A DNA stretch of 64,000 nucleotides from Halosimplex pelagicum (GTDB lineage Archaea; Halobacteriota; Halobacteria; Halobacteriales; Haloarculaceae). Numbering within the stretch: position 1 is the stretch's first letter; each line of letters starts with the position of its first letter. The stretch spans positions 2,170,001-2,234,000 of the forward strand of contig NZ_CP058909.1 of NCBI RefSeq assembly GCF_013415905.1, read 5' to 3'. Both the position numbers and the translations under genes were made by a program. Below the pieces are notes generated by a model. It worked only from the letters and a program-made list of their open reading frames with translations, was not told the DNA's origin and made no database searches. Shown one piece after another: positions 1 through 64,000 of this stretch.

Positions 1-17
1 AGCTCTACACAAGAGCG
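1..17. repeat. Right terminal sequence of an IS lying outside the window
   Basis: The first 17 bases of the window recur exactly at 40701-40717, where they close a decayed IS1595-type element. They most likely are the right end of a related element just upstream. The element itself is not visible. Confidence 0.5.
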
Positions 18-54
18 TACTGTTTTAACCAACAATTCTATCGACTGGCGCTTT

Positions 55-400
55 GTGTTGGTTAGCACGAGGACAATTGATGTCCGTTGCACACCGGCTC
101 CACCGGCAAACCTTCCGACGGAGGTAGTCAACACGCTCAATGAGCTTGAACCGGAGCTCCTTCACGACGCTTGCATGTGTGCAGAAGTGTTTGCCGAGCA
201 CAAGGAATGTGGAGGCCTGTCTCGAGGAATCGACAGACTAGGAAAAAGTGGAGGAGCGACCAGACGGCCTCCTGGACGATGTCCCTGCCAAAGCGACGGT
301 CGCGGTCAAAGAGATCAACGATAATAGCTACTACTACTACTGGCAGTGTCGCGAAGGCGACACGGTAACCTCGAAGGGTCCAGTCAACTCTGTCCAGTGA
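55..400 (+). pseudogene. Decayed small conserved haloarchaeal protein
   Basis: Frame 1 from 55 encodes a plausible protein start containing LPTEVVNTLNELEPELL. The match then continues in another frame, containing EERPDGLLDDVPAKATV and ending VTSKGPVNSVQ at 398-400. A TAG lies between the two parts and the frame shifts near 195-205, so the gene is broken. The style (PAPP linker, aromatic YYYYWQ stretch near the C-terminus, about 110 residues) resembles small cytosolic proteins common near haloarchaeal mobile elements. I do not recognise a function. The fragment abuts an IS end on one side and an ISH4-like remnant on the other. Confidence 0.5.
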
Positions 401-409
401 AACACGTTG

Positions 410-902
410 CTGATTTTCAGAATGCGGCATCGAGAGCATGCTGAGTGCTTCACTATTTGGTATTCTGTAGAGTTTGCGGCGGCGCTGAAACTCTATCAGA
501 TCCGGCCATTGCTTGTCTTCCGACACTCATCGGTGGCTCTCGCAGCTGTTGACGTTTCCCTCACCGTCAGCGTATTTACCGTCGCCATGGACGACCTATT
601 CGCGGTTGACTTCATCGTCATCTTCTAGCCGATCGTAGACCCGAAACCCGTTCGTATGGACGGTTATCGACTCCTGTTTTGGGTCGGCTAGAAGTCGGAC
701 GGTCAGTTCAATGACTGGCCTCGCTGGCCGACGTACAGATCATCCGTGCCGCGATCGGCGAGCGTGCAAACCGCCGGTTTGTCGTCGTCGCACTCTTCAG
801 CCTTGCGTAGACGGGCAGCGTGAGCGCGACCAGGAGCTACGCTTGCGCTCTTTGAACCGTACAGAGAGATTCACTCGTCCATTTCAACCGTACCGAACAG
901 TG
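410..902 (-). pseudogene. ISH4-like (IS1595 family) transposase, C-terminal remnant
   Basis: Read on the minus strand from about 902 downward, one frame gives the catalytic and C-terminal part of an IS1595-type DDE transposase. Recognisable blocks in order are VEMDE (first catalytic Asp region), DDDKPAVCTLADRGTDDLYV, ESITVHTNGFRVYD (second Asp region) and VVHGDGKYADGEGNVNSCES (last acidic region), then a basic tail. Stops interrupt it at VEMDE-stop, VNRE-stop and SCESHR-stop, and small indels are present. The N-terminal zinc-ribbon half is missing. The identification rests on remembered family resemblance. A copy with the opposite halves preserved lies near 40081-40498. Confidence 0.6.
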
Positions 903-918
903 TGGCGAATATGGAGCC

Positions 919-928
919 ATATTTATTA
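919..928 (+). promoter_or_regulatory. Possible TATA box upstream of the oxidoreductase
   Basis: ATATTTATTA is an A/T-rich haloarchaeal TATA-like element in a GC-rich context about 100 bases before the chosen start at 1028. The rest of 903-1027 holds no other signal I can support. Confidence 0.25.
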
Positions 929-1027
929 CGAGGGAGGGATGTCCCGATAGCATGGAGATCAGAGTGACTCGCAGAGCCACCCTTCAGTACCGAGGCCAAT
1001 ATGCTGTTGATGGGGAAGCAATTTCAA

Positions 1028-2125
1028 ATGACATATAGGGCAGGAATCATCGGCGCTGGGGGGATCGCTGGTCTTGGAATTTTAGGAATGCATGATGCGG
1101 ATGATATCGGCGAGAAGAAATTCGAAGCCAGTCACGCCGGTGGCTACCACGCCACCGAAGAGATTGAGTTGGTAGCTGTGGCGGATGTCGACGAGGAGAA
1201 GATGGCGCGGTTCGGTAACGCCTGGGACCTTTCCGAAGACCAGCTCTACATTGGTCACGAGGCGATGCTTGAGAACGAAGATCTGGATGTCGTCTCAGTC
1301 TGCACCCCGTCGTTTCTCCACAACCAACACGTTGTCGACGCGGCGCAATCAGCAGCCAGTCCGGATATCATTTGGTGCGAAAAACCGATTGCCTCTAGTG
1401 TGAGCGATGGGGAGGAAATGATTGAAGCCTGTGATGAGACCGACACGGAACTTGTCGTCAACCATTCGTTCAGGTTTACGACGAAGTACCAGCGACTCCG
1501 ACAGCTCGTTCAGGAAGAAGACCTCCTCGGAGAGGTCCATTCCGTAGCCACACAGTATCGGATGGAACTACTACGGAACTCGACACACCTTCTTGACACG
1601 CTCGTGTATCTGTTGGACGCGCGAGCCAGCTCCGTGAGCGGTCACATCACTGGGGAAAATGAGGCGATCGACTCACTTGATGCAACGCAAGGAGTCGACG
1701 ACGCAGCTGGCGGCGGGTTCGTGATCATGGACGACGGTACTTTCACAACTATCGACTGCACGATCCCCCGAAACGATTCCTCGATGACCTTCCAATTCAT
1801 CGGTTCAGAGGGGAAACTCTACCTGAACAACGATGACGGTGAATGGCGATACTGGCGTCTCGAAGATGGCGACCACGTCGAAGCAGACTTGCCAGGAATC
1901 GAGGGCAAATGGACTTGGGAACAGGATTACGAAGGATCGTTTGCGAACGCGGCCTGCCACGTCGAACGGCTGTTGAATGAAAATGTTGAGAATCGTTCGT
2001 CTGGTGAAGAAGCTATTCGATCCTTAGAGATCATCGTTGCCTTCTACCTCTCCGAATATACTGGTGGGCAGATCGACATTCCATTGGAACGCCCACTTCG
2101 TGACGTAGAAATTACTTCTTGGTGA
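1028..2125 (+). CDS. Gfo/Idh/MocA family NAD(P)-dependent oxidoreductase
   Basis: Predicted cytosolic NAD(P)-dependent dehydrogenase of 365 residues, a usual length for the family, which typically oxidises sugars, inositols or sugar acids. The Rossmann fold opens at once with AGIIGAGGIAG. The beta-4 region reads VVSVCTPSFLHNQHV, followed by the hallmark EKP motif (WCEKPIA). NHSFRF and a lysine further on fit the catalytic C-terminal domain. The open frame extends upstream to ATG 1001, but ATG 1028 puts the start directly before the dinucleotide-binding strand and is preferred. No operon partner adjoins it. The ABC transporter and sulfatases elsewhere in the window make a carbohydrate-related substrate plausible, but the substrate cannot be read from sequence. 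Confidence 0.9.
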   Translation: MTYRAGIIGAGGIAGLGILGMHDADDIGEKKFEASHAGGYHATEEIELVAVADVDEEKMARFGNAWDLSEDQLYIGHEAMLENEDLDVVSVCTPSFLHNQHVVDAAQSAASPDIIWCEKPIASSVSDGEEMIEACDETDTELVVNHSFRFTTKYQRLRQLVQEEDLLGEVHSVATQYRMELLRNSTHLLDTLVYLLDARASSVSGHITGENEAIDSLDATQGVDDAAGGGFVIMDDGTFTTIDCTIPRNDSSMTFQFIGSEGKLYLNNDDGEWRYWRLEDGDHVEADLPGIEGKWTWEQDYEGSFANAACHVERLLNENVENRSSGEEAIRSLEIIVAFYLSEYTGGQIDIPLERPLRDVEITSW

Positions 2126-2319
2126 ACGGTCGGGGAGGCATTTTTCGAGTGATGTAGATACCCCGTCACACGAAGGATGGCAGTGTACGCGACTGTTCCC
2201 GAGGAAATGACATACGCCCCGAAGAGACGAAGATCAATTCGGATACGGCCGCTGCATCTATTGGAGATCCAATCTTGAACTCTTTGGCCTGCAGTTTGGA
2301 CTCCATATAATAATTGATG

Positions 2320-2329
2320 TATAAAATTT
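2320..2329 (+). promoter_or_regulatory. Possible TATA box for the CorC-like gene
   Basis: TATAAAATTT lies 43-52 bases before the ATG at 2372, with a second A/T patch (CATATAATAAT) just upstream at 2304-2314. In a GC-rich genome this is a credible archaeal TATA position for a short leader. No other feature is visible in 2126-2371. Confidence 0.4.
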
Positions 2330-2371
2330 GTTACCGGGGGTTACTTTTCTTTTCACGCGATAGGCGGCATT

Positions 2372-3760
2372 ATGTGGCTATCCCTGCTTACAGCAGCATC
2401 TACGTTCAGTCACTTACAGTACTCTGTTCCGATCGTCGGCGTCGAATTGGGGAAGCCATCAGTCACCGCGGTTGGTATCTGCCTAATCCTAATGCTCCTC
2501 GTCGGATCTGGATTCTTTTCGTCATCGGAGATCGCGTTGTTCTCCCTGCCGGCCCATCAGGTAGACGCGATGGTGGATCAAGGCTTGCGCGGTGCGCGAG
2601 CGGTCGAGTCCCTTAAAGAGGATCCTCATCGCCTGCTCGTGACGATTCTTGTCGGGAATAACATGGTCAATATCACCATGTCCTCCGTTTCAACGACTAT
2701 CGTTGGTTTCTACTTCGACCCGGGCACGGCAGTCATCGTCTCGTCGCTCGGCATCACATCGATGGTCCTGGTCTTCGGCGAGAGCGCGCCTAAGTCCTAC
2801 GCCGTCGAGAACACTGAACTACACGCACGGCGTGTCGCACGTGGTCTGAATATTGTCGAGAAAGTGCTCTGGCCGCTCATCACCCTGTTCTACTACCTGA
2901 CGAGCATCGTCAACAAGGTCACCGGTGGTAGCCCGTCTATCGAGTCGACGTACGTCACTCGTGACGAGATCCGGAACATGATCAAGACTGGCGAGCGCGA
3001 GGGGATCCTCGATGAGGCGGAACGACAGATGCTCCAGCGAACGCTGCGATTCACCGACGCTACCGCCAAGGAGGTGATGACTCCACGGCTTGACATGGAG
3101 TCTGTCCCGGAGGACGCAACTGTCGAAGAAGCAATTAAGCAGTGTATCCGGGCAGGCCACGCTCGCCTGCCAGCCTACGGGGGATCGCTAGATAACGTGA
3201 CTGGTGTGTTCGATATCCGTGAGCTGCGGGAATCCGACTACGACGATTTTGCCAACTTGATGGTATCGGACGTGGTCACCCCACCGCTGCACGTCCCTGA
3301 GTCCAAGAACGTCGACGATCTCCTCTCGGAGATGCGCGAGGACCGAATCTACATGGCCATCGTCATCGACGAGTTCGGCGCTACCGAGGGGCTGGTTACG
3401 ATGGAGGACATGACTGAAGAGATCGTTGGCGAGATTCTCGGCGGTGGCGAGGACCATCCGATCGAGTTCCTCGACGAGACAGAGGTGCTGGTGCGCGGTG
3501 AGGTCAACATCGACGAAGTCAACGAAACTCTAGATATTCACCTTCCTGAGGGCGAGGAGTTTGAAACGATCGCGGGCTTCATTTTCAACCGCGCGGGCCG
3601 CCCTGTCGAAGAGGGCGAGGAATTTGACTACGAAGACGTGGTACTGCGGGCCGAACAGGTAAAAGACACACGTATTCAGAAGGCTCGGGTGACCGTCAAT
3701 CTCGATACCGGCGATTCGGTCGAAGAACAGCCACCGGTCAGCGAGGACGACACTGATTGA
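2372..3760 (+). CDS. CNNM/CorC-type transporter-associated membrane protein (DUF21-CBS-CorC_HlyC)
   Basis: 462-residue membrane protein with the canonical order. A DUF21/CNNM transmembrane domain (about residues 30-200) contains GSGFFSSSEIALFSLP and the GESAPKSYA motif. A paired CBS domain follows (about 236-350, from MTPRLDMESVPEDATVEEAI to DEFGATEGLVTMEDMTEEIV). A CorC_HlyC domain closes it (about 365-450, around EFETIAGFIFNRAGR). Such proteins are linked to Mg2+/Co2+ export or metal homeostasis, with CBS domains sensing adenylates. The older name hemolysin-like is misleading. A short hydrophobic lead precedes the first helix. The gene stands alone. Length and motifs are intact. Confidence 0.92.
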   Translation: MWLSLLTAASTFSHLQYSVPIVGVELGKPSVTAVGICLILMLLVGSGFFSSSEIALFSLPAHQVDAMVDQGLRGARAVESLKEDPHRLLVTILVGNNMVNITMSSVSTTIVGFYFDPGTAVIVSSLGITSMVLVFGESAPKSYAVENTELHARRVARGLNIVEKVLWPLITLFYYLTSIVNKVTGGSPSIESTYVTRDEIRNMIKTGEREGILDEAERQMLQRTLRFTDATAKEVMTPRLDMESVPEDATVEEAIKQCIRAGHARLPAYGGSLDNVTGVFDIRELRESDYDDFANLMVSDVVTPPLHVPESKNVDDLLSEMREDRIYMAIVIDEFGATEGLVTMEDMTEEIVGEILGGGEDHPIEFLDETEVLVRGEVNIDEVNETLDIHLPEGEEFETIAGFIFNRAGRPVEEGEEFDYEDVVLRAEQVKDTRIQKARVTVNLDTGDSVEEQPPVSEDDTD

Positions 3761-3976
3761 CTTGCAGTCTTTCAGTAGTTCTATATTATCGATATTATCT
3801 TAGCTGAATACAGGAGCTAAGTCCCCACCCTCAACGAGTACCGCAGTCCGAACCAGCGGACAAGGAACGCAGTAGGGTGGGATACAGCGCTGTCATCATC
3901 TGGTCTTGTACTTCCTGTTGCTGGCCCACAGGCCCACGCAGTCGGAATACATTTCGGTTGGGATAACTGTTACAGC

Positions 3977-4392
3977 ATGAACCCAATGAAGTATGACCTC
4001 GACTCGGGAACGCACTCGACGTACTCCCTGCACTACCACCTGATACTCACCACGAAGTATCGGCGCGGAGTGCTAACCGAGGAGCGAACCCAATTCATCG
4101 CGGGGTCATCAGCGGGTTCACGGACAACTACGGCGTCGAACTGACGAACCTCGACGGAGAGGATGACCACGTTCATATTCTATTCCGAGCGAAACCCACC
4201 ACGGACCTCGTGAAGTTCATCAACACGGTCAAAGGTGCGACTGCTCGCCGTGTCCGTAACGAGTACGAGGATGAACTGAAGACCGAACTGTGGGGCGACT
4301 CGTTCTGGAACGACTCGTATTGCCTCATCTCGACGGGGCAGGTGTCGCTGGATGTGCTGAAACAGTACGTCGAAGACCAGCGGGAGAGCTGA
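3977..4392 (+). pseudogene. tnpA: IS200-type Y1 transposase TnpA, frameshifted
   Basis: HUH single-strand transposase that cuts and rejoins IS ends through a catalytic tyrosine. The N-terminal part from ATG 3977 contains [16 protein letters not shown]. The reading frame then changes near 4100-4105, with about ten bases apparently lost, and resumes as [16 protein letters not shown]. The His-hydrophobic-His motif is HVH in GEDDHVHILF, and the catalytic Tyr lies in LKQYVEDQ near the end. Its stop overlaps the tnpB start by one base (TGATG). Confidence 0.85.
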
Positions 4393-5638
4393 TGTACCAC
4401 GCCTACAAGTACCGACTCAAGCCGTCCGACGCCCACCGTGAGGAGTTGGACCGCCACCGCGATATTTGTCGACAACTGTACAACCACACGCTCTACCGAC
4501 TCAACGAGTACCAAGACGCCATGGCGAACTGCCCTCGATGACCACGCTTCGGTCGGAGCTACCCGATCTCAAACAGTGGTGGGACGACCTCTCGGACGTG
4601 TACTCGAAGGTGCTCCAAACCGTCGTAGAACGGCTGTTCGACAACCTCAAAACCCTCTCCAAACTCAAGGAGAACGGCTACGGCGTCGGTCAACTCAAGT
4701 GGAAGCCACCACGGGAGTTCCGCAGTTTCACGTACAACCAGTCTGGCTTCAAGCTCGACAAGAAGGGCGGACAGGCTGTGCTGTCACTCTCGAAACTCGG
4801 AGACATACCGATTCGGCTTCACCGCGCCATCCCCGAAGACGCGACACTCAAACAGGTCACGGTCAAGAAGGAACCGACGGGCGAGTGGTTCGCCACCTTC
4901 GGCGTCGAAATGGACCGCGAACCGCCCGAACCGCCCGAGAACCCCGAGCGGTGCGTCGGTATCGACGTGGGGATTCTCACGTACGCCCACGACACCGACG
5001 GGACCGCCGTGGGGTCGCTCAACCTCTCCGTCGAACGGGAGCGATTGGAACGCGAACAGCGGTCCCTCTCACGGAAGGAACACGGGTCGAACAACTGGGA
5101 GAAGCAACGCCGACGAGTCGCGAAGTGTCACGCCGATCTTCGACGGAAGCGCCGCGACTTCCTCCCCAAGCTCTCGGCGTACTACGCTCGGGAGTACGAC
5201 CTCGTGGCGGTTGAAGACCTGAACGTGAAGGGGATGATGGAGTCGCCGTCGAACAGCCGCAACACGGCGTCGTCGGCATGGCGAACGTTCCTCTCGTTGC
5301 TCGAATACAAATGCGACCGCGAAGGGACGCACTTCGTCGCGGTGAACCCGAGAGGGACGACCAAAGAGTGTGCGTCATGCGGCGTCGAGACGGCGAAACC
5401 GCTGTGGGTCCGTGAACATTCCTGTCCCGCCTGCGGGTTTGAGGCGGACAGGGACGCGAACGCAGCATGGAACGTTCTTTCTCGCGGTCTACAAGATGTA
5501 GGAGTGGGACACTCCGAACGAACGCCTGTGGAGACTGCGCTCCCTACGGGAACCGATTCGGTTCCTGCAAAGCGCGTCATGGAAGCAGGAAGCCTCGCCC
5601 TCAAGCAGCGTCCGAAGGGCGTGAGTAGGGCGGGGTAG
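4392..5638 (+). pseudogene. tnpB: TnpB (IS605 OrfB) RNA-guided endonuclease, frameshifted near the start
   Basis: The start MYHAYKYRLKPSDAHREELD lies in one frame and runs to about 4540. The remainder, from MTTLRSELPDLKQWW on, lies in another, so one early indel near 4525-4540 breaks the gene. Downstream everything needed for a RuvC nuclease is present: Asp in VGIDVGIL, Glu in VAVEDLNVKGM, Asp in DRDANAAWN, and a zinc ribbon CASCG/CPACG between the last two. TnpB proteins of this family are guided by an RNA from the element's right end. Copy 2 lost two bases at a nearby position, so the two copies are inactivated independently. Confidence 0.88.
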
Positions 5639-5753
5639 TTCACAGTTCCTGCAATTGGAGGGCACCGGCCAGGAATGGAACGTTCTTATTGAGCGTTGAA
5701 TACAACTGTAGTAGCCGTTAGAACTTTCCGCTCAGTATTTGTTGCTGTGATCC

Positions 5754-6278
5754 ATGGACCATCTTGATGAGATCTCCGTCGAAGAACTCCAAGGTGCCCT
5801 CGATAACGTCGAAGAAAACAAGCCGACACAACGTTTGTTAGCCGCGATCGCGTACAAGAACGGGGTGACGCAGACAGAACTTGCAGAGTGGCACGACACC
5901 GGTCGACGGACGATCTACAGCTGGCTGATGCGACTTGACACGGACGAACCACTTGAGCAAGCCGTCTCTGATGATCGTCGATCCGGAAGAAAACGAAAGC
6001 TTACAGAATCACAGCAAAAACACTTCAGACAAACCGTTCATGAGCCTCCTGAAGAGGCCGGGATCGACGCGCCAGCGTGGACACCGGCGCTCGTTCAGGA
6101 ATTTCTCGAAGACACCTACGGCGTTGAATACTCCTATCCGAGTTGCCGGCGGTTGTTGAAAGAAGCTGGACTGAGTTATCAAAAACCACGCCTCACAGCC
6201 AACCAAGCCGAGCAATCCAACCAAGACAAGCTCCACGATGACCTCAAAATAAGCGAGTACAGATGGACGTCAAAATAG
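5754..6278 (+). CDS. IS630 OrfA, helix-turn-helix half of the transposase (copy 1)
   Basis: 174 residues with the same length and start (MDHLDEISVEELQ) as OrfA of copies 2 and 3. It carries two helix-turn-helix segments: one around GVTQTELAEWHDTGRRTIYS, and a winged-helix-like part ending RRLLKEAGLSYQKPR. It binds the IS ends in the family model. The A-run that allows frameshifting into OrfB in copies 2 and 3 reads AAAATAAGC here, so a fused product should not form. Confidence 0.8.
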   Translation: MDHLDEISVEELQGALDNVEENKPTQRLLAAIAYKNGVTQTELAEWHDTGRRTIYSWLMRLDTDEPLEQAVSDDRRSGRKRKLTESQQKHFRQTVHEPPEEAGIDAPAWTPALVQEFLEDTYGVEYSYPSCRRLLKEAGLSYQKPRLTANQAEQSNQDKLHDDLKISEYRWTSK

Positions 6279-6620
6279 TTTGCATCGGCCAAACGACCAA
6301 ACCCGTCTCGGTCGAGGCGCCTGGTCTCCGAGCGGCATGCGGCCGAGCGTAGAACTTGCTAGCCAATGTGACCGGACATGTCTGATCAGCAGAATCACCG
6401 AATCCGCCACCGCCGTTCACACAAAAAGATTCATTCTAAATCCGTGACAAATATTCGAAGAAGACTTGATCGGCGTACCGGGTGGCTCGCCCTACTTTTT
6501 GGCATCGGTCGTCACGGACCTAGCACCTCGTGGCGGCCTCTTCTTCGTGACGTTACCAGAGGGGAATCGATACCGCTCTCGACCAGCTTATCTCTTCTTG
6601 AGCGAGAAACCATTTCTAAC
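6263..6620 (+). pseudogene. IS630 OrfB, DDE half, decayed (copy 1)
   Basis: It begins MDVKIVCIGQTTKPVSVEAP, matching copy 2, but Asp of the first DDE motif (CIDQ in copy 2) is Gly here. Stops and a deletion follow. The segments FEEDLIGVPGGSPYFLASVV and the end region are still recognisable in shifted frames. It is non-functional. Confidence 0.75.
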
Positions 6621-6629
6621 GACTACTGT

Positions 6630-6912
6630 AATAGTGGCTTATCGCATGATGTCCGGTCCCTCATAGAGGAACACTCGGTTGAGGAAATAGGTATAAACTG
6701 AGATTCCTCATTCGACGGTAATCTGCAGATCCAAGCCCACACGACCACTATATTTCCATCTACAGCTGCTGTGGGATTTAGAGTTCAGAAAATACACAGT
6801 CAAATCAGAATAGATGCATGACCCAATGTCTCCTGCGAATTATAGAGAAGGCATCTTGATTGCCGTATCGTTATGATCGTGTATATTCAATCGATATAGT
6901 CAAGCCGGCTGT
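6630..6912. other. Intergenic stretch without a supported gene
   Basis: This AT-richer stretch lies between two IS630 copies. No reading frame, repeat or RNA was recognised. Confidence 0.5.
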
Positions 6913-6960
6913 CTATAGTAGTCGTTAGAACTTTTGGCTCAGAGTTTGTTGCTGTATGCA

Positions 6961-7485
6961 ATGGACCATCTCGACGAGATCTCCATCGAAGAACTTCAAG
7001 ACGCCCTCGACAACGTCGAAGAAAACAAGCCGACACAACGGTTGTTAGCTGCGATCGCGTACAAAAACGGCGTAACGCAATCCGAACTTGCAGAGTGGCA
7101 CGACACCGGGCGAAGAACGATCTACAGCTGGCTGATGCGATTTGATACGGACGAATCGCTTGAGCAAGCCGTGTCTGATGCTCATCGATCCGGGAGAAAA
7201 CGAAAGCTTTCAGAATCACAGCAAGAAGAATTCGAGCAATCCGTTCACGAACCGCCCAAAGAGGTCGGGATCGACGCGCCGGCGTGGACGCCGGCGCTCG
7301 TCCAAGAGTTTCTCGAAGAATCCTACGGTGTCGAGTACTCCTATCCGAGCTGCCGGCGGCTGTTGAAAGAAGCTGGACTCAGTTATCAAAAACCTCGCCG
7401 TACAGCCGCCGAATCCGAAGAGTCCGACAAAGAGGAGTTCCACGACGAGATCAAAAAAAGCGAGCGGAGATGGACGCCAAAGTAG
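6961..7485 (+). CDS. IS630 OrfA, DNA-binding half of the transposase (copy 2)
   Basis: 174 residues. ATG 6961 is chosen because all three copies align from MDHLDEIS. It has an N-terminal HTH around GVTQSELAEWHDTGRRTIYS and a second wing-like region ending LKEAGLSYQKPRR. In the last codons GAG ATC AAA AAA AGC, a -1 slip on the A-run would move ribosomes into OrfB. That yields an OrfA-OrfB fusion of about 330 residues, the normal IS630 transposase size. The stop at 7483-7485 lies inside OrfB. Confidence 0.88.
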   Translation: MDHLDEISIEELQDALDNVEENKPTQRLLAAIAYKNGVTQSELAEWHDTGRRTIYSWLMRFDTDESLEQAVSDAHRSGRKRKLSESQQEEFEQSVHEPPKEVGIDAPAWTPALVQEFLEESYGVEYSYPSCRRLLKEAGLSYQKPRRTAAESEESDKEEFHDEIKKSERRWTPK

Positions 7486-7961
7486 TCTGCATCGATCAGA
7501 CCAAGAAATCTGTGCAAGTCGAGCCGCGTGCCGCGTGGTTTCCGCGCGGCACGCGGCCGAGCGTCGAACTCTCCGGCCAGCGCGACTGGACGTGTCTGCT
7601 CGGCGCGATCACCGAAGACGGTGACTGCTTTTTCTCACGGTTCACCGAGTACGTTACCGCCGATCACGCGAAACATTTCATTCTCGCGTTATGCGAAGAA
7701 TTCGAAGAAGACTTGATCGTCGTGCTAGACGGAGCGCCGTACTTCCAGGCGTCGGCCGTCACGGACCTGGCGGCCCGTGACGGCCTTGCCTTCGTCACGT
7801 TGCCGGCGTATTCGCCGGAACTCAATCCTGTCGAAGAGTGCTGGCGACAACTCCAAGACGCCCTCAGCAACCGGTTCTTCGACTCACTTGAGCAACTGAC
7901 CACCGCGATCGATACCGCTCTCGACCAACTGTCGCTTCCAAAAGTGAGCAATTACTTCTAA
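7470..7961 (+). CDS. IS630 OrfB, DDE catalytic half of the transposase (copy 2)
   Basis: 163 residues if started at ATG 7470, overlapping the OrfA end by 16 bases in the -1 frame. The catalytic triad is visible: Asp in VCIDQTKKSV, Asp in VLDGAPYFQASAV, and Glu in SPELNPVEECW. It is intact. It is probably made mainly as a frameshift fusion with OrfA; independent initiation is possible. Confidence 0.88.
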   Translation: MDAKVVCIDQTKKSVQVEPRAAWFPRGTRPSVELSGQRDWTCLLGAITEDGDCFFSRFTEYVTADHAKHFILALCEEFEEDLIVVLDGAPYFQASAVTDLAARDGLAFVTLPAYSPELNPVEECWRQLQDALSNRFFDSLEQLTTAIDTALDQLSLPKVSNYF

Positions 7962-7973
7962 CGTCCACTATAG

Positions 7974-8562
7974 CTATAACTCGTAAAGTCACAATGAAAT
8001 GCTTGAATTTTTTCCTCCCACTCTGATCTACTTTATAGCCCTCGCTAGCCGTATCTATAAGATGTTAGACCCAATGGAGTCCGCCGAGCTGATTGAATTA
8101 CACTCCTAATGATGTAATTTGCCGCAGCTGCCAGACCTGTACTAAATACACTTCTCTCACAGTTAGACTTCAATCAACACTTCTGTGATGATTGTTAGAA
8201 CATTCTACGATCTCGGCAGCCTTTCTCTTCAAGCGGAGATTGACCTCTTAAGTATCGTGGAACGCACGTCCCACATGACGGAATTGTAGCGAGAACTTAG
8301 ATTCGGTGTGTTTGGCTCTTCTCGGGTGGTATATTGGAAGCCGACCCAAGAATGACCAAATCAGCCAATTGAGCTTGATATCAGGCGTTTTAGTCTGGTG
8401 GAGTTCTATCCCTCTATTTTCCCACATGGCGGAAAGACAAATTATTGAACATATATATGTACTTTCACTATCGTGAATTATCACTCAAAGCTACGGGGCA
8501 TCTCTGTGTAACCGTGTTGAGTGAAGCATGAAAGGTGAGGTGAAACGGATTTCTTGGTGTTC
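7974..8562. other. Intergenic stretch without a supported gene
   Basis: About 590 bp between IS630 copy 2 and an IS6 remnant. Short frames exist on both strands, but none has convincing composition or recognisable motifs. The patch TATATATG near 8452-8460 is A/T-rich but leads to no gene. Confidence 0.5.
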
Positions 8563-9180
8563 ATGATAGAGATTAGCTGCCCCGCTGATCATAGAGACTT
8601 GATCGATCTTGATTTTGTGGAGTGCAAGCGAACACTCGAGCCGCCGATAGGGATCGGTGTTCAACCGCACGTTGTAAGTTGTCGCTGTCGATACTGTCAA
8701 TTTACTCAACGTCCTGACTGTTGATCCGAGTCACAATGCGATCCACGATTGGGTACAGAGGTTCCATCCGAATTTGGTCGATCACTGAATCAAACCACGC
8801 TTGATGAAACGGTGACTGAGACCAACGATCTGCAATTCTGGCTGTACGCCATCGCGGATCACGAAACCAACGACTTACGTCACGTTGAGCTGTTTTCGAT
8901 GACAACGGCACCTCTCACAATATCTTCTTCCGCAAACTACGGCAGAAATGCGATGTCAAAATTGCCGTCGTTCTCGTCGATGGTGTTTGCCACCTCTGAA
9001 CTGCGCCGCAACGAGCTGGGCTCTGATTTTGGGCGCGTCGCCATGGAGATCGCAACGGCGTCGAACGATCTTTCGAGTGCTGAAGCGTCGAACGTCATCT
9101 TCTTGGAACTGCTTCAGCTATGCTGAACTGGAAACCGCCGAATCATGGCTCTAAACCTTTGCTTGTTGGCACAATGTCAC
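8563..9180 (+). pseudogene. IS6-family-like haloarchaeal transposase, decayed
   Basis: The remnants run in order across several frames: LIDLDFVECKRTLEPPIGIG, then NAIHDWVQRFHPN, then FWLYAIADHETNDLRHVELF (around the first or second catalytic Asp), LRQKCDVKIAVVLVDG, and finally SCFSYAELETAESWL. The order matches the layout of short haloarchaeal IS6-type DDE transposases. At least five stops or shifts break it. It sits immediately left of the IS at 9218-10285. Confidence 0.65.
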
Positions 9181-9217
9181 AAACCAATTGCCACTGCTCA
9201 TTTTTTACCTTGTTACG

Positions 9218-10285
9218 AGGGTGTCATAGAACGAGTAGCACACCAAAGAGCAGGGTGAACGCTGAGGTGGAATGAGTTCAGCGACCCTGCAAGATGACCC
9301 TTCGGTAGAGACGTTCTTCAATGTCGCGGAGACCGAGACCCTAGCGTTGTTTGAGCATCTCTCCTTCGAGTTTCTCGAAGAGTTCGACGTGTTCGCCCCG
9401 GCGAAGACGGGGCGAACACGAGAGCACGAGCCACCAGAGCTGATGCGTGGCTTCCTCCATTGCTACTACCACGACATCTACGGCATTCGCCCCGTTGAAC
9501 GAGAGCTTCGGAACACGGTTGTCTGGCTGAGCTGTGGGTTCGATCGACCGCCGTCGAGAGACGCGGTCGATCGCTTTCTCACCGATCTTGAACACGTCGT
9601 TGACGAGGTGTTTGACCGACTCGTCGAGCAGGCCGCCCGCCGCGGCTTGCTCGACTTGACCTACTGCATCGATTCAACCGACGTGAGAGCGATGCCTGCC
9701 GATCAAGATGCGTCGAAATGCTACGATCCAACCGACGAAGAGTACTACTACGGGTACGGTTGCACGATCGTCTCGACCGGGCAAAAGATCCCGATCGCGG
9801 CGGAGTTCACAGAGAGTAAGCAAGCGCCAGAGGAGACGGCGATGCGCGTCACGCGTGACGCGCTCGCCGTCGCCAAACCGATCTGGATGGTCGGTGACAG
9901 CGCCTACGACACACTCGACTGGCACGACCACCTGCTGGCCGCAGGGGTCGTGCCAGTCGCTCCGTACAACGCGCGAAATACCGACGACCCGAAAGACATC
10001 GAGTACAGGGTCGAAGACCGTATCGAACAACACAGCAAGGAGGTTCAGCTGAAGCAGTCCACGTTGGATGAGACGTACAACCGCCGTACTGGAGTCGAAC
10101 GAACCAACGAATCAGTGAAGGACTGCGGCCTCGGGCGAACGCACGCCCGAGGCCGCGTCCACGCACGAGCGCAGGTGTTTCTCGCCCTGTGCCTTCGTCT
10201 TGTCGTCGCTATCACCAACTACGAACGCGGAGACAATCCGGGGAGCACGATCATCACGGTGTGAGAAGAGTTCTATGACACCCTC
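9218..10285 (+). mobile_element. Complete DDE insertion sequence with 7-bp target duplication
   Basis: The 16-bp perfect terminal inverted repeats are GAGGGTGTCATAGAAC (9218-9233) and its complement (10270-10285). TTGTTAC directly precedes the left end (9211-9217) and directly follows the right end (10286-10292), a clean 7-bp target duplication. The total is 1068 bp with one intact transposase gene, so this is a recent, probably active insertion. Confidence 0.93.
9272..10264 (+). CDS. IS4/IS5-superfamily DDE transposase (Transposase_11 type)
   Basis: 330 residues, full length and uninterrupted. It has an RNase H-like catalytic core with Asp in YCIDSTDVRAMP, Asp in MVGDSAYDTLDW, and Glu in RRTGVERTNESVKDCGLG. 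The N-terminal part (EPPELMRGFLHCYYHDIYG) is the usual helical domain. I can place it in the broad IS4/IS5-type group but not in a specific ISH family from memory. Confidence 0.88.
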   Translation: MSSATLQDDPSVETFFNVAETETLALFEHLSFEFLEEFDVFAPAKTGRTREHEPPELMRGFLHCYYHDIYGIRPVERELRNTVVWLSCGFDRPPSRDAVDRFLTDLEHVVDEVFDRLVEQAARRGLLDLTYCIDSTDVRAMPADQDASKCYDPTDEEYYYGYGCTIVSTGQKIPIAAEFTESKQAPEETAMRVTRDALAVAKPIWMVGDSAYDTLDWHDHLLAAGVVPVAPYNARNTDDPKDIEYRVEDRIEQHSKEVQLKQSTLDETYNRRTGVERTNESVKDCGLGRTHARGRVHARAQVFLALCLRLVVAITNYERGDNPGSTIITV

Positions 10286-10292
10286 TTGTTAC

Positions 10293-10573
10293 AGTAAAGA
10301 TAGATCACCATGAGACGGTGAGTGGTCCGAATCGACTCCAATTAGAGGGGTTCGGTTAGTGTACTGATCTAAAGTAGTACCAGCCCTCTAACGAACTGCT
10401 CTATCAGCCGACCAAAATATTGAAATAGCCCGTGGGACACATGGTCACACGTACATGATTCCTGAAGTTCTCCGAGTAGCGTTTCCGGTTCGGGATGAAG
10501 GAGCTTCCCAGGGGCCGTTGATCAGCTCACACCGGAAAAAAACCAGACCTGACGAAGCAGCTGGGGTGTCACA
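10293..10573. other. Upstream region of the ABC transporter genes
   Basis: No gene was seen. AAAATATTGAAATAG at about 10414-10428 is the only A/T-rich promoter-like patch, roughly 150 bases before the start at 10574. Confidence 0.35.
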
Positions 10574-12793
10574 ATGACAGTTCGAGACCAAGACCTCGCA
10601 ACAGTTAACGACGACAGCCAAACGGAGGAGGATTCTGATGACGATATTGTCTTCACTCTCCGAAATTCCTCCGTGAGCTTCGATATGGACCGAGGTTCCT
10701 CTAAGGTGCTGGATGATGTCGATATGGATATCCACCGTGGGGAAATACTCGGAGTGGTCGGCGAAAGCGGGAGCGGGAAGTCCATGTTCGCGTCGGCGCT
10801 CTTGGATGCTGTTGTCGAACCCGGCAACCTCACTGGGGATATCACATATCACCGCGAGAATGGAGATAGCGTCGATATCCTTGGCTTGAGTGATGAGGAA
10901 CTCAGACAGCTACGCTGGGAAGAAGTCTCGATGGTTTTCCAGGGTGCATTGAGTTCGTTCAATCCGACCCTCGATGTCCGGACTCATTTCGAGGAAACCA
11001 TCGATGCTCACGGTACTGATATGGATGAGGGTATGTCACATGCACGTGAGCTCCTCTCTGACCTGTACTTGAACCCCGACCGGGTCCTTGATTCCTATCC
11101 CCACGAACTCTCTGGGGGGATGAAACAGCGGGCGCTCCTCGCACTCAGTCTTGTCCTTGAACCCAACGTGCTCGTGATGGACGAGCCCACGGCGGCACTT
11201 GACTTGCTGATGCAGCGGTCGATCCTCAGCCTTCTTCAGAATCTCCAAGAGAAATACTCGCTGACGATCGTCTTCATCACACATGACCTTCCGCTCGTTG
11301 CGGGACTCTGTGACCGGTTGGGTGTGATGTATGCCTTCGACATGGTCGAGGTAGGCCCGACTGACGAGATGCTGTCCAACCCCACTCACCCCTACACGCG
11401 AGCGCTGCTGAAGGCAGTACCAAACCTCAATGCGCCATTGTCGAAGATGCGTCCCATTGAGGGAAGCGCGCCGGACCCGGTCGATGTTCCAACAGGATGT
11501 TCGTATCATCCGCGTTGCCCCCTCGCGGACGAGGAGTGTACACGGACGGAGCCGGGGTATTCCGATGTGACGGACGACCATGAGACAGCCTGTTTCCACT
11601 GGGAGGACGCAGCAGAGGAGATCCCGCTGGAGTTCGATATCGACGATAGCTTTGAGACAACTACCTACGAGGGGCAGCAGTCCGATGACGCATTGGTAGA
11701 AGCTAATGACCTATCAGTCCATTTCGAACAAAGCGAAGGTGTACTCAGCAAACTTCGAGGGGATACAGATACCGTACATGCGGTGGATGACATCGATCTA
11801 GATATTTATGAAAATGACGTCGTCGTGCTCGTCGGTGAGAGTGGCTGTGGGAAGACAACGCTAGGTAAGACGCTTATCGGTGGGCAGCGACCAACGAGTG
11901 GGAGCGTCACTTACCGCGACCAAGATATCTGGGACGCACACGACGAAAAGGGGGATGTCGATATCCCCTTCACGGACATCCGTCGTTCGCTTCAGATCAT
12001 TCACCAGGACCCCGGGGGCTCGCTGAACCCTAACCGAACAGTTATGAAGAGCCTGGCAGTCCCTCTGAAGGTCACCCAACCCGATCTGGGCCGGGAGGAC
12101 CGGATATCCCGGATCCTTGCGTTGCTTGAGTACGTCGGCATGTCACCGCCGGAAGACTACGCTGAGCGGTACCCTCACCAGCTCAGTGGTGGAGAGCAGC
12201 AGCGCGTTGCACTGGTTCGGTCTCTACTGATGAACCCGGACCTTATAATGGCCGACGAGGCTGTCAGTGCGCTCGACGTTTCGCTACGCGTGGAGATGAT
12301 GGATCTAATGCTCAGGCTCCAGGAGCTGTTCGACACCTCTTACGTGTTCATCTCCCACAACCTCTCGAACGCTCGCTACATCGCTGGTAAGGCGGGCGGG
12401 CGCATCGGCGTGATGTACTTGGGTGAGATCGTCGAGATTGGGCCGGCTGAAGAGGTCATTGCTAATCCGAAACATCCCTACACGAAGGTCCTCAAGTGGT
12501 CGACCGCAGATCTGGAGGCTGATCAGACTGTCGAGGATCCCCCGATCCGTGGAATCGATATTCCGGACCCGGTTGACCCGCCATCGGGCTGTCGGTTCCA
12601 CACGCGTTGTCCGGAGGCCAGAGAGGCGTGTACGCAGGAACAGCCCGGACTCGATGGCTCCGATTCCGAGCACGGCGTGGCCTGCTTCCGTGAATACGGT
12701 GAGGACCACCCATACTGGGAGAGTGAGCCGATAAGCGGGGACGAAGATCAGGATTCAGAGGCAACGGTAGCCGCGTCAGATGAGTCGGCATAG
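10574..12793 (+). CDS. Fused DppD-DppF-type ABC transporter ATPase, two nucleotide-binding domains in one chain
   Basis: 739 residues: the two ATPases of a dipeptide/oligopeptide/oligosaccharide (PepT-type) importer in one polypeptide. Domain 1 has Walker A GESGSGKS (63-70), signature LSGGMKQR (about 179-186) and Walker B VLVMDEP. It ends in an oligo_HPY cap with a Cys pattern (GCSYHPRCPLADEEC). Domain 2 has Walker A GESGCGKTT (about 420), signature LSGGEQQR (about 537) and a Walker B that reads LIMADEAVSALD, with Ala after the catalytic Glu instead of the usual Pro. A second Cys-rich cap follows (GCRFHTRCPEAREAC). The C-terminal tail is acidic. It is followed by the binding protein and, after 1 kb, two permeases, so the set forms one transporter. 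Confidence 0.93.
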   Translation: MTVRDQDLATVNDDSQTEEDSDDDIVFTLRNSSVSFDMDRGSSKVLDDVDMDIHRGEILGVVGESGSGKSMFASALLDAVVEPGNLTGDITYHRENGDSVDILGLSDEELRQLRWEEVSMVFQGALSSFNPTLDVRTHFEETIDAHGTDMDEGMSHARELLSDLYLNPDRVLDSYPHELSGGMKQRALLALSLVLEPNVLVMDEPTAALDLLMQRSILSLLQNLQEKYSLTIVFITHDLPLVAGLCDRLGVMYAFDMVEVGPTDEMLSNPTHPYTRALLKAVPNLNAPLSKMRPIEGSAPDPVDVPTGCSYHPRCPLADEECTRTEPGYSDVTDDHETACFHWEDAAEEIPLEFDIDDSFETTTYEGQQSDDALVEANDLSVHFEQSEGVLSKLRGDTDTVHAVDDIDLDIYENDVVVLVGESGCGKTTLGKTLIGGQRPTSGSVTYRDQDIWDAHDEKGDVDIPFTDIRRSLQIIHQDPGGSLNPNRTVMKSLAVPLKVTQPDLGREDRISRILALLEYVGMSPPEDYAERYPHQLSGGEQQRVALVRSLLMNPDLIMADEAVSALDVSLRVEMMDLMLRLQELFDTSYVFISHNLSNARYIAGKAGGRIGVMYLGEIVEIGPAEEVIANPKHPYTKVLKWSTADLEADQTVEDPPIRGIDIPDPVDPPSGCRFHTRCPEAREACTQEQPGLDGSDSEHGVACFREYGEDHPYWESEPISGDEDQDSEATVAASDESA

Positions 12794-12969
12794 TTAGCCT
12801 CTCTGAGTTCAACGCCGGAAAAAGCACCATAAAAAATATAGCGACGCTGCCGTTTTCTATCTCCTTCGCGAGTCGGTCACGATCTCGGAATCGCGACGTA
12901 GCATCGGTCTGATGCGTGATTGATTTTGGTTTAGTTGATAAGTCAAACACCCAATGAACAGTAACATTA

Positions 12970-14949
12970 ATGACTGATGAATTCCAACGTCTCCCCATGC
13001 CAGTCAATGGCGATGATAGTCGTGAACAGAGTGATGGCTTCAGCCGTCGGACTCTTGTCAAATCAGCGGGAGCACTAAGCGCCGGCAGCATCGTCGGTCT
13101 CGCAGGGTGCACGGGCAATGGAAACGGTGGCGACGGTGGCGACGGCGGCGACGGAAACGGCGGTGGCAACGGGAACGGCGGAGGTGGAAACGGGGGCCCG
13201 TCCATGCTGATCATGTTCATGGACAAGGCAGTGCCGAGCGAAGTGAACTTCAATCCCTGGAACGGCGGGACAGACGATATGCACCGTAACGTGATGTTCG
13301 ATTATGGGGCAGGATACCACCAGCAGGCAGACGAGTGGTACAACGTTCTCACCGAGTCTTGGGAATGGCCCTCAACGATCACGCAGGGTAATACCCTGAC
13401 TATCAACATTCATGAGGACTTCACTTGGCACGACGGTGCAGACTATACGGCAACGGATTTCGTTGGCAATCTTAAACTGTTGGACTACTTTGGAGACCCG
13501 GTATGGGACTTCATTTCTGGAGCGGAGGCAGCCGATGACAAGACCGCTGAGTTGACACTGTCAACTAAGGTGGACCCACTGCTTCTCGAAGACAATCTGT
13601 TTGGGGGGAAGCGGTGGATGTACCGCGACGATATCTTCGGAGAGGACCTGCAGGCCTTAGAAGAGGCGAGTACCGAAGAGGAGCAGCAGCAGGTGATGAG
13701 CGATCTCACCCAGCGCAGAATTACTGGGGACCAAGCACTTGACATGGGGCTCGGTTGTGGTCCCGCCAAGTACTCCGATGCGGACGGGACCAGGCTCGTT
13801 CTCGATATCTACGACGACTACTCGAACGCTCTGGGTACCACAGGCGACGACTTCGAGTACGACCAGATCGTGATGAAGCCGATCGACACGCCACAGCAGC
13901 GCTGGCAGGCGATCCGGAACAAGGAGGCCGACGTTTCCCAAAACGCCTCCATCACGAACAATCAGGTAACGCAACTCGACCAGAACGACATCGACTGGAT
14001 CAACTGGATCGTCCAGCAACGCCATACTGGACGGGCGATCACGTGGAATACCCGGCGCAAGCCTTTCGACAACCGGAAGGTCCGTTGGGCACTGGCGTAT
14101 GCGATCAATCGCGAGCTGATGGTCAAAGGTGAGTCCTATGGGGAATTCATGCTCGCGGCTGCCGATATCCCATGTGGGATGTCGAACTTCCTGACCGACA
14201 AATGGCTCGGTGACCGGAAGAGTGACTACATGAAGTTCGGGAAAACGGGTAATCGCGAGAAGGCAACCCAGATCCTCGAGGAGGAAGGCTTCACTAAGGG
14301 CGATCAGTGGTGGCAGCGCCCGAACGGAGAGACCTTCCAGGTCAATCTCAAGTCTCCCCCGTACTTCCAGGGTCGCAGCCAGCACTTCAAACAGACTCTC
14401 GAGACGTTCGGCGTCAAGGTCAAAATCTACAACGAAGAGTCGACCACCTACGAGGGGCAGACTGTCCCCAACCACACGTACGACGCCTTGCACTGGTGGC
14501 AGGGGCAGGTGCCCCCGATCCCGCAAGTCGGGTATACCACCAATATGGTCTCCGAGGCTCACCTCACCGCGTGGCCCAAGAATTGGGACGACGACGCCTC
14601 GGAGAATTCCTACACGATCGACGTGCCGCCGATCGGAGAGCCCGAGGGCGACCTGCAAGAGGTCGATGTTCAACAGCTGCTCATCGACCTCGGGAGAGCC
14701 ACTAGCGAGGACGAGAAGCGGCCGTTGCTACAGAAGATCGCCTGGGTCTACAATTGGAACCAGGACAAGACCTACGACGTGGTCCGGAACCAGGCGGTAC
14801 CGTACACGACGGATGACTGGGAATGGCCGTCGCCGGCTGGCGACCGCGGACTCGAAAAGAGTGAGTACGGCGTTGATCAGAACCCGCACATGCGGATCGG
14901 CAACCCGCAGTTCTGGCCCATCCGTGCTGGCTTCCCGAAAGTCAAGTAA
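12970..14949 (+). CDS. Solute-binding lipoprotein, family 5 extracellular domain (SBP_bac_5)
   Basis: 659 residues, exported. The N-terminus carries a twin-arginine signal (SRRTLVK, residues 25-31) and a lipobox GLAGC with Cys47, then a Gly/Asn-rich flexible linker to about residue 75 typical of haloarchaeal lipoproteins. The mature part has SBP_bac_5 features: an N-terminal lobe with NIHEDFTWHDGADYTATDFV and a second lobe with PFDNRKVRWALAYAINRELM. It binds peptides, opines, oligosaccharides or nickel complexes in this family; the ligand is not readable. The gap to the ATPase gene is 176 bp. TTTAGTTGATAAG about 37 bases before the start could be its own TATA box, giving the abundant binding protein a separate transcript. 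Confidence 0.93.
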   Translation: MTDEFQRLPMPVNGDDSREQSDGFSRRTLVKSAGALSAGSIVGLAGCTGNGNGGDGGDGGDGNGGGNGNGGGGNGGPSMLIMFMDKAVPSEVNFNPWNGGTDDMHRNVMFDYGAGYHQQADEWYNVLTESWEWPSTITQGNTLTINIHEDFTWHDGADYTATDFVGNLKLLDYFGDPVWDFISGAEAADDKTAELTLSTKVDPLLLEDNLFGGKRWMYRDDIFGEDLQALEEASTEEEQQQVMSDLTQRRITGDQALDMGLGCGPAKYSDADGTRLVLDIYDDYSNALGTTGDDFEYDQIVMKPIDTPQQRWQAIRNKEADVSQNASITNNQVTQLDQNDIDWINWIVQQRHTGRAITWNTRRKPFDNRKVRWALAYAINRELMVKGESYGEFMLAAADIPCGMSNFLTDKWLGDRKSDYMKFGKTGNREKATQILEEEGFTKGDQWWQRPNGETFQVNLKSPPYFQGRSQHFKQTLETFGVKVKIYNEESTTYEGQTVPNHTYDALHWWQGQVPPIPQVGYTTNMVSEAHLTAWPKNWDDDASENSYTIDVPPIGEPEGDLQEVDVQQLLIDLGRATSEDEKRPLLQKIAWVYNWNQDKTYDVVRNQAVPYTTDDWEWPSPAGDRGLEKSEYGVDQNPHMRIGNPQFWPIRAGFPKVK

Positions 14950-15990
14950 TCGGGGATAGACCCGTAACTGGGTCCCGAACCGATTGTTCTCGGATCCTCG
15001 TCGGGACGCCCCTCTACACGGTGGGACGCCGACGATACTGCCTGCGCGAGTGCCTACCGACCCGTTCGACCCCATTGTGTTGACGGCATTTGAGTGATAG
15101 GTAGAGCTGACGCCAGCGATTTGAGTCCTGATTCTCTCGTGTGTCATATCGAGGCCGCCAAGAGTCTACAGATTCCCACCAATCTGATTCTTTTCGGTTG
15201 ATGAAGGCGAAAGCGCTCAACTTACCTAAGGACTATGCTGGTCCGAAAACGCAGGGGTGAATCTGCGGGAACAGGACTAACAGTCGGACGAACGGAGCCC
15301 AACAGTCCCTGTTCGAGCGATATTCCAACCAGCGAGGTGCGGAGCGTATCTGGCGATTCCTCAAGGAATTGAAGCGCGGATTGGAGAGTAGACGCGTAAA
15401 TTTAGGCCTGAATCTACGTTCAGATCGCTCGTCTCCCTACTCTCACTCCAGCTCGTAGCCATTCGCTCGCAGGCGTCGTCCCAGTTCGACACATGGACGG
15501 GCGTGTACGGCTTCTCCAGATCGGTCATGTTGTTTTTAGAGAGATCGGCGGTGCCGAATTCCAGACCTGTTCCGCAACTGTTCGTCGAACCCTTTCCGTA
15601 AGGGGCCGATCGCGTTGCAGTGGTCCTGACCAGAGACCCACCGGCCCATGGTGGCAACGACGAATTGCTCAAGGCGGCTGTGATGCTATTCGAAGGAAAT
15701 CCATCCATCTGATCGGACCCCGATTCGACCTGTTATGCCGGTTTTCAGACACCCTCTTTCTGGCTCCACGGACTGTGAGTTGAAGCGTCTGCTGCCTCAC
15801 GGTAGTATACACAAATCACGGGACCTCTCTGCTATCCAAAAGAAAATTATAAATGCGTGTCTGGCTATTTCTCCGGTATGTGGGTCATTAGCTCCCAGGC
15901 GTATCGACCGAATAAACACTCCAAATCTGACAGCTTCCTCAGCCGGATGTGGAATCTTAGCTGTGTCAAACAATCCAAAACAACTGAAAC
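14950..15990. other. 1-kb gap inside the transporter cluster
   Basis: No convincing gene. A minus-strand frame at 15361-15708 and neighbouring frames show coding-like runs (for example GRWVSGQDHCNAIGPLRKG), but stops break each one and I recognise no family. ATTATAAATG at 15847-15856 is a TATA-like patch about 140 bases before the permease start. The gap may mark the scar of a lost IS or gene. Confidence 0.4.
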
Positions 15991-17001
15991 ATGAACTACT
16001 ACCTAAAACGGGTACTCAGGTCGGGAGTAACTCTGTATGTCGTGATCACGCTAACGTTCGCGCTTACGCGGCTCATGCCTGGTGGTCCCGCAGACTTCGT
16101 AAAGGCAAAGATCAGGCGTAATAACCCAGCTGCGCGGCCAGCGCAGATAAACCGGATGGTCGAACAGTACATCGCCGTACAGCCTGACAGTCCTCTTTGG
16201 CAACAGTATATTAACTACTTTGTCTCGATCTTCCAGTTCGATTTCGGGACCTCATTTTTCTACAATAGGCCCGTTTTGAATATCTACGCTGAAGCGCTTC
16301 CATGGACGCTGTTCATCATGGGTGTCGCACTTATCATCAGCCTCGCGATCTCTATTGCATTGGGTGCTTTCCTGGCATACAAGGAGGGGTCGGATCTTGA
16401 CTACGCGCTGAGTACCTTCTCGGTTGTCATGAACTCGATCCCATACTACATCGCGGGTGTCTTCCTGATAGTTATCTTCGCGTACACATTCGAAATATTC
16501 CCCTCGGGTAATAGGACGAGTTTGGGGATCGAAGCTGGATTCACACTGAATTATTTCCTCGATATTCTCTGGCACGCCACGCTACCGATCGCTTCGGTTG
16601 TGATCACAGCGTTCGGTGGGCGCGCCCTTCGAATGCGAGGCAATAGTATCCGTGTCCTCGGTGAGGATTACATTCGCGTGGCGAGACTTCGTGGACTCCG
16701 ATCCGGCCGAATACGGCTGCAATACGTTGCCCGAAACGCCGTCTTGCCTATCTACACCAGCATCATGATCCAGATCGGGTTCATGATGGGTGGTTCAATC
16801 ATTCTCGAGGAGATTTTCCAGTATCCTGGGGTTGGATACTACTTCTTCCGCTCCATCAGCTCTCGCGACTATCCGCTGATGATGGGTGGGTTCCTGATCA
16901 TCACGATTGCTGTGGTCGTTGCTGTTATGATCGCAGATCTGACCTACGGACTCATTGACCCGCGCGCGAGCTCGGGAGGTGACTCACATGAAGCGTTCTG
17001 A
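15991..17001 (+). CDS. ABC transporter permease, DppB/OppB type
   Basis: 336-residue inner-membrane permease. An N-terminal helix with RVLRSGVTLYVVITLTFALT is followed by the family's PGGPAD motif (LMPGGPADFVKAK). There are about six membrane spans, and the cytoplasmic EAA loop reads GEDYIRVARLRGLRSGRI (about residues 223-240), which docks on the fused ATPase. The C-terminus LTYGLIDPRA is typical of the family. The stop overlaps the next gene by 14 bases, so translation of the two permeases is coupled. It pairs with the DppC-type permease as a heterodimeric channel. Confidence 0.93.
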   Translation: MNYYLKRVLRSGVTLYVVITLTFALTRLMPGGPADFVKAKIRRNNPAARPAQINRMVEQYIAVQPDSPLWQQYINYFVSIFQFDFGTSFFYNRPVLNIYAEALPWTLFIMGVALIISLAISIALGAFLAYKEGSDLDYALSTFSVVMNSIPYYIAGVFLIVIFAYTFEIFPSGNRTSLGIEAGFTLNYFLDILWHATLPIASVVITAFGGRALRMRGNSIRVLGEDYIRVARLRGLRSGRIRLQYVARNAVLPIYTSIMIQIGFMMGGSIILEEIFQYPGVGYYFFRSISSRDYPLMMGGFLIITIAVVVAVMIADLTYGLIDPRASSGGDSHEAF

Positions 17002-18103
17002 GAACAACACACACGACTCAGACGATAAACCGGCCAACCACCCCGTCGACAAACTCGTCAACGACCAATCCACTGATACTGGGGACGAGAGTATGACGAA
17101 TAGAGATCAGACCGGGGAAACACGCATCACCGACGGCGGGACGGATGATTTCCCACTCTCTTCATTCGAACAGAAGCAATCTGTTGAGGTAGAGGGACTC
17201 GGTAGCCGCGTACGCGACTCACTGCTGGAGATGTATGCCGTATTTAAGGTTGCTTGGTCGGACTGGCGGACCAAGGCGAGCCTCTTTGTGCTGTCGCTGT
17301 ATGCCATTATGGGAACCGTTGGTGTCATGGTGGTTCCGGAGCCCACTGTGTATCCAGATCCGTGGATCCAACCGTTCCAGACCTGGGAGTTCCCGCTTGG
17401 GACCAACCGTCAGGGACAGGACATCTTTGCTGCGATCGTACATGCCTCGCCGAATATGTACAAGATGATTCTGGCTGGCGGGATATTCGCTACCGGAGTC
17501 GGTGCCACCGTAGGGATCGTCTCTGGCTACAAACGTGGCCGGGTCGACGAGCTCCTGATGACGTTCACGGACGTGGCGATGACTATCCCAGGCCTCCCGC
17601 TGATTATCGTTATCTCAGCGATCTTCGAGCCAAGCAACCCGATCGTTGTGGGTGTGCTTATCTCTATCAATTCCTGGGCTGGCCACGCCCGTGGAATCCG
17701 ATCTCAGGTGCTCACGATACGCGAGAACTCCTACGTTGAGGCATCACGGTTCATGGGCGTCAAGACACCGACTATATTGGCGAAAGATATCACCCCGCAG
17801 ATGATGCCGCTGATCCTCATCGGCTTCGTCGACACGTCGAGGCAGGTCATCTTCAGTTCCGTCGCGCTGTACTTCTTGGGGATCCTCCCCTTCGAAGGAG
17901 TCAATTGGGGCGTCCTTATGAACCTCGCCTACCGTTCGGGAGCGGCTCAGACCCCCTCGCAACTTCACGCGCTCTTGTTCCCAGTTCTCACCGTCGTGCT
18001 CCTCTCGTGGGCGATGATCATGCTTGTACAGGGGCTGGACCGTGTAGTCAACCCGCGTATTAGGGCTAAGCACAAAGCGCAAGAAAAAGAGGAGATCCAG
18101 TAG
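16988..18103 (+). CDS. ABC transporter permease, DppC/OppC type
   Basis: 371 residues from ATG 16988, which lies inside the end of the upstream permease gene; the frame is open to 16955 but without a better start. The first 75 residues are a hydrophilic, acidic tail of haloarchaeal character. The DppC core follows, with a helix at VLSLYAIMGTVGVMVV, the periplasmic motif EFPLGTNRQGQDIF, helices, and an EAA loop ENSYVEASRFMGVKTPTILA. The last span leads to DRVVNPRIRAK. It is the second half of the channel. Confidence 0.92.
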   Translation: MKRSENNTHDSDDKPANHPVDKLVNDQSTDTGDESMTNRDQTGETRITDGGTDDFPLSSFEQKQSVEVEGLGSRVRDSLLEMYAVFKVAWSDWRTKASLFVLSLYAIMGTVGVMVVPEPTVYPDPWIQPFQTWEFPLGTNRQGQDIFAAIVHASPNMYKMILAGGIFATGVGATVGIVSGYKRGRVDELLMTFTDVAMTIPGLPLIIVISAIFEPSNPIVVGVLISINSWAGHARGIRSQVLTIRENSYVEASRFMGVKTPTILAKDITPQMMPLILIGFVDTSRQVIFSSVALYFLGILPFEGVNWGVLMNLAYRSGAAQTPSQLHALLFPVLTVVLLSWAMIMLVQGLDRVVNPRIRAKHKAQEKEEIQ

Positions 18104-18337
18104 CGACGTAAAACAACCCGTCTCAAACTTCTTGCCAAGTATCTGATTCCCAGGAGTATCTGCTCACTCCATCGGCGTATCATGGAAAATCGATAGAGAG
18201 CGTCTATCTTCTTCACCTAACTCTGCAAAGACTTCCAGATTCTACTATAGACAGTACCTTGCATTCAACCGTTCTTTTTTAAAGCCACACTGGCACCCGG
18301 TCAGAATATTCATGTGCCCCCATTACGTCCTTTGTAT
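18104..18337. other. Short intergenic region after the permease genes
   Basis: CGTTCTTTTTT near 18270-18280 is a T-rich stretch that could serve as an archaeal terminator. Nothing else was seen. Confidence 0.3.
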
Positions 18338-18583
18338 ATGGCTGGATTTCGTGAGCGATTCTGGGAACAGCTCTGTGGGCATTTGAGACACGTGTTCGCC
18401 ATCTTTGTGTTCGATATTTTCCTTCTCGTCCTACTTGCGTTCTCGTACCTCAATATTGACCGATCCTCTGACGCATACATCGTCTTGTATTTCGATCTGA
18501 TTATATTTGGTATCGTATTTGTCATTTCGGGGTACATCCTCTTTCGGTGTAGGTCCGAGTTTGATACAAACGGAGTCTCATGA
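18338..18583 (+). CDS. Small two-helix membrane protein, unknown
   Basis: 81 residues from ATG 18338 (MAGFRERFWEQLCGHLRHVF); an earlier in-frame start at 18314 is less likely. Two strongly hydrophobic segments follow an amphipathic basic N-terminus: FAIFVFDIFLLVLLAFSYL and LYFDLIIFGIVFVISGYILF. The minus strand is also open here, but its product has poor composition. I recognise no family. It stands alone downstream of the transporter genes. Confidence 0.45.
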   Translation: MAGFRERFWEQLCGHLRHVFAIFVFDIFLLVLLAFSYLNIDRSSDAYIVLYFDLIIFGIVFVISGYILFRCRSEFDTNGVS

Positions 18584-18930
18584 GGGCAGATCACCCATGA
18601 TCCATCGTCGTCTGTGCTGACGGGCGGTACGTAGATGGACTTGCGAACCGGCATCTCTTTTTCGCGCACCTCTCGGACGTCCTCTCTGGGCACGATTTTG
18701 ACCCACTTGCGCTCTCAGCAATTCCTCCCGCTCCCTCTGGAACCAGCTTCCCTTTGAGTTGCTTCTTGTGATGGTCGTTGTCGTATGCGTAGTCGAGATT
18801 CCACCTCTTCAGGTTGCCTGGGTCATCGGTCTCCTCGCGCTCGCCAGTCCATAGATGCCCTTCGTGATCAGTCACAATTGCAGCCTTGACGCATATTCTC
18901 TGGGCACGAACCCCGTTGAGGCTTACAGAC
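18584..18930 (-). other. Unidentified coding-like remnant
   Basis: A minus-strand frame near 18660-18910 reads with reasonable composition (VSLNGVRAQRICVKAAIVTD, then LKRWNLDYAYDNDHHKKQLK) before shifting. It has no clear start and I do not recognise the protein. It is possibly the end of a lost catabolic gene. Confidence 0.25.
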
Positions 18931-19149
18931 CGATTCCGGTCTCTGTGAGAACGTAGCCGCCAACGGGGGCGCTCATAGCTTCACTCACGTATCTACACGG
19001 GAACGGACACCACTTGGCCACGCTAATCGCAACCTTCTCCACGACCTCTCGATACCGCGGTTTCGCGAGATGTATCGACAGGCGATTTGATAACCCATTG
19101 GTGAGACTGCAGGGACAGTGGAGTTTTTCGGCGCAGGCATCGTAGCGAT

Positions 19150-19845
19150 CGACGTCACCGAAGCCGATCCCTTCACGGGCGATAGGACGGGTCACGAGGA
19201 CGAGAGAATTGGGACGAAAGAACAGGCCAACGATTACGCTTACTAGTGGCTGACGGTCCAGCTGGTCGGCAACGCAGTCCCATTCGTGCTCAACGCGCGG
19301 GTGGTGCGAAAGGAAGAGACACGACTGAAAATCGTCGAAGACATGTTTAACTCTGCCGAGAACCCCGTTAATGTCGATAACGTGTTGATGGACAGGGGTT
19401 CGATACCCAGTACATCCTGGAGATGATCAGCTGACGTGGGCTGTCGTACGTGATTCCGAAGCGGATGCAGACGAGTGGAAAAAGCGCGGGCCGAGCGGCT
19501 ACTCAAACATGGGAAAGATCGCTACGAGACCGGCTGGAAACTCCGTCTTGGTAAAAACGAATGGCACGAGACAACGCTTATATATCGGATAGAGTAGGGT
19601 TCAGAGCACGACGACCATCGACAGTATTCGGTGTCCATGACGAATTTCGGGAGTGGTCAGCTCACGGAGTACGGCTTTCGTTGGGAGATCGAGAGAGGGT
19701 ACAGGTCGATCAAGTGGTTCATGGCTACGACTACCTCGAAGGATTTCGGGGTCAAGTTCTACAAGAAGAAGCACTTCGGAGAGGTTTTGAAACAGTTCTC
19801 GGCCCCTGATCCCGGGAGAAACCACGCATCACAGCCCCGCTAAAC
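19150..19845 (+). pseudogene. Decayed DDE transposase
   Basis: The pieces in order are ANDYAYWLTVQLVGNAVPF with an internal stop, NVDNVLMDRGS (Asp region) and a frameshift. Then come RAERLLKHGKDRYETGWKLR and FRWEIERGYRSIKWFMATTT, the Glu region of an IS4-type core with Arg-x3-Glu spacing. At least four shifts or stops break it. The exact IS family is not recognised. Confidence 0.6.
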
Positions 19846-19932
19846 CAGTGTAGTCTCAACTTCCAAGAGTCGCAGAAGTTGCGACTATAGTAGTCGTTAG
19901 AACTTTCGGCTCAGAGATTGTTGCTGTATGCA

Positions 19933-20457
19933 ATGGACCATCTCGACGAGATCTCCGTCGAAGAACTTCAAAACGCCCTCGACAACGTCGAAGGAAACAA
20001 GCCGACACAACGGTTGTTAGCTGCGATCGCGTACAAAAACGGCGTAACGCAATCCGAACTTGCAGAGTGGCACGACACCGGGCGAAGAACGATCTACAGC
20101 TGGCTGATGCGACTTGATACGGACGAACCGCTTGAGCAAGCCGTCTCTGATGCTCATCGATCCGGGAGAAAACGAAAGCTCTCAGAATCACAGCAAGAAA
20201 AGTTCGAACAAGCCGTTCACGAACCTCCTGAGGAAGTCGGGATCGACGCGCCGGCGTGGACACCGGCGCTCGTCCAGGAATTTCTCGAAGACACCTACGG
20301 CGTCGAGTACTCCTATCCGAGCTGCCGACGGTTGCTCAAAGAAGCTGGATTGAGTTATCAAAAACCACGCCGTACAGCCGCCGAAGCCAAGGAAGCCGAC
20401 CAAGAAGAATTCCACGACGAGATCAAAAAAAGCGAGCGGAGATGGACGCCAAAATAG
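19933..20457 (+). CDS. IS630 OrfA, DNA-binding half of the transposase (copy 3)
   Basis: 174 residues, starting MDHLDEISVEELQNALDN, with the HTH around GVTQSELAEWHDTGRRTIYS. It ends on a run of seven A (ATCAAAAAAAGC) that would allow a -1 shift into OrfB. It is nearly identical to copy 2. Confidence 0.9.
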   Translation: MDHLDEISVEELQNALDNVEGNKPTQRLLAAIAYKNGVTQSELAEWHDTGRRTIYSWLMRLDTDEPLEQAVSDAHRSGRKRKLSESQQEKFEQAVHEPPEEVGIDAPAWTPALVQEFLEDTYGVEYSYPSCRRLLKEAGLSYQKPRRTAAEAKEADQEEFHDEIKKSERRWTPK

Positions 20458-20933
20458 TCTGTATCGATCAGACGAAGAAATCGGTGCAAGTCGAGCCGCG
20501 TGCCGCGTGGTTTCCGCGCGGCACGCGGCCGAGCGTCGAATTGTCCGGCCAACGCGACTGGACGTGTCTGCTCGGCGCGATCACCGAAGATGGTGACTGC
20601 TTTTTCTCCCGATTTACCGAATATGTCACCGCCGATCACGCAAAACATTTCATTCTCGCGTTATGCAAAGAATTTGAAGAAGACTTGATCGTCGTGCTGG
20701 ATGGTGCGCCATACTTCCAGGCGTCGGCCGTCACGGACCTGGCGGCCCGTGACGACCTCGCCTTCGTCACGTTGCCTGCGTATTCGCCGGAACTCAATCC
20801 TGTCGAAGAGTGTTGGCGACAACTCCAAGACGCTCTCAGCAACCGATTCTTTGACTCGCTTGAGCAACTGACCACCGCGATCGATACCGCTCTCGACCAA
20901 CTGTCGCTTCCAAAAGTGAGCAATTACTTCTAA
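20442..20933 (+). CDS. IS630 OrfB, DDE catalytic half of the transposase (copy 3)
   Basis: 163 residues from ATG 20442, overlapping OrfA by 16 bases in the -1 frame. Catalytic residues lie in VCIDQTKKSV, VLDGAPYFQASAV and SPELNPVEECW. No disruptions. Confidence 0.9.
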   Translation: MDAKIVCIDQTKKSVQVEPRAAWFPRGTRPSVELSGQRDWTCLLGAITEDGDCFFSRFTEYVTADHAKHFILALCKEFEEDLIVVLDGAPYFQASAVTDLAARDDLAFVTLPAYSPELNPVEECWRQLQDALSNRFFDSLEQLTTAIDTALDQLSLPKVSNYF

Positions 20934-21089
20934 CGACTACTATAGCGCTCTTAATGCATACGGTCCTCGAATCTCTTTGTGGTCGAACGTGATTGCTACT
21001 CGTTGACTCATCGATATCGTAATTTTCAGTATTTTCGCGGCTTTCAGACCTAACACTCTTCACGATTGGCGACGTACACCCGATCAACG

Positions 21090-21461
21090 ATGTCCATCGA
21101 TCGAGACACCTTCGAGAACACAAGCGAGGACGAACTCGACGAACTCTCCGTCCCCGATCAAGTCCTCGGGTTTCTCGCCGCCAACGAGGATCGGGCGTTC
21201 AAGGCGCGCGAAATCGCGTCCCAGATCGGCGTCGACGAAGGCGCGGTCAGCACGGCACTCTCACGGTTGAAGGACCGAGACCTCGTCGAGCACAAGGCGA
21301 CGTACTGGGCAGTAATCGACGACGCGGAACGTCTCGAAGGCTACAACGGCTACGAGCGCGCGACTGCGCTGTTCAACGAGCAATTCGGCGAGGAGGACAA
21401 GGAAGCATGGCGCGAGCACGCACCCGAGGAATCTCATCCGAGCGTCAAGGACAAACAGTGA
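21090..21461 (+). CDS. MarR/winged-helix antitoxin of a type II toxin-antitoxin pair
   Basis: 123 residues from ATG 21090. After an acidic lead, VPDQVLGFLAANEDRAFKAR and IASQIGVDEGAVSTALSRLK form a winged-helix DNA-binding domain. The C-terminal tail is acidic and probably unstructured, suited to wrapping a basic toxin. Its stop overlaps the toxin start by four bases (GTGA), the classic arrangement for coupled antitoxin-toxin synthesis. It probably represses its own promoter. The same domain type, without a toxin, recurs at 48288-48746. Confidence 0.8.
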   Translation: MSIDRDTFENTSEDELDELSVPDQVLGFLAANEDRAFKAREIASQIGVDEGAVSTALSRLKDRDLVEHKATYWAVIDDAERLEGYNGYERATALFNEQFGEEDKEAWREHAPEESHPSVKDKQ

Positions 21462-21808
21462 CCGACGAAGAGACCCTCATCTTCGAGCGTGGCGACGTCG
21501 TCTACGGGGATGATCCGTTCAAAGGCGAGGAAGGCGCTCGGCCCTGGCTCATTCTCTCGAACCACGAAGGGCGTCCGTTCCACGGCGACCAGTACATCGC
21601 AGTGACGCTCACAACGAAATCCTGGATGAACGGACTGGTCGAGATTCCAGAGGCGAGCTGGCTTCGTGGTGGGACTCCGGATGAGAGTCGGATCGTTCCG
21701 TGGGGCGTCCAATCGATCGACCACGAGGATATCGACTTCTGGCAGGGTCGCCTTGACAGCGATCTCGTCGACGAGGCTGTTGCCTCTCTCGTCGTAGAAC
21801 TTCAGTAG
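21458..21808 (+). CDS. PemK/MazF-family toxin (predicted mRNA interferase)
   Basis: 116 residues starting with GTG 21458 inside the antitoxin stop. The SH3-like PemK/MazF barrel is evident: FERGDVVYGDDPFKGEEGAR, then PWLILSN, then a strand with QYIAVTLTTK. Toxins of this fold cut mRNA or ribosomal RNA at short motifs and are neutralised by their partner. The neighbourhood (between IS630 copy 3 and an IS5 element) fits a mobile stability cassette. Confidence 0.82.
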   Translation: MTDEETLIFERGDVVYGDDPFKGEEGARPWLILSNHEGRPFHGDQYIAVTLTTKSWMNGLVEIPEASWLRGGTPDESRIVPWGVQSIDHEDIDFWQGRLDSDLVDEAVASLVVELQ

Positions 21809-21902
21809 CGGTTGACGCTGGTGATTTGTTTGGCTGGTGTTCAGGTAAACAGCAGTTAGGTAGGTCTGCAGATCGACCGGGGGAAGATTAATCACTCTAC
21901 TC

Positions 21903-22839
21903 GGCTCTGGTGAATCGCTGTACGGCGTTGGCTTCGACCGTCAGAACTAGGAAAGTGAAGCGGGAAATCGCCGATGCCTATGTCGAAGATCTCCCGCTTC
22001 ACGAAGAAAGCGGTTCAGTTAGCTAAAAACGCTGTTGGTGGGCGAGGCGAAGTCGCCGCCCCCGAAGGGGGTGGCGGCTTCGCCGAGTACGCGGTGCTGT
22101 CGCTGCACTGTCTACGGGTTTACCTGGAGAAGTCGTACCGGGAAACACTCGATCTGCTGAGCGAGATGCCACAAATACTCGGGGAGATCGGCCTCGACGC
22201 GACCGATCTCCCCGATCACTCGACGCTAGTCAAGTGGTTTGATAGGATCAAGACAGCACTCTGGCGAGTGCTGCTGCGCCTCTCGGCGCAGCTGCACGAC
22301 CCGAGCGGTCACGCTGCGATCGACGCGACGTTCTTCGACCGCGAAACCGCCAGCAAACACTACTGCCGCCGGACGAATTACCGCGTCCAGACGCTCAAAA
22401 CGACTGTGCTCGTCGACACAGAAAGCCACGCGATTCTGGATGTTCACTGTACGACTGAGAAACGCCACGACACACAGCTCGGCTGGCAGGTCGCCCGCCG
22501 CAACGCGGGCGACCTGGCCAGCCTCGCTGCAGACAAAGGCTACGACTGGATGGAATTACGCGAGAAACTCCGCGAGGAGGACGTGAGACCACTGATCAGA
22601 CACCGCGAGTTCCGGCCCATCGATCACGCGCACAACGCGCGGATCGATGGCCCTCGCTACCGCCAACGATCGACGTGTGAAACCGTCTTCTCGACGATCA
22701 AGCGCACGCTCGGCGACGCCGTGCGTGCGCGAGCGTGGTTTCGAGAGTTCCGCGAAATCGTCCTGAAATGTGTCGTTCACAACATCAAGCGAGCCGTGAC
22801 ACCGTGAAATCAAGCTACGTCTGGCGATTCACCACGGCC
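21903..22839 (+). mobile_element. IS5-family (ISH1-type) element, copy A (937 bp)
   Basis: Imperfect ends GGCTCTGGTGAATCGCTG (left) and the complement of GGCCGTGGTGAATCGCCA (right). It is the same length as copy B at 51942-52878, with a highly similar sequence. No matching target duplication is visible (CTCTACTC against CTATTTTG), so one flank has been exchanged since insertion. Confidence 0.88.
21974..22807 (+). CDS. IS5-family transposase, ISH1 type (copy A)
   Basis: 277 residues, complete. It has an N-terminal helical region with YLEKSYRETLDLLSEMPQIL. The catalytic Asp lies in GHAAIDATFFDRE, the second Asp in LAADKGYDWMEL, and Glu in STCETVFSTIKRTLG. The start could also be ATG 21980. Confidence 0.9.
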   Translation: MPMSKISRFTKKAVQLAKNAVGGRGEVAAPEGGGGFAEYAVLSLHCLRVYLEKSYRETLDLLSEMPQILGEIGLDATDLPDHSTLVKWFDRIKTALWRVLLRLSAQLHDPSGHAAIDATFFDRETASKHYCRRTNYRVQTLKTTVLVDTESHAILDVHCTTEKRHDTQLGWQVARRNAGDLASLAADKGYDWMELREKLREEDVRPLIRHREFRPIDHAHNARIDGPRYRQRSTCETVFSTIKRTLGDAVRARAWFREFREIVLKCVVHNIKRAVTP

Positions 22840-23221
22840 CTATTTTGGAATAGTGTATGTTTGTGGGATAGTATGGTATCTATGCCATCTCCGTGTCGCT
22901 CATTGTGGTGTGCCACGATATCACACATTATATGTTTTGTCCCTAGGACGCGGCGATCCCTCGGTAGCTCGAAACGACATCAGCCGGAAAATGAGATGTG
23001 AATATCGCACGGGGTGCAGCGATTCTGGCGATGGTCGACACCGATTATTCATCGCGGTTGATGGTTCCTGTCTAATGTGGCGAGGCTGGAAGCCCGACAG
23101 GCAGTCGCGCTCACAGCTGTGTAGCCGGAATCGACGTCCAGCTCGCCGATTTTGGTCTCTCGGGCGAGCGACAACTCTTGACGGCAGAGTACACTCCCGA
23201 GAGTCGTGCACGGGAGCGAAA
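22840..23221. other. Intergenic stretch without a supported gene
   Basis: This lies between the IS5 element and the sulfatase pseudogene. The several open frames on both strands are Arg/Ser-rich shadows. No feature was recognised. Confidence 0.5.
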
Positions 23222-24449
23222 GAGCCGGTCAATTCACCCGCTGGGGCCAGATGGTCTCGAAGACAGTCCCGACGAACAGACTGGCGAGTAGTAGCCCTGA
23301 AACTCGCGCAAGTAGCGTTGTGACGAAGACACTCACAAGTGTCTCGGTGATCGGTCCTCGGGGATCGACTCCGGGTCCGTTGACGACGAGAGGAACGCCT
23401 GTCGAGGGTCGACGCGGCGATTTTTTCGTCCACGCTCCGTGGTCGCCGAGCAACTCACCGTGATCTGAGACGATGTGTAACTCCCACTCGTCGCACTCGC
23501 CTCTCGTACGTAGTTCGTCGAGGAACCGACCGAGTCAGCGGTCGACGTTTTCGCACATCGCGGCGTAGTTGCGACGGATCTCCTGGTGGGTCTCCGCATC
23601 AAGTTCCCCATCAGGGTCGACCGGTGCCGGGAATTCGATATCGGGGTCTCGGTACCACCCGTGCATCGCCCCGGTCACGTCCATCGGTTCGTTCGGGGCC
23701 GACGGAGTTGACGACGAAGTGCCACGGTCGGTCCCGCGGTGCGTCCCGAAGGTGCTCTATCGCCTGACGGTCGACCCAGTTGTCGACGTAGGCCTCCGAA
23801 GGCAGGGGCACCGGCCGCGTGGTCGAAAACGTACTGACGGGCCTGTCCCCGAACAACCGGTCTTCCATGTCCTCGACGTAGTCATCGAGTAGGCCCTTCC
23901 TCGAGATAGGCCATGTATGGGTTCGCCGGTGGGTCCTCGCCCGGACCGATGTCGTCGGGCACGTCTCCCGGACTGTCGGCGTCGAAGCAGTCGGACTCGA
24001 TGAGGTGATTGCGATAGGTGGCAACCATCGCCCGCTTGCCCGGGATCTCCACCCCCCACCGAAAAGCCCATTTTCGCCATGCTGGCCGTCCCGTCGAGCC
24101 CCCACGTCGGTGAATCCATGTGGAGGTCGATATCTCCGACCCCGATCGTTTCGTAGTCGGCGTCGTCGCGCAGCCGGGCGTAGTACGTCGGCCGGTCGAA
24201 CGGGTAGTCCTCGTTACTATCGACGCTACAGTTGTGATATTCCATCCCACTGGCCAGACAGTACCGTGAAGGGCCACACAGCGGTGCTGGACAGACCGCG
24301 TTCTCGAAGTGGACACCACTGTCGGCGAGCCTGTCGAGGTTCGGTGTGCGGACCGGGACGTCTGAACCGCTCCCGACCCAGTCCAGACGTTGCTGGTCCG
24401 TGAGGACGAAGAGGATATTCGGGCGTTCCACGGGTGAACTGTTCATCAC
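23222..24449 (-). pseudogene. Sulfatase, multiply frameshifted
   Basis: The start MNSSPVERPNILFVLTDQQR carries the metal-binding Asp. PLCGPSRYCLASG is the Cys-x-Pro-x-Arg formylglycine site. The frame then shifts repeatedly: near 24055 (segment MVATYRNHLIESDCFDADS), near 23885 (LLDDYVEDMEDRLFGDRPVS), and again before VSDHGELLGDHGAW, the second metal-binding block, with a TGA inside the preceding stretch. The C-terminal part is lost in disordered frames. The gene lies parallel to, and downstream of, the intact sulfatase at 24810-26264. Confidence 0.8.
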
Positions 24450-24524
24450 TCGATCCTTCTGGCTTAGATAAGTTCGTGTTGCCGGAGCGGAACCGAGGGC
24501 CCGACAGACTGCTCGACTGAGCGC

Positions 24525-24770
24525 GGGTTTGATTGCTTCTACGGCGTCTCCAAGTCCGCGAAGGCCCCGTCGTTCACTGTCATCGAGAACGACTGCATCC
24601 TGACCGACTGCGAGTCCGGGGATTCACGGCGTCTATTCACCGGACGACCCGTTCGCGGACGACCCGCCCGGAAAGCTCTGCGACCCGGGGCGACGATCGG
24701 CCGTTCCGAGGACCAGCCGGACGTGGTGGACGAGTCAGACAAGTTGCTGACCGGTTCCCGCGAGGCCGCC
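24525..24770 (+). pseudogene. Fragment of a third sulfatase on the opposite strand
   Basis: GFDCFYGVSKSAKAPSFTVI, then ENDCILTDCESGD, continue after a one-frame shift as YSPDDPFADDPPGKLCDPG. A second shift leads to TIGRSEDQPDVVDE. This order matches the middle of arylsulfatase-like enzymes (the Gly-Phe-Asp-x-Phe-Tyr-Gly block, then the Cys-Asp-Pro-Gly block). There is no start or end and it is enclosed between two minus-strand sulfatase genes. Confidence 0.5.
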
Positions 24771-24809
24771 TGCTCCCGGCAGTCGGTCTGAGGTCCACCC
24801 TGTGCCGGT

Positions 24810-26264
24810 TCAGTACTGGTAGTCGATCGGCCGCTCGCCCTCTCTGTCGACAGTCGTCGTCCGCTGGATGAGCCGGTGCCGGAGGCCGGCGAGGGCGTCG
24901 GCGTGCTCGTCGTCGTCAGACCGGTCGTGAAACTCTCCGGGGTCGGTCTCCAGGTCAAACAGCTGCTCGGTCCCGTCGGCGGTCACGGTGTAGCGATAGC
25001 GGTCCGTACGGAGGATCTTCCCGTTTCGACTCTCGGTGAGCGCCGAGTCCCGGCCCTCGTAACGCTCTCGCTCGTCGGTGAGCAGGGGCAGGAACGACTC
25101 ACCCTGAAGGTCCGAGGGAACCGCGACACCGGCGGCGTCGAGCAGCGTCGGCACGAGGTCGACCGCCTCGACGAGGTCAGACTCCGTCCGTCCGGGGCTC
25201 TCGATGCCCTCGGGCCAGTGGACGAGCATCGGCACGCGACTGATCGAGTCCCAGCCAGGCCAGCCTTTGCCGTATGTCAGGTGGTCACCGAGGTCTTCGC
25301 CGTGGTCGCTGGTGAACACGACGACTGTCTCGTCGGCGATCCCCGCATTTTCGAGCGCGTCGAGTATCTCCCCGACCCAGCGGTCGACTTCCGAGACCAT
25401 CGCGTAGTAGCCGTGCCGGACCGCCCGGCGTTCGTCCTCGTCGAACGTCACCTGCTGTGACGGCGGCGCGTCCTCATCGATCTCACGCTCGGCCCGTTCT
25501 GCCCGAAGGTGAGCGGGCAGGTCCGGCACCGTGATCTCCTCGCGGTCGTACAGATCGAGGTATCGCTGTGGCACCACCCACGGGGAGTGGGGCGAGTAAA
25601 AGCCCGCGACACAGAGGAAGGGGTCGCTGTCGTCAGCGTGGGCCGCGACGTACTCGCTGGTGCGTCGCCCGACGAACGCCGAGTGCGTGAGATCCGCGTC
25701 GGCCTCGAACGGCACTGCATCCGCGACGAACCGAGGATCGCGATGTTCGATGCCGTCCTCGACGCCCATCATGTCTTGCCAGGTCTCGGCCGCTGGTGGG
25801 AGACCGATGCTGATCTCGTCGAGTTGGTCGGGCGCCCGTTCGCGGACCCAGGCCCGATAGTCGTCCTTGTAACACCCAGGCTCGTCTGAGATCTCCAGAT
25901 GGTCGAAGCCGTAGTCGGGGTGGGGCTGGGTGTGGTCCCGGTCGGCGTGCGGGTGGAAGTGGAGCTTCCCGATGTTGGCCGTCTCGTAGCCTCGGGCCCC
26001 GAGGAATTCCGGCAGCGTCGGGACGTCCTCCGGGAGCGTGACTCCGTTCCCGAAGATGCGCAGTTCCGAAGGGTACAGCCCGGTCAGGTAGCTCGCGCGA
26101 CTCGGCATACAGACGGGGGCGTTCACGAAGTAGCGGTCGAGATTCACGCCTCCCGCGGCCATACGGTCGAGGTTCGGTGTGTGGATCTCGTCGTTCCCGT
26201 TCGCGCCGAGCGCGTCCCACCGCTGCTGGTCTGTGTGGATGAGCAGGAGGTTCGGTCGTGGCAC
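24810..26264 (-). CDS. Sulfatase (arylsulfatase/choline-sulfatase-like), intact
   Basis: 484 residues from GTG 26264, chosen because the family fold begins directly with PRPNLLLIHTDQQRWDALG. The frame stays open further upstream, but those residues look non-coding. The metal site uses the Asp in HTDQQ, and Cys52 in VCMPSRASYLTG is the residue oxidised to formylglycine. VVFTSDHGEDLGDH is the second metal-binding block, and the tail EQLFDLETDPGEFHD is diagnostic of sulfatases. It hydrolyses sulfate esters. There is no signal peptide, so the enzyme is probably cytosolic and acts on an imported substrate. A formylglycine-generating enzyme is not encoded in this window. Confidence 0.92.
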   Translation of the reverse strand: MPRPNLLLIHTDQQRWDALGANGNDEIHTPNLDRMAAGGVNLDRYFVNAPVCMPSRASYLTGLYPSELRIFGNGVTLPEDVPTLPEFLGARGYETANIGKLHFHPHADRDHTQPHPDYGFDHLEISDEPGCYKDDYRAWVRERAPDQLDEISIGLPPAAETWQDMMGVEDGIEHRDPRFVADAVPFEADADLTHSAFVGRRTSEYVAAHADDSDPFLCVAGFYSPHSPWVVPQRYLDLYDREEITVPDLPAHLRAERAEREIDEDAPPSQQVTFDEDERRAVRHGYYAMVSEVDRWVGEILDALENAGIADETVVVFTSDHGEDLGDHLTYGKGWPGWDSISRVPMLVHWPEGIESPGRTESDLVEAVDLVPTLLDAAGVAVPSDLQGESFLPLLTDERERYEGRDSALTESRNGKILRTDRYRYTVTADGTEQLFDLETDPGEFHDRSDDDEHADALAGLRHRLIQRTTTVDREGERPIDYQY

Positions 26265-26414
26265 GACTCGCCAGTGCCGACCGTCCGTGATAATACTTCG
26301 TATCGTCGCACCCCGCAGGACCGGCCGAGTGGCGTGCAACGCTCTCGCGGTTATCGAACTGGGCACTGCTAACTTAGCGACAAAGATGGGAAGGTTCGGC
26401 TCCTATCGGAGTTG

Positions 26415-26646
26415 ATGCAACTGAACCTTCCCGAGTTGAGTGACGTGCTTGAGGAGATTGAGTTTTTCGAGCGCGAGCAGAGGGATCGCCACCTCGACGA
26501 GCTGGCGATTTTGCTGTGCAATCACGGTGTGAGCCTGCGGAAAGTATCTCGCGTGCTTGGCTGGATCGGCGTCGAGCGGTCGAACGTGGCGGTCTGGAAG
26601 TGGATTCAGAAGTTCGGCCAGCGCCTCGGTGAGGCAGGTCAGCGCC
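26415..26646 (+). pseudogene. Truncated IS6-like transposase, N-terminal 77 residues
   Basis: The start MQLNLPELSDVLEEIEFFER and the HTH-like VSLRKVSRVLGWIGVERSNV are followed by VWKWIQKFGQRLGEAGQR, typical for the N-terminus of a haloarchaeal IS6-type transposase. The gene is then cut by the IS630-type element whose end begins at about 26648. The catalytic part is not found on the other side, so it was deleted. Confidence 0.7.
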
Positions 26647-26647
26647 A

Positions 26648-27871
26648 TAGTGCCGCTCAGCCCTGAACTGCTAGATTAATCTGCTCAAAGCACCTCTCAG
26701 TAGTATTCAGACGTGTTCTGAAGTCCATCATGCCACGACCCCAGAAGTACATTGTCGATCTGTCTGCTGACGAACGAGCTGAACTCGAAGCGATGCTGGC
26801 GGCTGGAACATACAAAACGCGTGTTCTCACGCGGGCGCGCTGTCTGTTACACGCGGATGACGGCTTGACTGACCTGCTCGTCAGTCAAACCGTTGGCTGC
26901 CATCCGGGAACGGTTGGCCGAGTCCGGAAACGGTACGCCGAGGACGGCCTTGCGGCGATTAATCGCCGCGAGGCCGACCGGGTCTACGAGCGCAAACTCG
27001 ACGGACGAGCGGAAGCTCACCTCATCGCGTTAGCCTGTAGCGATCCACCGGAAGGACGGTCTCGCTGGTCGCTTCATTTTCTCGCCGAACACCTCGTCGT
27101 CCTCAACGAGATCGACGTTGAATCGATCTCTCACGAAACCGTCTGACAGGTGCTGAAAAAACACGGCTACACCCTCACCGATCCGAATCGTGGGTGATCA
27201 AACCCGGCGAAAACGCCGCCTTCGTTTGCCGGATGGAAGACATCCTCAACCTCTATCACGAACCATACGATCCAGCCCGTCCTGTCATCTGCTTCGACGA
27301 GAGTAACAAGGCGCTCCACAAGCACGTCCGCGACCTGCTCCCGGGCGTACCGGGAGCGGTCGCTCGGTACGACTACACCTACGAACAAAACGGCACGCGG
27401 AACCTCTTCATGATGAGTGAATCACTCGTCGGGTGGCGACACGTTGAGGTGACAAAACGCCGCCGCAAGCAAGAGTTCGTCCAGCAGATGCAGGCACTCG
27501 TCGATGAGCACTACCCGGATGCAGTCGGCATCCGGGTGGTGCTCGACAACCTCGAAACGCACAAAGCCTACGCCTTTTACGAGTTTCTCCCACCGGAGGA
27601 AGCACGGCGTCTCCTCGGCAAACTAGAGTTCCATTTCACGCCCAAGCACGGCAGCTGGCTCAATATGGCCGAAATCGAGTTCAGCGCCCTAGCTACCGAG
27701 TGTCTCAACCGACGTATTCCCCACGCAGCGACCCTCCGTGCGGAGGTCGCTGCGTGGGAGCGCACCCGAAATGAGGATGAGTCAGCCATCGACTGGCAGT
27801 TCACTACCGAGGATGCACGGATCAAACTCCGTCAGCTATATCCAACAATTCACGCTTGAAGCGGCACTAGC
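26648..27871 (+). mobile_element. Second IS630-type element, inserted in an IS6-like transposase
   Basis: The termini TAGTGCCGCT (26648-26657) and AGCGGCACTA (27860-27869) are inverted repeats ending in TA, in keeping with the TA target of IS630. It is unrelated in sequence to the IS630 copies 1-3. The encoded transposase is broken. Confidence 0.6.
26730..27859 (+). pseudogene. IS630-family transposase with nonsense codon and frameshift
   Basis: The start MPRPQKYIVDLSADERAELE is followed by an HTH around VSQTVGCHPGTVGRVRKRYA. SHETV then runs into TGA at 27144-27146, where an Arg or Trp codon is expected before QVLKKHGY. Near 27195 the frame changes to one containing ENAAFVCRMEDILNLYHEPY. The catalytic residues remain: Asp in VICFDESNKA, Asp in VVLDNLETHK, and Glu after HGSWLNMAEIEFSALA. 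Two lesions make it inactive. Confidence 0.85.
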
Positions 27872-28113
27872 AGTACTTCCGAGGTTTAACGCCACAGTTC
27901 ACGGGTAGCGACCAGATTCTATCGGTTGAATTGATTGAGAGTGACGGAACTGCGGAATCGGTGGTAACTGGGGTGGAGCTCTGGGAACGGGTCAGTAGAT
28001 ATGGTCGTGTAGACGTACGTGTCGGCCCGTTACACCCTGGCGTTCTGGTGGAATGGAGAACTCAAGAGAGCGCTGCCGCTCCAGCGGCAGGCGCTCTCGT
28101 CGATTGGGGAGAG
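27872..28113. other. Intergenic stretch without a supported gene
   Basis: A plus-strand frame from 27931 runs into the end of the opposite transposase pseudogene and contains RYGRVDVRVGPLHPGVLVEW. I do not recognise it and cannot support it as a gene. Confidence 0.35.
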
Positions 28114-29970
28114 TTACCACGGAGAGTAGCTCTGCAGCATATTCTCCACTAACTCTTCTGCTCGCTCTCGATTACATCCTTTGTCTTCCATCAGCCGTTG
28201 AATCGCTGATTCCCGAACGATCTGGCCGATCACTTCCTCGAATGGCGAGAAGTCAGAGTGATTTACACCTGTCACAAGCCGCCGTCGTACCACGAATGCA
28301 TGGGCTAACGTCACCACCACGGCTTCGCGCCAAGATTTTCGGACAGCGCCTCACGAAGCAGGAGGTTCGTGAGGCGCCAGACGTTGTATATGACGACGCC
28401 GAGGGTGAAGTAGAGAAGACGCACGCGGTAGTCGGTAGAGGCTGCGGTCGGGAGGAAGTGGTGTTTGATCGTCTTGTATTTGCTTTCGATCTGCCAGCGC
28501 TGGCTGTACTGTGTGGTGAGTCCCATTGCCTGGTCCGGTGTAACGTCGCGATTGGTGGTGAAGACGGCGTATTTCCCGTCTTCTTCGGTCGAGGGGACGT
28601 ATATAAAACTGAGTTCGTGTGTGCGCCCGTCCACCGAGAGGCTCACCGCTCGCTCGACGGCTACGTCGGCGAGCGGGTGAGCCTCGATCTGTTCGATTTG
28701 CTCGATTTCGTCGGCGTAGACCGGCCTCGGAATGAGGTAGGTGATGTCACGTCGCGGACTTCCATGGCGTCGAACTCACGGTCAGCGAACAGCTTGTGGA
28801 TCTCGACGTGCTGGGTCGCTTGGTCGAGCAATCGTCGGACGATGTCGGCTTTCGAGTGACTGTCGACCTGGGAGGCGTCGCCTTCCCAGGCCGACGCCTC
28901 CCGGACCGGTTCGATCCCAAGGACGAGCGGTGTGTCCTGGCCGATGACCGTCAGCGTCGCGAATTTGTAGCTGCGCCCCTCTTTGTCGCCACTCACCATC
29001 TCGGGGAACTCCTCCTTTGGAACTTTCTCTTTGCCGTTGACGATGACGACGTCGTCGAGTTCGACGTCGTCATCGTCTTTGTAGGGCGAGGGGTAGAACT
29101 CCCAGTGAGTGATGTCAACTGCCGCGATGACGGGCTCGCGGAGCCCGTCAGTCGCGTCGAGTTCGTCGAGGAAACACTCCAGTCCCGCGTGGAACGGCTC
29201 GAGGACCGCATCACGGATCCGTTGCCAGTCTGGGGATCGCTCGCCGTCTGCAAAGTCGGCGAGCGACGTCTGCTCGGTAGGTGCTCCGATCTGTTTCATC
29301 GTCCGGAGGTGAGTATCGCCGTGGGGTGTTTTTTCCAGTCGCTGAGTCGGTCGAAGCGCCGACGTGGGGTCGTCGTCCCCACGTCGGCAAGGTTGAGGTA
29401 GGCCTGGCGTTCGAAAAACAGGTCGTCGGGATACTGCGCGTTGGCTGCGCGGTCGGTTTCGAAGGCATCGAGTCCGCGGTCACGAGCGGTCCGGATCGCC
29501 TGCATGATGTGCTCGTCAGTGACAGCCTCGTCACTGACTTCGCCGGGATCGAGACGTGGTTCGCCGTCTGAGACGATGTCGTGGTCGGCGGCCACCGCCC
29601 GTATTTCGCTGGCGGTGGCCTCGATCGCCTGGCGGTCGGTCAGCGAGAACCGGCGCCGCCACATGTAGTTGATCGCCTGCTGGGTCGGTGCTCGTCCGAG
29701 TTCGAACCGGATGAACACGTAGGCGGTCCCTTTCAGCCGGCGGTGGAGTTCGCTGTCGTTGAACCCGCGCGCGTGCTGGTAGAGGAACATCCGCACGACC
29801 GACTCGAACGCGAAGTCGGTCGTGCTGGTCCGTCCGTACTGGTCGGAAAACAGACTCTCCGAAACGTCGAGATCGGCGATCTCCCTGGTGATGTGGTCGT
29901 GGAGCGTGCACAGCTCTTCTGCCTGCTCGACGAGGCCATCCACCGCGACGTCTGTTTGTGGCGTCGGCAT
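28114..29970 (-). pseudogene. Large DDE transposase, about 600 codons, three frame breaks
   Basis: On the minus strand, MPTPQTDVAVDGLVEQAEEL leads a 224-codon frame. It breaks in a run of six A (GGAAAAAACAC, about 29330) and continues one frame back as MKQIGAPTEQTSLADFADG, containing VIAAVDITHWEFYPSPYKDD (catalytic Asp). A second break follows ADREFDAMEVRDV near 28755, and the continuation holds LTTQYSQRWQIESKYKTIKH (Glu region). A third break lies near 28320. The first break could be a programmed -1 slip. The other two look like true damage. I cannot name the ISH family. Confidence 0.75.
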
Positions 29971-30240
29971 AGCGGATGCCGACGCCGCTCTCGACTGAGA
30001 GTCCCGATTAGTCGTCGTATCGCTACCCTAGTGCTTTGTATTCTGCCATCCTCCGAACCTGTGCAGCGCCACCGCGAAAAGATAATATAGCGAGATGTGA
30101 TTTATAGATCAGAATACCCGGCTTAGAGGGGCTACAACACCCGATTTTAGCCGAATAGACGTGATGGCGATTTACTATGTCTTAACGCGAAAAGACACAG
30201 TAACTATTAGTGAGAGGCCACCGTCCCCCGATCCGAACCG
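29971..30240. other. Region upstream of the integrase
   Basis: It includes an A/T patch GATAATATAG near 30080-30090 and no gene. The integrase start at 30241 follows a C-rich leader without a clear Shine-Dalgarno sequence. Confidence 0.4.
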
Positions 30241-31374
30241 ATGACAGACGCCAAGACCGGGGGTTTAGACGCCGAAACCGCCATCGAGGCCGCGATCGAC
30301 GCGCGACTCGCCAGCCTCGACTCGGGGAACTACCGAGCGAACAACGAGCTCGTCCTCAGCGTGTTCGCGGAGTACCTCACGGACCACCGTAGCGTCACGA
30401 CCCTCGAAGACTTGGACGTGCTCGACTGCCGGCGGTACGCTCAGTGGCTTCGCGAGCGCGCCCGTGATGACGAGGACGACCTTTCGGCGGCTTCTGCGCA
30501 CGCGAACGGTCCATACTTCACCATCGTCCGGGCCTTCCTCGGCTGGTGCGTCGACGACGAACGCCTCGACGCGAATCCCGCCCGGCCAAATCGGGTGAAA
30601 CAGGAACTCCCGGAGCATCACGGCGATCACGATCGCCAGTTCTGGTCTGTCGAAGCTCGTGACGCGTTGCTCGAATTCGTCGACAAACGTGCACACGACG
30701 CACTCGATGAATCAGACGACACACGAGAGCGAGCCTTCCGGGATAGAGCAATCGTGACCACGCTCGCGCTCACTGGCGCTCGTGGCGCTGAGCTGTTCAA
30801 TGATCCACGTGACGAATACCGCAATGGACTCCGCTGGAGCGACGTTGACCTCGGCCAAGGCGTCGCCGAGTTATTCGGGAAGACCCGCGAGCGACAGTTG
30901 ATCCCCCTGACTGACCAGGTTGTCGAGAGTCTCGAACGATACCGGTCCGTCCTCGAACCCGGGACAGTGGACTGGCCGGTGTTCCCGACGCGACACCACC
31001 CGTCACTTGCTCAATCCGCCAAGGACGGGCTCAGAGAGCAAGGATGGGATGATGATGCTATTGAGTCAGCGCTGAACGAGGCGACCGCGATGGAACTCCT
31101 TCGAGAGCACGAGAACACGCCGCCGCCCCTCTCAAAGAATGGGGCCCGATCGCTGATGAAACGGCTATGTGGGAGTGCCGATGTCGATATCGACGGCGAG
31201 TATCTGAAGCCTCACGGAGGACGGAGAGGTCTCGGAAGTGACCTCTACGCCCAAGACGCCGAACTTGCACAGGAAACCCTCCGACATGAGTCGATAGAAA
31301 CTACCCACGAATCCTACCGAGAGCAGAACGCAATCGAGCGGCGTGAGCGTCTAGAGCAGGCTCTCAACGAATAG
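30241..31374 (+). CDS. Tyrosine recombinase / XerC-D-like integrase
   Basis: 377 residues. An N-terminal SAM-like DNA-binding domain (about 1-130) contains YRANNELVLSVFAEYLTDHR. The catalytic domain has Arg181 in TGARGAEL, Lys in ELFGKTRERQ, His325 and Arg328 in KPHGGRRGLG, His349 in TLRHESIETTH, and the nucleophile candidate Tyr359 in ESYREQ. All active-site positions are present. It may integrate a mobile element or resolve multimers of the replicon. The close partition module downstream (ParA and iterons) suggests maintenance of the same element. No attachment site was identified. Confidence 0.9.
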   Translation: MTDAKTGGLDAETAIEAAIDARLASLDSGNYRANNELVLSVFAEYLTDHRSVTTLEDLDVLDCRRYAQWLRERARDDEDDLSAASAHANGPYFTIVRAFLGWCVDDERLDANPARPNRVKQELPEHHGDHDRQFWSVEARDALLEFVDKRAHDALDESDDTRERAFRDRAIVTTLALTGARGAELFNDPRDEYRNGLRWSDVDLGQGVAELFGKTRERQLIPLTDQVVESLERYRSVLEPGTVDWPVFPTRHHPSLAQSAKDGLREQGWDDDAIESALNEATAMELLREHENTPPPLSKNGARSLMKRLCGSADVDIDGEYLKPHGGRRGLGSDLYAQDAELAQETLRHESIETTHESYREQNAIERRERLEQALNE

Positions 31375-31509
31375 ACTGAACGTCGACCGGGAAATCAAGA
31401 ATTCTCAAATACTGTTTTATCTTGCTTGGAGATGTCTGGTCGGCCGGTCTCATGAGGTCCTGAATACGAACTCCGAATCGGCCTCAAATCACACCCGACC
31501 GCCCCGATA

Positions 31510-31860
31510 TGTTACAGACATCTATTACAGAGAATATTTACAGGCCAGTGTTACAGGTGGTGGGTGCATCATCCAGTTACAGATCTCTGGGTGTGCAACT
31601 CGGAGAATATCTGTGGCAGAAGTATGTAACAGACCTCTATAACAGATAGTCGTTATAGAAGGCCGCCACAGACGAATGTCGAAGAAAATTTGACGCCACT
31701 ACAGGGTCGTCTCGAAGTCCAGATGCTAGAATATGCCCCTCATACCACTAATGACGGCCCATTCTCGAAATAGATCCCGACACACGATCGTCGCTTGCAT
31801 CTGTAACAAACATCTGTAACTGATTTCTGTAACAGATATTCTGCCCGCTCGTCTGACACA
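31510..31860. repeat. TGTWACAGA iteron array upstream of parA
   Basis: Variants of TGTTACAG / CTGTAACA occur about a dozen times in 350 bp. A left cluster has copies starting at 31510, 31524, 31537 and 31549. A middle cluster lies at 31575-31584 and 31610-31646 in both orientations. A right cluster starts at 31801, 31814 and 31827, with a diverged copy near 31854. Spacing within clusters is 12-14 bases. The right cluster abuts the TATA-like box of parA. The array is best read as the ParA/partner operator and a candidate partition centromere, or as replication-origin iterons. Confidence 0.8.
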
Positions 31861-31868
31861 GATTTATG
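31861..31868 (+). promoter_or_regulatory. Probable TATA box of parA
   Basis: GATTTATG lies 25-32 bases before the ATG at 31893, the spacing expected for a nearly leaderless haloarchaeal transcript. The last iterons (31801-31860) directly cover the BRE side, so a protein bound there would block transcription factor B/TBP binding. Autoregulation is inferred. Confidence 0.5.
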
Positions 31869-31892
31869 TTGAGCTGCACAGATAGGGAGAGT

Positions 31893-32888
31893 ATGATAAC
31901 GGCCGTAGTCTACTCGGAATCAGGCGGGACGTTTAAGACGACGATGACAGCCAACGTCGCGGTAGCGCTAGAGCGGATGGGACAGAAGACGCTCGTGATC
32001 GACCTTGACCCACAGGAGGGGAACCTCACGAGCCTCTTCGACGTTGGCGCGCATCGAAGCGATCCAGACGCGGACAATCTTGTCAAGCACATCCTCGACA
32101 TGCCGGACGGAAAATTCGAGGACCTGATCGAGACTTCCGATGAGGGGATAGACATCATTCCGAGTCACGATATGCTTGGTGACTTCACTTCCAATCTGGA
32201 ACAAAAAATCTCCTACGAGACAGGGATGAAGAACATGAGCCGTGAGGAGTATCCACGATTCGAACTCCTGTATGAGCTGCTCTGGGATAAAGAGGAGATG
32301 CACGAGGAATACGATGCCGTTCTCATTGACCCGAATGCGCGAGCGGAAGACCTCCTCTACAACGCTATATTCGCACTCCGAACACTTGTCGCGCCGGTAA
32401 AACCCGCCGGGAAGGGGAACCTGAGTCTGGACGGTCTCGAGGAGTTGGTCGGGAACATGGAGTCCGAATTGGAAATCGAGATCGGCCTCTCTTGTGTCGT
32501 TCCCTCGGGCGTCGGGCAGACCAACGCACACCAGCAGTACCAACAGCAGTTCCAGAACACGGAGGCGTTCGCGACTCCAGTTACGATCGGGAACCGGGAG
32601 AGCCTCATGGATGCCATGTGGGAAGCCAGAGGATCGGCGTTCAAAGTGGTCGAACAGCGGTGGAAAACCTTCGAGAAAGACGGAGAAATGGTGAGCGAAG
32701 CAGGACAGCGACGCGTGCGTGACAGGGAAATCGAGACGTTACGGAAACTGTACGAACTCGCTCGATTCATCGCGACCGAGACGTTCGACACGGAGATTGA
32801 CCCGATACTTGAACTCGATATTCGAGACCACGAGAAGCAGACAATCGACCTGCGAAATGACGAATCAGTGGAGGCGACTTCTGCATGA
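31893..32888 (+). CDS. parA: ParA/Soj-family partition ATPase
   Basis: 331 residues from ATG 31893; upstream in-frame residues are not family-like. The deviant Walker A is SESGGTFKTT (residues 8-17). It lacks the usual second-position Lys and has Phe where Gly is common, a form I recall from haloarchaeal plasmid ParA proteins. Walker A' is LVIDLDPQEGN (Asp37, Asp39) and Walker B is AVLIDPNARAEDL. Such ATPases move or anchor plasmid DNA through a DNA-binding partner and often repress their own operon. The stop overlaps the partner gene by four bases. No repH or orc/cdc6 initiator gene lies in this window. Confidence 0.9.
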   Translation: MITAVVYSESGGTFKTTMTANVAVALERMGQKTLVIDLDPQEGNLTSLFDVGAHRSDPDADNLVKHILDMPDGKFEDLIETSDEGIDIIPSHDMLGDFTSNLEQKISYETGMKNMSREEYPRFELLYELLWDKEEMHEEYDAVLIDPNARAEDLLYNAIFALRTLVAPVKPAGKGNLSLDGLEELVGNMESELEIEIGLSCVVPSGVGQTNAHQQYQQQFQNTEAFATPVTIGNRESLMDAMWEARGSAFKVVEQRWKTFEKDGEMVSEAGQRRVRDREIETLRKLYELARFIATETFDTEIDPILELDIRDHEKQTIDLRNDESVEATSA

Positions 32889-33361
32889 ATAACTTCAAAT
32901 CCGGTTCCGGTAACCTCGACTTCGGCGGCGACGGCGACGAGTCAGCCGAAGAGGAGTCACCGGACGAGAAGACAGATACACACGACGAACAGACCGGTTC
33001 CAGATCACCTGACCAAGCTCACGCTGACCAGACAGGTCGAGAGTCATCATCAGCGGAACGGTCCACCGATGAACAGCCACCTGAGACCGAATCAGCGGGA
33101 TCGACCACTCCTTCGGAAGAATATCCGTACTTCGTTCGGCGGAATAACGTTGGCGACGAACGAGGCACACGTCTCGAGATCCACGTCCGTGATCGAGTCG
33201 CTGATCAAGAAGCAGAATTCCGAAACGAGCTCGCGGAGCTGCTTGGCACGAGCGAGATCTCGAAGACCGATGCCCGAGAGTTCGCCCTGATCGCTGCGTT
33301 TCACCATCCAGAACGAGTCGCTGATCTGATGCGGGAGGAGGGATTCGGGACTCTCGATTGA
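32885..33361 (+). CDS. Probable ParA partner protein (acidic linker plus C-terminal DNA-binding-like domain)
   Basis: 158 residues, starting in an ATGA overlap with parA, so the two are co-translated. Residues 1-75 are low-complexity, Asp/Glu/Ser/Thr-rich and probably disordered. The conserved-looking C-terminal half begins YPYFVRRNNVGDERGTRLEI and continues with short helices (FRNELAELLGTSEISKTDAR). It has no classic ParB nuclease-like domain. Position and pairing suggest the centromere-binding adaptor that recognises the iterons upstream, as RHH or small adaptors do in other par systems. This role is inferred. Confidence 0.65.
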   Translation: MNNFKSGSGNLDFGGDGDESAEEESPDEKTDTHDEQTGSRSPDQAHADQTGRESSSAERSTDEQPPETESAGSTTPSEEYPYFVRRNNVGDERGTRLEIHVRDRVADQEAEFRNELAELLGTSEISKTDAREFALIAAFHHPERVADLMREEGFGTLD

Positions 33362-33436
33362 AGCATCCAGTGGTCATGTTTCGGATGATTCGACGCATTC
33401 TGGTCGGCTGAAGCAGTCCTCACCTGTCACCAGACT

Positions 33437-33511
33437 ATGTCGGAGTGGATATACGAAGACCAAGCCCTTGACCGAACAGCTTTTCGAATTAAAATTCGTC
33501 CTCCGCAATAG
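33437..33511 (+). other. Possible 24-codon ORF
   Basis: ATG 33437 opens a short frame starting MSEWIYEDQALDRTAF and ending KIRPPQ. It may be the head of a lost gene. Evidence is limited to its acidic haloarchaeal-like composition. Confidence 0.2.
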
Positions 33512-33609
33512 TCGACTGGAAGACCTTCGATAGTCCATCCTATTATAATACTACACCTCTGACCACGAGTGTCTCTCCTAACCTCTTGCACTCTATGGCT
33601 TCACACCAT

Positions 33610-33793
33610 CTATTCGGGTAGTTCTTTACGGCCAGTTCGAACACACTCCCAACACGGGAACTCACCGATACACTCTGAGCACCCCTCCTCATCACGTATC
33701 TCGCTCTCGTCCTGCAATGGGTCGGCCTTGTTTAGACGCCGAATTGCGGGCTGTTGAGAGCCTGTGTCCCAATCAGAGATGAACAGACGTCGT
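33610..33793 (-). pseudogene. C-terminal fragment of a small zinc-ribbon protein
   Basis: The minus frame contains IRRLNKADPLQDESEIRDEE, then GCSECIGEFPCWECVRTG, and ends KELPE-stop at 33610-33612. Four Cys in CxxC...CxxC spacing suggest a zinc site. An in-frame stop lies directly upstream at about 33794 and no ATG or GTG opens the frame, so the N-terminus is lost. Function unknown. Confidence 0.4.
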
Positions 33794-34061
33794 CAGCTCG
33801 GCTCGTCGGATTGTCTCGACGGGCCAAATTGCCTGGTTGCTGTACTCAATCCAAGCTGCTCAGGTCGATCTCAACTCGGAAATTGCCGAGACTCGTCGAC
33901 TACTCCGTCTCGACGGCTCGGAAAAACATGCTCTCAACCGCTCATACCAGCGTCTAAACACGGCACTCCTAGAGTGTTCTAGAACGAATCACGAGGCAGT
34001 TGATTTCAGGGTCGTTGGAGATGAATCCGTTGCTCAGTGTGCGTTGCGAACACATCGATAG
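33783..34061 (+). pseudogene. Helical ORF lacking a start codon, unknown
   Basis: The open frame between a TGA at 33780 and TAG at 34059-34061 contains IVSTGQIAWLLYSIQAAQVD and an amphipathic helix LNSEIAETRRLLRLDGSEKH. No ATG or GTG is available near its beginning; TTG 33837 is the only conventional alternative. It reads like the end of a truncated gene. No family recognised. Confidence 0.3.
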
Positions 34062-34231
34062 TACCCTATCTTTATCTACTTCGAGAACCTTTTCTTTTTC
34101 ACGGCTTCGTATTCGCAATATTCGTCCACCTGCCCGATGGTGGCCTCCCTGCTGTTGGGGTGCTCGCATGGTGTGGTTTCCACGCGGTTCGAATATCCAG
34201 TCATTCGAACCGCAACACGTCAGCCATCACA

Positions 34232-34567
34232 GTGCCAGCACATCACGATAATTCCGCCGAGTCCGACGACAGTATTGACCTCGAACATGCCACTGAGACA
34301 ATCCTCCAGTTTCTCGCCAACCGCGACGGGCCAGTCGAGAACCTGACGCTCATCTCAATCGCTGTTCGGGAAGAGGAAGTCCAATGCCGAGACCTCGAAC
34401 CAAGCGACCTCTCGATCCCAGCAGTCCATGAGCAAGTAACGACAACGCATCTCCCCGACCTCTCCCGCGAGGGACTCATCAATTACGACCGAACCGATGA
34501 GATTGCGGAACTTGAAAAAGCAGCCGAAGACATTGATGCGGTCTCCCAACAGGAGCACTCTGAGTAA
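34232..34567 (+). CDS. Haloarchaeal winged-helix protein (DUF7344-like)
   Basis: 111 residues if started at GTG 34232. The in-frame sequence further upstream is hydrophobic and of different character and is probably not coding. The core ATETILQFLANRDGPVENLT, then IPAVHEQVTTTHLPDLSREG and LINYDRTDEIAELE, follows the layout of the small winged-helix DUF7344 domain (helix, HTH with HxxLPxL, wing with YD). Likely a cytosolic transcriptional regulator of unknown target. It lies downstream of the par genes and decayed ORFs. Confidence 0.55.
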   Translation: MPAHHDNSAESDDSIDLEHATETILQFLANRDGPVENLTLISIAVREEEVQCRDLEPSDLSIPAVHEQVTTTHLPDLSREGLINYDRTDEIAELEKAAEDIDAVSQQEHSE

Positions 34568-34625
34568 CCCAGCAGTGACATTGAGATCTGCAACTGCTAA
34601 TTCATCCTGCTGTTCTGTGTATTGT

Positions 34626-34694
34626 CTGTACTGACCGATTGCGGCAAGATAATTTCAACGGAGAGTGACTGAATCAACTGCTCACTGTGCCTGC
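34626..34694. repeat. 69-bp perfect direct repeat, left copy
   Basis: Identical over 69 bases to 37608-37676, in the same orientation, with the match ending sharply on both sides. It begins CTGTACTGACCGATTGCGGC and ends CTCACTGTGCCTGC. The two copies enclose about 2.9 kb carrying DUF7522, lipoprotein, HTH and exporter genes. Confidence 0.95.
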
Positions 34695-34705
34695 TTTCTG
34701 AGCGC

Positions 34706-35074
34706 TTACTCTTGGAGAAAGTTTTCACAATCAGATGCGAAACTGTGCAGGTTCTGCGCGGCCGTAGGGTCAAGCGTAACGAGCGTGTCTTCGCGGTCTC
34801 GCGGGAAAACGAGTGCCACAACATTCTCAAAGCAGACGACCTGACAGTAGAGCCCTCCCGCTGATTCAATCGCAGCCTCCGAATGAGCGAGTGACGCATA
34901 TTTGCGCGCGTCATCGATAATAGAATCGAACTCTCTATTCGAGTACTTTTGGGCGACATCTTTGCGGACGTACTCGGCAGTATACCCCTCGTCAGTGAAT
35001 TCGACGACGAGCCGAAGGGTATCGCCCGCCTGTCGTTTCAGAAACTGAGTGAACGGATCCGGCTGAGAAGACAT
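34706..35074 (-). CDS. DUF7522-like haloarchaeal protein
   Basis: 122 residues, soluble and acidic. TLRLVVEFTDEGYTAEYVRK at the N-terminus and SAGGLYCQVVCFENVVALVF in the middle fit the conserved pattern I associate with DUF7522. No catalytic motif is apparent. It lies just inside the left 69-bp repeat. The ATG at 35074 has no competing upstream start. Function unknown. Confidence 0.6.
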   Translation of the reverse strand: MSSQPDPFTQFLKRQAGDTLRLVVEFTDEGYTAEYVRKDVAQKYSNREFDSIIDDARKYASLAHSEAAIESAGGLYCQVVCFENVVALVFPRDREDTLVTLDPTAAQNLHSFASDCENFLQE

Positions 35075-35382
35075 AATGCAGTTTGACGCATACCCACCTG
35101 AAAAAGATGGCTTCTCTGCCCAGTTGAATTCCTAACGTAACAGAGCATCCATTGAGTTCAGTGAGTCTCAGGGTCACATAGAACAATTCACAAAGGTGTT
35201 AGTTTCATGACTGCTGGAGGTGAATCATCGGCTCAGTTAGTCTGCTGTACTGAGCAGAGCCGAGTCTGGGGAGAGAACCGGGGCGTTAATCTCAGTGGAC
35301 TATTCTTTGAACTCCCTGCTCAGTAGGTCTGCGACTGTATCTCTTGGTTGGGATGAGAACAGTAGCGACGGCCGTCCCGCTA
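35075..35382. other. Intergenic stretch without a supported gene
   Basis: No motif was recognised between DUF7522 and the lipoprotein gene. Confidence 0.5.
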
Positions 35383-36342
35383 TTAGGGGGACTCGCTCGT
35401 CGAGTTTGTCTCGATGTCACAGGCCATGAGTGTCGAAACGGCACTCGCCGTGAGTTCTCCCGCATCGTCGATCTCCGCGCGCGTTGAAGACCGGTTACAG
35501 TCGAAGTTATCGGGCGTGACCTGTTCGGTGACGGTCGTCTCGGTTTCGAGCACACCCATCGACAGGGAGTACGTATCGCGCTCGCTGAGCGTGATCAGGA
35601 CAGTACCCTCGGGTTCGACCGTGTAGACGCCGTCGAATTGCGCTGTCGAGTCCTTTTCGACGAGGACCCGCGTCGTCCACGTCTCCTCCGATGGGTTCCG
35701 GAGCATGAGCGTGTGGCTGCCTTTCCCCGTGTCTGCGGGAATCGGGTCGTCACCGAGTGTTTCCGATGCAGATTCACGAGCAGCAACGTGCTCGCTCACG
35801 ACGCCCTGGCACGCCATCTGCGTCGAAATACCCATCGAGTCGAGTGTTTCGTCGTCCTGAACGCTGATCCTCGTCTTGGTCACGTTACAGGTGAACTGGC
35901 CGGGTTCGACGGTAATCTCTTCCGTCGCATCTAGCTCAGGAACGGTCACACGAGCGGTGTACGTGTCGAGATCGGTGATCGACGCCACAATACTCGCGTT
36001 CGCTTCGAGTTCCACGGATTCCTCGAACACGGTCTCGTCAGCCGTCGAAACCGTCATCGTCCCTTGATGGGACTGCGCCGTCGGATTCCCGAACGCGACG
36101 TGGTGGGGAGTTCTGAGCCCGCGTTCGTCAAGCGATTCGGTCCCGATGGTTCGCTCGACAGTGTCATCGGCGGCGACGTGTGTACGCTCCGGCTCTTGTT
36201 CAGTGTCGGTTTGCGTGTCCTCAGAGGTTGGTGTCTCGGAATCTGTCGGCGGTGAGCTGCTCGATCCAGCTTGAGAGGTACAGCCGGCGACTGCGGTTGT
36301 GAGACCAATTCCTGCGCTTGCCAGAAACGTTCGCCGTTTCAT
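35383..36342 (-). CDS. Secreted lipoprotein with two tandem Cys-containing domains, unknown
   Basis: 319 residues. The signal MKRRTFLASAGIGLTTAVAGC has twin Arg at 3-4 and lipobox AGC (Cys21), so export by Tat and lipid anchoring are expected. A Ser/Thr/Glu-rich linker follows to about 65. The mature part is an internal duplication of about 130 residues. Each copy has a beta-rich segment, then a block with two Cys: FTCNVTKTRISVQDDETLDS...MACQ in the first and FDCNRSSTRAEIDDAGELTA...MACD in the second. The Cys pairs could form one disulfide per repeat. It is probably an Ig-like surface protein. Confidence 0.75.
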   Translation of the reverse strand: MKRRTFLASAGIGLTTAVAGCTSQAGSSSSPPTDSETPTSEDTQTDTEQEPERTHVAADDTVERTIGTESLDERGLRTPHHVAFGNPTAQSHQGTMTVSTADETVFEESVELEANASIVASITDLDTYTARVTVPELDATEEITVEPGQFTCNVTKTRISVQDDETLDSMGISTQMACQGVVSEHVAARESASETLGDDPIPADTGKGSHTLMLRNPSEETWTTRVLVEKDSTAQFDGVYTVEPEGTVLITLSERDTYSLSMGVLETETTVTEQVTPDNFDCNRSSTRAEIDDAGELTASAVSTLMACDIETNSTSESP

Positions 36343-36414
36343 ATACTCCCATTAGAGGGGCCACGTATCGTCCTATCCCAGATTCAAGTACATCTTTGAG
36401 TCCCGGATACTCAC

Positions 36415-37058
36415 TCACGCTGAGTGGGCGTGATTCCGTGCTGGGCGATACGTCCCCCAGTACCAAGCAACGAGGAGGGACAGGATCAGGAAGATACCGA
36501 TTCCCAGCACGACTCCACCAGGCCCGGTCGCAAACGTTGCGAGCGTCTCCCATATGGTTGGGTCGGGTTGCTGAACAGGGGGCGCACCAGCCCGGGGCGA
36601 CGAGGCCGGTGTCGGTACTGACCGGCGTGTATGGGCAATTACACTAACGACTCCGACGATACCCACTGCGCCGAATACGCGACCCAACGCCGTCGTGAGC
36701 GATGGGGTTGTTCGTTCTGCCCCCGCGAAGAGTACGAGCGCGCTATTGGTCGGCGCATACACGTCCATTTCCCTCCCCTGCTCGGAATACCACGTCTCGA
36801 CGACCGCCACTAAGTCTGCGTCCTGGAGTCGGTTGAGATGATAGCTGATATTTTGTACCGAGGAATCGAGTTCAGTTGCGATCTCCGACGCCGTCGTTGG
36901 TTCTGAGTATATCTGTTGAGGATGCGGCGTGCGGTTGTTGAGGAAACTGCTGAAAAAATCTGTTCGGCTGACTCATCTTCGAAGTCAACGAGCTTCGGTT
37001 CCAAACCACGATCCGAAGCTGTTTGCGGGGTAGGTTTCAGGGGTAATAATGAGGACAT
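36415..37058 (-). pseudogene. HTH (ArsR-like) regulator with two membrane helices, one frameshift
   Basis: The first frame (37058 to about 36920) encodes FEDESAEQIFSAVSSTTARR followed by Ile-Leu. A single missing base near 36920 shifts the frame. The second frame resumes QQIYSEPTTASEIATELDSS and VQNISYHLNRLQDADLVAVV, the recognition helix and wing, then GREMDVYAPTN. Two hydrophobic helices follow (FGAVGIVGVVSVIA and VVLGIGIFLILSLLVAWYW). Joining the frames gives an uninterrupted membrane-anchored regulator of about 214 residues. A sequencing error cannot be excluded. Confidence 0.8.
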
Positions 37059-37181
37059 TGTTGTCTGATTCGCTTGCAGTGGTATGTGGTTGGTGAAGAG
37101 TAAAAGCGGTATTTGAGTCCAATTCTTGGCGAACTATTCTACTTCGAGACCCCATATACGATAATCAACAAACGTCGTTCG

Positions 37182-37505
37182 TTAGTGGCCGCCGGAAACG
37201 AAATGGAGACCGACGATTCCGACGAGAATTGTACTGATGAACCCGATTCGAGCAAGGGTTGCTGGTTCATCAAACAGGATAATGCCAAGCGAAGCGGTCC
37301 CAACAGCTCCGATACCAGTCCAGACGGCGTACGCCGTTCCGATGGGGAGTTCTTGGATTGCCCGTGCCAATAGAACCATACTAATGATGAGGGCAATAGC
37401 GGTGCCGAGCGTGGGTAGCGGTTTTGAGAGCCCATCCGAATATTCGAGCCCGATTGCCCAGCCGATTTCGAACAACCCAGCCAGTATCAGAAGGAACCAT
37501 GACAT
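37182..37505 (-). CDS. sugE: Small multidrug resistance transporter, Gdx/SugE (guanidinium exporter) type
   Basis: 107 residues and four membrane helices, the exact SMR size. The N-terminus MSWFLLILAGLFEIGWAIGL has the membrane Glu13 that binds substrate and protons. LPIGTAYAVWTGIGAVGTAS is the Gdx/SugE signature that separates these from EmrE-type drug pumps. Such proteins work as dual-topology dimers exporting guanidinium or short-chain quaternary amines in exchange for protons. It stands alone between the broken HTH gene and the right 69-bp repeat. Confidence 0.88.
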   Translation of the reverse strand: MSWFLLILAGLFEIGWAIGLEYSDGLSKPLPTLGTAIALIISMVLLARAIQELPIGTAYAVWTGIGAVGTASLGIILFDEPATLARIGFISTILVGIVGLHFVSGGH

Positions 37506-37607
37506 CTCACTGTTTATCTACTCATACAGTCGAACTATGTCTTCCGATATCGACTGCCTCAGGGGGAGATTTTTGGCCACAATCAATCGGATCGACCGAT
37601 AACTCCC

Positions 37608-37676
37608 CTGTACTGACCGATTGCGGCAAGATAATTTCAACGGAGAGTGACTGAATCAACTGCTCACTGTGCCTGC
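37608..37676. repeat. 69-bp perfect direct repeat, right copy
   Basis: The second copy of the sequence at 34626-34694. It lies between the exporter gene and the polytopic membrane protein and outside any called gene. Confidence 0.95.
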
Positions 37677-37869
37677 GTACTGACCGCTGGTGATTCTGTC
37701 AGAAACGGTTGCTGTTCAGAGTTGCCTGCGAGATACAGTGCGCCAATCATGCACAGGTCAGGACCTGATAGCGGAAGTGCAGGGAACCGCGTGGTCACCT
37801 TAGATACGGTCCCATATTGTAGAGACGATGGCCCGAAGCCTTTTGATCCAAACGAGGCTATATTGTCCT

Positions 37870-38805
37870 ATGACCACTTCCCGAATCGGGACACGCGATT
37901 TACTATCCCGATTCATCTCCACCGTCGAACGGCGGGCACCGGAGTCCGCTCCGTGGTCGGCCTCGCTTGGCGCTCTCTTCCTTGGCGGGGCCATGGTGTA
38001 CCATGTGTCGGTGAATGGTGACCCATACGTCAATGCAACAAACACTCTGGTAAGATATACTGGATCTGTTGCTCTCTCCCCATTGCAGACGGCGATTCTA
38101 CTGCTGGCCGGGACCGGATTACTCGCGTTCGCCGGCTGGACCAGGATTACTGACCGGAGCCTCCTCCTGCTCATTGGGACAGCCGTCGGCGAATTCGTCT
38201 CGATTGGCTATTTGCTCCTACTCGCCATCCACACCCCAGCACAGACCGCATATCCATTAGTGCACAGCTATCGGGCAACGATACTCGGGTTGGTTCTGTT
38301 CGGAATCGCGCTCATCTCTGCCCATTCTCCGGGAACGTGGCGAGAACCGAGGGGACTCCAACGCATCCTCACCGGAGCCGAACCGCGACGACTCTTTCAA
38401 TGGAGCGTCGCCGGAAGTATTTTGCTCGTTATGGCTGCTGGGGGTGTAGTCTTCGACCTACTACCGTACTGGGCGTACACAGCGTTCGAGGCATTCGAGG
38501 TGTTCGGTGAGCACCCCGTGCCCGCTACGGTGGTGATGCTTGGGTGGTTCGGCCTGGCAGCGCTCCCGGGTTACCGGCAGGACGGCTTGCTCGCCAGTTG
38601 GATGCTCATTGCCGGACCGGTTGGAGGCGCGGCTATCACACTGAATGCCACCGATCAGTCGATCATATTCCAATGGGAAATGTTGGACTCGACCGTCTCA
38701 ACAAGCTGGGTATTCACGACGAATGTGCTTGGAGTCGCCGTGATCGTTGGTACGGTCGGCTACGCCATCGGGGTGACAACTCAACAGATTCGCACCAGAG
38801 CGTAG
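37870..38805 (+). CDS. Polytopic membrane protein, unknown
   Basis: 311 residues from ATG 37870 (MTTSRIGTRDLLSRFISTVE); in-frame residues upstream are unlikely to be coding. Eight or so hydrophobic segments are visible, among them LGALFLGGAMVYHVS, LQTAILLLAGTGLLAFAGW, IGTAVGEFVSIGYLLLLAIH and VLGVAVIVGTVGYAIGVT. There are no charged residues or motifs pointing to a transport mechanism. The basic N-terminus should face the cytoplasm. No family recognised. Confidence 0.7.
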   Translation: MTTSRIGTRDLLSRFISTVERRAPESAPWSASLGALFLGGAMVYHVSVNGDPYVNATNTLVRYTGSVALSPLQTAILLLAGTGLLAFAGWTRITDRSLLLLIGTAVGEFVSIGYLLLLAIHTPAQTAYPLVHSYRATILGLVLFGIALISAHSPGTWREPRGLQRILTGAEPRRLFQWSVAGSILLVMAAGGVVFDLLPYWAYTAFEAFEVFGEHPVPATVVMLGWFGLAALPGYRQDGLLASWMLIAGPVGGAAITLNATDQSIIFQWEMLDSTVSTSWVFTTNVLGVAVIVGTVGYAIGVTTQQIRTRA

Positions 38806-39116
38806 TCTTCGCTGAAGCGGCAATACATCGGTAACTGTGTTGGTTGTGGATCTCGCTCGGATGAACTCAACCTCTGTATCTCGCACGACGTTCCTGACAG
38901 TACCTCGGTAGTTCGATCCCTGCCTCGTTAGGTCGCTCCTCTGTGCTAACCGAGGTGGTCGGAATTTGAGTCGGCCTTTTAGGCGGTGACGCCATTGCTC
39001 TTGGGATCGATATCGTCTCACCGTGGCTCAGAGACCGCTATTCAACACGGCAATCTAAATCGGCCCTTTGTCCTTACCATTCCATTATTAGGAGTCAGAT
39101 GTAAGGTGAAGACAGT
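38806..39116. other. Intergenic stretch with the leader of the next gene
   Basis: No gene was seen. AAGGTGAAGACAGT directly before ATG 39117 contains a Shine-Dalgarno-like GGTGA ten bases upstream, and CATTATTAGG near 39084-39093 is weakly TATA-like. Confidence 0.4.
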
Positions 39117-39638
39117 ATGAAACGCAGGGAATTACTCGGGACTGGTGCGTTAGCGCTCTTAGGAGGTGGTGCTGCCGGGACAGCCGTTGGGCTCGGCCCT
39201 TTGGCGTCAAAGGACACTTCAGAACCGGCTTATTTCGAGTTAGAACCGATCACATACGAACGAGAGCCGCTCCTACTCCAAGCACCTACAGATGCAGTTC
39301 CTCGCGGGGAATCTATCACATTTGAACTCCAACATACTGGAGAATCTGAGAACATTAGTGTTGGATGTCACATTCCGTGGGCCATCCAGAAATTCGAAGA
39401 CGGAACATGGAAACACGCTGTATGGACGGACCAACGATGGCACCTCCTCTGTGCTACGTTGATATCTCCCGGTGACACTCTCACTATAACTGTCCCCCTG
39501 TCACCAACAGCATTAGCTGAGGACCATGGTGTCAGCGAAGAGGAAGCCGAAGTTACATTCATACCTGGAAAGTATCGGTTCGTCGTGTTTGCAAATCCTC
39601 CATTAGCAGTCAATTTCCGCGTTCTTCCGACGGAATAA
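39117..39638 (+). CDS. Secreted beta-sandwich protein with N-terminal signal, unknown
   Basis: 173 residues. MKRRELLGTGALALLGGGAA is a short Tat-like signal (RR at 3-4) and has no lipobox Cys. The mature part alternates hydrophobic strands (RGESITFELQHTGESENISV, PGDTLTITVPLSP, IPGKYRFVVFANPPLAVNFR), in the manner of an Ig-like fold seen in exported haloarchaeal proteins. Two Cys (SVGCHI and LLCATL) could pair. Function unknown. Confidence 0.7.
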   Translation: MKRRELLGTGALALLGGGAAGTAVGLGPLASKDTSEPAYFELEPITYEREPLLLQAPTDAVPRGESITFELQHTGESENISVGCHIPWAIQKFEDGTWKHAVWTDQRWHLLCATLISPGDTLTITVPLSPTALAEDHGVSEEEAEVTFIPGKYRFVVFANPPLAVNFRVLPTE

Positions 39639-39782
39639 GATGGCAATTCGGTTTCTAAGCTGTTCTACCATCCGTGTCAGCTAAGAGGAGAACCACGTGA
39701 CGACGACGGCTCATCGAGGCTTCTTTTCGAGAGGAATGAGGAGGCAAGAGCTGTGTCCAACAGAGCCTCCTCATCGAGAATC
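39639..39782. other. Short intergenic region before an IS4 fragment
   Basis: No supported feature. Confidence 0.4.
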
Positions 39783-40003
39783 ATGCGTCGGCTTACTACA
39801 CTGTTTCCCTCCGAGTTCCTCGGCGTGATCGAGCGAGAGGGCAAGCTTTAGGTTCCAGTCCTCGTGTGGGCGCTCGTGTTCGGCTTCGCCGCAGGCGAGA
39901 GCCGAACACTCGCTGGGTTCAGACGCAGTTACAACTCGACGCTGATGAGACAATCTCACCTGGCGGCTTCTATCACCGGTTGACGCCGACACTTGCGGAG
40001 TAC
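39783..40003 (+). pseudogene. IS4-family (ISH8-like) transposase, N-terminal fragment
   Basis: MRRLTTLFPSEFLGVIEREG runs to a stop, after which VPVLVWALVFGFAAGESRTL and AGFRRSYNSTLMRQS continue. A shift then restores GGFYHRLTPTLAEY. This is the opening of an ISH8-type transposase. It ends exactly where the next element begins (about 40003), so the insertion or a deletion there removed the rest. Confidence 0.6.
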
Positions 40004-40080
40004 GCTCTTGCGAAGTAGATTGTTGACGGCGAGAGCTGCGGCTGAAAGTCGAAGAGGGCAAGGGCACCGCGCCAGCGGTG

Positions 40081-40498
40081 CCCGATATGATCCCATGGAG
40101 CCGATTCATCTCGGAATCGGCTGCAGCGGACCTGCTGCAACAGGTTCGCTAGCGTGATGGTGTCGAGTGCCCCCGCTGCCGTTCTGACCTGACGGTCAGA
40201 AACGGCAGCTATCAGGTGTATCAGCGGTATTTGTGTAAGAATTGCGGTCGAACGTTCAACGATAAGACTGGCACGATCTTTGCTCACTCGAAGCTCACAC
40301 TGAAAGAATGGTATTTCACGATCTACGTGTTTGTACGGTTCAACACGAGTCTTCGCCAGATCGAAGCGGAACTCGATGTCTCGTACAAGACGGTGAGACG
40401 GCGCGTCGAGCTCTTCGCCAGCGCGCTCGACGCGCCTTCGATCACGCTGTCTGGCCCCGGTCGAAATCGACGAAATGTACGTTTCTGCCGGGTTGAAT
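40081..40498 (+). pseudogene. IS1595-family transposase, N-terminal half
   Basis: From MIPWSRFISESAAADLLQQV, a stop interrupts before the zinc ribbon VECPRCRSDL...YLCKNCGRTF. The helical domain LRQIEAELDVSYKTVRRRVE follows. A one-base shift then reads VEIDEMYVSAGL, the first catalytic Asp. The coding sequence ends there. The remnant at 410-902 holds the complementary C-terminal half of this family. Confidence 0.75.
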
Positions 40499-40503
40499 AG
40501 CAG

Positions 40504-40654
40504 TGTGCCCACATCGTGGACAGGACGTGTTCTCCCAGAAATCCTTGAGTCGCCGCTCGATGCGGGCATCGAGCGACTCCGTGTCGATCTCGACGATGCC
40601 CAGCTCGATCAGCTCTCGAAACATCGTGCCGAACGCCGGCTGAGCAGAAGCCAT
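40504..40654 (-). other. Opposite-strand zinc-ribbon ORF head
   Basis: The minus strand from ATG 40654 reads MASAQPAFGTMFRELIELGI, then EIDTESLDARIERRLKDFWE and SCPRCGHTA, before entering the complement of the transposase. It looks like a true protein head (helix plus zinc knuckle) joined in inverse orientation. Family not recognised. Confidence 0.35.
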
Positions 40655-40904
40655 ATCGCCAAATTAGTGCTGGCTCAGTGTAAATACAGGGTCTTTCCGT
40701 AGCTCTACACAAGAGCGATCGCGTTTTCATATTCCGTATCGCGCTCCCTATCTCACGTGGTTAAACAACAAATGTCTTTTGCGACGGGCGGTTAGACAGT
40801 GAACTATCAATGGACGCACGTTTCGAGCCAGGCCAGTACCGGAACTGGAGGCGAGCTCGAATCGACACCGAGAGGACCATTCGCTGTCCCTCTGTGGTCG
40901 AATA

Positions 40905-43787
40905 ATGGCCGCTCCCCCACCCATTCTGGATTCGTCGACTGTGTTGCTCGTCGGGACGGATGACTGGCTCACGCAATTCGCCACGACGCTCGAGAGACGG
41001 ACTGATGCCAGTGTACAACACGATCGAACCAAGACGAGGGCAATCGACACTATCCGGACGCGCCCCACGGACTGTCTCATTAGCGAATACGCACTCGACG
41101 AGACGACCGGGCTTGACCTCCTCCGAGAAATCCGCGAGGAAACGACTACGCTCCCAGTCCTGCTCGGGACTACTGCCGGAAGCGAAGCCATCGCCAGCGA
41201 GGCCATCGAAGCCGGTGTCACCGATTACATCGCGCTCTCGGACCCGCCAGCACAGATGACCGACGAACTCATCGAACGGACCGAGCGTGCGCTCCGGGCC
41301 GCACAGCGGTCGGCCACGCAACGGGACCGAGCCAGACAGTTCGACGCGATCTTCAACGACTCGCGCACTGCGACGTGGGTGCTCGACCCGGATGGCGCAC
41401 TTACCCGTGTGAATGAGACAGCACGGGAGATGGTCGATAAAGACATCGGCACGATCGTCGGCGAACCCTTCTGGGCGCTTCCGTGGTGGTCACAGCCGGA
41501 TGCAATGAACGCGGATGTCCAACAGATTGTGGAGAAAGCACTCGACGGGTCGTTCGGCAAGGCGGTCGTCCCACAGCCGCCAGACGTCGATGAGCCGCGC
41601 GTTCTCGACCTCTCCGTGCGCCCGGTCGAGAACGAGCGCGGCGACCTCGTCTCGATCGTCGTCGAAGGCGTCGATATCACTGAGCGCGTCGATCTCGAAC
41701 GCAATCTCAGAGAATCCGAAGAACTGCACCGCGTCACGCTCAACAACATGACCGATACCGTCCTCATCACGGACGAGGACGGCGAGTACACCTACGTTTG
41801 TCCCAACGTCCACTTCATCTTTGGCTACACAGTTGATGAGATCCGTGACCTCGGGACGATCGACGACCTCCTTGGCGACGACCTTTTCGACCGGGAGGAA
41901 CTCGTGGAAGACGGCGTCCTCAAAAACATCGAGACGACGGCGACCGATAAAGCCGGGCGCGAGCACACGCTCCTCGTCAACGTACGCGAAGTCTCGATCC
42001 AGGACGGAACCCTCCTCTTTAGCTGTCGGGATATCACGAAACGCAAGCAACGCGAGGAGGCACTCGCCACGCTCCACGAGACGGCCCGCGATTTCCTCTA
42101 CGCCGAAACCCACCAGGAAATCGCCCAACACGTCGTTGACGACACACCTGGTGTACTCACTCTCGATGCGAGTGCGATCTACCTCTTCGACGGTGAGGCC
42201 AACAATCTTCGACCCGCAGCCCACTCGGCGACGATGACCGAACTGAACGGGCCACTCCCAACCGTGCACGCGGACGGCGAAACCCTTCCGAGCTACAGTT
42301 TCGTCGAAGACGAGGCGCTGTTCTTCGACGACGTCCACGACGCAGACCGGCTCGAAAATTCGGCCACTGACCTCCGAAGTGCGGCCTACATTCCGCTCGG
42401 CAACCACGGCGTGTTCGTCGCAGGTTCGAACCAGGTCGGAGCCTTCGACGAGGTGACGCGAGAGTTGGTCGATCTACTCGCAGCCACTGCCGAGGCTGCC
42501 TTCGATCGGGTCACACGGGAATCACGCCTCCGGGAACAGGACCGCACACTCCAGCAGCAAAACGAGCAGCTTTCCGCCCTAAACCGGATCAACGAGACGA
42601 TTCGAGAGATCGATCAAGCCCTCGTACAGGCGGAAACGCGCGATGAAATCTATCACACTGTCTGTGAACTGCTGACCGTCGACGATCGGTTCCGATTCGC
42701 CTGGATCGGGACGATCGATCCGACGACCGACACCCTGGAGCCTCGGGCCTGGGCCGGCACCGAACAGGGATACTTGGATAGCCAGTCGTTCACCGTCCAA
42801 GCGTCGGATACAGAACCTGCCGGACAAACCGCAGCCACTGGCGACGTAACGATGGTGACGAACGTCGCTGCCGGTCTCCGTGACGAAGCGTGGCGGAAAG
42901 ACGCCATCTCACGGGACTACCTGTCCGTGTTGAGTATCCCGCTCGTGTACAACGACCTCACGCACGGTGTGTTGACGGTGTACGCGCCGACCCAGGATGC
43001 ATTCGACGAGACGGCGAAGGCGGTCCTGGCCGAACTCGGTGAAACTATCGCGTCCGCTCTCAGTGCGATCGAGCGGAAGAATGCGTTGCTCACGACGTCG
43101 ATGACACGTGTCGAGTTCACTATCGACGATCCGAAGTTTGTCCTCTCACGGCTCGCACAGGACGCGGAGTGTACCCTCTCGTATCAGGGTGGCGTCCAGC
43201 AGTCCATGGAAGGCAGCTACGTGTTCGTGACCGTCGAAGACCGGGCGGTAACTGACGTGGCAGACGCCGCCTCGCAGCTGGTCGGTATCGACGACGTGCA
43301 GCAGATCAGCGCGGACGGGGAGGGGGGCGTTCTACGGCTCCGGCTCACACAACCGTTCCTCGCCTTGGAGCTGGCCGATCACGGTGCCGTCTTCCGCGAA
43401 GCGACTGCTGACCCCACCACGACGACACTCGTCATCGATATCCCGGACAGCATCGACATCCGAACGATCACGCAGCTCGTCCGTGAGACGTTCGCTGGCG
43501 CTGAACTCCGTTCCAAGCAGACGCTCGATCAGACCGCTGAACACAATCTCTACTCGAAGTTCCTCGACTCAGTAACGGAGCGGCAACTGGAGGTGATCCA
43601 GACGGCGTACTACAGTGGGTTCTTCGAGTCGCCCCGTGAGAGCACGGGCGAAGACGTAGCGGAGACACTCGGCATCTCCCCACCCGCGTTCTATCAACAC
43701 GCCCGGACCGTCCAACGGAAACTGTTTGCTGCACTCTTCGAAGAGAACAATCTCCCGGTGGCGGCCTCCACGGATACAGTTCAATAA
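40905..43787 (+). CDS. Bat-like multi-sensor transcriptional regulator (receiver-like, PAS, PAS, GAF, GAF, BAT, HTH_10)
   Basis: 960 residues, cytosolic. A receiver-like domain (about 13-120) has LISEYAL where the phosphoacceptor Asp is normally found (Glu61), so phosphotransfer is doubtful. PAS 1 (about 144-265) begins FDAIFNDSRTATWVLDPDG. PAS 2 (about 275-385) contains MTDTVLITDEDGEYTYVCPN. Two GAF domains follow (about 385-530 and 575-715). A bacterio-opsin-activator type linker domain comes next, and HTH_10 lies at about 890-945 (LTERQ-like VTERQLEVIQTAYYSGFFES, then EDVAETLGISPPAFYQHART). There is no histidine kinase domain. Such proteins couple light, redox or small-molecule sensing to transcription; the signal is unknown. 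It ends 113 bp before the zinc-ribbon/gdh pair, which it might control. Confidence 0.9.
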   Translation: MAAPPPILDSSTVLLVGTDDWLTQFATTLERRTDASVQHDRTKTRAIDTIRTRPTDCLISEYALDETTGLDLLREIREETTTLPVLLGTTAGSEAIASEAIEAGVTDYIALSDPPAQMTDELIERTERALRAAQRSATQRDRARQFDAIFNDSRTATWVLDPDGALTRVNETAREMVDKDIGTIVGEPFWALPWWSQPDAMNADVQQIVEKALDGSFGKAVVPQPPDVDEPRVLDLSVRPVENERGDLVSIVVEGVDITERVDLERNLRESEELHRVTLNNMTDTVLITDEDGEYTYVCPNVHFIFGYTVDEIRDLGTIDDLLGDDLFDREELVEDGVLKNIETTATDKAGREHTLLVNVREVSIQDGTLLFSCRDITKRKQREEALATLHETARDFLYAETHQEIAQHVVDDTPGVLTLDASAIYLFDGEANNLRPAAHSATMTELNGPLPTVHADGETLPSYSFVEDEALFFDDVHDADRLENSATDLRSAAYIPLGNHGVFVAGSNQVGAFDEVTRELVDLLAATAEAAFDRVTRESRLREQDRTLQQQNEQLSALNRINETIREIDQALVQAETRDEIYHTVCELLTVDDRFRFAWIGTIDPTTDTLEPRAWAGTEQGYLDSQSFTVQASDTEPAGQTAATGDVTMVTNVAAGLRDEAWRKDAISRDYLSVLSIPLVYNDLTHGVLTVYAPTQDAFDETAKAVLAELGETIASALSAIERKNALLTTSMTRVEFTIDDPKFVLSRLAQDAECTLSYQGGVQQSMEGSYVFVTVEDRAVTDVADAASQLVGIDDVQQISADGEGGVLRLRLTQPFLALELADHGAVFREATADPTTTTLVIDIPDSIDIRTITQLVRETFAGAELRSKQTLDQTAEHNLYSKFLDSVTERQLEVIQTAYYSGFFESPRESTGEDVAETLGISPPAFYQHARTVQRKLFAALFEENNLPVAASTDTVQ

Positions 43788-43842
43788 CAAACTCCCCGGT
43801 TAAAGCGCTGTTTGGTAGTCAACAGCCGAGTACTCCCTTATA

Positions 43843-43856
43843 CACTTATTACACCT
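43843..43856 (+). promoter_or_regulatory. Possible TATA box of the zinc-ribbon/gdh operon
   Basis: An A/T-rich stretch TATACACTTATTAC lies about 45-58 bases before ATG 43901. It is the only such patch in the 113-bp gap. Confidence 0.35.
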
Positions 43857-43900
43857 TTCTAGAGTGCGCCACTCCACCTGGCGGCACTCGTGAACTCACA

Positions 43901-44044
43901 ATGAGAGATGTCGACCCCGAATCCGACGAAGAAACCCCCTACGAGTGCTTCGAGTGTGGCAATATCATCATCGCCGTAGATAGCCCCGGGCAGTGCCCCG
44001 ACTGTAGCGGCCCGATGCGAAACCGTCGAATGCCGCTCGAATGA
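43901..44044 (+). CDS. 47-residue rubrerythrin-like zinc-ribbon protein (DUF7129-type)
   Basis: Reads [20 protein letters not shown] and ends [11 protein letters not shown]. Two knuckles, CFECG and CPDCSG, give a four-Cys zinc or iron ribbon like the rubredoxin-type domain of rubrerythrin. Small stand-alone proteins of this kind are common in haloarchaea, often next to regulators. The stop overlaps the gdh start by four bases (ATGA), so the two are translationally coupled. An acidic N-terminus and basic C-terminus suggest nucleic-acid or protein binding; the role is unknown. Confidence 0.82.
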
Positions 44045-45348
44045 CCATGGCATCGAAATCTGATAGCACTCGCGACGAGTCCGGCGACGAGGCAGCAGAT
44101 TCGACTGAACCCGAGTCGGCGCTCGAAACCGCTCGCCGCCAGCTGTACCACGCTGCCAACTATCTCGATATCGACTCACATATCGTCGAGCGGCTCAAAT
44201 ATCCCAAGAAGGTCCACGAGGTGACGATCCCCATCGAGCGGGACGACGGAACGGTCGAGGTGTTCACGGGCTACCGCGCCCAGCACGACAGCGTCAGAGG
44301 ACCATACAAAGGCGGGCTCCGGTACCACCCCGACGTGACCAGAGACGAGTGTGTCGGCCTCGGCATGTGGATGACCTGGAAATGCGCAGTCATGGATCTC
44401 CCCTTCGGCGGGGCCAAAGGCGGCGTCGCTGTTAACCCGAAGGAACTGAGTGCGGAGGAGAAAGAGCGGCTCACACGGCGATTCGCACAGGAGCTGCGCG
44501 ACAATATTGGCCCGAAACAGGATATTCCCGCTCCCGACATGGGCACGGACCCACAGACGATGGCGTGGTTGATGGACGCCTACTCGATGCAGGAAGGCGA
44601 GACGACGCCGGGCGTCGTCACCGGGAAGCCGCCGGTGGTCGGCGGGAGCGAAGGCCGCGAGGAAGCCCCCGGACGGAGCGTCGCGATCATTACGCAGTTG
44701 GCCTGCGAGTACTACGACCAGCAGCTTGAGGATACCACCGTGGCAATTCAGGGGTACGGGAGCGTCGGGGCGAATGCGGCCCGACTCCTCGACGAGTGGG
44801 GCGCGACCATCGTCGCGATTAGCGACGTGAATGGCGCGATGTACGAACCAGACGGAATCGACACGGCATCAGTTCCGTCTCACGACGAAGAGCCGGAAGC
44901 AGTCACCACATACGCCGACACCGTGATTTCGAACGAGGAGTTGCTCACCCTCGACGTCGACGTCCTTATTCCGGCTGCCCTGGGGAACGTCATCACCAAG
45001 GAGAACGCGGAAGCGATCGCCGCCGATCTCGTCGTCGAAGGTGCGAACGGCCCGACGACCTCGACGGCCGATTCGATTCTCGCCGAGCGAGATGTCGCGG
45101 TAATTCCCGATATTCTCGCCAACGCAGGTGGTGTCACCGTGAGCTACTTCGAGTGGCTCCAGGACATCAATCGGCGAGCGTGGTCGCTCGAACGGGTGAA
45201 CGACGAACTCGAGGCGGAGATGCAGGCCGCCTGGGATGCGGTTCGATCGGAGTTCGAGCAACGCGACGTTACGTGGCGTGATGCAGCCTACATCGTGGCG
45301 CTGTCCCGCATCGCTGAGGCGCACGAAGCACGTGGGTTGTGGCCGTAG
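44041..45348 (+). CDS. gdhB: Glutamate dehydrogenase (NAD(P)+), GdhA/GdhB family
   Basis: 435 residues. It interconverts glutamate with 2-oxoglutarate and ammonia in the cytosol. The first 25 residues are an acidic haloarchaeal extension. The catalytic domain has [17 protein letters not shown] (substrate Lys), [19 protein letters not shown] (catalytic Lys) and [15 protein letters not shown] (Asp). The Rossmann domain carries [17 protein letters not shown] (GxGxxG). The Asp at its second strand end (ISDVNG) hints at NAD preference. Motifs are complete and the length is right. It overlaps the zinc-ribbon gene. The start could also be ATG 44047, two codons on. Confidence 0.95.
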
Positions 45349-45352
45349 TCAG

Positions 45353-45758
45353 ATGCTTCACCCCTCCGCTCTGCGAGCGTGGCACCCATCGACGCCGCTT
45401 GAGCGAGGGCTGTATCGCGTGTTCCGGCTGGTATCAGTCGGAAGCGTAGTGACAGTAGCCGGGTTTGTCGGGTATCTGAGCATCGGCATTGCTCTCTATA
45501 ACCGGTGTCTATACGCCCCCATTCCCGGTGATGGGTTTCTCAGATCCGGTATTCATCAGTCTGAGCTTTCTCATCGGTGGACTCATCTGTCTGCTCTCCG
45601 GGTCATTCACGTTTCTCACACTCCTGGCGAGTGTGAAGGATGCCAACGCCGAGTTCGTTCTCTTGCTGAGTCTCATCGCCTTTGGATTCGGCGCAGCCAC
45701 GGTCCGAGTTACGGCCGAGCCAGTTCTGACGTGGCTTGCTGGACTCGGACCGGTGTAG
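45353..45758 (+). pseudogene. Small membrane protein with one frameshift
   Basis: It begins four bases after gdhB with MLHPSALRAWHPSTPLERGL and a first helix VGSVVTVAGFVGYLSIGIAL. Near 45510 the frame changes and continues YTPPFPVMGFSDPVFISLSF, LIGGLICLLSGSFTFLTLLA and IAFGFGAATVRVTAEPVLTW. Joined, this is a three- to four-helix protein of about 133 residues with no disruption other than the single indel. Unknown function. Sequencing error is possible. Confidence 0.6.
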
Positions 45759-45810
45759 AGTCCAGAAAATGACGGATTTCACAGACCACTACGTAGTGAA
45801 CTACCCTACC

Positions 45811-47050
45811 CTACTCGCTCACGGCTGACGCCGTTGGCTCCTTGAGGGTAGGGCTTCCTGCTTCCACGACGCGCTTTGCAGACACAGGTGTGTCCACAGG
45901 AAGCGCAGTCTCCACAGGCGTTTGTTTGGAGTGTCCCACTCCTACTTTTTCGAGACCGCGAGAAAGGATGTTCCATGCTGCGTTCGCGTCCCTGTCCGCC
46001 TCGAACCCGCAGGCGGGACAGGAATGTTCACGGACCCACAATGGCTTGTCCGTCGAGACTCCACAGGACGCGCACTCTTTCGTCGTCCCACGAGGGTTCA
46101 CGGCGGCGAAGTGCGTTCCCTCTCGCTCGCACTTGTATTCGAGCAACGAGAGGAACGTCCGCCACGCAGCGGACGCGGTGTTTCGGCTGTTCGACGGCGA
46201 TTCCATCATCCCCTTCACGTTCAGGTCTTCGACCGCCACAAGGTCGTACTCCCGAGCGTAGTAGTTCGAGAGTTTGTGCAGAAAGTCACGGCGCTTCCGA
46301 CGGAGGTCGGCGTGACACTCCGCGACGTGACGCCGTTGCGTCTCGTAGTTGTTCGAGCCATGTTCCTTCCGCGAGAGCTTCCGTTGCTCGCGCTCCAAGC
46401 GTTCGCGCTCGTCGGACAGATCGAGCGACCCAACGGCGTGACCGTCGGTGTCGTGAGCGTACTTCAGGATGCCCACGTCGATGCCGACGCACTGCTCGGG
46501 ATTTTCGGGTGGTTCGGGCGGTTCGCAGTCCATCTCGACACCGAACGTGGCAAACCACTCGCCCGTTGGATCCTTCTTGACCGTGACCTGTTTGAGTGTC
46601 GCGTCGTCGGGGATGGGTCGGTGAAGCCGTATTGGTACGTCCGCGAGCTTCGAGAGTGACAGCACAGCCTGTCCGCCCTTCTTGTCGAGCTTGAAGCCAG
46701 ACTGACTGTACGTGAAACTGCGGAACTCCCGTGGTGGCTTCCATTTGAGTTGACCGACGCCGTACCCCTTCTCCTTAAGCTTAGAGAGCCCCTTGAGGTT
46801 GTCGAACAGCCGTTCCACGACGGTTTGGAGAACCTTTGAGTACACGTCTGAGAGGCCGTCCCACCACTGCTTGAGGTCGGGTAGTTCCGACCGAAGCGTG
46901 GTCATGGACGGAAGTTCGCCGTGATTTTCTTGGTACTCGTTGAGGCGGTAGAGTGTGGTTGTAGAGTTGCCGACAAATATCGCGGTGGCGGTCCAGCTCC
47001 TCACGGTGGGTATCAGACGGCCTGAGACGATATTTGTAGGCGTAGTACAT
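45811..47050 (-). pseudogene. tnpB: TnpB (IS605 OrfB), two-base deletion near the start (copy 2)
   Basis: The head MYYAYKYRLRPSDTHREELD and DRHRDICRQLYNHTL lie in one frame. Two bases are missing near 46952 compared with copy 1, and the remainder (LYRLNEYQENHGELPSMTTL on) is in another. The RuvC Asp (VGIDVGILKYA), Glu (VAVEDLNVKGM) and Asp (DRDANAAWN) and the zinc ribbon CASCG/CPACG are intact. A different start in the second frame could still give a protein lacking the native N-terminus. Confidence 0.87.
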
Positions 47051-47053
47051 TCG

Positions 47054-47173
47054 CTACTCGCGTTCTTCGATAAGTTCGTCCAACTGCTCACGGATGAACG
47101 ACGAGAGGTTGAGGTGTTGGTCCTCAATCCACTCATCTTGGTCTTCCCGAATGGTGATCGTCTTCCGTTTCAC
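47054..47173 (-). CDS. 39-residue ribbon-helix-helix protein associated with TnpB
   Basis: It starts at GTG 47173 as MKRKTITIREDQDEWIEDQH, followed by LNLSSFIREQLDELIEERE. The pattern beta-strand (KTITIRED), helix, Ser-Ser-Phe-Ile-Arg turn and second helix is a minimal RHH DNA-binding domain. The stop lies one base before the tnpB ATG context (three bases apart), so the two are one transcript. Proteins like it sit upstream of tnpB in many haloarchaeal IS1341-type elements; repression of tnpB or end binding is a reasonable guess. Confidence 0.78.
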   Translation of the reverse strand: MKRKTITIREDQDEWIEDQHLNLSSFIREQLDELIEERE

Positions 47174-47407
47174 TGTAATGCACGATATGCACACTACACG
47201 TGCAACCCCTTCGGAAGACGTGGGCCTGTGAGTCTGCAATAGAACAGTGTACGCACAGATGATGACGGCGTTGACGAGACGCGAAGCGTCTCGTTCGCAC
47301 ACCAGAAATCACCGATTTCTGGGGACGCTGTATCCCCGTCCTACTGCGCTACTCGGGCTTCGCCCTGCGTTGCTTGTTGAGGACGGGGGCTTAGCGCCTG
47401 CATTCAG

Positions 47408-47566
47408 CTAATCGTCAAAGCAGCCGTGAAGGACGCACTCTCGGATCAGAACGTCTCGGCAGATTTCTACGACGCCCTCGACGAAGAGGTCGCCGACCTG
47501 CTCAACGACGCTGCAGAGCGTGCCGAGGCCAACGACCGGAAGACGGTCCAGCCCCGCGATCTGTAG
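47408..47566 (+). pseudogene. Histone-fold (DUF1931-like) protein, start codon lost to the IS
   Basis: The reading frame LIVKAAVKDALSDQNVSADF, then YDALDEEVADLLNDAAERAE, ends NDRKTVQPRDL-stop, matching short archaeal histone-fold proteins of about 55 residues. The codons in front (ATT CAG) belong to the IS left end, and a TGA lies 24 bases further up, so no ATG or GTG remains. Only the first two or three native codons appear lost. Confidence 0.75.
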
Positions 47567-47641
47567 GCCTGCGTAACGCAGCCAACCCCGTCACTCGAAC
47601 GTAGCTTTTTGAAGTTCCTGTTCAGAAGTCAGGAAATGGAG

Positions 47642-48070
47642 ATGGCGGACGCACCGGATACCGAACGGCAGGCGGTCGAACCCGATGCGAGAGAGATCCT
47701 TAGCGTGTCCCAGCTGAATGACCGGATTACGTTGGTCGTCCAGGACACGCCTGCCCTCAACGGCGTCCGTTGTATCGGCGAGGTCACCGACCTCCACCAG
47801 AACAGCACAGCGCTCTACTTCACGCTCACCGACGGCGATGCCGAACTCCCCTGTATGATCTGGGCGAACCGCTACCGGGAGATGGGCGCCGACCTCGAGG
47901 ACGGGACCGAAGTCATCCTCGAGGATGATACCGACTACTGGGTCGAAGGTGGGAAAATCGACCTCAGCGGGACTACTTTGCCCGAACCGTGGGAAGTAAT
48001 CGTCGTCGGCGACGGCGACCAGGCGGCTGCCGTCGAGCGACTGCGAAGCGAATCTGAAGAGCGTAGCTGA
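47642..48070 (+). pseudogene. xseA: Exodeoxyribonuclease VII large subunit, truncated to its OB-fold domain
   Basis: Starting MADAPDTERQAVEPDAREIL (ATG 47642; 47636 also possible), 142 residues cover the N-terminal OB domain: LSVSQLNDRITLVV, NGVRCIGEVTDLHQ, ALYFTLTDGDAELPCMIWAN and WEVIVVGDGDQAAAVERL. A TGA at 48068-48070 follows SESEERS, where the full protein would enter the catalytic domain. Downstream, at about 48112-48165, VTSLRG and RYDIQSTT of the catalytic domain are still recognisable in shifted frames, with sequence deleted between. A free OB-domain protein might still be made. Confidence 0.75.
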
Positions 48071-48287
48071 TTCGACGACGCAACCGCTGGCATTCTCAGA
48101 GCGGGGTGGCATCGTCACTTCCCTCCGAGGGGCGCCCGGTACGACATCCAGAGCACGACCATTCCAAGCCTGTCGGCACCGATATCCGTTACGAACGGTA
48201 TCTGCTAATTCAACTCTTATTCTCGTCGGGAGGAAGTAATCGTAAGGAGACCAGAGCTTCAGCGCCGAATGGACCACACCGTTGCGC

Positions 48288-48746
48288 TCACTCCTCTGCG
48301 CGGCGGTCTTCGATATCTTCGATAAGGGCTTCGGCTCGTTCTTCTGCTGTTTTGGAGTACTCGCTTGTAGTCTCTGTTCCTTCGTCTGGATCGATACTGG
48401 GGATTTCCTGTTCCCAGCCCTGCTTGGCGTAGGCGTCGTCGTTGGGTACCGCCTCGAAGAGTCGGTCGACTGAATCGAGCGACGCAAGTCGTTGTTTTAG
48501 CTCATCGGCTCGACGCGGATCGATATAATAGATAGTTTCTGCTCGTTCGACGAGCCCGTTCTCGAAGAGGCGAGTCATTGCTTTTGACGTGCTTGCCTCG
48601 CGGAGGTCTGTTCGGGCTGCAATTTCACTGGGAGTGAAGCCGTACTTGTGGTGTTCGACAAGGAAGCTGAGGGCCTCGTACTCGTTCGTATCCGGCTTGA
48701 CTGGGAACGGGTCGTCATTTGTGAGTTCGTCGACGGGGACTGGCAT
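48288..48746 (-). CDS. Orphan MarR/winged-helix antitoxin-like protein
   Basis: 152 residues from ATG 48746 (MPVPVDELTNDDPFPVKPDT). The DNA-binding domain is YEALSFLVEHHKYGFTPSEI, then AARTDLREASTSKAMTRLFE, then a wing with YYIDPRR. The C-terminal half is acidic. The layout matches the antitoxin at 21090-21461. No toxin frame follows in the 200 bases downstream, so the partner appears lost or the protein acts alone. Confidence 0.7.
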   Translation of the reverse strand: MPVPVDELTNDDPFPVKPDTNEYEALSFLVEHHKYGFTPSEIAARTDLREASTSKAMTRLFENGLVERAETIYYIDPRRADELKQRLASLDSVDRLFEAVPNDDAYAKQGWEQEIPSIDPDEGTETTSEYSKTAEERAEALIEDIEDRRAEE

Positions 48747-48795
48747 CCTTACCACTATATGCCACTTGAGGACATTACGGTTTTCGCAGAAGGAT

Positions 48796-50180
48796 CAGTA
48801 CCTCACAAAGCCGGTAGTTAGAACGTCTGCTTGCTGAGGATGTGCACTCCAAGAAGCAAGCAGACAGTGAACTCCACGAAGACCAGCTCCTTAACTTTCT
48901 CGTCAACACGCTCAACAAGGAGATCGTTCTTGATCTCGGCGCTACTGCTGAAATCGACGCTGAGGACATCTACGAGGTCTCGCCGGCGCGACCGCCGACG
49001 GGACCTCGATCTCGACGCTGTGCAACTCCAGTAAAGACTCTTCGTCAGCAAACACGATTCTCTACCATCTGCGGACGAAGTTCGAGCCAGAACGGCTCGA
49101 ACGAGTCGCCAATACGCTCCTTCGACGGGATATCGCCGAACTCCTCCCCGAGCAGGTGGAGGTCTGCGCAGACCTCCACCTGCGGCCCTACTACGGTGAC
49201 GAAGACGACACAGACGGCCTCTACCACTCCGAGGCCAAGCGCGGCACCACCGCGTTCCACGCCTGCGCCACACTCTACGCGCGTGTGAAGAATAAACGGC
49301 ACACTCTGGCGGTGCGCCGCCTCGAAGACGGCGACACCGCCAGCAGCGTCCTCGCTGAGTTTCTTGGTGTACTCGACGGCCTTGACGCCGAGGTCAAGGC
49401 CGTCTACCTCGATCGCGGATTCTACGACAGCAAGTGTCTCACGCTGTTGCAGGCGCACAACTACGCCTACGTGATGCCGATCATCCGGTGGGGAGAGACA
49501 ATTCAGCGGGAACTTGCGGAAGGATGGAGTCGCGTCATCTAACACGACCTGACAGGGAAACTCGACGGTCCAACTGTGACCGTCGAGTTTCCCGTCTACA
49601 TCGACTGTACGTACCTGAATGGACGGTATGACGACCACGGCGTGGCGCGTCACGGTTACACCGCTGACGCGCCGTTCATCGAGACACCACGTCAGGCTCG
49701 ATACCACTACTCGAAACCTTCGGTATCGAGTCGAGCTATCGCTTGTCCGAGCAAGCGATAGCGACCACAACGACGCGAGATCCGGCGGTGAGACTGCTGT
49801 ACGTCGTGGTGAGCCTGCTGTTGCAGAACGCCTGGCGGTATCTCCACTACGAATACGTGGCGACGCCTCGCCGAGGCGGGCGTCGCCTCTGGTGGTGGCC
49901 GTACAAGGAGTTCGTCAATATGGTTCGGCGGGCTGCGTGGACGGCCCTCGCGGTGCGTCGGGCCGTCCCCGCGAATCGGCCACCTGACGACCGGTTCTAC
50001 CGGTAGTCACCGACCGAGCAAGCGTCTTCACAAGTGGCAACGCTGTCGCGTCAGCGGCTGACCGCCGCCGACAGCGACAGCTCCGCCTTCGATTAGCGTT
50101 GCTTAACCGTGATCGACGACTCGCCACAACAGAACAGATGGCTCAGGTCGCGCTAACTGGCGATGCTTTGTGAGGTACTG
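48796..50180 (+). mobile_element. ISH3-family element, decayed copy (1385 bp)
   Basis: Perfect 16-bp terminal repeats CAGTACCTCACAAAGC and complement (48796-48811 and 50165-50180). The flanks AGGAT and AGACT do not match. It is related to the intact copy at 58617-60013. Confidence 0.88.
48842..50006 (+). pseudogene. ISH3-family transposase with at least three lesions
   Basis: GTG 48842 opens VHSKKQADSELHEDQLLNFL. A shift near 48985 follows EIDAEDIYEV. Good coding resumes with HLRPYYGDEDDTDGLYHSEA (Asp) and EVKAVYLDRGFYDSKCLTLL (Asp). TAA interrupts after EGWSRVI where the intact copy reads AHDLT. Another shift near 49720 precedes the C-terminal block ATPRRGGRRLWWWPYKEF. It is inactive. Confidence 0.87.
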
Positions 50181-50550
50181 AGACTGCGCCGCACCCCTCA
50201 GGGTCGTCCAAAAAACCGAGCCGCCGGTCAGCGGAGTTCTGGCGTTCGTCAGCGAAGCCGACCGTGGCGAGGTACTCGAGAAATTCGTCGAATCGCTTGA
50301 CGTCGCTAGGCGTGTCGGTCGCAAGATGACGCGTCTACTCGATGGCCCACTGGAAGGCGGGATTTGTCCCGATCTTGTCGTGTAGATACCACCACCGAGC
50401 CGCTTTCAGCACGACTAGCAGATTCGTCGGCGGCTGCTCACTGGCGAGCCCACGGGTGATAGATTCGATTTCGTCGGGGATGTCAGCGGGATCGACCTCC
50501 GGTGATTGCGTGTTGTCGATATCGACCGGGATCTCATCGATCGAGACGTT
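50181..50550 (-). pseudogene. Unknown gene fragment cut by ISH3
   Basis: The minus frame runs NVSIDEIPVDIDNTQSPEVD, LASEQPPTNLLVVLKAARWW and YLHDKIGTNPAFQWAIE. A TAG follows, then good coding resumes as TDTPSDVKRFDEFLEYLATV and RRLGFLDDPEGCGAVS up to the ISH3 edge. Composition and codon positions look genuine. It has no start codon and no recognised family. Confidence 0.4.
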
Positions 50551-50928
50551 ACACTATCGGACCTCTTCCGGTTGTGTACTGTGGCGTTTGCCTGTCGAGC
50601 GATGCCAGTGCTCTGTCACACGACTGAGCTAACCCCTCGAACGGAGAAACTGGCGCATGAGTTTGAAATACGTGTACTTACGCTCACGGATCTGGAGCGT
50701 GCGGAGCTGCCGGCTCCGCAGGTGGCTAAACCAACGATGGAACTCCAAGAGTGGCGGCCACAGTACCGGGCTCGCGGTGATCGTGGCTCGTTGCCGTTGA
50801 TGTTCCGCGGCGAACCAGGGAAACGCTTCAGCTACGTCCCTGGGTTCACCCCGGTTGGGAACGACGCCGACTATGAACCGATTGAGAGTGATCGAGAGGA
50901 CGATTCCCATCCGACTGCCGGCCATTAA
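50524..50928 (+). pseudogene. C-terminal fragment of an unknown soluble protein
   Basis: From about DLIDRDVTLSDLFRLCTVAF through MPVLCHTTELTPRTEKLAHE, VLTLTDLERAELPAPQVAKP and an acidic end ADYEPIESDREDDS, the sequence looks genuinely coding. It begins abruptly where the opposite fragment ends, with only a weak in-frame start at 50506. The pattern resembles the end of nuclease-like proteins that list Cys and Asp/Glu strands, but I cannot name it. Confidence 0.35.
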
Positions 50929-51096
50929 CCCCGCAGCGGGATAGGGACGCGAGTGCCTAATCAGCTAGATTCGGATCGCTGCTCGCGGAGCACTTCGATT
51001 TTCTTGGAGGCAACTACTTTGTTGATTTGACCGGCGTTCAGACAGGTTTGGATTCTCCCAAGAGCGGTAGCTACTTACGAACTACATTGAAGGACA

Positions 51097-51164
51097 GTGA
51101 ACTACCCCGACCTACCACGCTTGGGCCTACCCGGCCCTCACTTGTAGAGGTCGGGGTAGTTCAC
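51097..51164. repeat. Palindromic IS200/IS605-type right-end hairpin without an element
   Basis: The perfect 17-bp arms GTGAACTACCCCGACCT (51097-51113) and AGGTCGGGGTAGTTCAC (51148-51164) are separated by 34 bases. The outer ends equal the GTAGTTCAC right end of the tnpB elements. It resembles the palindrome-associated mini-elements described in haloarchaea, or acts as terminator for the gene ending at 51168. Confidence 0.7.
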
Positions 51165-51167
51165 AAA

Positions 51168-51933
51168 TTATTTCACTTCTTTGAGGGCCTCTTTGGCGAG
51201 TGAAAGCTCGTTGCTTATCGGATGGGAATCAGACCTGACGAGTTCCATCTTCGAACTATAATTTGAATTCTTTTGATCTTCGTGCGATGCAAGAGTGTGG
51301 AGCCACTCTCTATGCTCTTCACCAGGTTCAAAGAGTGAAATCAATGTCAACTTGCCATATTGAGTCAGACTATAAGTTCTGGATGTGTTTGTTGGATTAA
51401 CTTGGATCAATGGCCTCTGTGTCCATGGTGGCTTTGCTTTTGGTGTGTTAGAAATCTTGAGTAATAGTGCACCTACGGTTTTCTTATGAACTCCTTTCAA
51501 ATCTGTCGAAATATCTACTGCTCTTTGATTTTGTCCTTGAGAATTTTCCTTCTCATGAATAATCTTCAGAACGTCTACGGCAGGCGTATTATTATACTCT
51601 AAGTCTTTTAGTTCAGAGATGTCCTGGTACAGCCAGTCTGCTAATTTGTCAAATCTATTCAAGAGAGTTTCGTCTAATATACTGTCAATAAATTCTGAAC
51701 TAGTATTCAGAGAGTCGGTCCCGGACCTTCTAAGAATCATCTCAGATACACCACCGGTCCGTTCGATCCCTCGTTCATCCAGTTCCTGAAGTACTCTATC
51801 AGGTATTGATTCTGAAATTTCATGGGAAATGAGTGACGCGGTGGTAACCTCTCTTCGATACCTGTTGAATACCTTCTCAACAGAGGTGTGTATATCGTTC
51901 AAATTTTCAACACCAGAATCATCGGTGAATTCA
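51168..51933 (-). pseudogene. AT-rich unknown gene, 3' part, split by ISH1-type IS
   Basis: This carries codons 129 onward of the reconstructed 383-codon gene whose 5' part lies at 52887-53264. It reads FEFTDDSGVENLNDIHTSVE, RVLQELDERGIERTGGVSEM and RFDKLADWLYQDISELKDLE, then a likely winged-helix segment with GALLLKISNTPKA and TYSLTQYGKLTLISLF. It ends ELSLAKEALKEVK. The C-terminal portion, with its YSLTxYG strand, resembles the wing of PadR/ArsR-like regulators. It is visibly more AT-rich than neighbouring genes. Function unknown. Confidence 0.8.
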
Positions 51934-51941
51934 AATTTACC

Positions 51942-52878
51942 GGCTCTGGTGAATCGCTGGACAGCGTCGGTTTCGACCGTCAGAACTAGGAAGATGAAGC
52001 GGGAAACCGTCGATGTCCATGTCGAAAATTTCCCGCTTCACGAGCAAAGTCGTTCAGTTAGCTAAAAATGCTGTTGGTGAGCGAGGCGAAGTCGCCGCCC
52101 CCGAAGGGGGTGGCGGCTTCGCCGAGTATGCGGTGGTGTCGCTGCACTGTCTGCGGGTTTACCTAGAAAAATCCTACCGAGAAGCACTTGATTTGCTGAG
52201 CGAGATGCCACAAATACTCGGGGAGATCGGCCTCGACGCGGCCGATCTCCCCGACCACTCTACGCTAGTCAAGTGGTTTGACAGAATCAAGACAGCACTC
52301 TGGCGAGTACTGCTGCGCCTCTCGGCGCAGCTGCACGAGCCGAGCGGTCACGCCGCCATCGATGCGACGTTCTTCGACCGCGAAAACGCTAGCAAACACT
52401 ACTGTCGGCGGACGAATTACCGGGCTCAGACGCTCAAAGCAACTGCTCTCGTCGACACAGAAAGCCAAGCCATTCTGGACGTTCACTGTACGACCGAGAA
52501 ACGCCACGACACGCAGCTCGGCTGGCAGGTCGCCCTCCGCAACGCGGGCGACCTCGCCAGCCTCGCTGCCGACAAAGGCTACGATTGGATGGAGTTACGC
52601 GAAAAACTCCGCGAAGAAGGCGTGAGACCGCTAATCAAACATCGTGAGTACCGGCCCATCGATCACGCGCACAACGCGCGGATCGATGGGCCGCGATACC
52701 GCCAGAGAGCGATGTGTGAGACCGTCTTCTCGACGATCAAGCGCACGCTCGGCGACACCGTGCGTGCGCGAACTTGGTACGGTGAATTTCGTGAACTCAT
52801 CCTGATGTGTGCGGTTCACAACATCAAGCAATCGCTAAACCAGTGAAATCAAGCTACGTCTGGCGATTCACCAAGGCC
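51942..52878 (+). mobile_element. IS5-family (ISH1-type) element, copy B, with 8-bp target duplication
   Basis: 937 bp, ends GGCTCTGGTG and CACCAAGGCC. AATTTACC stands on both sides (51934-51941 and 52879-52886), a perfect 8-bp duplication, proving a simple insertion into the AT-rich gene. The transposase is intact. Confidence 0.95.
52013..52846 (+). CDS. IS5-family transposase, ISH1 type (copy B)
   Basis: 277 residues and complete. Catalytic Asp lies in GHAAIDATFFDRE, Asp in LAADKGYDWMEL and Glu in AMCETVFSTIKRTLG. It differs from copy A at scattered positions only. The element inserted within the gene at 51168-53264 in the opposite orientation. Confidence 0.9.
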   Translation: MSMSKISRFTSKVVQLAKNAVGERGEVAAPEGGGGFAEYAVVSLHCLRVYLEKSYREALDLLSEMPQILGEIGLDAADLPDHSTLVKWFDRIKTALWRVLLRLSAQLHEPSGHAAIDATFFDRENASKHYCRRTNYRAQTLKATALVDTESQAILDVHCTTEKRHDTQLGWQVALRNAGDLASLAADKGYDWMELREKLREEGVRPLIKHREYRPIDHAHNARIDGPRYRQRAMCETVFSTIKRTLGDTVRARTWYGEFRELILMCAVHNIKQSLNQ

Positions 52879-52886
52879 AATTTACC

Positions 52887-53264
52887 CAAAGAACCATCCA
52901 ACAAACCACAGATTAGATTCCGTTTATGATTCTGTCCCTCTGGGATCAACATACTAAGGGCTGCCCCCATAGTGAAACCGAGTTCATAGCTCGTTTTTTG
53001 AGCCTGATGATTATTTAAATAATCTTCATTATCTGGTAATCGATTTGATAGGTCGTTCCATATATTTTCGTCAGCGCCGGGCGGGAGCAACATTGAATCT
53101 TCATATAATATTACATCTTCAGCTAGGCGAGTAACTAGCTCTGGGAGCTTATTGCGCTTCTTTATTATCGGTCCACCTTGATTTGATTGGTAGATTAGAT
53201 TTTCTCTTTGCTTTTCTGATAACAAAAAACTGCTCTGGTTAGTGGAGAATTCTTGGTTAACCAT
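52887..53264 (-). pseudogene. AT-rich unknown gene, 5' part, split by ISH1-type IS
   Basis: It starts at ATG 53264, MVNQEFSTNQSSFLLSEKQR, and continues LPELVTRLAEDVILYEDSML, NEDYLNNHQAQKTSYELGFT and GLLDGSLG to the target site. With the IS and one duplication removed, 386 + 766 bases make exactly 384 codons including the stop. An A/T-rich promoter (complement TATATTTATAC, about 53297-53307) lies 33-43 bases before the start. It has no recognised family and low GC compared with its surroundings, so it was probably acquired. Confidence 0.82.
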
Positions 53265-53296
53265 GACTGGTGTTTATATAATACGATCTTCGGTGC

Positions 53297-53307
53297 AGTA
53301 TAAATAT
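53297..53307 (-). promoter_or_regulatory. Probable TATA box of the split AT-rich gene
   Basis: On the minus strand this reads TATATTTATAC. The spacing to ATG 53264 suits a transcript with a leader of 5-15 bases. A second patch, TTATATAAAC (about 53271-53280), lies too close to be the main TATA box. Confidence 0.4.
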
Positions 53308-53798
53308 ACGGTTTTCAGCATCCTGAATAGCGTATTTGAGGTATCTCAACTGAGCGCCACTTGTGCGTCAGAAAAGCCAACCCGCGACGATCGAATCGAA
53401 CAGACAACCATCAAGTAGAACTCGAAATAAGACACCCGAGTCCGCGTCTGAGTACGGACATTCACGTACGGATCCACAAAGGGGTGGTAAAAAGAAGCAG
53501 ATACTGAAAGAATCCCTCACTGCTATTTCATCGTCCTTCTGGTCGCAGATGGTGGCAGTAATTCCGTCGTTGAGCCATGGCGGTATAAAAAGTATAAATG
53601 AATCAAATAAGTACCCGCTGGACAACTCGGCTATGGTCTTCAAGAGAAGTCTGACGATTGTGTGGTGAATCGATCCGGTAGATCAATTGTAGATGGGATT
53701 TGGATTCTATGTCGGCTGTCAAGTCATCAGTACAGGTGTAGCGAGTGAGACAGATATTTCCCAGTACGTTTCCGAGTCCAAACCAGTGATAGCTAAGA
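53308..53798. other. Intergenic stretch without a supported gene
   Basis: The open frames on both strands at 53363-53668 have neither acidic composition nor motifs. Nothing was recognised. Confidence 0.45.
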
Positions 53799-54926
53799 AT
53801 GAGTGGATTCGTCTATTCTGAGAAACCCATCGAGATCGTCGAAGGCGATGGTCCGTACCTCTACGATGACCAAGGGACCGAATACCTCGATATGGGTGCG
53901 AGTTATGCCTGCGTCCCGCTAGGCCATGGACACGATGTGGTTACGGATACCATCGAAACTCAACTCTCGCGACTAACCTATGTGCAAGGTTCATATCCAG
54001 TTGCAGTACGAACGCAGCTTTACGAGACACTGGGACAGGTAGCGCCCGGCGATATCGAAAAGGTTTGGCTCTGTAATTCCGGAACCGAGGCTAACGAAGC
54101 TGCACTGAAATTCGCTCGTGCCGCCACCGGCGACACGAAAATTGTCGCGACAACCCAGGGATTCCACGGCCGTACAATGGGAGCACTTTCGGCCACGTGG
54201 AAGGACAAGTACAAGACACCGTACGGGCCACTCCTTGACGACGTGGAGTTCGTTCCGTATGGCGATGAGGAGGCAATAGTAGAGGCAGTCGATGACCAAA
54301 CAGCGGCTGTCATCGTTGAACCCATTCAAGGAGAGGGCGGCATCAACCCTGCCTCCACCGATTTCATGAGGACGATCCGTGACGTGACCACAGAAGCCAA
54401 TGCAGCCCTCATTCTAGACGAAGTTCAAACAGGGTTAGGGAGGACTGGTACGCTCTGGGCCTGTGAGCGTACCAGCGTTGTCCCAGACATACTCACGAGC
54501 GCAAAGGGCCTCGGGAACGGATTACCTATCGGGGCAACACTCTGTCGCGACTGGATTGCAGAGGAATATGGCGACCACGCATCGACATTCAGCGGGAACC
54601 CCCTTATCTCAGCAGCAGCCCAAGCGACTATCTCGACGATTATCGACGACGAACTCCCAGCCCACGCTGCCGAGGTTGGAGCATACCTACAGAAGCAACT
54701 AGAGACTGAAGTCGGTAACCGGGTGCGAGATATCCGTGGCGAAGGATTGATGCTCGGTGTTGTGGTTAAACGCGGAGCAAACCGTATCCTACAGGAGTTG
54801 GCGATAAACTATGGGGTCCTCGCACTGCCTGCCGGAAGGACTGTTGTACGACTCCTGCCACCACTGACTATCGATAAAAACCACGCCGACCATGTCGTAG
54901 ATGCACTCGGGGAAATAATCGACTGA
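53799..54926 (+). CDS. Class III aminotransferase, acetylornithine/LysJ-type
   Basis: 375 residues, PLP-dependent and cytosolic. In order: YLDMGASYACVPLGHGHDVV, the PLP-phosphate motif NSGTEANEAALKFAR, HGRTMGALSATWK, AVIVEPIQGEGGINPAS, the Asp that holds the PLP ring nitrogen in LILDEVQTGLGRTG, and the Schiff-base Lys in LTSAKGLGNGLPIGA, then TFSGNPL. Length and motifs fit N-acetylornithine or LysW-aminoadipate semialdehyde aminotransferases. No arginine or lysine biosynthesis genes adjoin, so use of another omega-amino acid is equally possible; the substrate is undecided. GTG/TTG starts upstream are absent. Confidence 0.9.
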   Translation: MSGFVYSEKPIEIVEGDGPYLYDDQGTEYLDMGASYACVPLGHGHDVVTDTIETQLSRLTYVQGSYPVAVRTQLYETLGQVAPGDIEKVWLCNSGTEANEAALKFARAATGDTKIVATTQGFHGRTMGALSATWKDKYKTPYGPLLDDVEFVPYGDEEAIVEAVDDQTAAVIVEPIQGEGGINPASTDFMRTIRDVTTEANAALILDEVQTGLGRTGTLWACERTSVVPDILTSAKGLGNGLPIGATLCRDWIAEEYGDHASTFSGNPLISAAAQATISTIIDDELPAHAAEVGAYLQKQLETEVGNRVRDIRGEGLMLGVVVKRGANRILQELAINYGVLALPAGRTVVRLLPPLTIDKNHADHVVDALGEIID

Positions 54927-55549
54927 ATTGGATCTGTGGAAAATTAGTATTGAAGGTGATGGCATTCGTTGGATGGGAGAGGGAGTGGAAGGTGTTCAGG
55001 GACCTGCATTTGTAGACGTCACATCGGGACAACTTCGCGGAACGAAACCAAGTACGCGCTCGCACGGTGAAGCCGAGTGAGCGCTTGACAACTGAATCTA
55101 CGGTGTTATCCTTAGAGTCTTGATTATAGCTTAGAGGTTGAAAGTAGATTTCAGAGCAGTAGCACGCTCAGAGCTTATAATAATCCATATAATTTGGATA
55201 CGTGCTGGTTGACTCAGTATGCACTCCCTCTGTCGCTGTCACAGACGTACTGTTGTTATTCCCGCTCCAACGAGCCTTCTTCCTATTAGCCAAAACTGCA
55301 TTACAGCCGTATGCTTGTAATTCTAGTCGCTCCCTCGGCCCCTTCATATAGAAATACAAACATCATGTTGTCTATAGGAGAGTCCAAATAAATTGGACTA
55401 TTATACTAGTCGGTTAGTGGACGCCTGATCAATGCTTCCAAAAATTGGAGCTTAGGGACTTACAAACCGATTTCTAATACAACGTCGGCGGTTGCCACTA
55501 AACGAGTAGCATGGTGTACTTCGAAGTCAGTTCAGTCGTTCGATTTTGT
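54927..55549. other. Intergenic stretch without a supported gene
   Basis: 623 bp. A 63-codon minus frame at 55168-55359 lacks haloarchaeal composition and is not accepted. Nothing else was recognised. Confidence 0.5.
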
Positions 55550-55559
55550 GGATACGGGC

Positions 55560-57009
55560 CATGCGTTCTAGTTTAGTGGCGATCAAAGACAAACTCACCT
55601 GATTCAACCTCTCCGCGTAACCGTTCCCTGTGTGGGTTTGGATTCTGCGATGCCCACAGCAACAGGTCGTCCAAATCCGGCAGTTCGTAGCCCAACTCCA
55701 GCATCAGGTACAATTGGATCAGACGAGCGTGCCGCTCGATGGCCAGAGAACAGCGACGGCGGGGGAGCCCCGACGCCGACTCCAGCGAGTCGGCGTCTGG
55801 GGCGGGTTCTGCCTCGCGCTGTCACGTTTCGAGTGCCCGCAACTCATCCACGATCACCCGGCTCATCATCAGCGAGATTCCCGCCATGATGACCAGAGCC
55901 TCGATGATGTAAGCGTCGGTCGTGTTGATCTCGTCCAAGCCGAACCGCGATTTCAGTTCCTTGAACAGCAATTCGACCTCCCAGCGCGCCCGATAGAGCT
56001 GTGCGATATCGGGCGCGTGATACGCTTCTCTGTCAAGATTCGTCAGATAGAGATGGTACTCCCCGGTCTTGTCGTTGCGCAGGCCGACCAGTCGAAACGT
56101 CCGGGTCGTGCTGGCGCACGACCCTCGCTTGCGCTCAAACGAGAGCGTAATCCGGACATTGAGCTCCTGTCGGTGCAGGTCGTCAAGAACGTCCTGCACC
56201 GACTCTCCTTCGAGTGGAATGCTGTTGCCTCGCCATGTACGCAGTTCCTCGACGATCTCGAAGTTCGCGTCGTCTTTGACGCGAGAGATAAACCAGCCGT
56301 CATTGGCGTCAATACGGTCGAACAGCCAGAAATCGTAGAATCCGAGATCGAGCAAGATGAGTGCGCCAGCTACCCACTCGCCGGTGGGTAGCTGGCTCCG
56401 TTCTTGGGTTTTCGCGTCGGTTGTCTGGAACCGTGTCGGGATACCGGTCGAAAACGATTCCGTGAGGTGGAGTTTCAGTCCGGCCTGATCCTCGCCGTCG
56501 CTGTGTAGACATCCGTGGCATCTTCGTACAGATTGACGATGGTGCCGTCGGCGATGAGAACGTCCCAAAAGCGTTCAAGACGACTGTTCAAGTCTTCTCG
56601 TCCGGTATCGAGATTCTCGATGGCGTCATCGAGAATCTCTCGAAGGAGCGCAACGAATGTCGGCTCAAACCACTCGTGAAACGCGGCGTACGAGAGTTCA
56701 TCGCAGTCAGCCATCTCGACGTAGCGTTCGAGAAACGCCTGGAGAGAGCGGTCTGATCCAGCAGCGAAGCCGAACGAAAGCGTGTAGAACAACGCTACCA
56801 CGTCGAACTTCCGTTCTCGTTGGACCAGCGACGTTGCGCGAGCGCGCTCGCGCAACTCATCAGAGGGAAACGCTCTTTGAATCCGACCAACGACTACCGA
56901 ATCCGGTGGTGAGTAGGGCATAACTCCCACCGGGTTTCTATCACCGGTAGTTCCGGCGATATCCAATCAACAGACAGCGGTCGATCCTCGCATTAAACTA
57001 GAACGTATG
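55560..57009 (-). mobile_element. IS4-family (ISH8-type) element with 10-bp target duplication
   Basis: The near-perfect ends CATGCGTTCTAGTTTAGTG (55560) and the complement of CATACGTTCTAGTTTAATG (57009) enclose 1450 bp. GGATACGGGC is repeated exactly on both sides (55550-55559 and 57010-57019). A 10-bp duplication is what ISH8-type elements make. The transposase gene is dead. Confidence 0.92.
55573..56966 (-). pseudogene. ISH8-type transposase with one frameshift and one nonsense codon
   Basis: The start region contains SVVVGRIQRAFPSDELRERA and FHEWFEPTFVALLREILDDA, with the first Asp in VLIADGTIVNL. A one-base loss near 56505 shifts the frame to GEDQAGLKLHLTES, with Asp in LLDLGFYDFWLFDRID. 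The IS4 signature Y-x2-R-x3-E-x6-K is perfect in YRARWEVELLFKELKSR. A TGA follows RALET at about 55824, yet coding continues in the same frame through LDDLLLWASQNPNPHRERLR to TAA at 55573-55575, so this is a single nonsense change. Confidence 0.88.
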
Positions 57010-57019
57010 GGATACGGGC

Positions 57020-57284
57020 AGTGGTGGGTTTCAGTCGAAAGTGGGGTATCATGATCGAGGTCACGTTGGCTTCGACCAACTGAATCTGCCCGAGAGCCGA
57101 TCTTGGGAAGGTACAGCTCCGCTCGTGAATCAGTTCATAACGCCATCAACGCACAACCGACGAAGTAGTACTAAGGAAAGTCGGCGGATGCTCATGATAA
57201 CGCAAATCCAATAGTAGACAGTGTGGCTTCTTGGTGCGACGAGTACGTAGGTAGCGATTGTAGTTAGCAGTCGAAGACAGTAGT
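57020..57284. other. Intergenic stretch without a supported gene
   Basis: 265 bp between the ISH8-type element and the iclR stop. Nothing was recognised. Confidence 0.45.
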
Positions 57285-58085
57285 CTAAAAATGCTCCTCC
57301 CGATACGCCTCTTCAATCTCTTTTTCGAGAGATGCAACATACTCTTCGAGTAAATCTGGTATTTCCTTAGTGAACCGTTCATTCTGGAAGCGGTACGTCG
57401 GCCCAATGACTGCAATAGCGCCTAGAACACTGCCATCTGGATTTTTAACTCTTCGACCGACTTCTCGTAGTCCATCCACATATTCTTCATCAGCAAACGC
57501 TATTCCTCGCTTCTCGATCGTATCTAACGTCTCAAAGAGCGAATCCCGATCAGTGATTGTTTTCTCAGTCTGTTCTCTTAGCCCCCACCGGTCTAATATC
57601 TCATCAATACGCTCCCTCGGGTATTCAGCAAGGATCGCTTTTCCAGTTGCGACACTGTGAAGATAATAATAAATTCCGGCAGATGTAATGGATTTGGATG
57701 TATGAGAATCCTTCGAATCAAACTGACTGTCGGGATGGAACGACTCGTGGACAAGAATCCCTCGTCCGTTGTTTTCAACGACAAATTCTACCTCTTCATC
57801 AATCTGATCAGAAAGGTTGGCTACAGTCTCTTCGGCAAGGACGTATGCCTGTTTCCGGGACCGTGCGTACTCGCCATGGTTGAGGAATCGCAAACCAACG
57901 TGGTACACCTCACCCTCCTTCGTTAAATAACCCTGATCAATAAGCGTACGTAGGTGAATATGTACTGTACTTCTTGCCATTCCCAGTTCGGCGGTTAATT
58001 CATCTAGCGTCGCTCCGTCCAATCGTTGGATGGTATCTACTATTGATAGCGAGCGGACCGTGGTTTTGGCAATCTGATTACCCAT
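57285..58085 (-). CDS. IclR-family transcriptional regulator
   Basis: 266 residues from ATG 58085 (MGNQIAKTTVRSLSIVDTIQ). Further in-frame codons upstream overlap the promoter. The N-terminal winged helix is LDGATLDELTAELGMARSTV and HIHLRTLIDQGYLTKEGEVY. The C-terminal IclR effector domain contains YYYLHSVATGKAILAEYPRE, RGIAFADEEYVDGLREVGRR and VLGAIAVIGPTYRF. It probably senses a small carboxylate or sugar-derived ligand and controls a catabolic operon. No target gene adjoins after the IS insertions. Confidence 0.93.
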   Translation of the reverse strand: MGNQIAKTTVRSLSIVDTIQRLDGATLDELTAELGMARSTVHIHLRTLIDQGYLTKEGEVYHVGLRFLNHGEYARSRKQAYVLAEETVANLSDQIDEEVEFVVENNGRGILVHESFHPDSQFDSKDSHTSKSITSAGIYYYLHSVATGKAILAEYPRERIDEILDRWGLREQTEKTITDRDSLFETLDTIEKRGIAFADEEYVDGLREVGRRVKNPDGSVLGAIAVIGPTYRFQNERFTKEIPDLLEEYVASLEKEIEEAYREEHF

Positions 58086-58104
58086 ACATAGAGATTCTAA
58101 CGGG

Positions 58105-58116
58105 AGATTATATAAG
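58105..58116 (-). promoter_or_regulatory. TATA box of the iclR gene
   Basis: The plus strand here reads GATTATATAAGT. On the minus strand the centre is TTATATAATC, about 20-31 bases before the start at 58085, the spacing for a leaderless transcript. Confidence 0.6.
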
Positions 58117-58157
58117 TTCGTATATCGTGGATTATTATGTATTAGTTGAACTCTCAA

Positions 58158-58478
58158 GAAGGATAGACCGGTTCCGCTCGGGGAGAAAACAGTGTTACGG
58201 CTTCTATTACTTGACTACGCCAGCAACGAGAGGAGTATTGAGCCCCACGAGTGGAAAGGTATTATGATAGGAATTCACAAAGCTGCCTTGATATAACCGA
58301 GAATCCACGGGAATTCAGCGTAATTCGAGGTGGAGCCTCCGACCTCAAGGAGCGAGTGTAACGAGCGAGTAGGTCGGAGAGGAAACCGACATGGTACTAC
58401 ACCAACTACGCTCGATGGCTGGTCGACTCCCCCTAATCATTACAAGTATAGAGGCATGGCGCTACGTCTGAAACACGG
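58158..58478. other. Region holding the left end of the third tnpB element
   Basis: The arms CCTCCGACCTCAAGGAGCGA and CGAGCGAGTAGGTCGGAG near 58339-58383 can fold into a hairpin and look like the IS left end of the TnpB element. Its exact border is not visible because a single-strand transposing element leaves no duplication. Confidence 0.4.
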
Positions 58479-58616
58479 ATGGAGGTACGTCGCACCGTCC
58501 CCGTCAAACTCGACGTGGCCGACAGCGACACCGACATCCTCCACGAAACCATTTCCGAGTTCCTGTGGGCCGCCAACTACGTCGTAGACCACGCATGGCA
58601 AGGCGAGTACAAGACT

Positions 58617-60013
58617 CAGTACCTCACAAAGCGTACTCAGCTAACTGTTTCTGAACTCTGAAATCGACGTCAGAGCAGTTGTACTAACAGCCCCACCAAA
58701 GAGATCGTGGGGAATCGACGGAGAGGTGTCGCTGTCGGCGGCGGTCAGCCGCCGACGCGACAGCGTTGCCACTTCGAGAGGGGCTAACCCGGTCAGTGGT
58801 TACCGGTGGAACCGATCGTCAGGGGGCCGATTTGCGGGGACGGCCCGACGCACCGCGAGGGCCGTCCACGCTGCTCGGGTTACCATATCGATGAACTCCT
58901 CGAAAGGCCACCACCAGAGGCGACGCCCGCCTCGGCGGGGCGTCGCCACGTACTCCCAGTGCAAATACCGCCAGACGTTTTGGATCAATAAGCTGAGAAC
59001 TACGAATAACAGCCGTCTCGCCGGATCTTGCGTTGTTGTCGAGATGAGCGTTGCCTCGGAGAGGCGGTAGCTAGCCTCGATCCCAAACCGTTTACTGTAA
59101 TGGGATCGGGCTTGTGAGGACTCAGTGATGAACGGCGCGTCGACGGCGTAGCTGTGACGCGCCACTCCGTTCTCTCCATATCGTCCATTCTTGTAGGTAC
59201 AGTCAATCAGAACCGGGAATTCAACTGTCCATTCGTGGTCACCAAAGGACGTCGTGAGATCGTGGGCGATCTCACGACTCCAGCCAGTGGCCAGTTCACG
59301 CTTGATCTCCTTGCCCCACGAAATGACCGGGACAATGTACGCGAAATTGTGTACTTGCAGCAGTGTGAGACACTTCCCGTCGTAGAAGCCGCTGTCAAGA
59401 TAGACCGCTTTGACGTCAAACTCGAAGTGTTCGAGGAGTCCAAGAAACTCAGCGAGGACGTCGCTGGCGGTATCGCCGTCGGTAAGACGGCGTACCGCCA
59501 GCGTGTATCGTTTGTTCTTCACGCGCGCGTAGAGTGTCGCATAGGCGTGGAACGCGGTGGTTCCTGCTTTGGCTTCGTTGTAGTAGAGACCGTCTGTATC
59601 GTCTTCATCTCCGTAGTAGGGCCGCAGGTGGAGGTCGGCGACGACCTCCACCTGCTGAGGAAGTGTCTCAAGCAAATCTCGTTGGAGGAGAGTATCTTCG
59701 ATAGATTGGACGGCGTGGAGATCGAACTTGGTCCGGAGATGATAGAGCACATCGTTAGCTGAGGGAGCGTCCTTGCTCTTTTCGCAAAGCGAGGAAATCG
59801 AGGTCCCGTCGGCGGTAGCGCCGACGAGGACCTCGAAGATGTCCTCAGCATCGATTTTAGCATTGTCGCCGAGGTCGAGAACAACTTCCTCGTCAAGCCG
59901 GTTGACGAGGAAGTTAAGGAGCTGGTCCTCGTGAATTTCACTGTCTGCTTGCTTGTTGGAGTGCACATCCTCAGCAAGCAGACGTTCTAACTAACCGGCT
60001 TTGTGATGTACTG
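58617..60013 (-). mobile_element. ISH3-family element, intact copy (1397 bp), 5-bp target duplication
   Basis: The inverted ends are CAGTACCTCACAAAGC and the complement of CAGTACATCACAAAGC. AGACT flanks both sides (58612-58616 and 60014-60018). It is inserted in tnpB in the opposite orientation. The transposase is complete. Confidence 0.93.
58800..59966 (-). CDS. ISH3-family transposase, intact
   Basis: 388 residues from GTG 59966 (start VHSNKQADSEIHEDQLLNFL). Catalytic-core blocks are HLRPYYGDEDDTDGLYYNEA, DVKAVYLDSGFYDGKCLTLL, and a C-terminal region with SQARSHYSKRFGIEASYRLS, which carries the Glu. The decayed copy at 48842-50006 aligns over its full length. Confidence 0.9.
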   Translation of the reverse strand: MHSNKQADSEIHEDQLLNFLVNRLDEEVVLDLGDNAKIDAEDIFEVLVGATADGTSISSLCEKSKDAPSANDVLYHLRTKFDLHAVQSIEDTLLQRDLLETLPQQVEVVADLHLRPYYGDEDDTDGLYYNEAKAGTTAFHAYATLYARVKNKRYTLAVRRLTDGDTASDVLAEFLGLLEHFEFDVKAVYLDSGFYDGKCLTLLQVHNFAYIVPVISWGKEIKRELATGWSREIAHDLTTSFGDHEWTVEFPVLIDCTYKNGRYGENGVARHSYAVDAPFITESSQARSHYSKRFGIEASYRLSEATLISTTTQDPARRLLFVVLSLLIQNVWRYLHWEYVATPRRGGRRLWWWPFEEFIDMVTRAAWTALAVRRAVPANRPPDDRFHR

Positions 60014-61039
60014 AGACTACGAGCAAAGCAGAACTTCAACGCGAAACCTACGACGACGTGCGGGCCGAAACGAGGCTTCAAGCGAACCTCGTCCAGAACG
60101 CCCGCAACAAGGCCGCCGACGCCGTACAGAGCGTCGTCGCTCGGTGGAAGCAAGGTGACTACGCGGGGAAACCGCACTTCACCGCCCCGACGCTCGTCTA
60201 CGACAAGCGATGTGCGACGTTCAACGACGACGACGCGACGCTCTCAACCGTCGAAGGACGCATCACCGCCGAGTACGTCCTTCCCGACGAGAGCCGCGAG
60301 ACTCCCCACTCGGAGTACCTATTCAACGACGACTACGAAGTGACGGGCGCAGAACTCCACTACCGAGATGGTGAGTTCTACCTTCACGTCCGAACAAAGG
60401 CGGACGTGGAGTTCGAGACTGCCGACGACGGCAACGACGGGCACAGCACAGTCCTCGGCGTTGACCTTGGCATCGAAAACGTCGCCGTCACCTCAACCGG
60501 CGAGTTCTGGAACGGATCGGAGTTGAATCACTGGCATCGTGAGTTCGAGAAGCGGCGTGGGTCGCTCCAACAGCGTGGAACGCGGGCCGCTCACGAAACT
60601 ATGCAATCGGTCGGACGCACCGAGACGGGTCGCTACGACCACTTCTTACACACCGTCTCGAAGGAACTCGTCGCGGAAGCCGTCGAACATGACTGTGACG
60701 TAATCGCGTTTGAGAACCTGACGGGGATTCGTGAGCGGATGCCTCGTGCCAAGAAGTTCCATGCATGGGCGTTCCGTCGACTGTACGACTACGTGGCGTA
60801 CAAAGGCGAAGTAGAGGGTATCTCGGTCAAGCAGGTGAGTCCCGCTTACACGAGCCAGCGGTGTTCCAAGTGTGGGTTCACTCACGAGAACAACCGCCCG
60901 ATCTCGGACGGACAGGACGCGTTCAAGTGTCTGAAGTGCGGGTACTCACCGCACGCGGACTACAACGCGGCGAAGAACATCGGTCTGAAGCATCTCCGCT
61001 CGGCGCAAAAGTCTTCGGGCGGAGGCGCACCCGTAAACG

Positions 61040-61182
61040 TGCGCTTGAATCGCGGGACGTTGAACGTGAACGGCGATTATGAGCCTGCCGCCGTCGGCGG
61101 CCAGAACGGGAATCCACGCGAAAGCCCCACCCTCAACGAAGCGAACGGCGAAGCCGTGAGCGAGTAGGGTGGGGTAGTTTAC
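61040..61182 (+). ncRNA. Candidate TnpB guide (omega) RNA at the element right end
   Basis: By analogy with characterised TnpB systems, the RNA scaffold covers the 3' end of tnpB and the IS right end. Here that end is GTAGTTTAC at 61182, with the guide taken from the flanking bases after it. No promoter or structure was computed; position only. Confidence 0.3.
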
Positions 61183-61328
61183 AGTACGTGAACCCTCTGA
61201 CTGGCTACGATAATCTCTAACAGTCATGGGTCATCAGCGATCCGGCCTCGCACAGGCGAAAAAGTAATTGGTGAAGTCACAAACCGAACCGAAACTCACT
61301 ACACAGAATGATTCGTACTGTCTAACCT

Positions 61329-62180
61329 ATGCTGGCTCTGCCAGTTCTGAGTATGATATCGGCAGTTTCAGTCCAAATGAGTGAAATTAGCGTCACGAGC
61401 GGCTATGGACTGGTAGCGTTTTTTCTGATTGGCCTCTTCGGCGGTGCACATTGTATTGGAATGTGCGGCCCGCTCGTTGCAACCTACGCCGAGCGCATGG
61501 AAACCAACAACCGCTGGTCGGGCGCACTCACCCTCTACGAAGTGCGTCAGCATACGCTGTTCAACCTCGGCCGGACGATAAGCTACGCTCTCATCGGAGC
61601 TATCTTTGGGACTGCTGGCGCGTTACTCTACGGGACGGTTGGGCTCGCTGGGATTCTCGGGCCAGTCCAGGGTGCCGTCGGCATATGCATCGGCGTGGCG
61701 ATCCTCGTAATGGGAGTCACCCGGTTGGCTGGCTACCAACAGGGCGCCGTCGAAGGCATTATCGCCGGTACTGGCATCGGATCAGTATTCGCACGCACTT
61801 ACACAGTCATCTCAACGCGGATCGACCGCTGGGTCAACGGCATCGGCATCATTGGTCTCGGCGCGCTTCACGGACTGTTACCGTGTATGTTGCTCTATCC
61901 CGCATTCCTGTATGCGTTCGCACAGGGCTCGCCTGTGTATGGCCTCCTCTCACTGGGCGCGCTCGGACTTGGGACGATCCCCAGCGTGTTCCTCTACGGA
62001 ACGGTGATCCAGTCGGTGAGCGCCCGCCAGCGACAGGTGGTCCACTATGGACTTGGTGTGTTGTTCATTGGGCTCGGATACATACTGTTGGCAATGGGAC
62101 TCATGCGGTTTGGCGTCATGCTCCCGATGCCCGATATCCCGTACTATCAACCGATCGTCGAGTCGGAGGTGGTTACCTGA
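61329..62180 (+). CDS. TauE/SafE-like membrane protein (cytochrome oxidase biogenesis type, CcoH/UreH-like domain)
   Basis: 283 residues with about seven membrane spans. LFGGAHCIGMCGPLVATYAE contains the His-Cys-x3-Cys motif typical of the SafE-like proteins found beside copper ATPases, and ALHGLLPCMLLYPAFLYAFA is a second Cys-bearing helix. Starts at ATG 61329, 61353 or 61377 are possible; 61329 is given as the longest. The next gene begins one base after the stop, so the pair is an operon. A role in copper or sulfur handling at the membrane is inferred from the partner. Confidence 0.82.
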   Translation: MLALPVLSMISAVSVQMSEISVTSGYGLVAFFLIGLFGGAHCIGMCGPLVATYAERMETNNRWSGALTLYEVRQHTLFNLGRTISYALIGAIFGTAGALLYGTVGLAGILGPVQGAVGICIGVAILVMGVTRLAGYQQGAVEGIIAGTGIGSVFARTYTVISTRIDRWVNGIGIIGLGALHGLLPCMLLYPAFLYAFAQGSPVYGLLSLGALGLGTIPSVFLYGTVIQSVSARQRQVVHYGLGVLFIGLGYILLAMGLMRFGVMLPMPDIPYYQPIVESEVVT

Positions 62181-62181
62181 G

Positions 62182-64000
62182 ATGTCTACCTGCACACTCT
62201 GTGAGCTCCCCGTCGACGATCCAATCACCGACGAAGACATCGACGGCAGGTTCTGCTGTCGGGGCTGTCTAGAGGTCGCACGCCTGGTTGACGACGGTGA
62301 GGACGTCGACCTTTCGATTGCAGCCGTCCGTGACCGTGTCGCAGCCGAGGATGACAAACTCGATGTCCCTGAGGATGCCGAAACAGCTTATCTATCGATC
62401 GACGGAATGCACTGTCAGACCTGTGAAGGATTCATTGAACTCCTCGCTGAGGAAGCGGCCGGCGTTCACGAAGCGCGTGCGAGCTATGCGACTGAAATGG
62501 CCCAGGTAGTGTACGATCCCGACCGCCTCGATCGCAACGGGATCGCTGCGGCACTAAGCCGACTGGGCTATCAGGCCCGCGGTCCCGACGAGGAAAACGA
62601 CTCGCTGCGCTCGCGCGTCGAGTTCGGCAAATACCGTGCGGTGATCGCAGCGATACTGATGATGCCGGTGTTGATTCTCTACGTCCTGTTCATCTATCCG
62701 GTGTATCTCGGTATCTACCCCGAGAGCTTCCTCTACGGGAGTACCGTTGAAGCGATGGTTTTCGGGCCGTTAGCGGTCTGGAGCACGCTTATCCTCATCG
62801 GACTTGGATACCCCATTTTCCGCGGGGCCTATGTGAGCCTGCGAGTCGGTCGCCCGAATATGGACGTGCTGATTGCCATCGCAGTGCTCGCAGCGTACGT
62901 CTACTCGCTGGCAACCTATCTCACAGGCGGGCGCGACCCGTACTTCGACGTCGTGGTGATGGTGCTTGCAATCGTCACTATCGGCAACCATCTGGAGTCA
63001 CGGGTCAAACGTGCTGCGCTCGGCAATCGTGCTGACCTCACTGATTCGCGCGTCGATGAAGCCCGTCGGCTCGACGACGACAGCGATGCTACCGAAACCA
63101 TCGAAATTGCAGAGTGTGAGCCGGGAGATCGTCTGTTAGTCAAACCTGGCGAACGGATCCCAGTCGACGGCCAGATCGTCGACGGAACCGCCGCGATCGA
63201 CGAGGCGCTCGTCACGGGTGAATCGCTCCCGCAACGCAAATCTGTCGGAGACAGCGTACTCGGCGGGTCGGTCCTCACTGATAGCGCGATTGTTGTCGAA
63301 GTTGGGCCAGATGCCACCAGCACGATGGATCGCCTCGTCGAACTCCTCTGGAACGTCAAGAGTTCGGCGACGGGCGTCCAGCGTATTGTCAACCGCTTTG
63401 CGGTGCTGTTCGTCCCGCTCGTCCTCGGACTCGCCGCGCTGACTGCCGCTGGCTGGTTCCTCCTTGGGAATGACCCGAACACAGCCATACTAGCCGGTGT
63501 GTCCGTGTTAGTGGTCTCGTGTCCGTGCTCGCTTGGGATCGCGACCCCGCTTGCCCTCGCGGCAGCCACTCGCGATGCAACCGACAATCGGATGCTCGTT
63601 CTCAACGAGACGGTGCTCGAACGGATCGACGACTCCTCAGTCGTCGTGTTCGACAAGACAGGGACGCTCACCACGGGAGAGATGGAACTCGCGGACGTCG
63701 TGGGCGACAATCCCGACGAAGTGCTCTCGATGGCAGCCGCCGTCGAGCGCCGGTCGAGCCACCCCATCGCCGCTGCGATCGACGATTCCGCCCCACCGAC
63801 CACACGCTCGGTGTCGAGCTTCGAGCGCGCCGACCGGACCGTCTCGGCGCTCGTCGACGACGCCCCCGTCGTGGTCGGCCATCCCGACTCCTTCGACGCC
63901 GACGAGTGGACGATTCCCGCGGCGATCGAGGCAGCCGTCACGGACGCCTACGAGTCGGGCACTCATCCCACGGCGGTCGCGTGGGACGGCGTCGTCCGAG
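62182..64000 (+). CDS. Copper-translocating P1B-type ATPase, CcoI/FixI-like (runs off the window)
   Basis: 606 residues visible, C-terminus missing. The N-terminus CTLCELP...GRFCCRGC (Cys4, 7, 25, 26, 29) is the metal-binding head seen in CcoI-type ATPases. A heavy-metal-associated domain follows with GMHCQTCEGF (Cys78, Cys81). Helices lead to the actuator domain (DEALVTGESLP), the ion-path motif SCPCSLG (Cys-Pro-Cys 447-449), the phosphorylation site DKTGT (Asp491) and the SSHPIA motif. Cu(I) transport is predicted. CcoI-type pumps supply copper for heme-copper oxidase assembly, in keeping with the SafE-like gene one base upstream. Confidence 0.93.
   Translation, partial: MSTCTLCELPVDDPITDEDIDGRFCCRGCLEVARLVDDGEDVDLSIAAVRDRVAAEDDKLDVPEDAETAYLSIDGMHCQTCEGFIELLAEEAAGVHEARASYATEMAQVVYDPDRLDRNGIAAALSRLGYQARGPDEENDSLRSRVEFGKYRAVIAAILMMPVLILYVLFIYPVYLGIYPESFLYGSTVEAMVFGPLAVWSTLILIGLGYPIFRGAYVSLRVGRPNMDVLIAIAVLAAYVYSLATYLTGGRDPYFDVVVMVLAIVTIGNHLESRVKRAALGNRADLTDSRVDEARRLDDDSDATETIEIAECEPGDRLLVKPGERIPVDGQIVDGTAAIDEALVTGESLPQRKSVGDSVLGGSVLTDSAIVVEVGPDATSTMDRLVELLWNVKSSATGVQRIVNRFAVLFVPLVLGLAALTAAGWFLLGNDPNTAILAGVSVLVVSCPCSLGIATPLALAAATRDATDNRMLVLNETVLERIDDSSVVVFDKTGTLTTGEMELADVVGDNPDEVLSMAAAVERRSSHPIAAAIDDSAPPTTRSVSSFERADRTVSALVDDAPVVVGHPDSFDADEWTIPAAIEAAVTDAYESGTHPTAVAWDGVVR

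What the first reader, a model, noticed from the sequence alone, without database searches (positions are those of the whole stretch)
31497..33361. Self-contained iteron-ParA-adaptor partition module with 13-bp-phased repeats
About a dozen TGTWACAGA repeats, in clusters with 12-14 bp spacing and both orientations, fill the 350 bp before parA and end against its TATA-like box. The ParA has an unusual P-loop (GGTFKTT, with Phe for Gly and no leading Lys). Its four-base-overlapping partner is not ParB-like but an acidic disordered tail with a small C-terminal domain. Together this looks like an archaeal par system in which the small partner, not a ParB, reads the iterons. No replication initiator is near, so the array is more probably a centromere/operator than an origin.
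Basis: partly seen in the sequence, partly recalled or inferred. Interest (0 to 1): 0.72.

Follow-up and report, generated by a model that had tools for sequence, protein, structure and literature searches.

The report
Haloarchaeal megaplasmid partition cassette
Salt-loving archaea carry on their large plasmids a compact three-part cassette, made of a ladder of short DNA palindromes spaced 13 letters apart, a motor-like ATPase and a small unnamed partner protein, which very probably makes sure that daughter cells inherit the plasmid.

Summary
The repeat is a 13-bp palindrome, ATCTGTWACAGAT: 11 sites (up to 4 mismatches; about 1 in shuffles) at 31507-31863, on a 13-bp grid, the last abutting the TATA-like box of parA (ATG 31893). 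Array, parA and overlapping partner gene recur as a cassette: 39 of 40 non-redundant haloarchaeal loci have at least 4 sites; 351 of 520 site pairs within 120 bp are multiples of 13; no flanking ORF is shared by more than 4 other of 38 loci. More distant ParA-partner pairs mostly show 13-bp phasing with other repeat sequences, so the repeats follow the par subfamily. A partner profile hits 250 of 391 genomes of the class; the family has no Pfam or NCBIfam model. 0 of 107 ParAs have the signature lysine. The window lies in a low-GC island of about 0.46 Mb with Orc1/Cdc6 genes, probably an integrated megaplasmid. Best reading: a type I-like partition cassette whose partner reads the array as centromere and operator, working like SegAB. 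DNA binding is inferred and the partner's fold unresolved. New variant of a known kind.

The parts
31507..31584 (.). Distal cluster of 13-bp palindromic sites (starts 31507, 31520, 31546, 31572; 13/26-bp grid)
31609..31647 (.). Middle cluster of three contiguous 13-bp sites (31609, 31622, 31635)
31799..31863 (.). Proximal cluster (31799, 31812, 31825, 31851); 31812 and 31825 are 1 mismatch from the palindrome; 31851 overlaps the promoter element
   Evidence: a site starts at -46..-42 in 29 of 40 loci
31851..31867 (+). Promoter: GTCTGAC (31851-31857), N5, TATA-like TTTAT (31863-31867)
   Evidence: GTCTGAC starts at -47..-40 in 49 of 75 non-redundant par loci across subfamilies; also found at other haloarchaeal promoters
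31893..32888 (+). parA, 331 aa, P-loop ESGGTFKTT (no signature Lys), K174 invariant in the clan
   Evidence: Pfam AAA_31 72.2 bits, CbiA 48.3 bits
32885..33361 (+). Partner gene, 158 aa: N-terminal motif FKSGSGNLDF, acidic linker, helical C-terminal domain (helices 99-120, 127-140, 142-151)
   Evidence: no Pfam or NCBIfam model over its cut-off
30241..31374 (+). Tyrosine recombinase just upstream; a neighbour, not part of the conserved cassette
   Evidence: Pfam Phage_integrase 52.7 bits; no flanking ORF recurs widely

Best explanation
This is a self-contained ParA-type DNA partition (segregation) cassette of a haloarchaeal megaplasmid, here inside a low-GC island of the chromosome that is probably an integrated megaplasmid. 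Proposed working: dimers of the small partner bind the 13-bp palindromes through their C-terminal domain and load side by side on the 13-bp grid, making a partition complex (array = centromere). The conserved N-terminal motif, held out on the disordered acidic linker, touches ParA-ATP on the nucleoid and triggers hydrolysis, so that the plasmid follows ParA. Binding at the site that covers GTCTGAC and abuts the TATA-like box also represses the par operon (array = operator). Shown: array, phasing, conservation, subfamily-specific repeat sequence, gene overlap, absence of the signature Lys in the clan, invariant K174 of ParA, nearly invariant K5 of the partner. Inferred: DNA binding by the partner, ATPase stimulation, repression, segregation.
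For: Array concentrated upstream of parA: 298 sites (at most 3 mismatches) in 31.6 kb upstream (40 loci), 19 in 30.6 kb downstream of the partner (39 of these loci), 9 in 39.7 kb of parA coding sequence. 13-bp phasing: 351 of 520 pairs within 120 bp; in 34 distant loci the pooled self-match peaks at lags 13, 26, 52 and 39, and the best lag is one of these in 25 of 34. Repeat sequence follows the ParA subfamily: own motif 14.9/kb in 37 own loci, at most 0.3/kb in nine other groups; c3 motif TATCTWAGATA 11.7/kb in 14 loci, at most 1.0/kb elsewhere, as expected if a co-encoded protein reads it. The ParAs (276-332 aa in 76) begin almost at the P-loop (residue 9), with no room for an N-terminal HTH, leaving the partner as the likely reader. 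Gene overlap: 36 of 38 loci have the partner start at -4 or -1 from the parA stop (the others: L025 with broken parA, and the phiCh1 virus at -8; two plasmids are counted twice). ParA on plasmids: 42 records at 60% identity or more; the 40 best listed are all haloarchaeal. Cassette only: of 687 flanking ORFs of 38 loci none is shared by more than 4 other loci.
Against: No binding or segregation data exist. The partner matches no known DNA-binding family: Pfam and NCBIfam give only hits below cut-off; PDB profile searches give nothing below E 0.6; Foldseek nothing better than E 5; profile-profile comparison with haloarchaeal RHH_1 proteins scores 14.7, exceeded by 2 of 20 column-permuted controls, and 11.3 without L126. 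In 9 of 34 distant loci the best self-match lag is not a multiple of 13, c4 (4 loci) gave no 13-bp array, the c6 consensus is not palindromic, and the script's own palindromy score did not separate real from shuffled upstreams. Motifs of small groups cross-match. 10 of 39 loci have sites downstream of the partner too.
Confidence: 0.8

Rival explanations
1. The array is an iteron replication origin or copy-control site and ParA/partner are incidental neighbours.
For: Tandem short repeats on plasmids are typical of iteron origins (general knowledge). In 1 of 7 annotated plasmid stretches an orc1/cdc6 gene is shown (L042), and an ORF that looks Orc-like by eye lies 0.1 kb downstream of the partner in L067, with similar ORFs in 3 other loci.
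Against: No initiator belongs to the cassette: 6 of 7 annotated stretches of about 9 kb show none, and no flanking ORF recurs in more than 4 other of 38 loci. Repeats stay with parA whatever the neighbours, and their sequence follows the par subfamily. No Orc1/Cdc6 match in this window; RepH-type initiators not searched for.
Confidence: 0.08
2. The array is only a transcriptional operator; the proteins act in something other than plasmid partition (for example cargo positioning, as McdAB does).
For: The proximal site covers GTCTGAC and abuts the TATA-like box; the ParA has Ser in the signature-lysine position, as McdA does (PMC9178275 Table 1); the partner is largely disordered and not ParB-like.
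Against: Up to 12 sites per locus are more than an operator needs; 13-bp-phased sites also lie downstream of the partner in L055, L075 and L079; the cassette is carried on plasmids with differing neighbours.
Confidence: 0.08
3. Same partition role, but ParA or a host factor, not the partner, recognises the palindromes; the partner only bridges to or stimulates ParA.
For: No DNA-binding family could be assigned to the partner. GTCTGAC is used at other haloarchaeal promoters, so a host factor may bind in the proximal site.
Against: The ParAs lack an N-terminal DNA-reading domain; a host factor would not explain repeats that differ between par subfamilies within one order.
Confidence: 0.15

Closest known systems
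SegAB of Sulfolobales and some Euryarchaeota (SegA ParA-like ATPase, SegB RHH protein)
   Same: ParA gene followed by an overlapping gene for a small archaeal partner with unstructured N-terminus; 13-bp palindromes upstream of the ParA gene, one next to the start (PMC5120986 and PMC12284271, passages seen).
   Different: SegB sites are TCTAGASTCTAGA and scattered over the chromosome; here a tandem array of other palindromes sits beside the cassette, and the exact 9-mer TGTWACAGA forms no other cluster in this genome. No PDB chain matched by the partner profiles is a segregation protein. Carried on megaplasmids.
Bacterial type Ib partition systems (ParF-ParG, delta-omega)
   Same: ParA without N-terminal HTH, small non-ParB partner with disordered N-terminus, upstream repeats serving as operator and centromere (recalled, apart from review passages).
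   Different: ParA lacks the signature Lys; partner fold unproven; the repeat is a 13-bp palindrome on a 13-bp grid, not the short direct repeats recalled for omega or ParG.
McdAB carboxysome positioning (beta type 1)
   Same: ParA-family ATPase lacking the signature Lys (Ser in McdA), non-ParB partially disordered partner (PMC8262871 and PMC9178275, passages seen).
   Different: Cargo is a carboxysome, not a plasmid with a DNA array (recalled); the mid-protein extension of beta-McdA type 1 was not looked for here.
AspA-ParB-ParA of Sulfolobus plasmid pNOB8
   Same: Archaeal plasmid par cassette with a small site-specific protein and a palindromic centromere upstream (PMC5120986, passages).
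   Different: Three genes with a ParB; here two genes and no ParB match.

Membership tests
ParA/MinD superfamily, partition ATPase | Pfam AAA_31/CbiA match over cut-off | tested here: met
   72.2 and 48.3 bits against cut-offs 27 and 25.4
ParA/MinD superfamily, partition ATPase | Signature lysine in KGGxxK[ST] | tested here: not met
   0 of 107 ParAs read from 118 loci; Ala 60, Ser 47
Type I partition cassette (ParABS-like) | Second gene for a partner in the same operon | tested here: met
   partner start at -4 or -1 from the parA stop in 36 of 38 loci; co-transcription itself not testable
Type I partition cassette (ParABS-like) | Repeat array (centromere) linked to the genes | tested here: met
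   39 of 40 loci with at least 4 sites
Type I partition cassette (ParABS-like) | Partner binds the array; plasmid stabilised | not testable with these tools
   needs EMSA/footprint and plasmid-loss assay
ParB (HTH/CTPase) family | Partner matches a ParB model | tested here: not met
   no ParB hit in Pfam or NCBIfam
SegAB | 13-bp palindromes upstream of the ParA gene | tested here: met
SegAB | SegB motif TCTAGASTCTAGA | tested here: not met
   motifs found are TCTGTWACAGA, TATCTWAGATA, TTAGNCTAA and others; the SegB motif itself was not scanned for
SegAB | Partner homologous to SegB / RHH fold | tested here: inconclusive
   no PDB sequence match below E 0.6; hhalign to RHH_1 at control level; divergent member L126 weakly hits RHH_5, E 0.19; AF2 monomer shows three helices and no strand
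AspA-ParB-ParA | Three-gene cassette with ParB | tested here: not met
   no third gene recurs; no ParB match of the partner
Iteron replication origin | Initiator gene linked to the iterons | tested here: not met
   orc1/cdc6 shown in 1 of 7 annotated stretches; no Orc1/Cdc6 match in the window; RepH-type initiators not searched for

The most novel reading that the evidence does not exclude
Haloarchaeal megaplasmids share a clan of lysine-less ParA partition machines in which another conserved lysine replaces the signature lysine: either ParA K174 in cis (76 of 76 ParAs), or the partner's K5 in FKSGSG in trans, acting as activator and missing lysine at once (61 of 61 members of A5; but Arg in L110 and no such motif in L126). 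The 13-bp-phased, subfamily-specific repeats form a modular incompatibility code that decides which megaplasmids can share a cell.
Probability: 0.3. Interest if true: 0.75.

Novelty: new variant of a known kind. Interest (0 to 1): 0.6.

Why it matters
How haloarchaeal megaplasmids are segregated is little known (general knowledge). Seven searches of the open-licence PMC library aimed at this (capped lists, some papers unlisted) and passages of the papers opened showed no description of a centromere or adaptor for them. This cassette is a concrete, portable candidate: a defined array, a ParA and an adaptor, whose partner family is in 250 of 391 genomes sampled from the class and which is on Halobacterium salinarum pNRC200, where tests are practical. 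It also offers a natural family of ParAs without the signature lysine, and partner/repeat pairs of different specificity for working out a recognition code. In 6 of 7 plasmid records examined the partner is named 'acyl-CoA dehydrogenase', which hides it.

Tried and rejected
RHH fold for the partner: suggested by the sequence pattern and by SegB, but AF2, Foldseek, PDB searches, Pfam scans and hhalign with permuted controls did not establish it; kept only as a plausible idea (about 0.45). Weak Foldseek resemblance to histone-fold chains (E 5-10) dismissed as chance level.

A second array in the own genome: two TGTWACAGA about 30 bp apart at 1.327 Mb are not part of an array and no ParA or partner match lies there. 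Viral contigs: one scan with the ParA alignment found no relative. phiCh1 ORF46 is a distant ParA with the signature Lys, with no partner match and no site in its upstream DNA.

The first motif script drifted to low-information motifs and is not used; the second recovered the own motif and is. GTCTGAC was first taken for a par-specific element; it proved to occur at other haloarchaeal promoters. Alignments to McdA structures at K174 were sought but no McdA chain was listed there.

Rows dropped before counts: one search leaves out L088, L089, L090, L093 (no ParA), L058 and L063 (parA broken, with N) and, as near-duplicates, L076 and L091; its downstream count lacks L083 (no partner called). One search uses 38 loci: without those eight, L083 and the window. 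One search uses 34 of 40 stretches (without L114, L115, L117, L129, and L116 and L118 of the own subfamily). One search reads 107 ParAs from 118 loci, 76 after removing near-identical ones; 75 have enough upstream DNA.

Full report
WHAT IS THERE. The stretch 31507-33361 holds a repeat array, parA (ATG 31893, 331 aa) and a partner gene (32885-33361, 158 aa) overlapping parA by ATGA. The repeat is best written as a 13-bp palindrome, ATCTGTWACAGAT. In 31381-31920 there are 6, 10 and 11 sites at up to 2, 3 and 4 mismatches; 300 dinucleotide shuffles gave means of 0.02, 0.16 and 1.16 and maxima of 1, 2 and 6. Three clusters (starts 31507/31520/31546/31572, 31609/31622/31635, 31799/31812/31825/31851) keep a 13-bp grid: 14 of 16 pairs within 60 bp are multiples of 13, a value reached in 0 of 20,000 random placements. 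The last site abuts TTTAT 26-30 bp upstream of the ATG.

WHERE IT LIES. The window is base 2,170,001-2,234,000 of a single 5.2-Mb contig. In samples of 10-20 kb, GC is 0.54-0.61 in every sample from 2.08 to 2.54 Mb, while most others are near 0.70; two other low samples lie at 1.40 Mb (0.62) and 4.00 Mb (0.54). Orc1/Cdc6 genes over the model's cut-off lie inside this island at 2,150,408 and 2,166,321 (left of the window) and at 2,531,779 and 2,534,581, besides a weaker match at 2,083,426. This is best read as an integrated megaplasmid of roughly 0.46 Mb (inference). No Orc1/Cdc6 match falls in the window. Two genomes of the same genus that were tested (G161, G275) lack the partner family, which fits an accessory element.

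RELATIVES. tblastn of ParA finds 690 plasmid records, 181 with at least 80% coverage; these include bacterial ParAs. 42 records reach 60% identity, and the 40 best listed (72-88%) are all haloarchaeal, among them Halobacterium pNRC200. In the seven annotated plasmid stretches examined the partner follows parA each time, named 'acyl-CoA dehydrogenase' in six and 'hypothetical protein' in one. The partner as single query hits 176 of 292 genomes of the window's class; a profile of 25 distant partners hits 250 of 391; in a phylum-wide sample 47 of 392 match, all 47 of the window's order. One scan of viral contigs found no relative.

THE ARRAY IS CONSERVED. Of 47 genome-contig loci, 41 have an intact parA start. 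With the window that makes 42 loci, 40 after removing near-duplicates: 298 sites (at most 3 mismatches) in 31.6 kb upstream of parA, 19 in 30.6 kb downstream of the partner (39 loci), 9 in 39.7 kb of parA coding sequence; 39 of 40 loci have at least 4 sites, one has 3; 351 of 520 site pairs within 120 bp are multiples of 13; 29 of 40 loci have a site starting at -46..-42. 10 of 39 loci have at least one site downstream; L055, L075 and L079 have 13-bp-phased ones there.

DIFFERENT SUBFAMILIES, DIFFERENT REPEATS, SAME 13-BP GRID. Of 40 further stretches fetched, 39 were chosen for a partner hit and all 39 have a ParA match, partial in L115, L117 and L129. In 34 distant loci the pooled upstream DNA matches itself most at lags 13, 26, 52 and 39 (12.7, 8.1, 4.7 and 4.7 per thousand; median over lags 0.5). 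Locus by locus, the best lag is one of these four in 25 of 34 and another in 9. Motif search by ParA group gives TCTGTwACAGA (own), TATCTwAGATA (c3), TTAGnCTAA (c2a), CAGTnAnACTG-like (c2d), ACTGnnCAGT-like (c2e), TATAgcTATA-like (c5). These cores are palindromic by eye; the c6 consensus is not, the script's palindromy score did not separate real from shuffled upstreams, and c4 (4 loci) gave 1 of 13 spacings on the grid. Spacings of 13/26/39/52: own 136 of 399, shuffled 3 of 57; c3 23 of 94, shuffled 5 of 56; c2 25 of 85, shuffled 2 of 56. Cross-counts: the own motif is at 14.9 per kb in 37 own loci and at most 0.3 per kb in nine other groups; the c3 motif at 11.7 per kb in 14 loci and at most 1.0 elsewhere. 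Motifs of the small groups are less exclusive: c2d, c2e and c4 cross-match, and so do c5 and c2c. Conservation inside and change between subfamilies is expected of a site read by a co-encoded protein and of plasmid incompatibility groups.

THE CASSETTE IS SELF-CONTAINED. Among 687 flanking ORFs of 38 loci (up to 4 kb each side) no ORF is shared by more than 4 other loci. Partner loci without ParA (L088, L090, L093) are truncated or frameshifted and have no site at 2 mismatches nearby; L089 is at a contig edge.

THE PARA. Pfam AAA_31 and CbiA over cut-off. The P-loop is ESGGT[FY]KTT in the own subfamily and mostly EAGGVGK[TS] elsewhere; 0 of 107 ParAs carry the signature lysine (Ala 60, Ser 47). 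K15 (catalytic), K174 and R235 are invariant in 76 non-redundant ParAs; in the profile alignment to the Soj structure 1wcv, K174 falls on a Tyr. Ser at the signature position is known from McdA and Tyr before the catalytic Lys from SopA (PMC9178275, Table 1; PMC8262871; passages only). From memory, not from a call: in McdA another lysine takes over the role. The ParA profile also finds McdA structures (6noo, 6non, 6nop), after Soj and others.

THE PARTNER. N-terminal FKSGSGNLDF, a variable acidic linker, and a C-terminal domain. In 61 members K5, G7, P81, R86, R93 and R131 are invariant; outside that set L110 has Arg for K5 and L126 lacks the motif. AF2 gives confident helices 99-120, 127-140 and 142-151 and low confidence before residue 100. 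The fold is not identified. The alternating pattern before the first helix and weak hits to RHH_5 (L126, E 0.19) and VapB_antitoxin (L136, E 0.043) suggest a ribbon-helix-helix, whose ribbon a monomer model may not show; but PDB profile search, Foldseek and hhalign (2 of 20 permuted controls score higher) do not support it statistically.

HOW IT MOST LIKELY WORKS. Partner dimers on a 13-bp grid form the partition complex; the N-terminal motif on the flexible linker meets ParA-ATP on the nucleoid; hydrolysis lets the complex move up the ParA gradient; the proximal site, covering GTCTGAC and abutting the TATA-like box, gives autoregulation. The anatomy is shown; the steps are inferred from SegAB and type Ib systems (PMC5120986, PMC12284271 and PMC9178275, passages seen; type Ib details recalled).

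PROMOTER ELEMENT. GTCTGAC starts at -47..-40 from the parA ATG in 49 of 75 non-redundant loci across subfamilies with different repeats, and 2 times elsewhere in 32.5 kb upstream. GTCTGAC-N5-TTTAT occurs 5 times in the own genome, 0 in the reversed control; each has an ATG 40-43 bp after the start of GTCTGAC (for four; the fifth is parA), though the ORF in L235 overlaps a long ORF on the other strand and may not be a gene. In 37 genomes of the family it occurs 123 times against 4 in the reversed control (my sums of the table). Of 33 sites inspected 16 have a start codon opening an ORF of 60 aa or more at +40..43, 11 have none within +30..79; of 26 TTTAT without GTCTGAC in the same loci 3 have one at +40..44. 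It looks like a promoter element used by par operons among others, not part of the repeat code.

NOVELTY. The kind (ParA plus small non-ParB partner plus repeat array) is known; the partner family, the lysine-less clan and the 13-bp-phased subfamily-specific arrays were not found described. Ten searches of the open-licence PMC library ran, of which seven bear on this question and three on SegAB, GTCTGAC and McdA; the lists were capped. Seen were passages of PMC5120986, PMC12284271, PMC9178275, PMC10818511, PMC6471424, PMC11588486, PMC8628078, PMC11431627 and PMC8262871; no paper was read whole. Subscription literature was not searched, so prior description cannot be excluded.

Noticed in passing
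window 31851-31867; G000:C1 2,018,653 and others: GTCTGAC-N5-TTTAT, apparently a haloarchaeal promoter element about 42 bp before leaderless starts: 123 against 4 (reversed control) in 37 genomes; start at +40..43 in 16 of 33 sites, control 3 of 26 at +40..44; seen before a small conserved protein and before other ParAs. One paper search on the letters gave 4 papers by title none about promoters.
   Followed up: partly
G000:C1 about 2.08-2.54 Mb, containing the window: Low-GC island (0.54-0.61 against about 0.70) with four Orc1/Cdc6 genes over cut-off inside it, probably an integrated megaplasmid.
   Followed up: partly
L039, L040, L041, L042, L043, L045, gene after parA: The partner is annotated 'acyl-CoA dehydrogenase' in 6 of 7 plasmid records, with no Pfam or NCBIfam support for the window's partner.
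   Followed up: yes
L055, L075, L079 downstream of the partner: Further 13-bp-phased sites lie downstream of the partner gene.
   Followed up: no
window 4466-5638, 45811-47136 and 60058-61167: Three ORFs that look like TnpB-type transposon proteins, besides several transposase-like ORFs (read by eye, not scanned).
   Followed up: no
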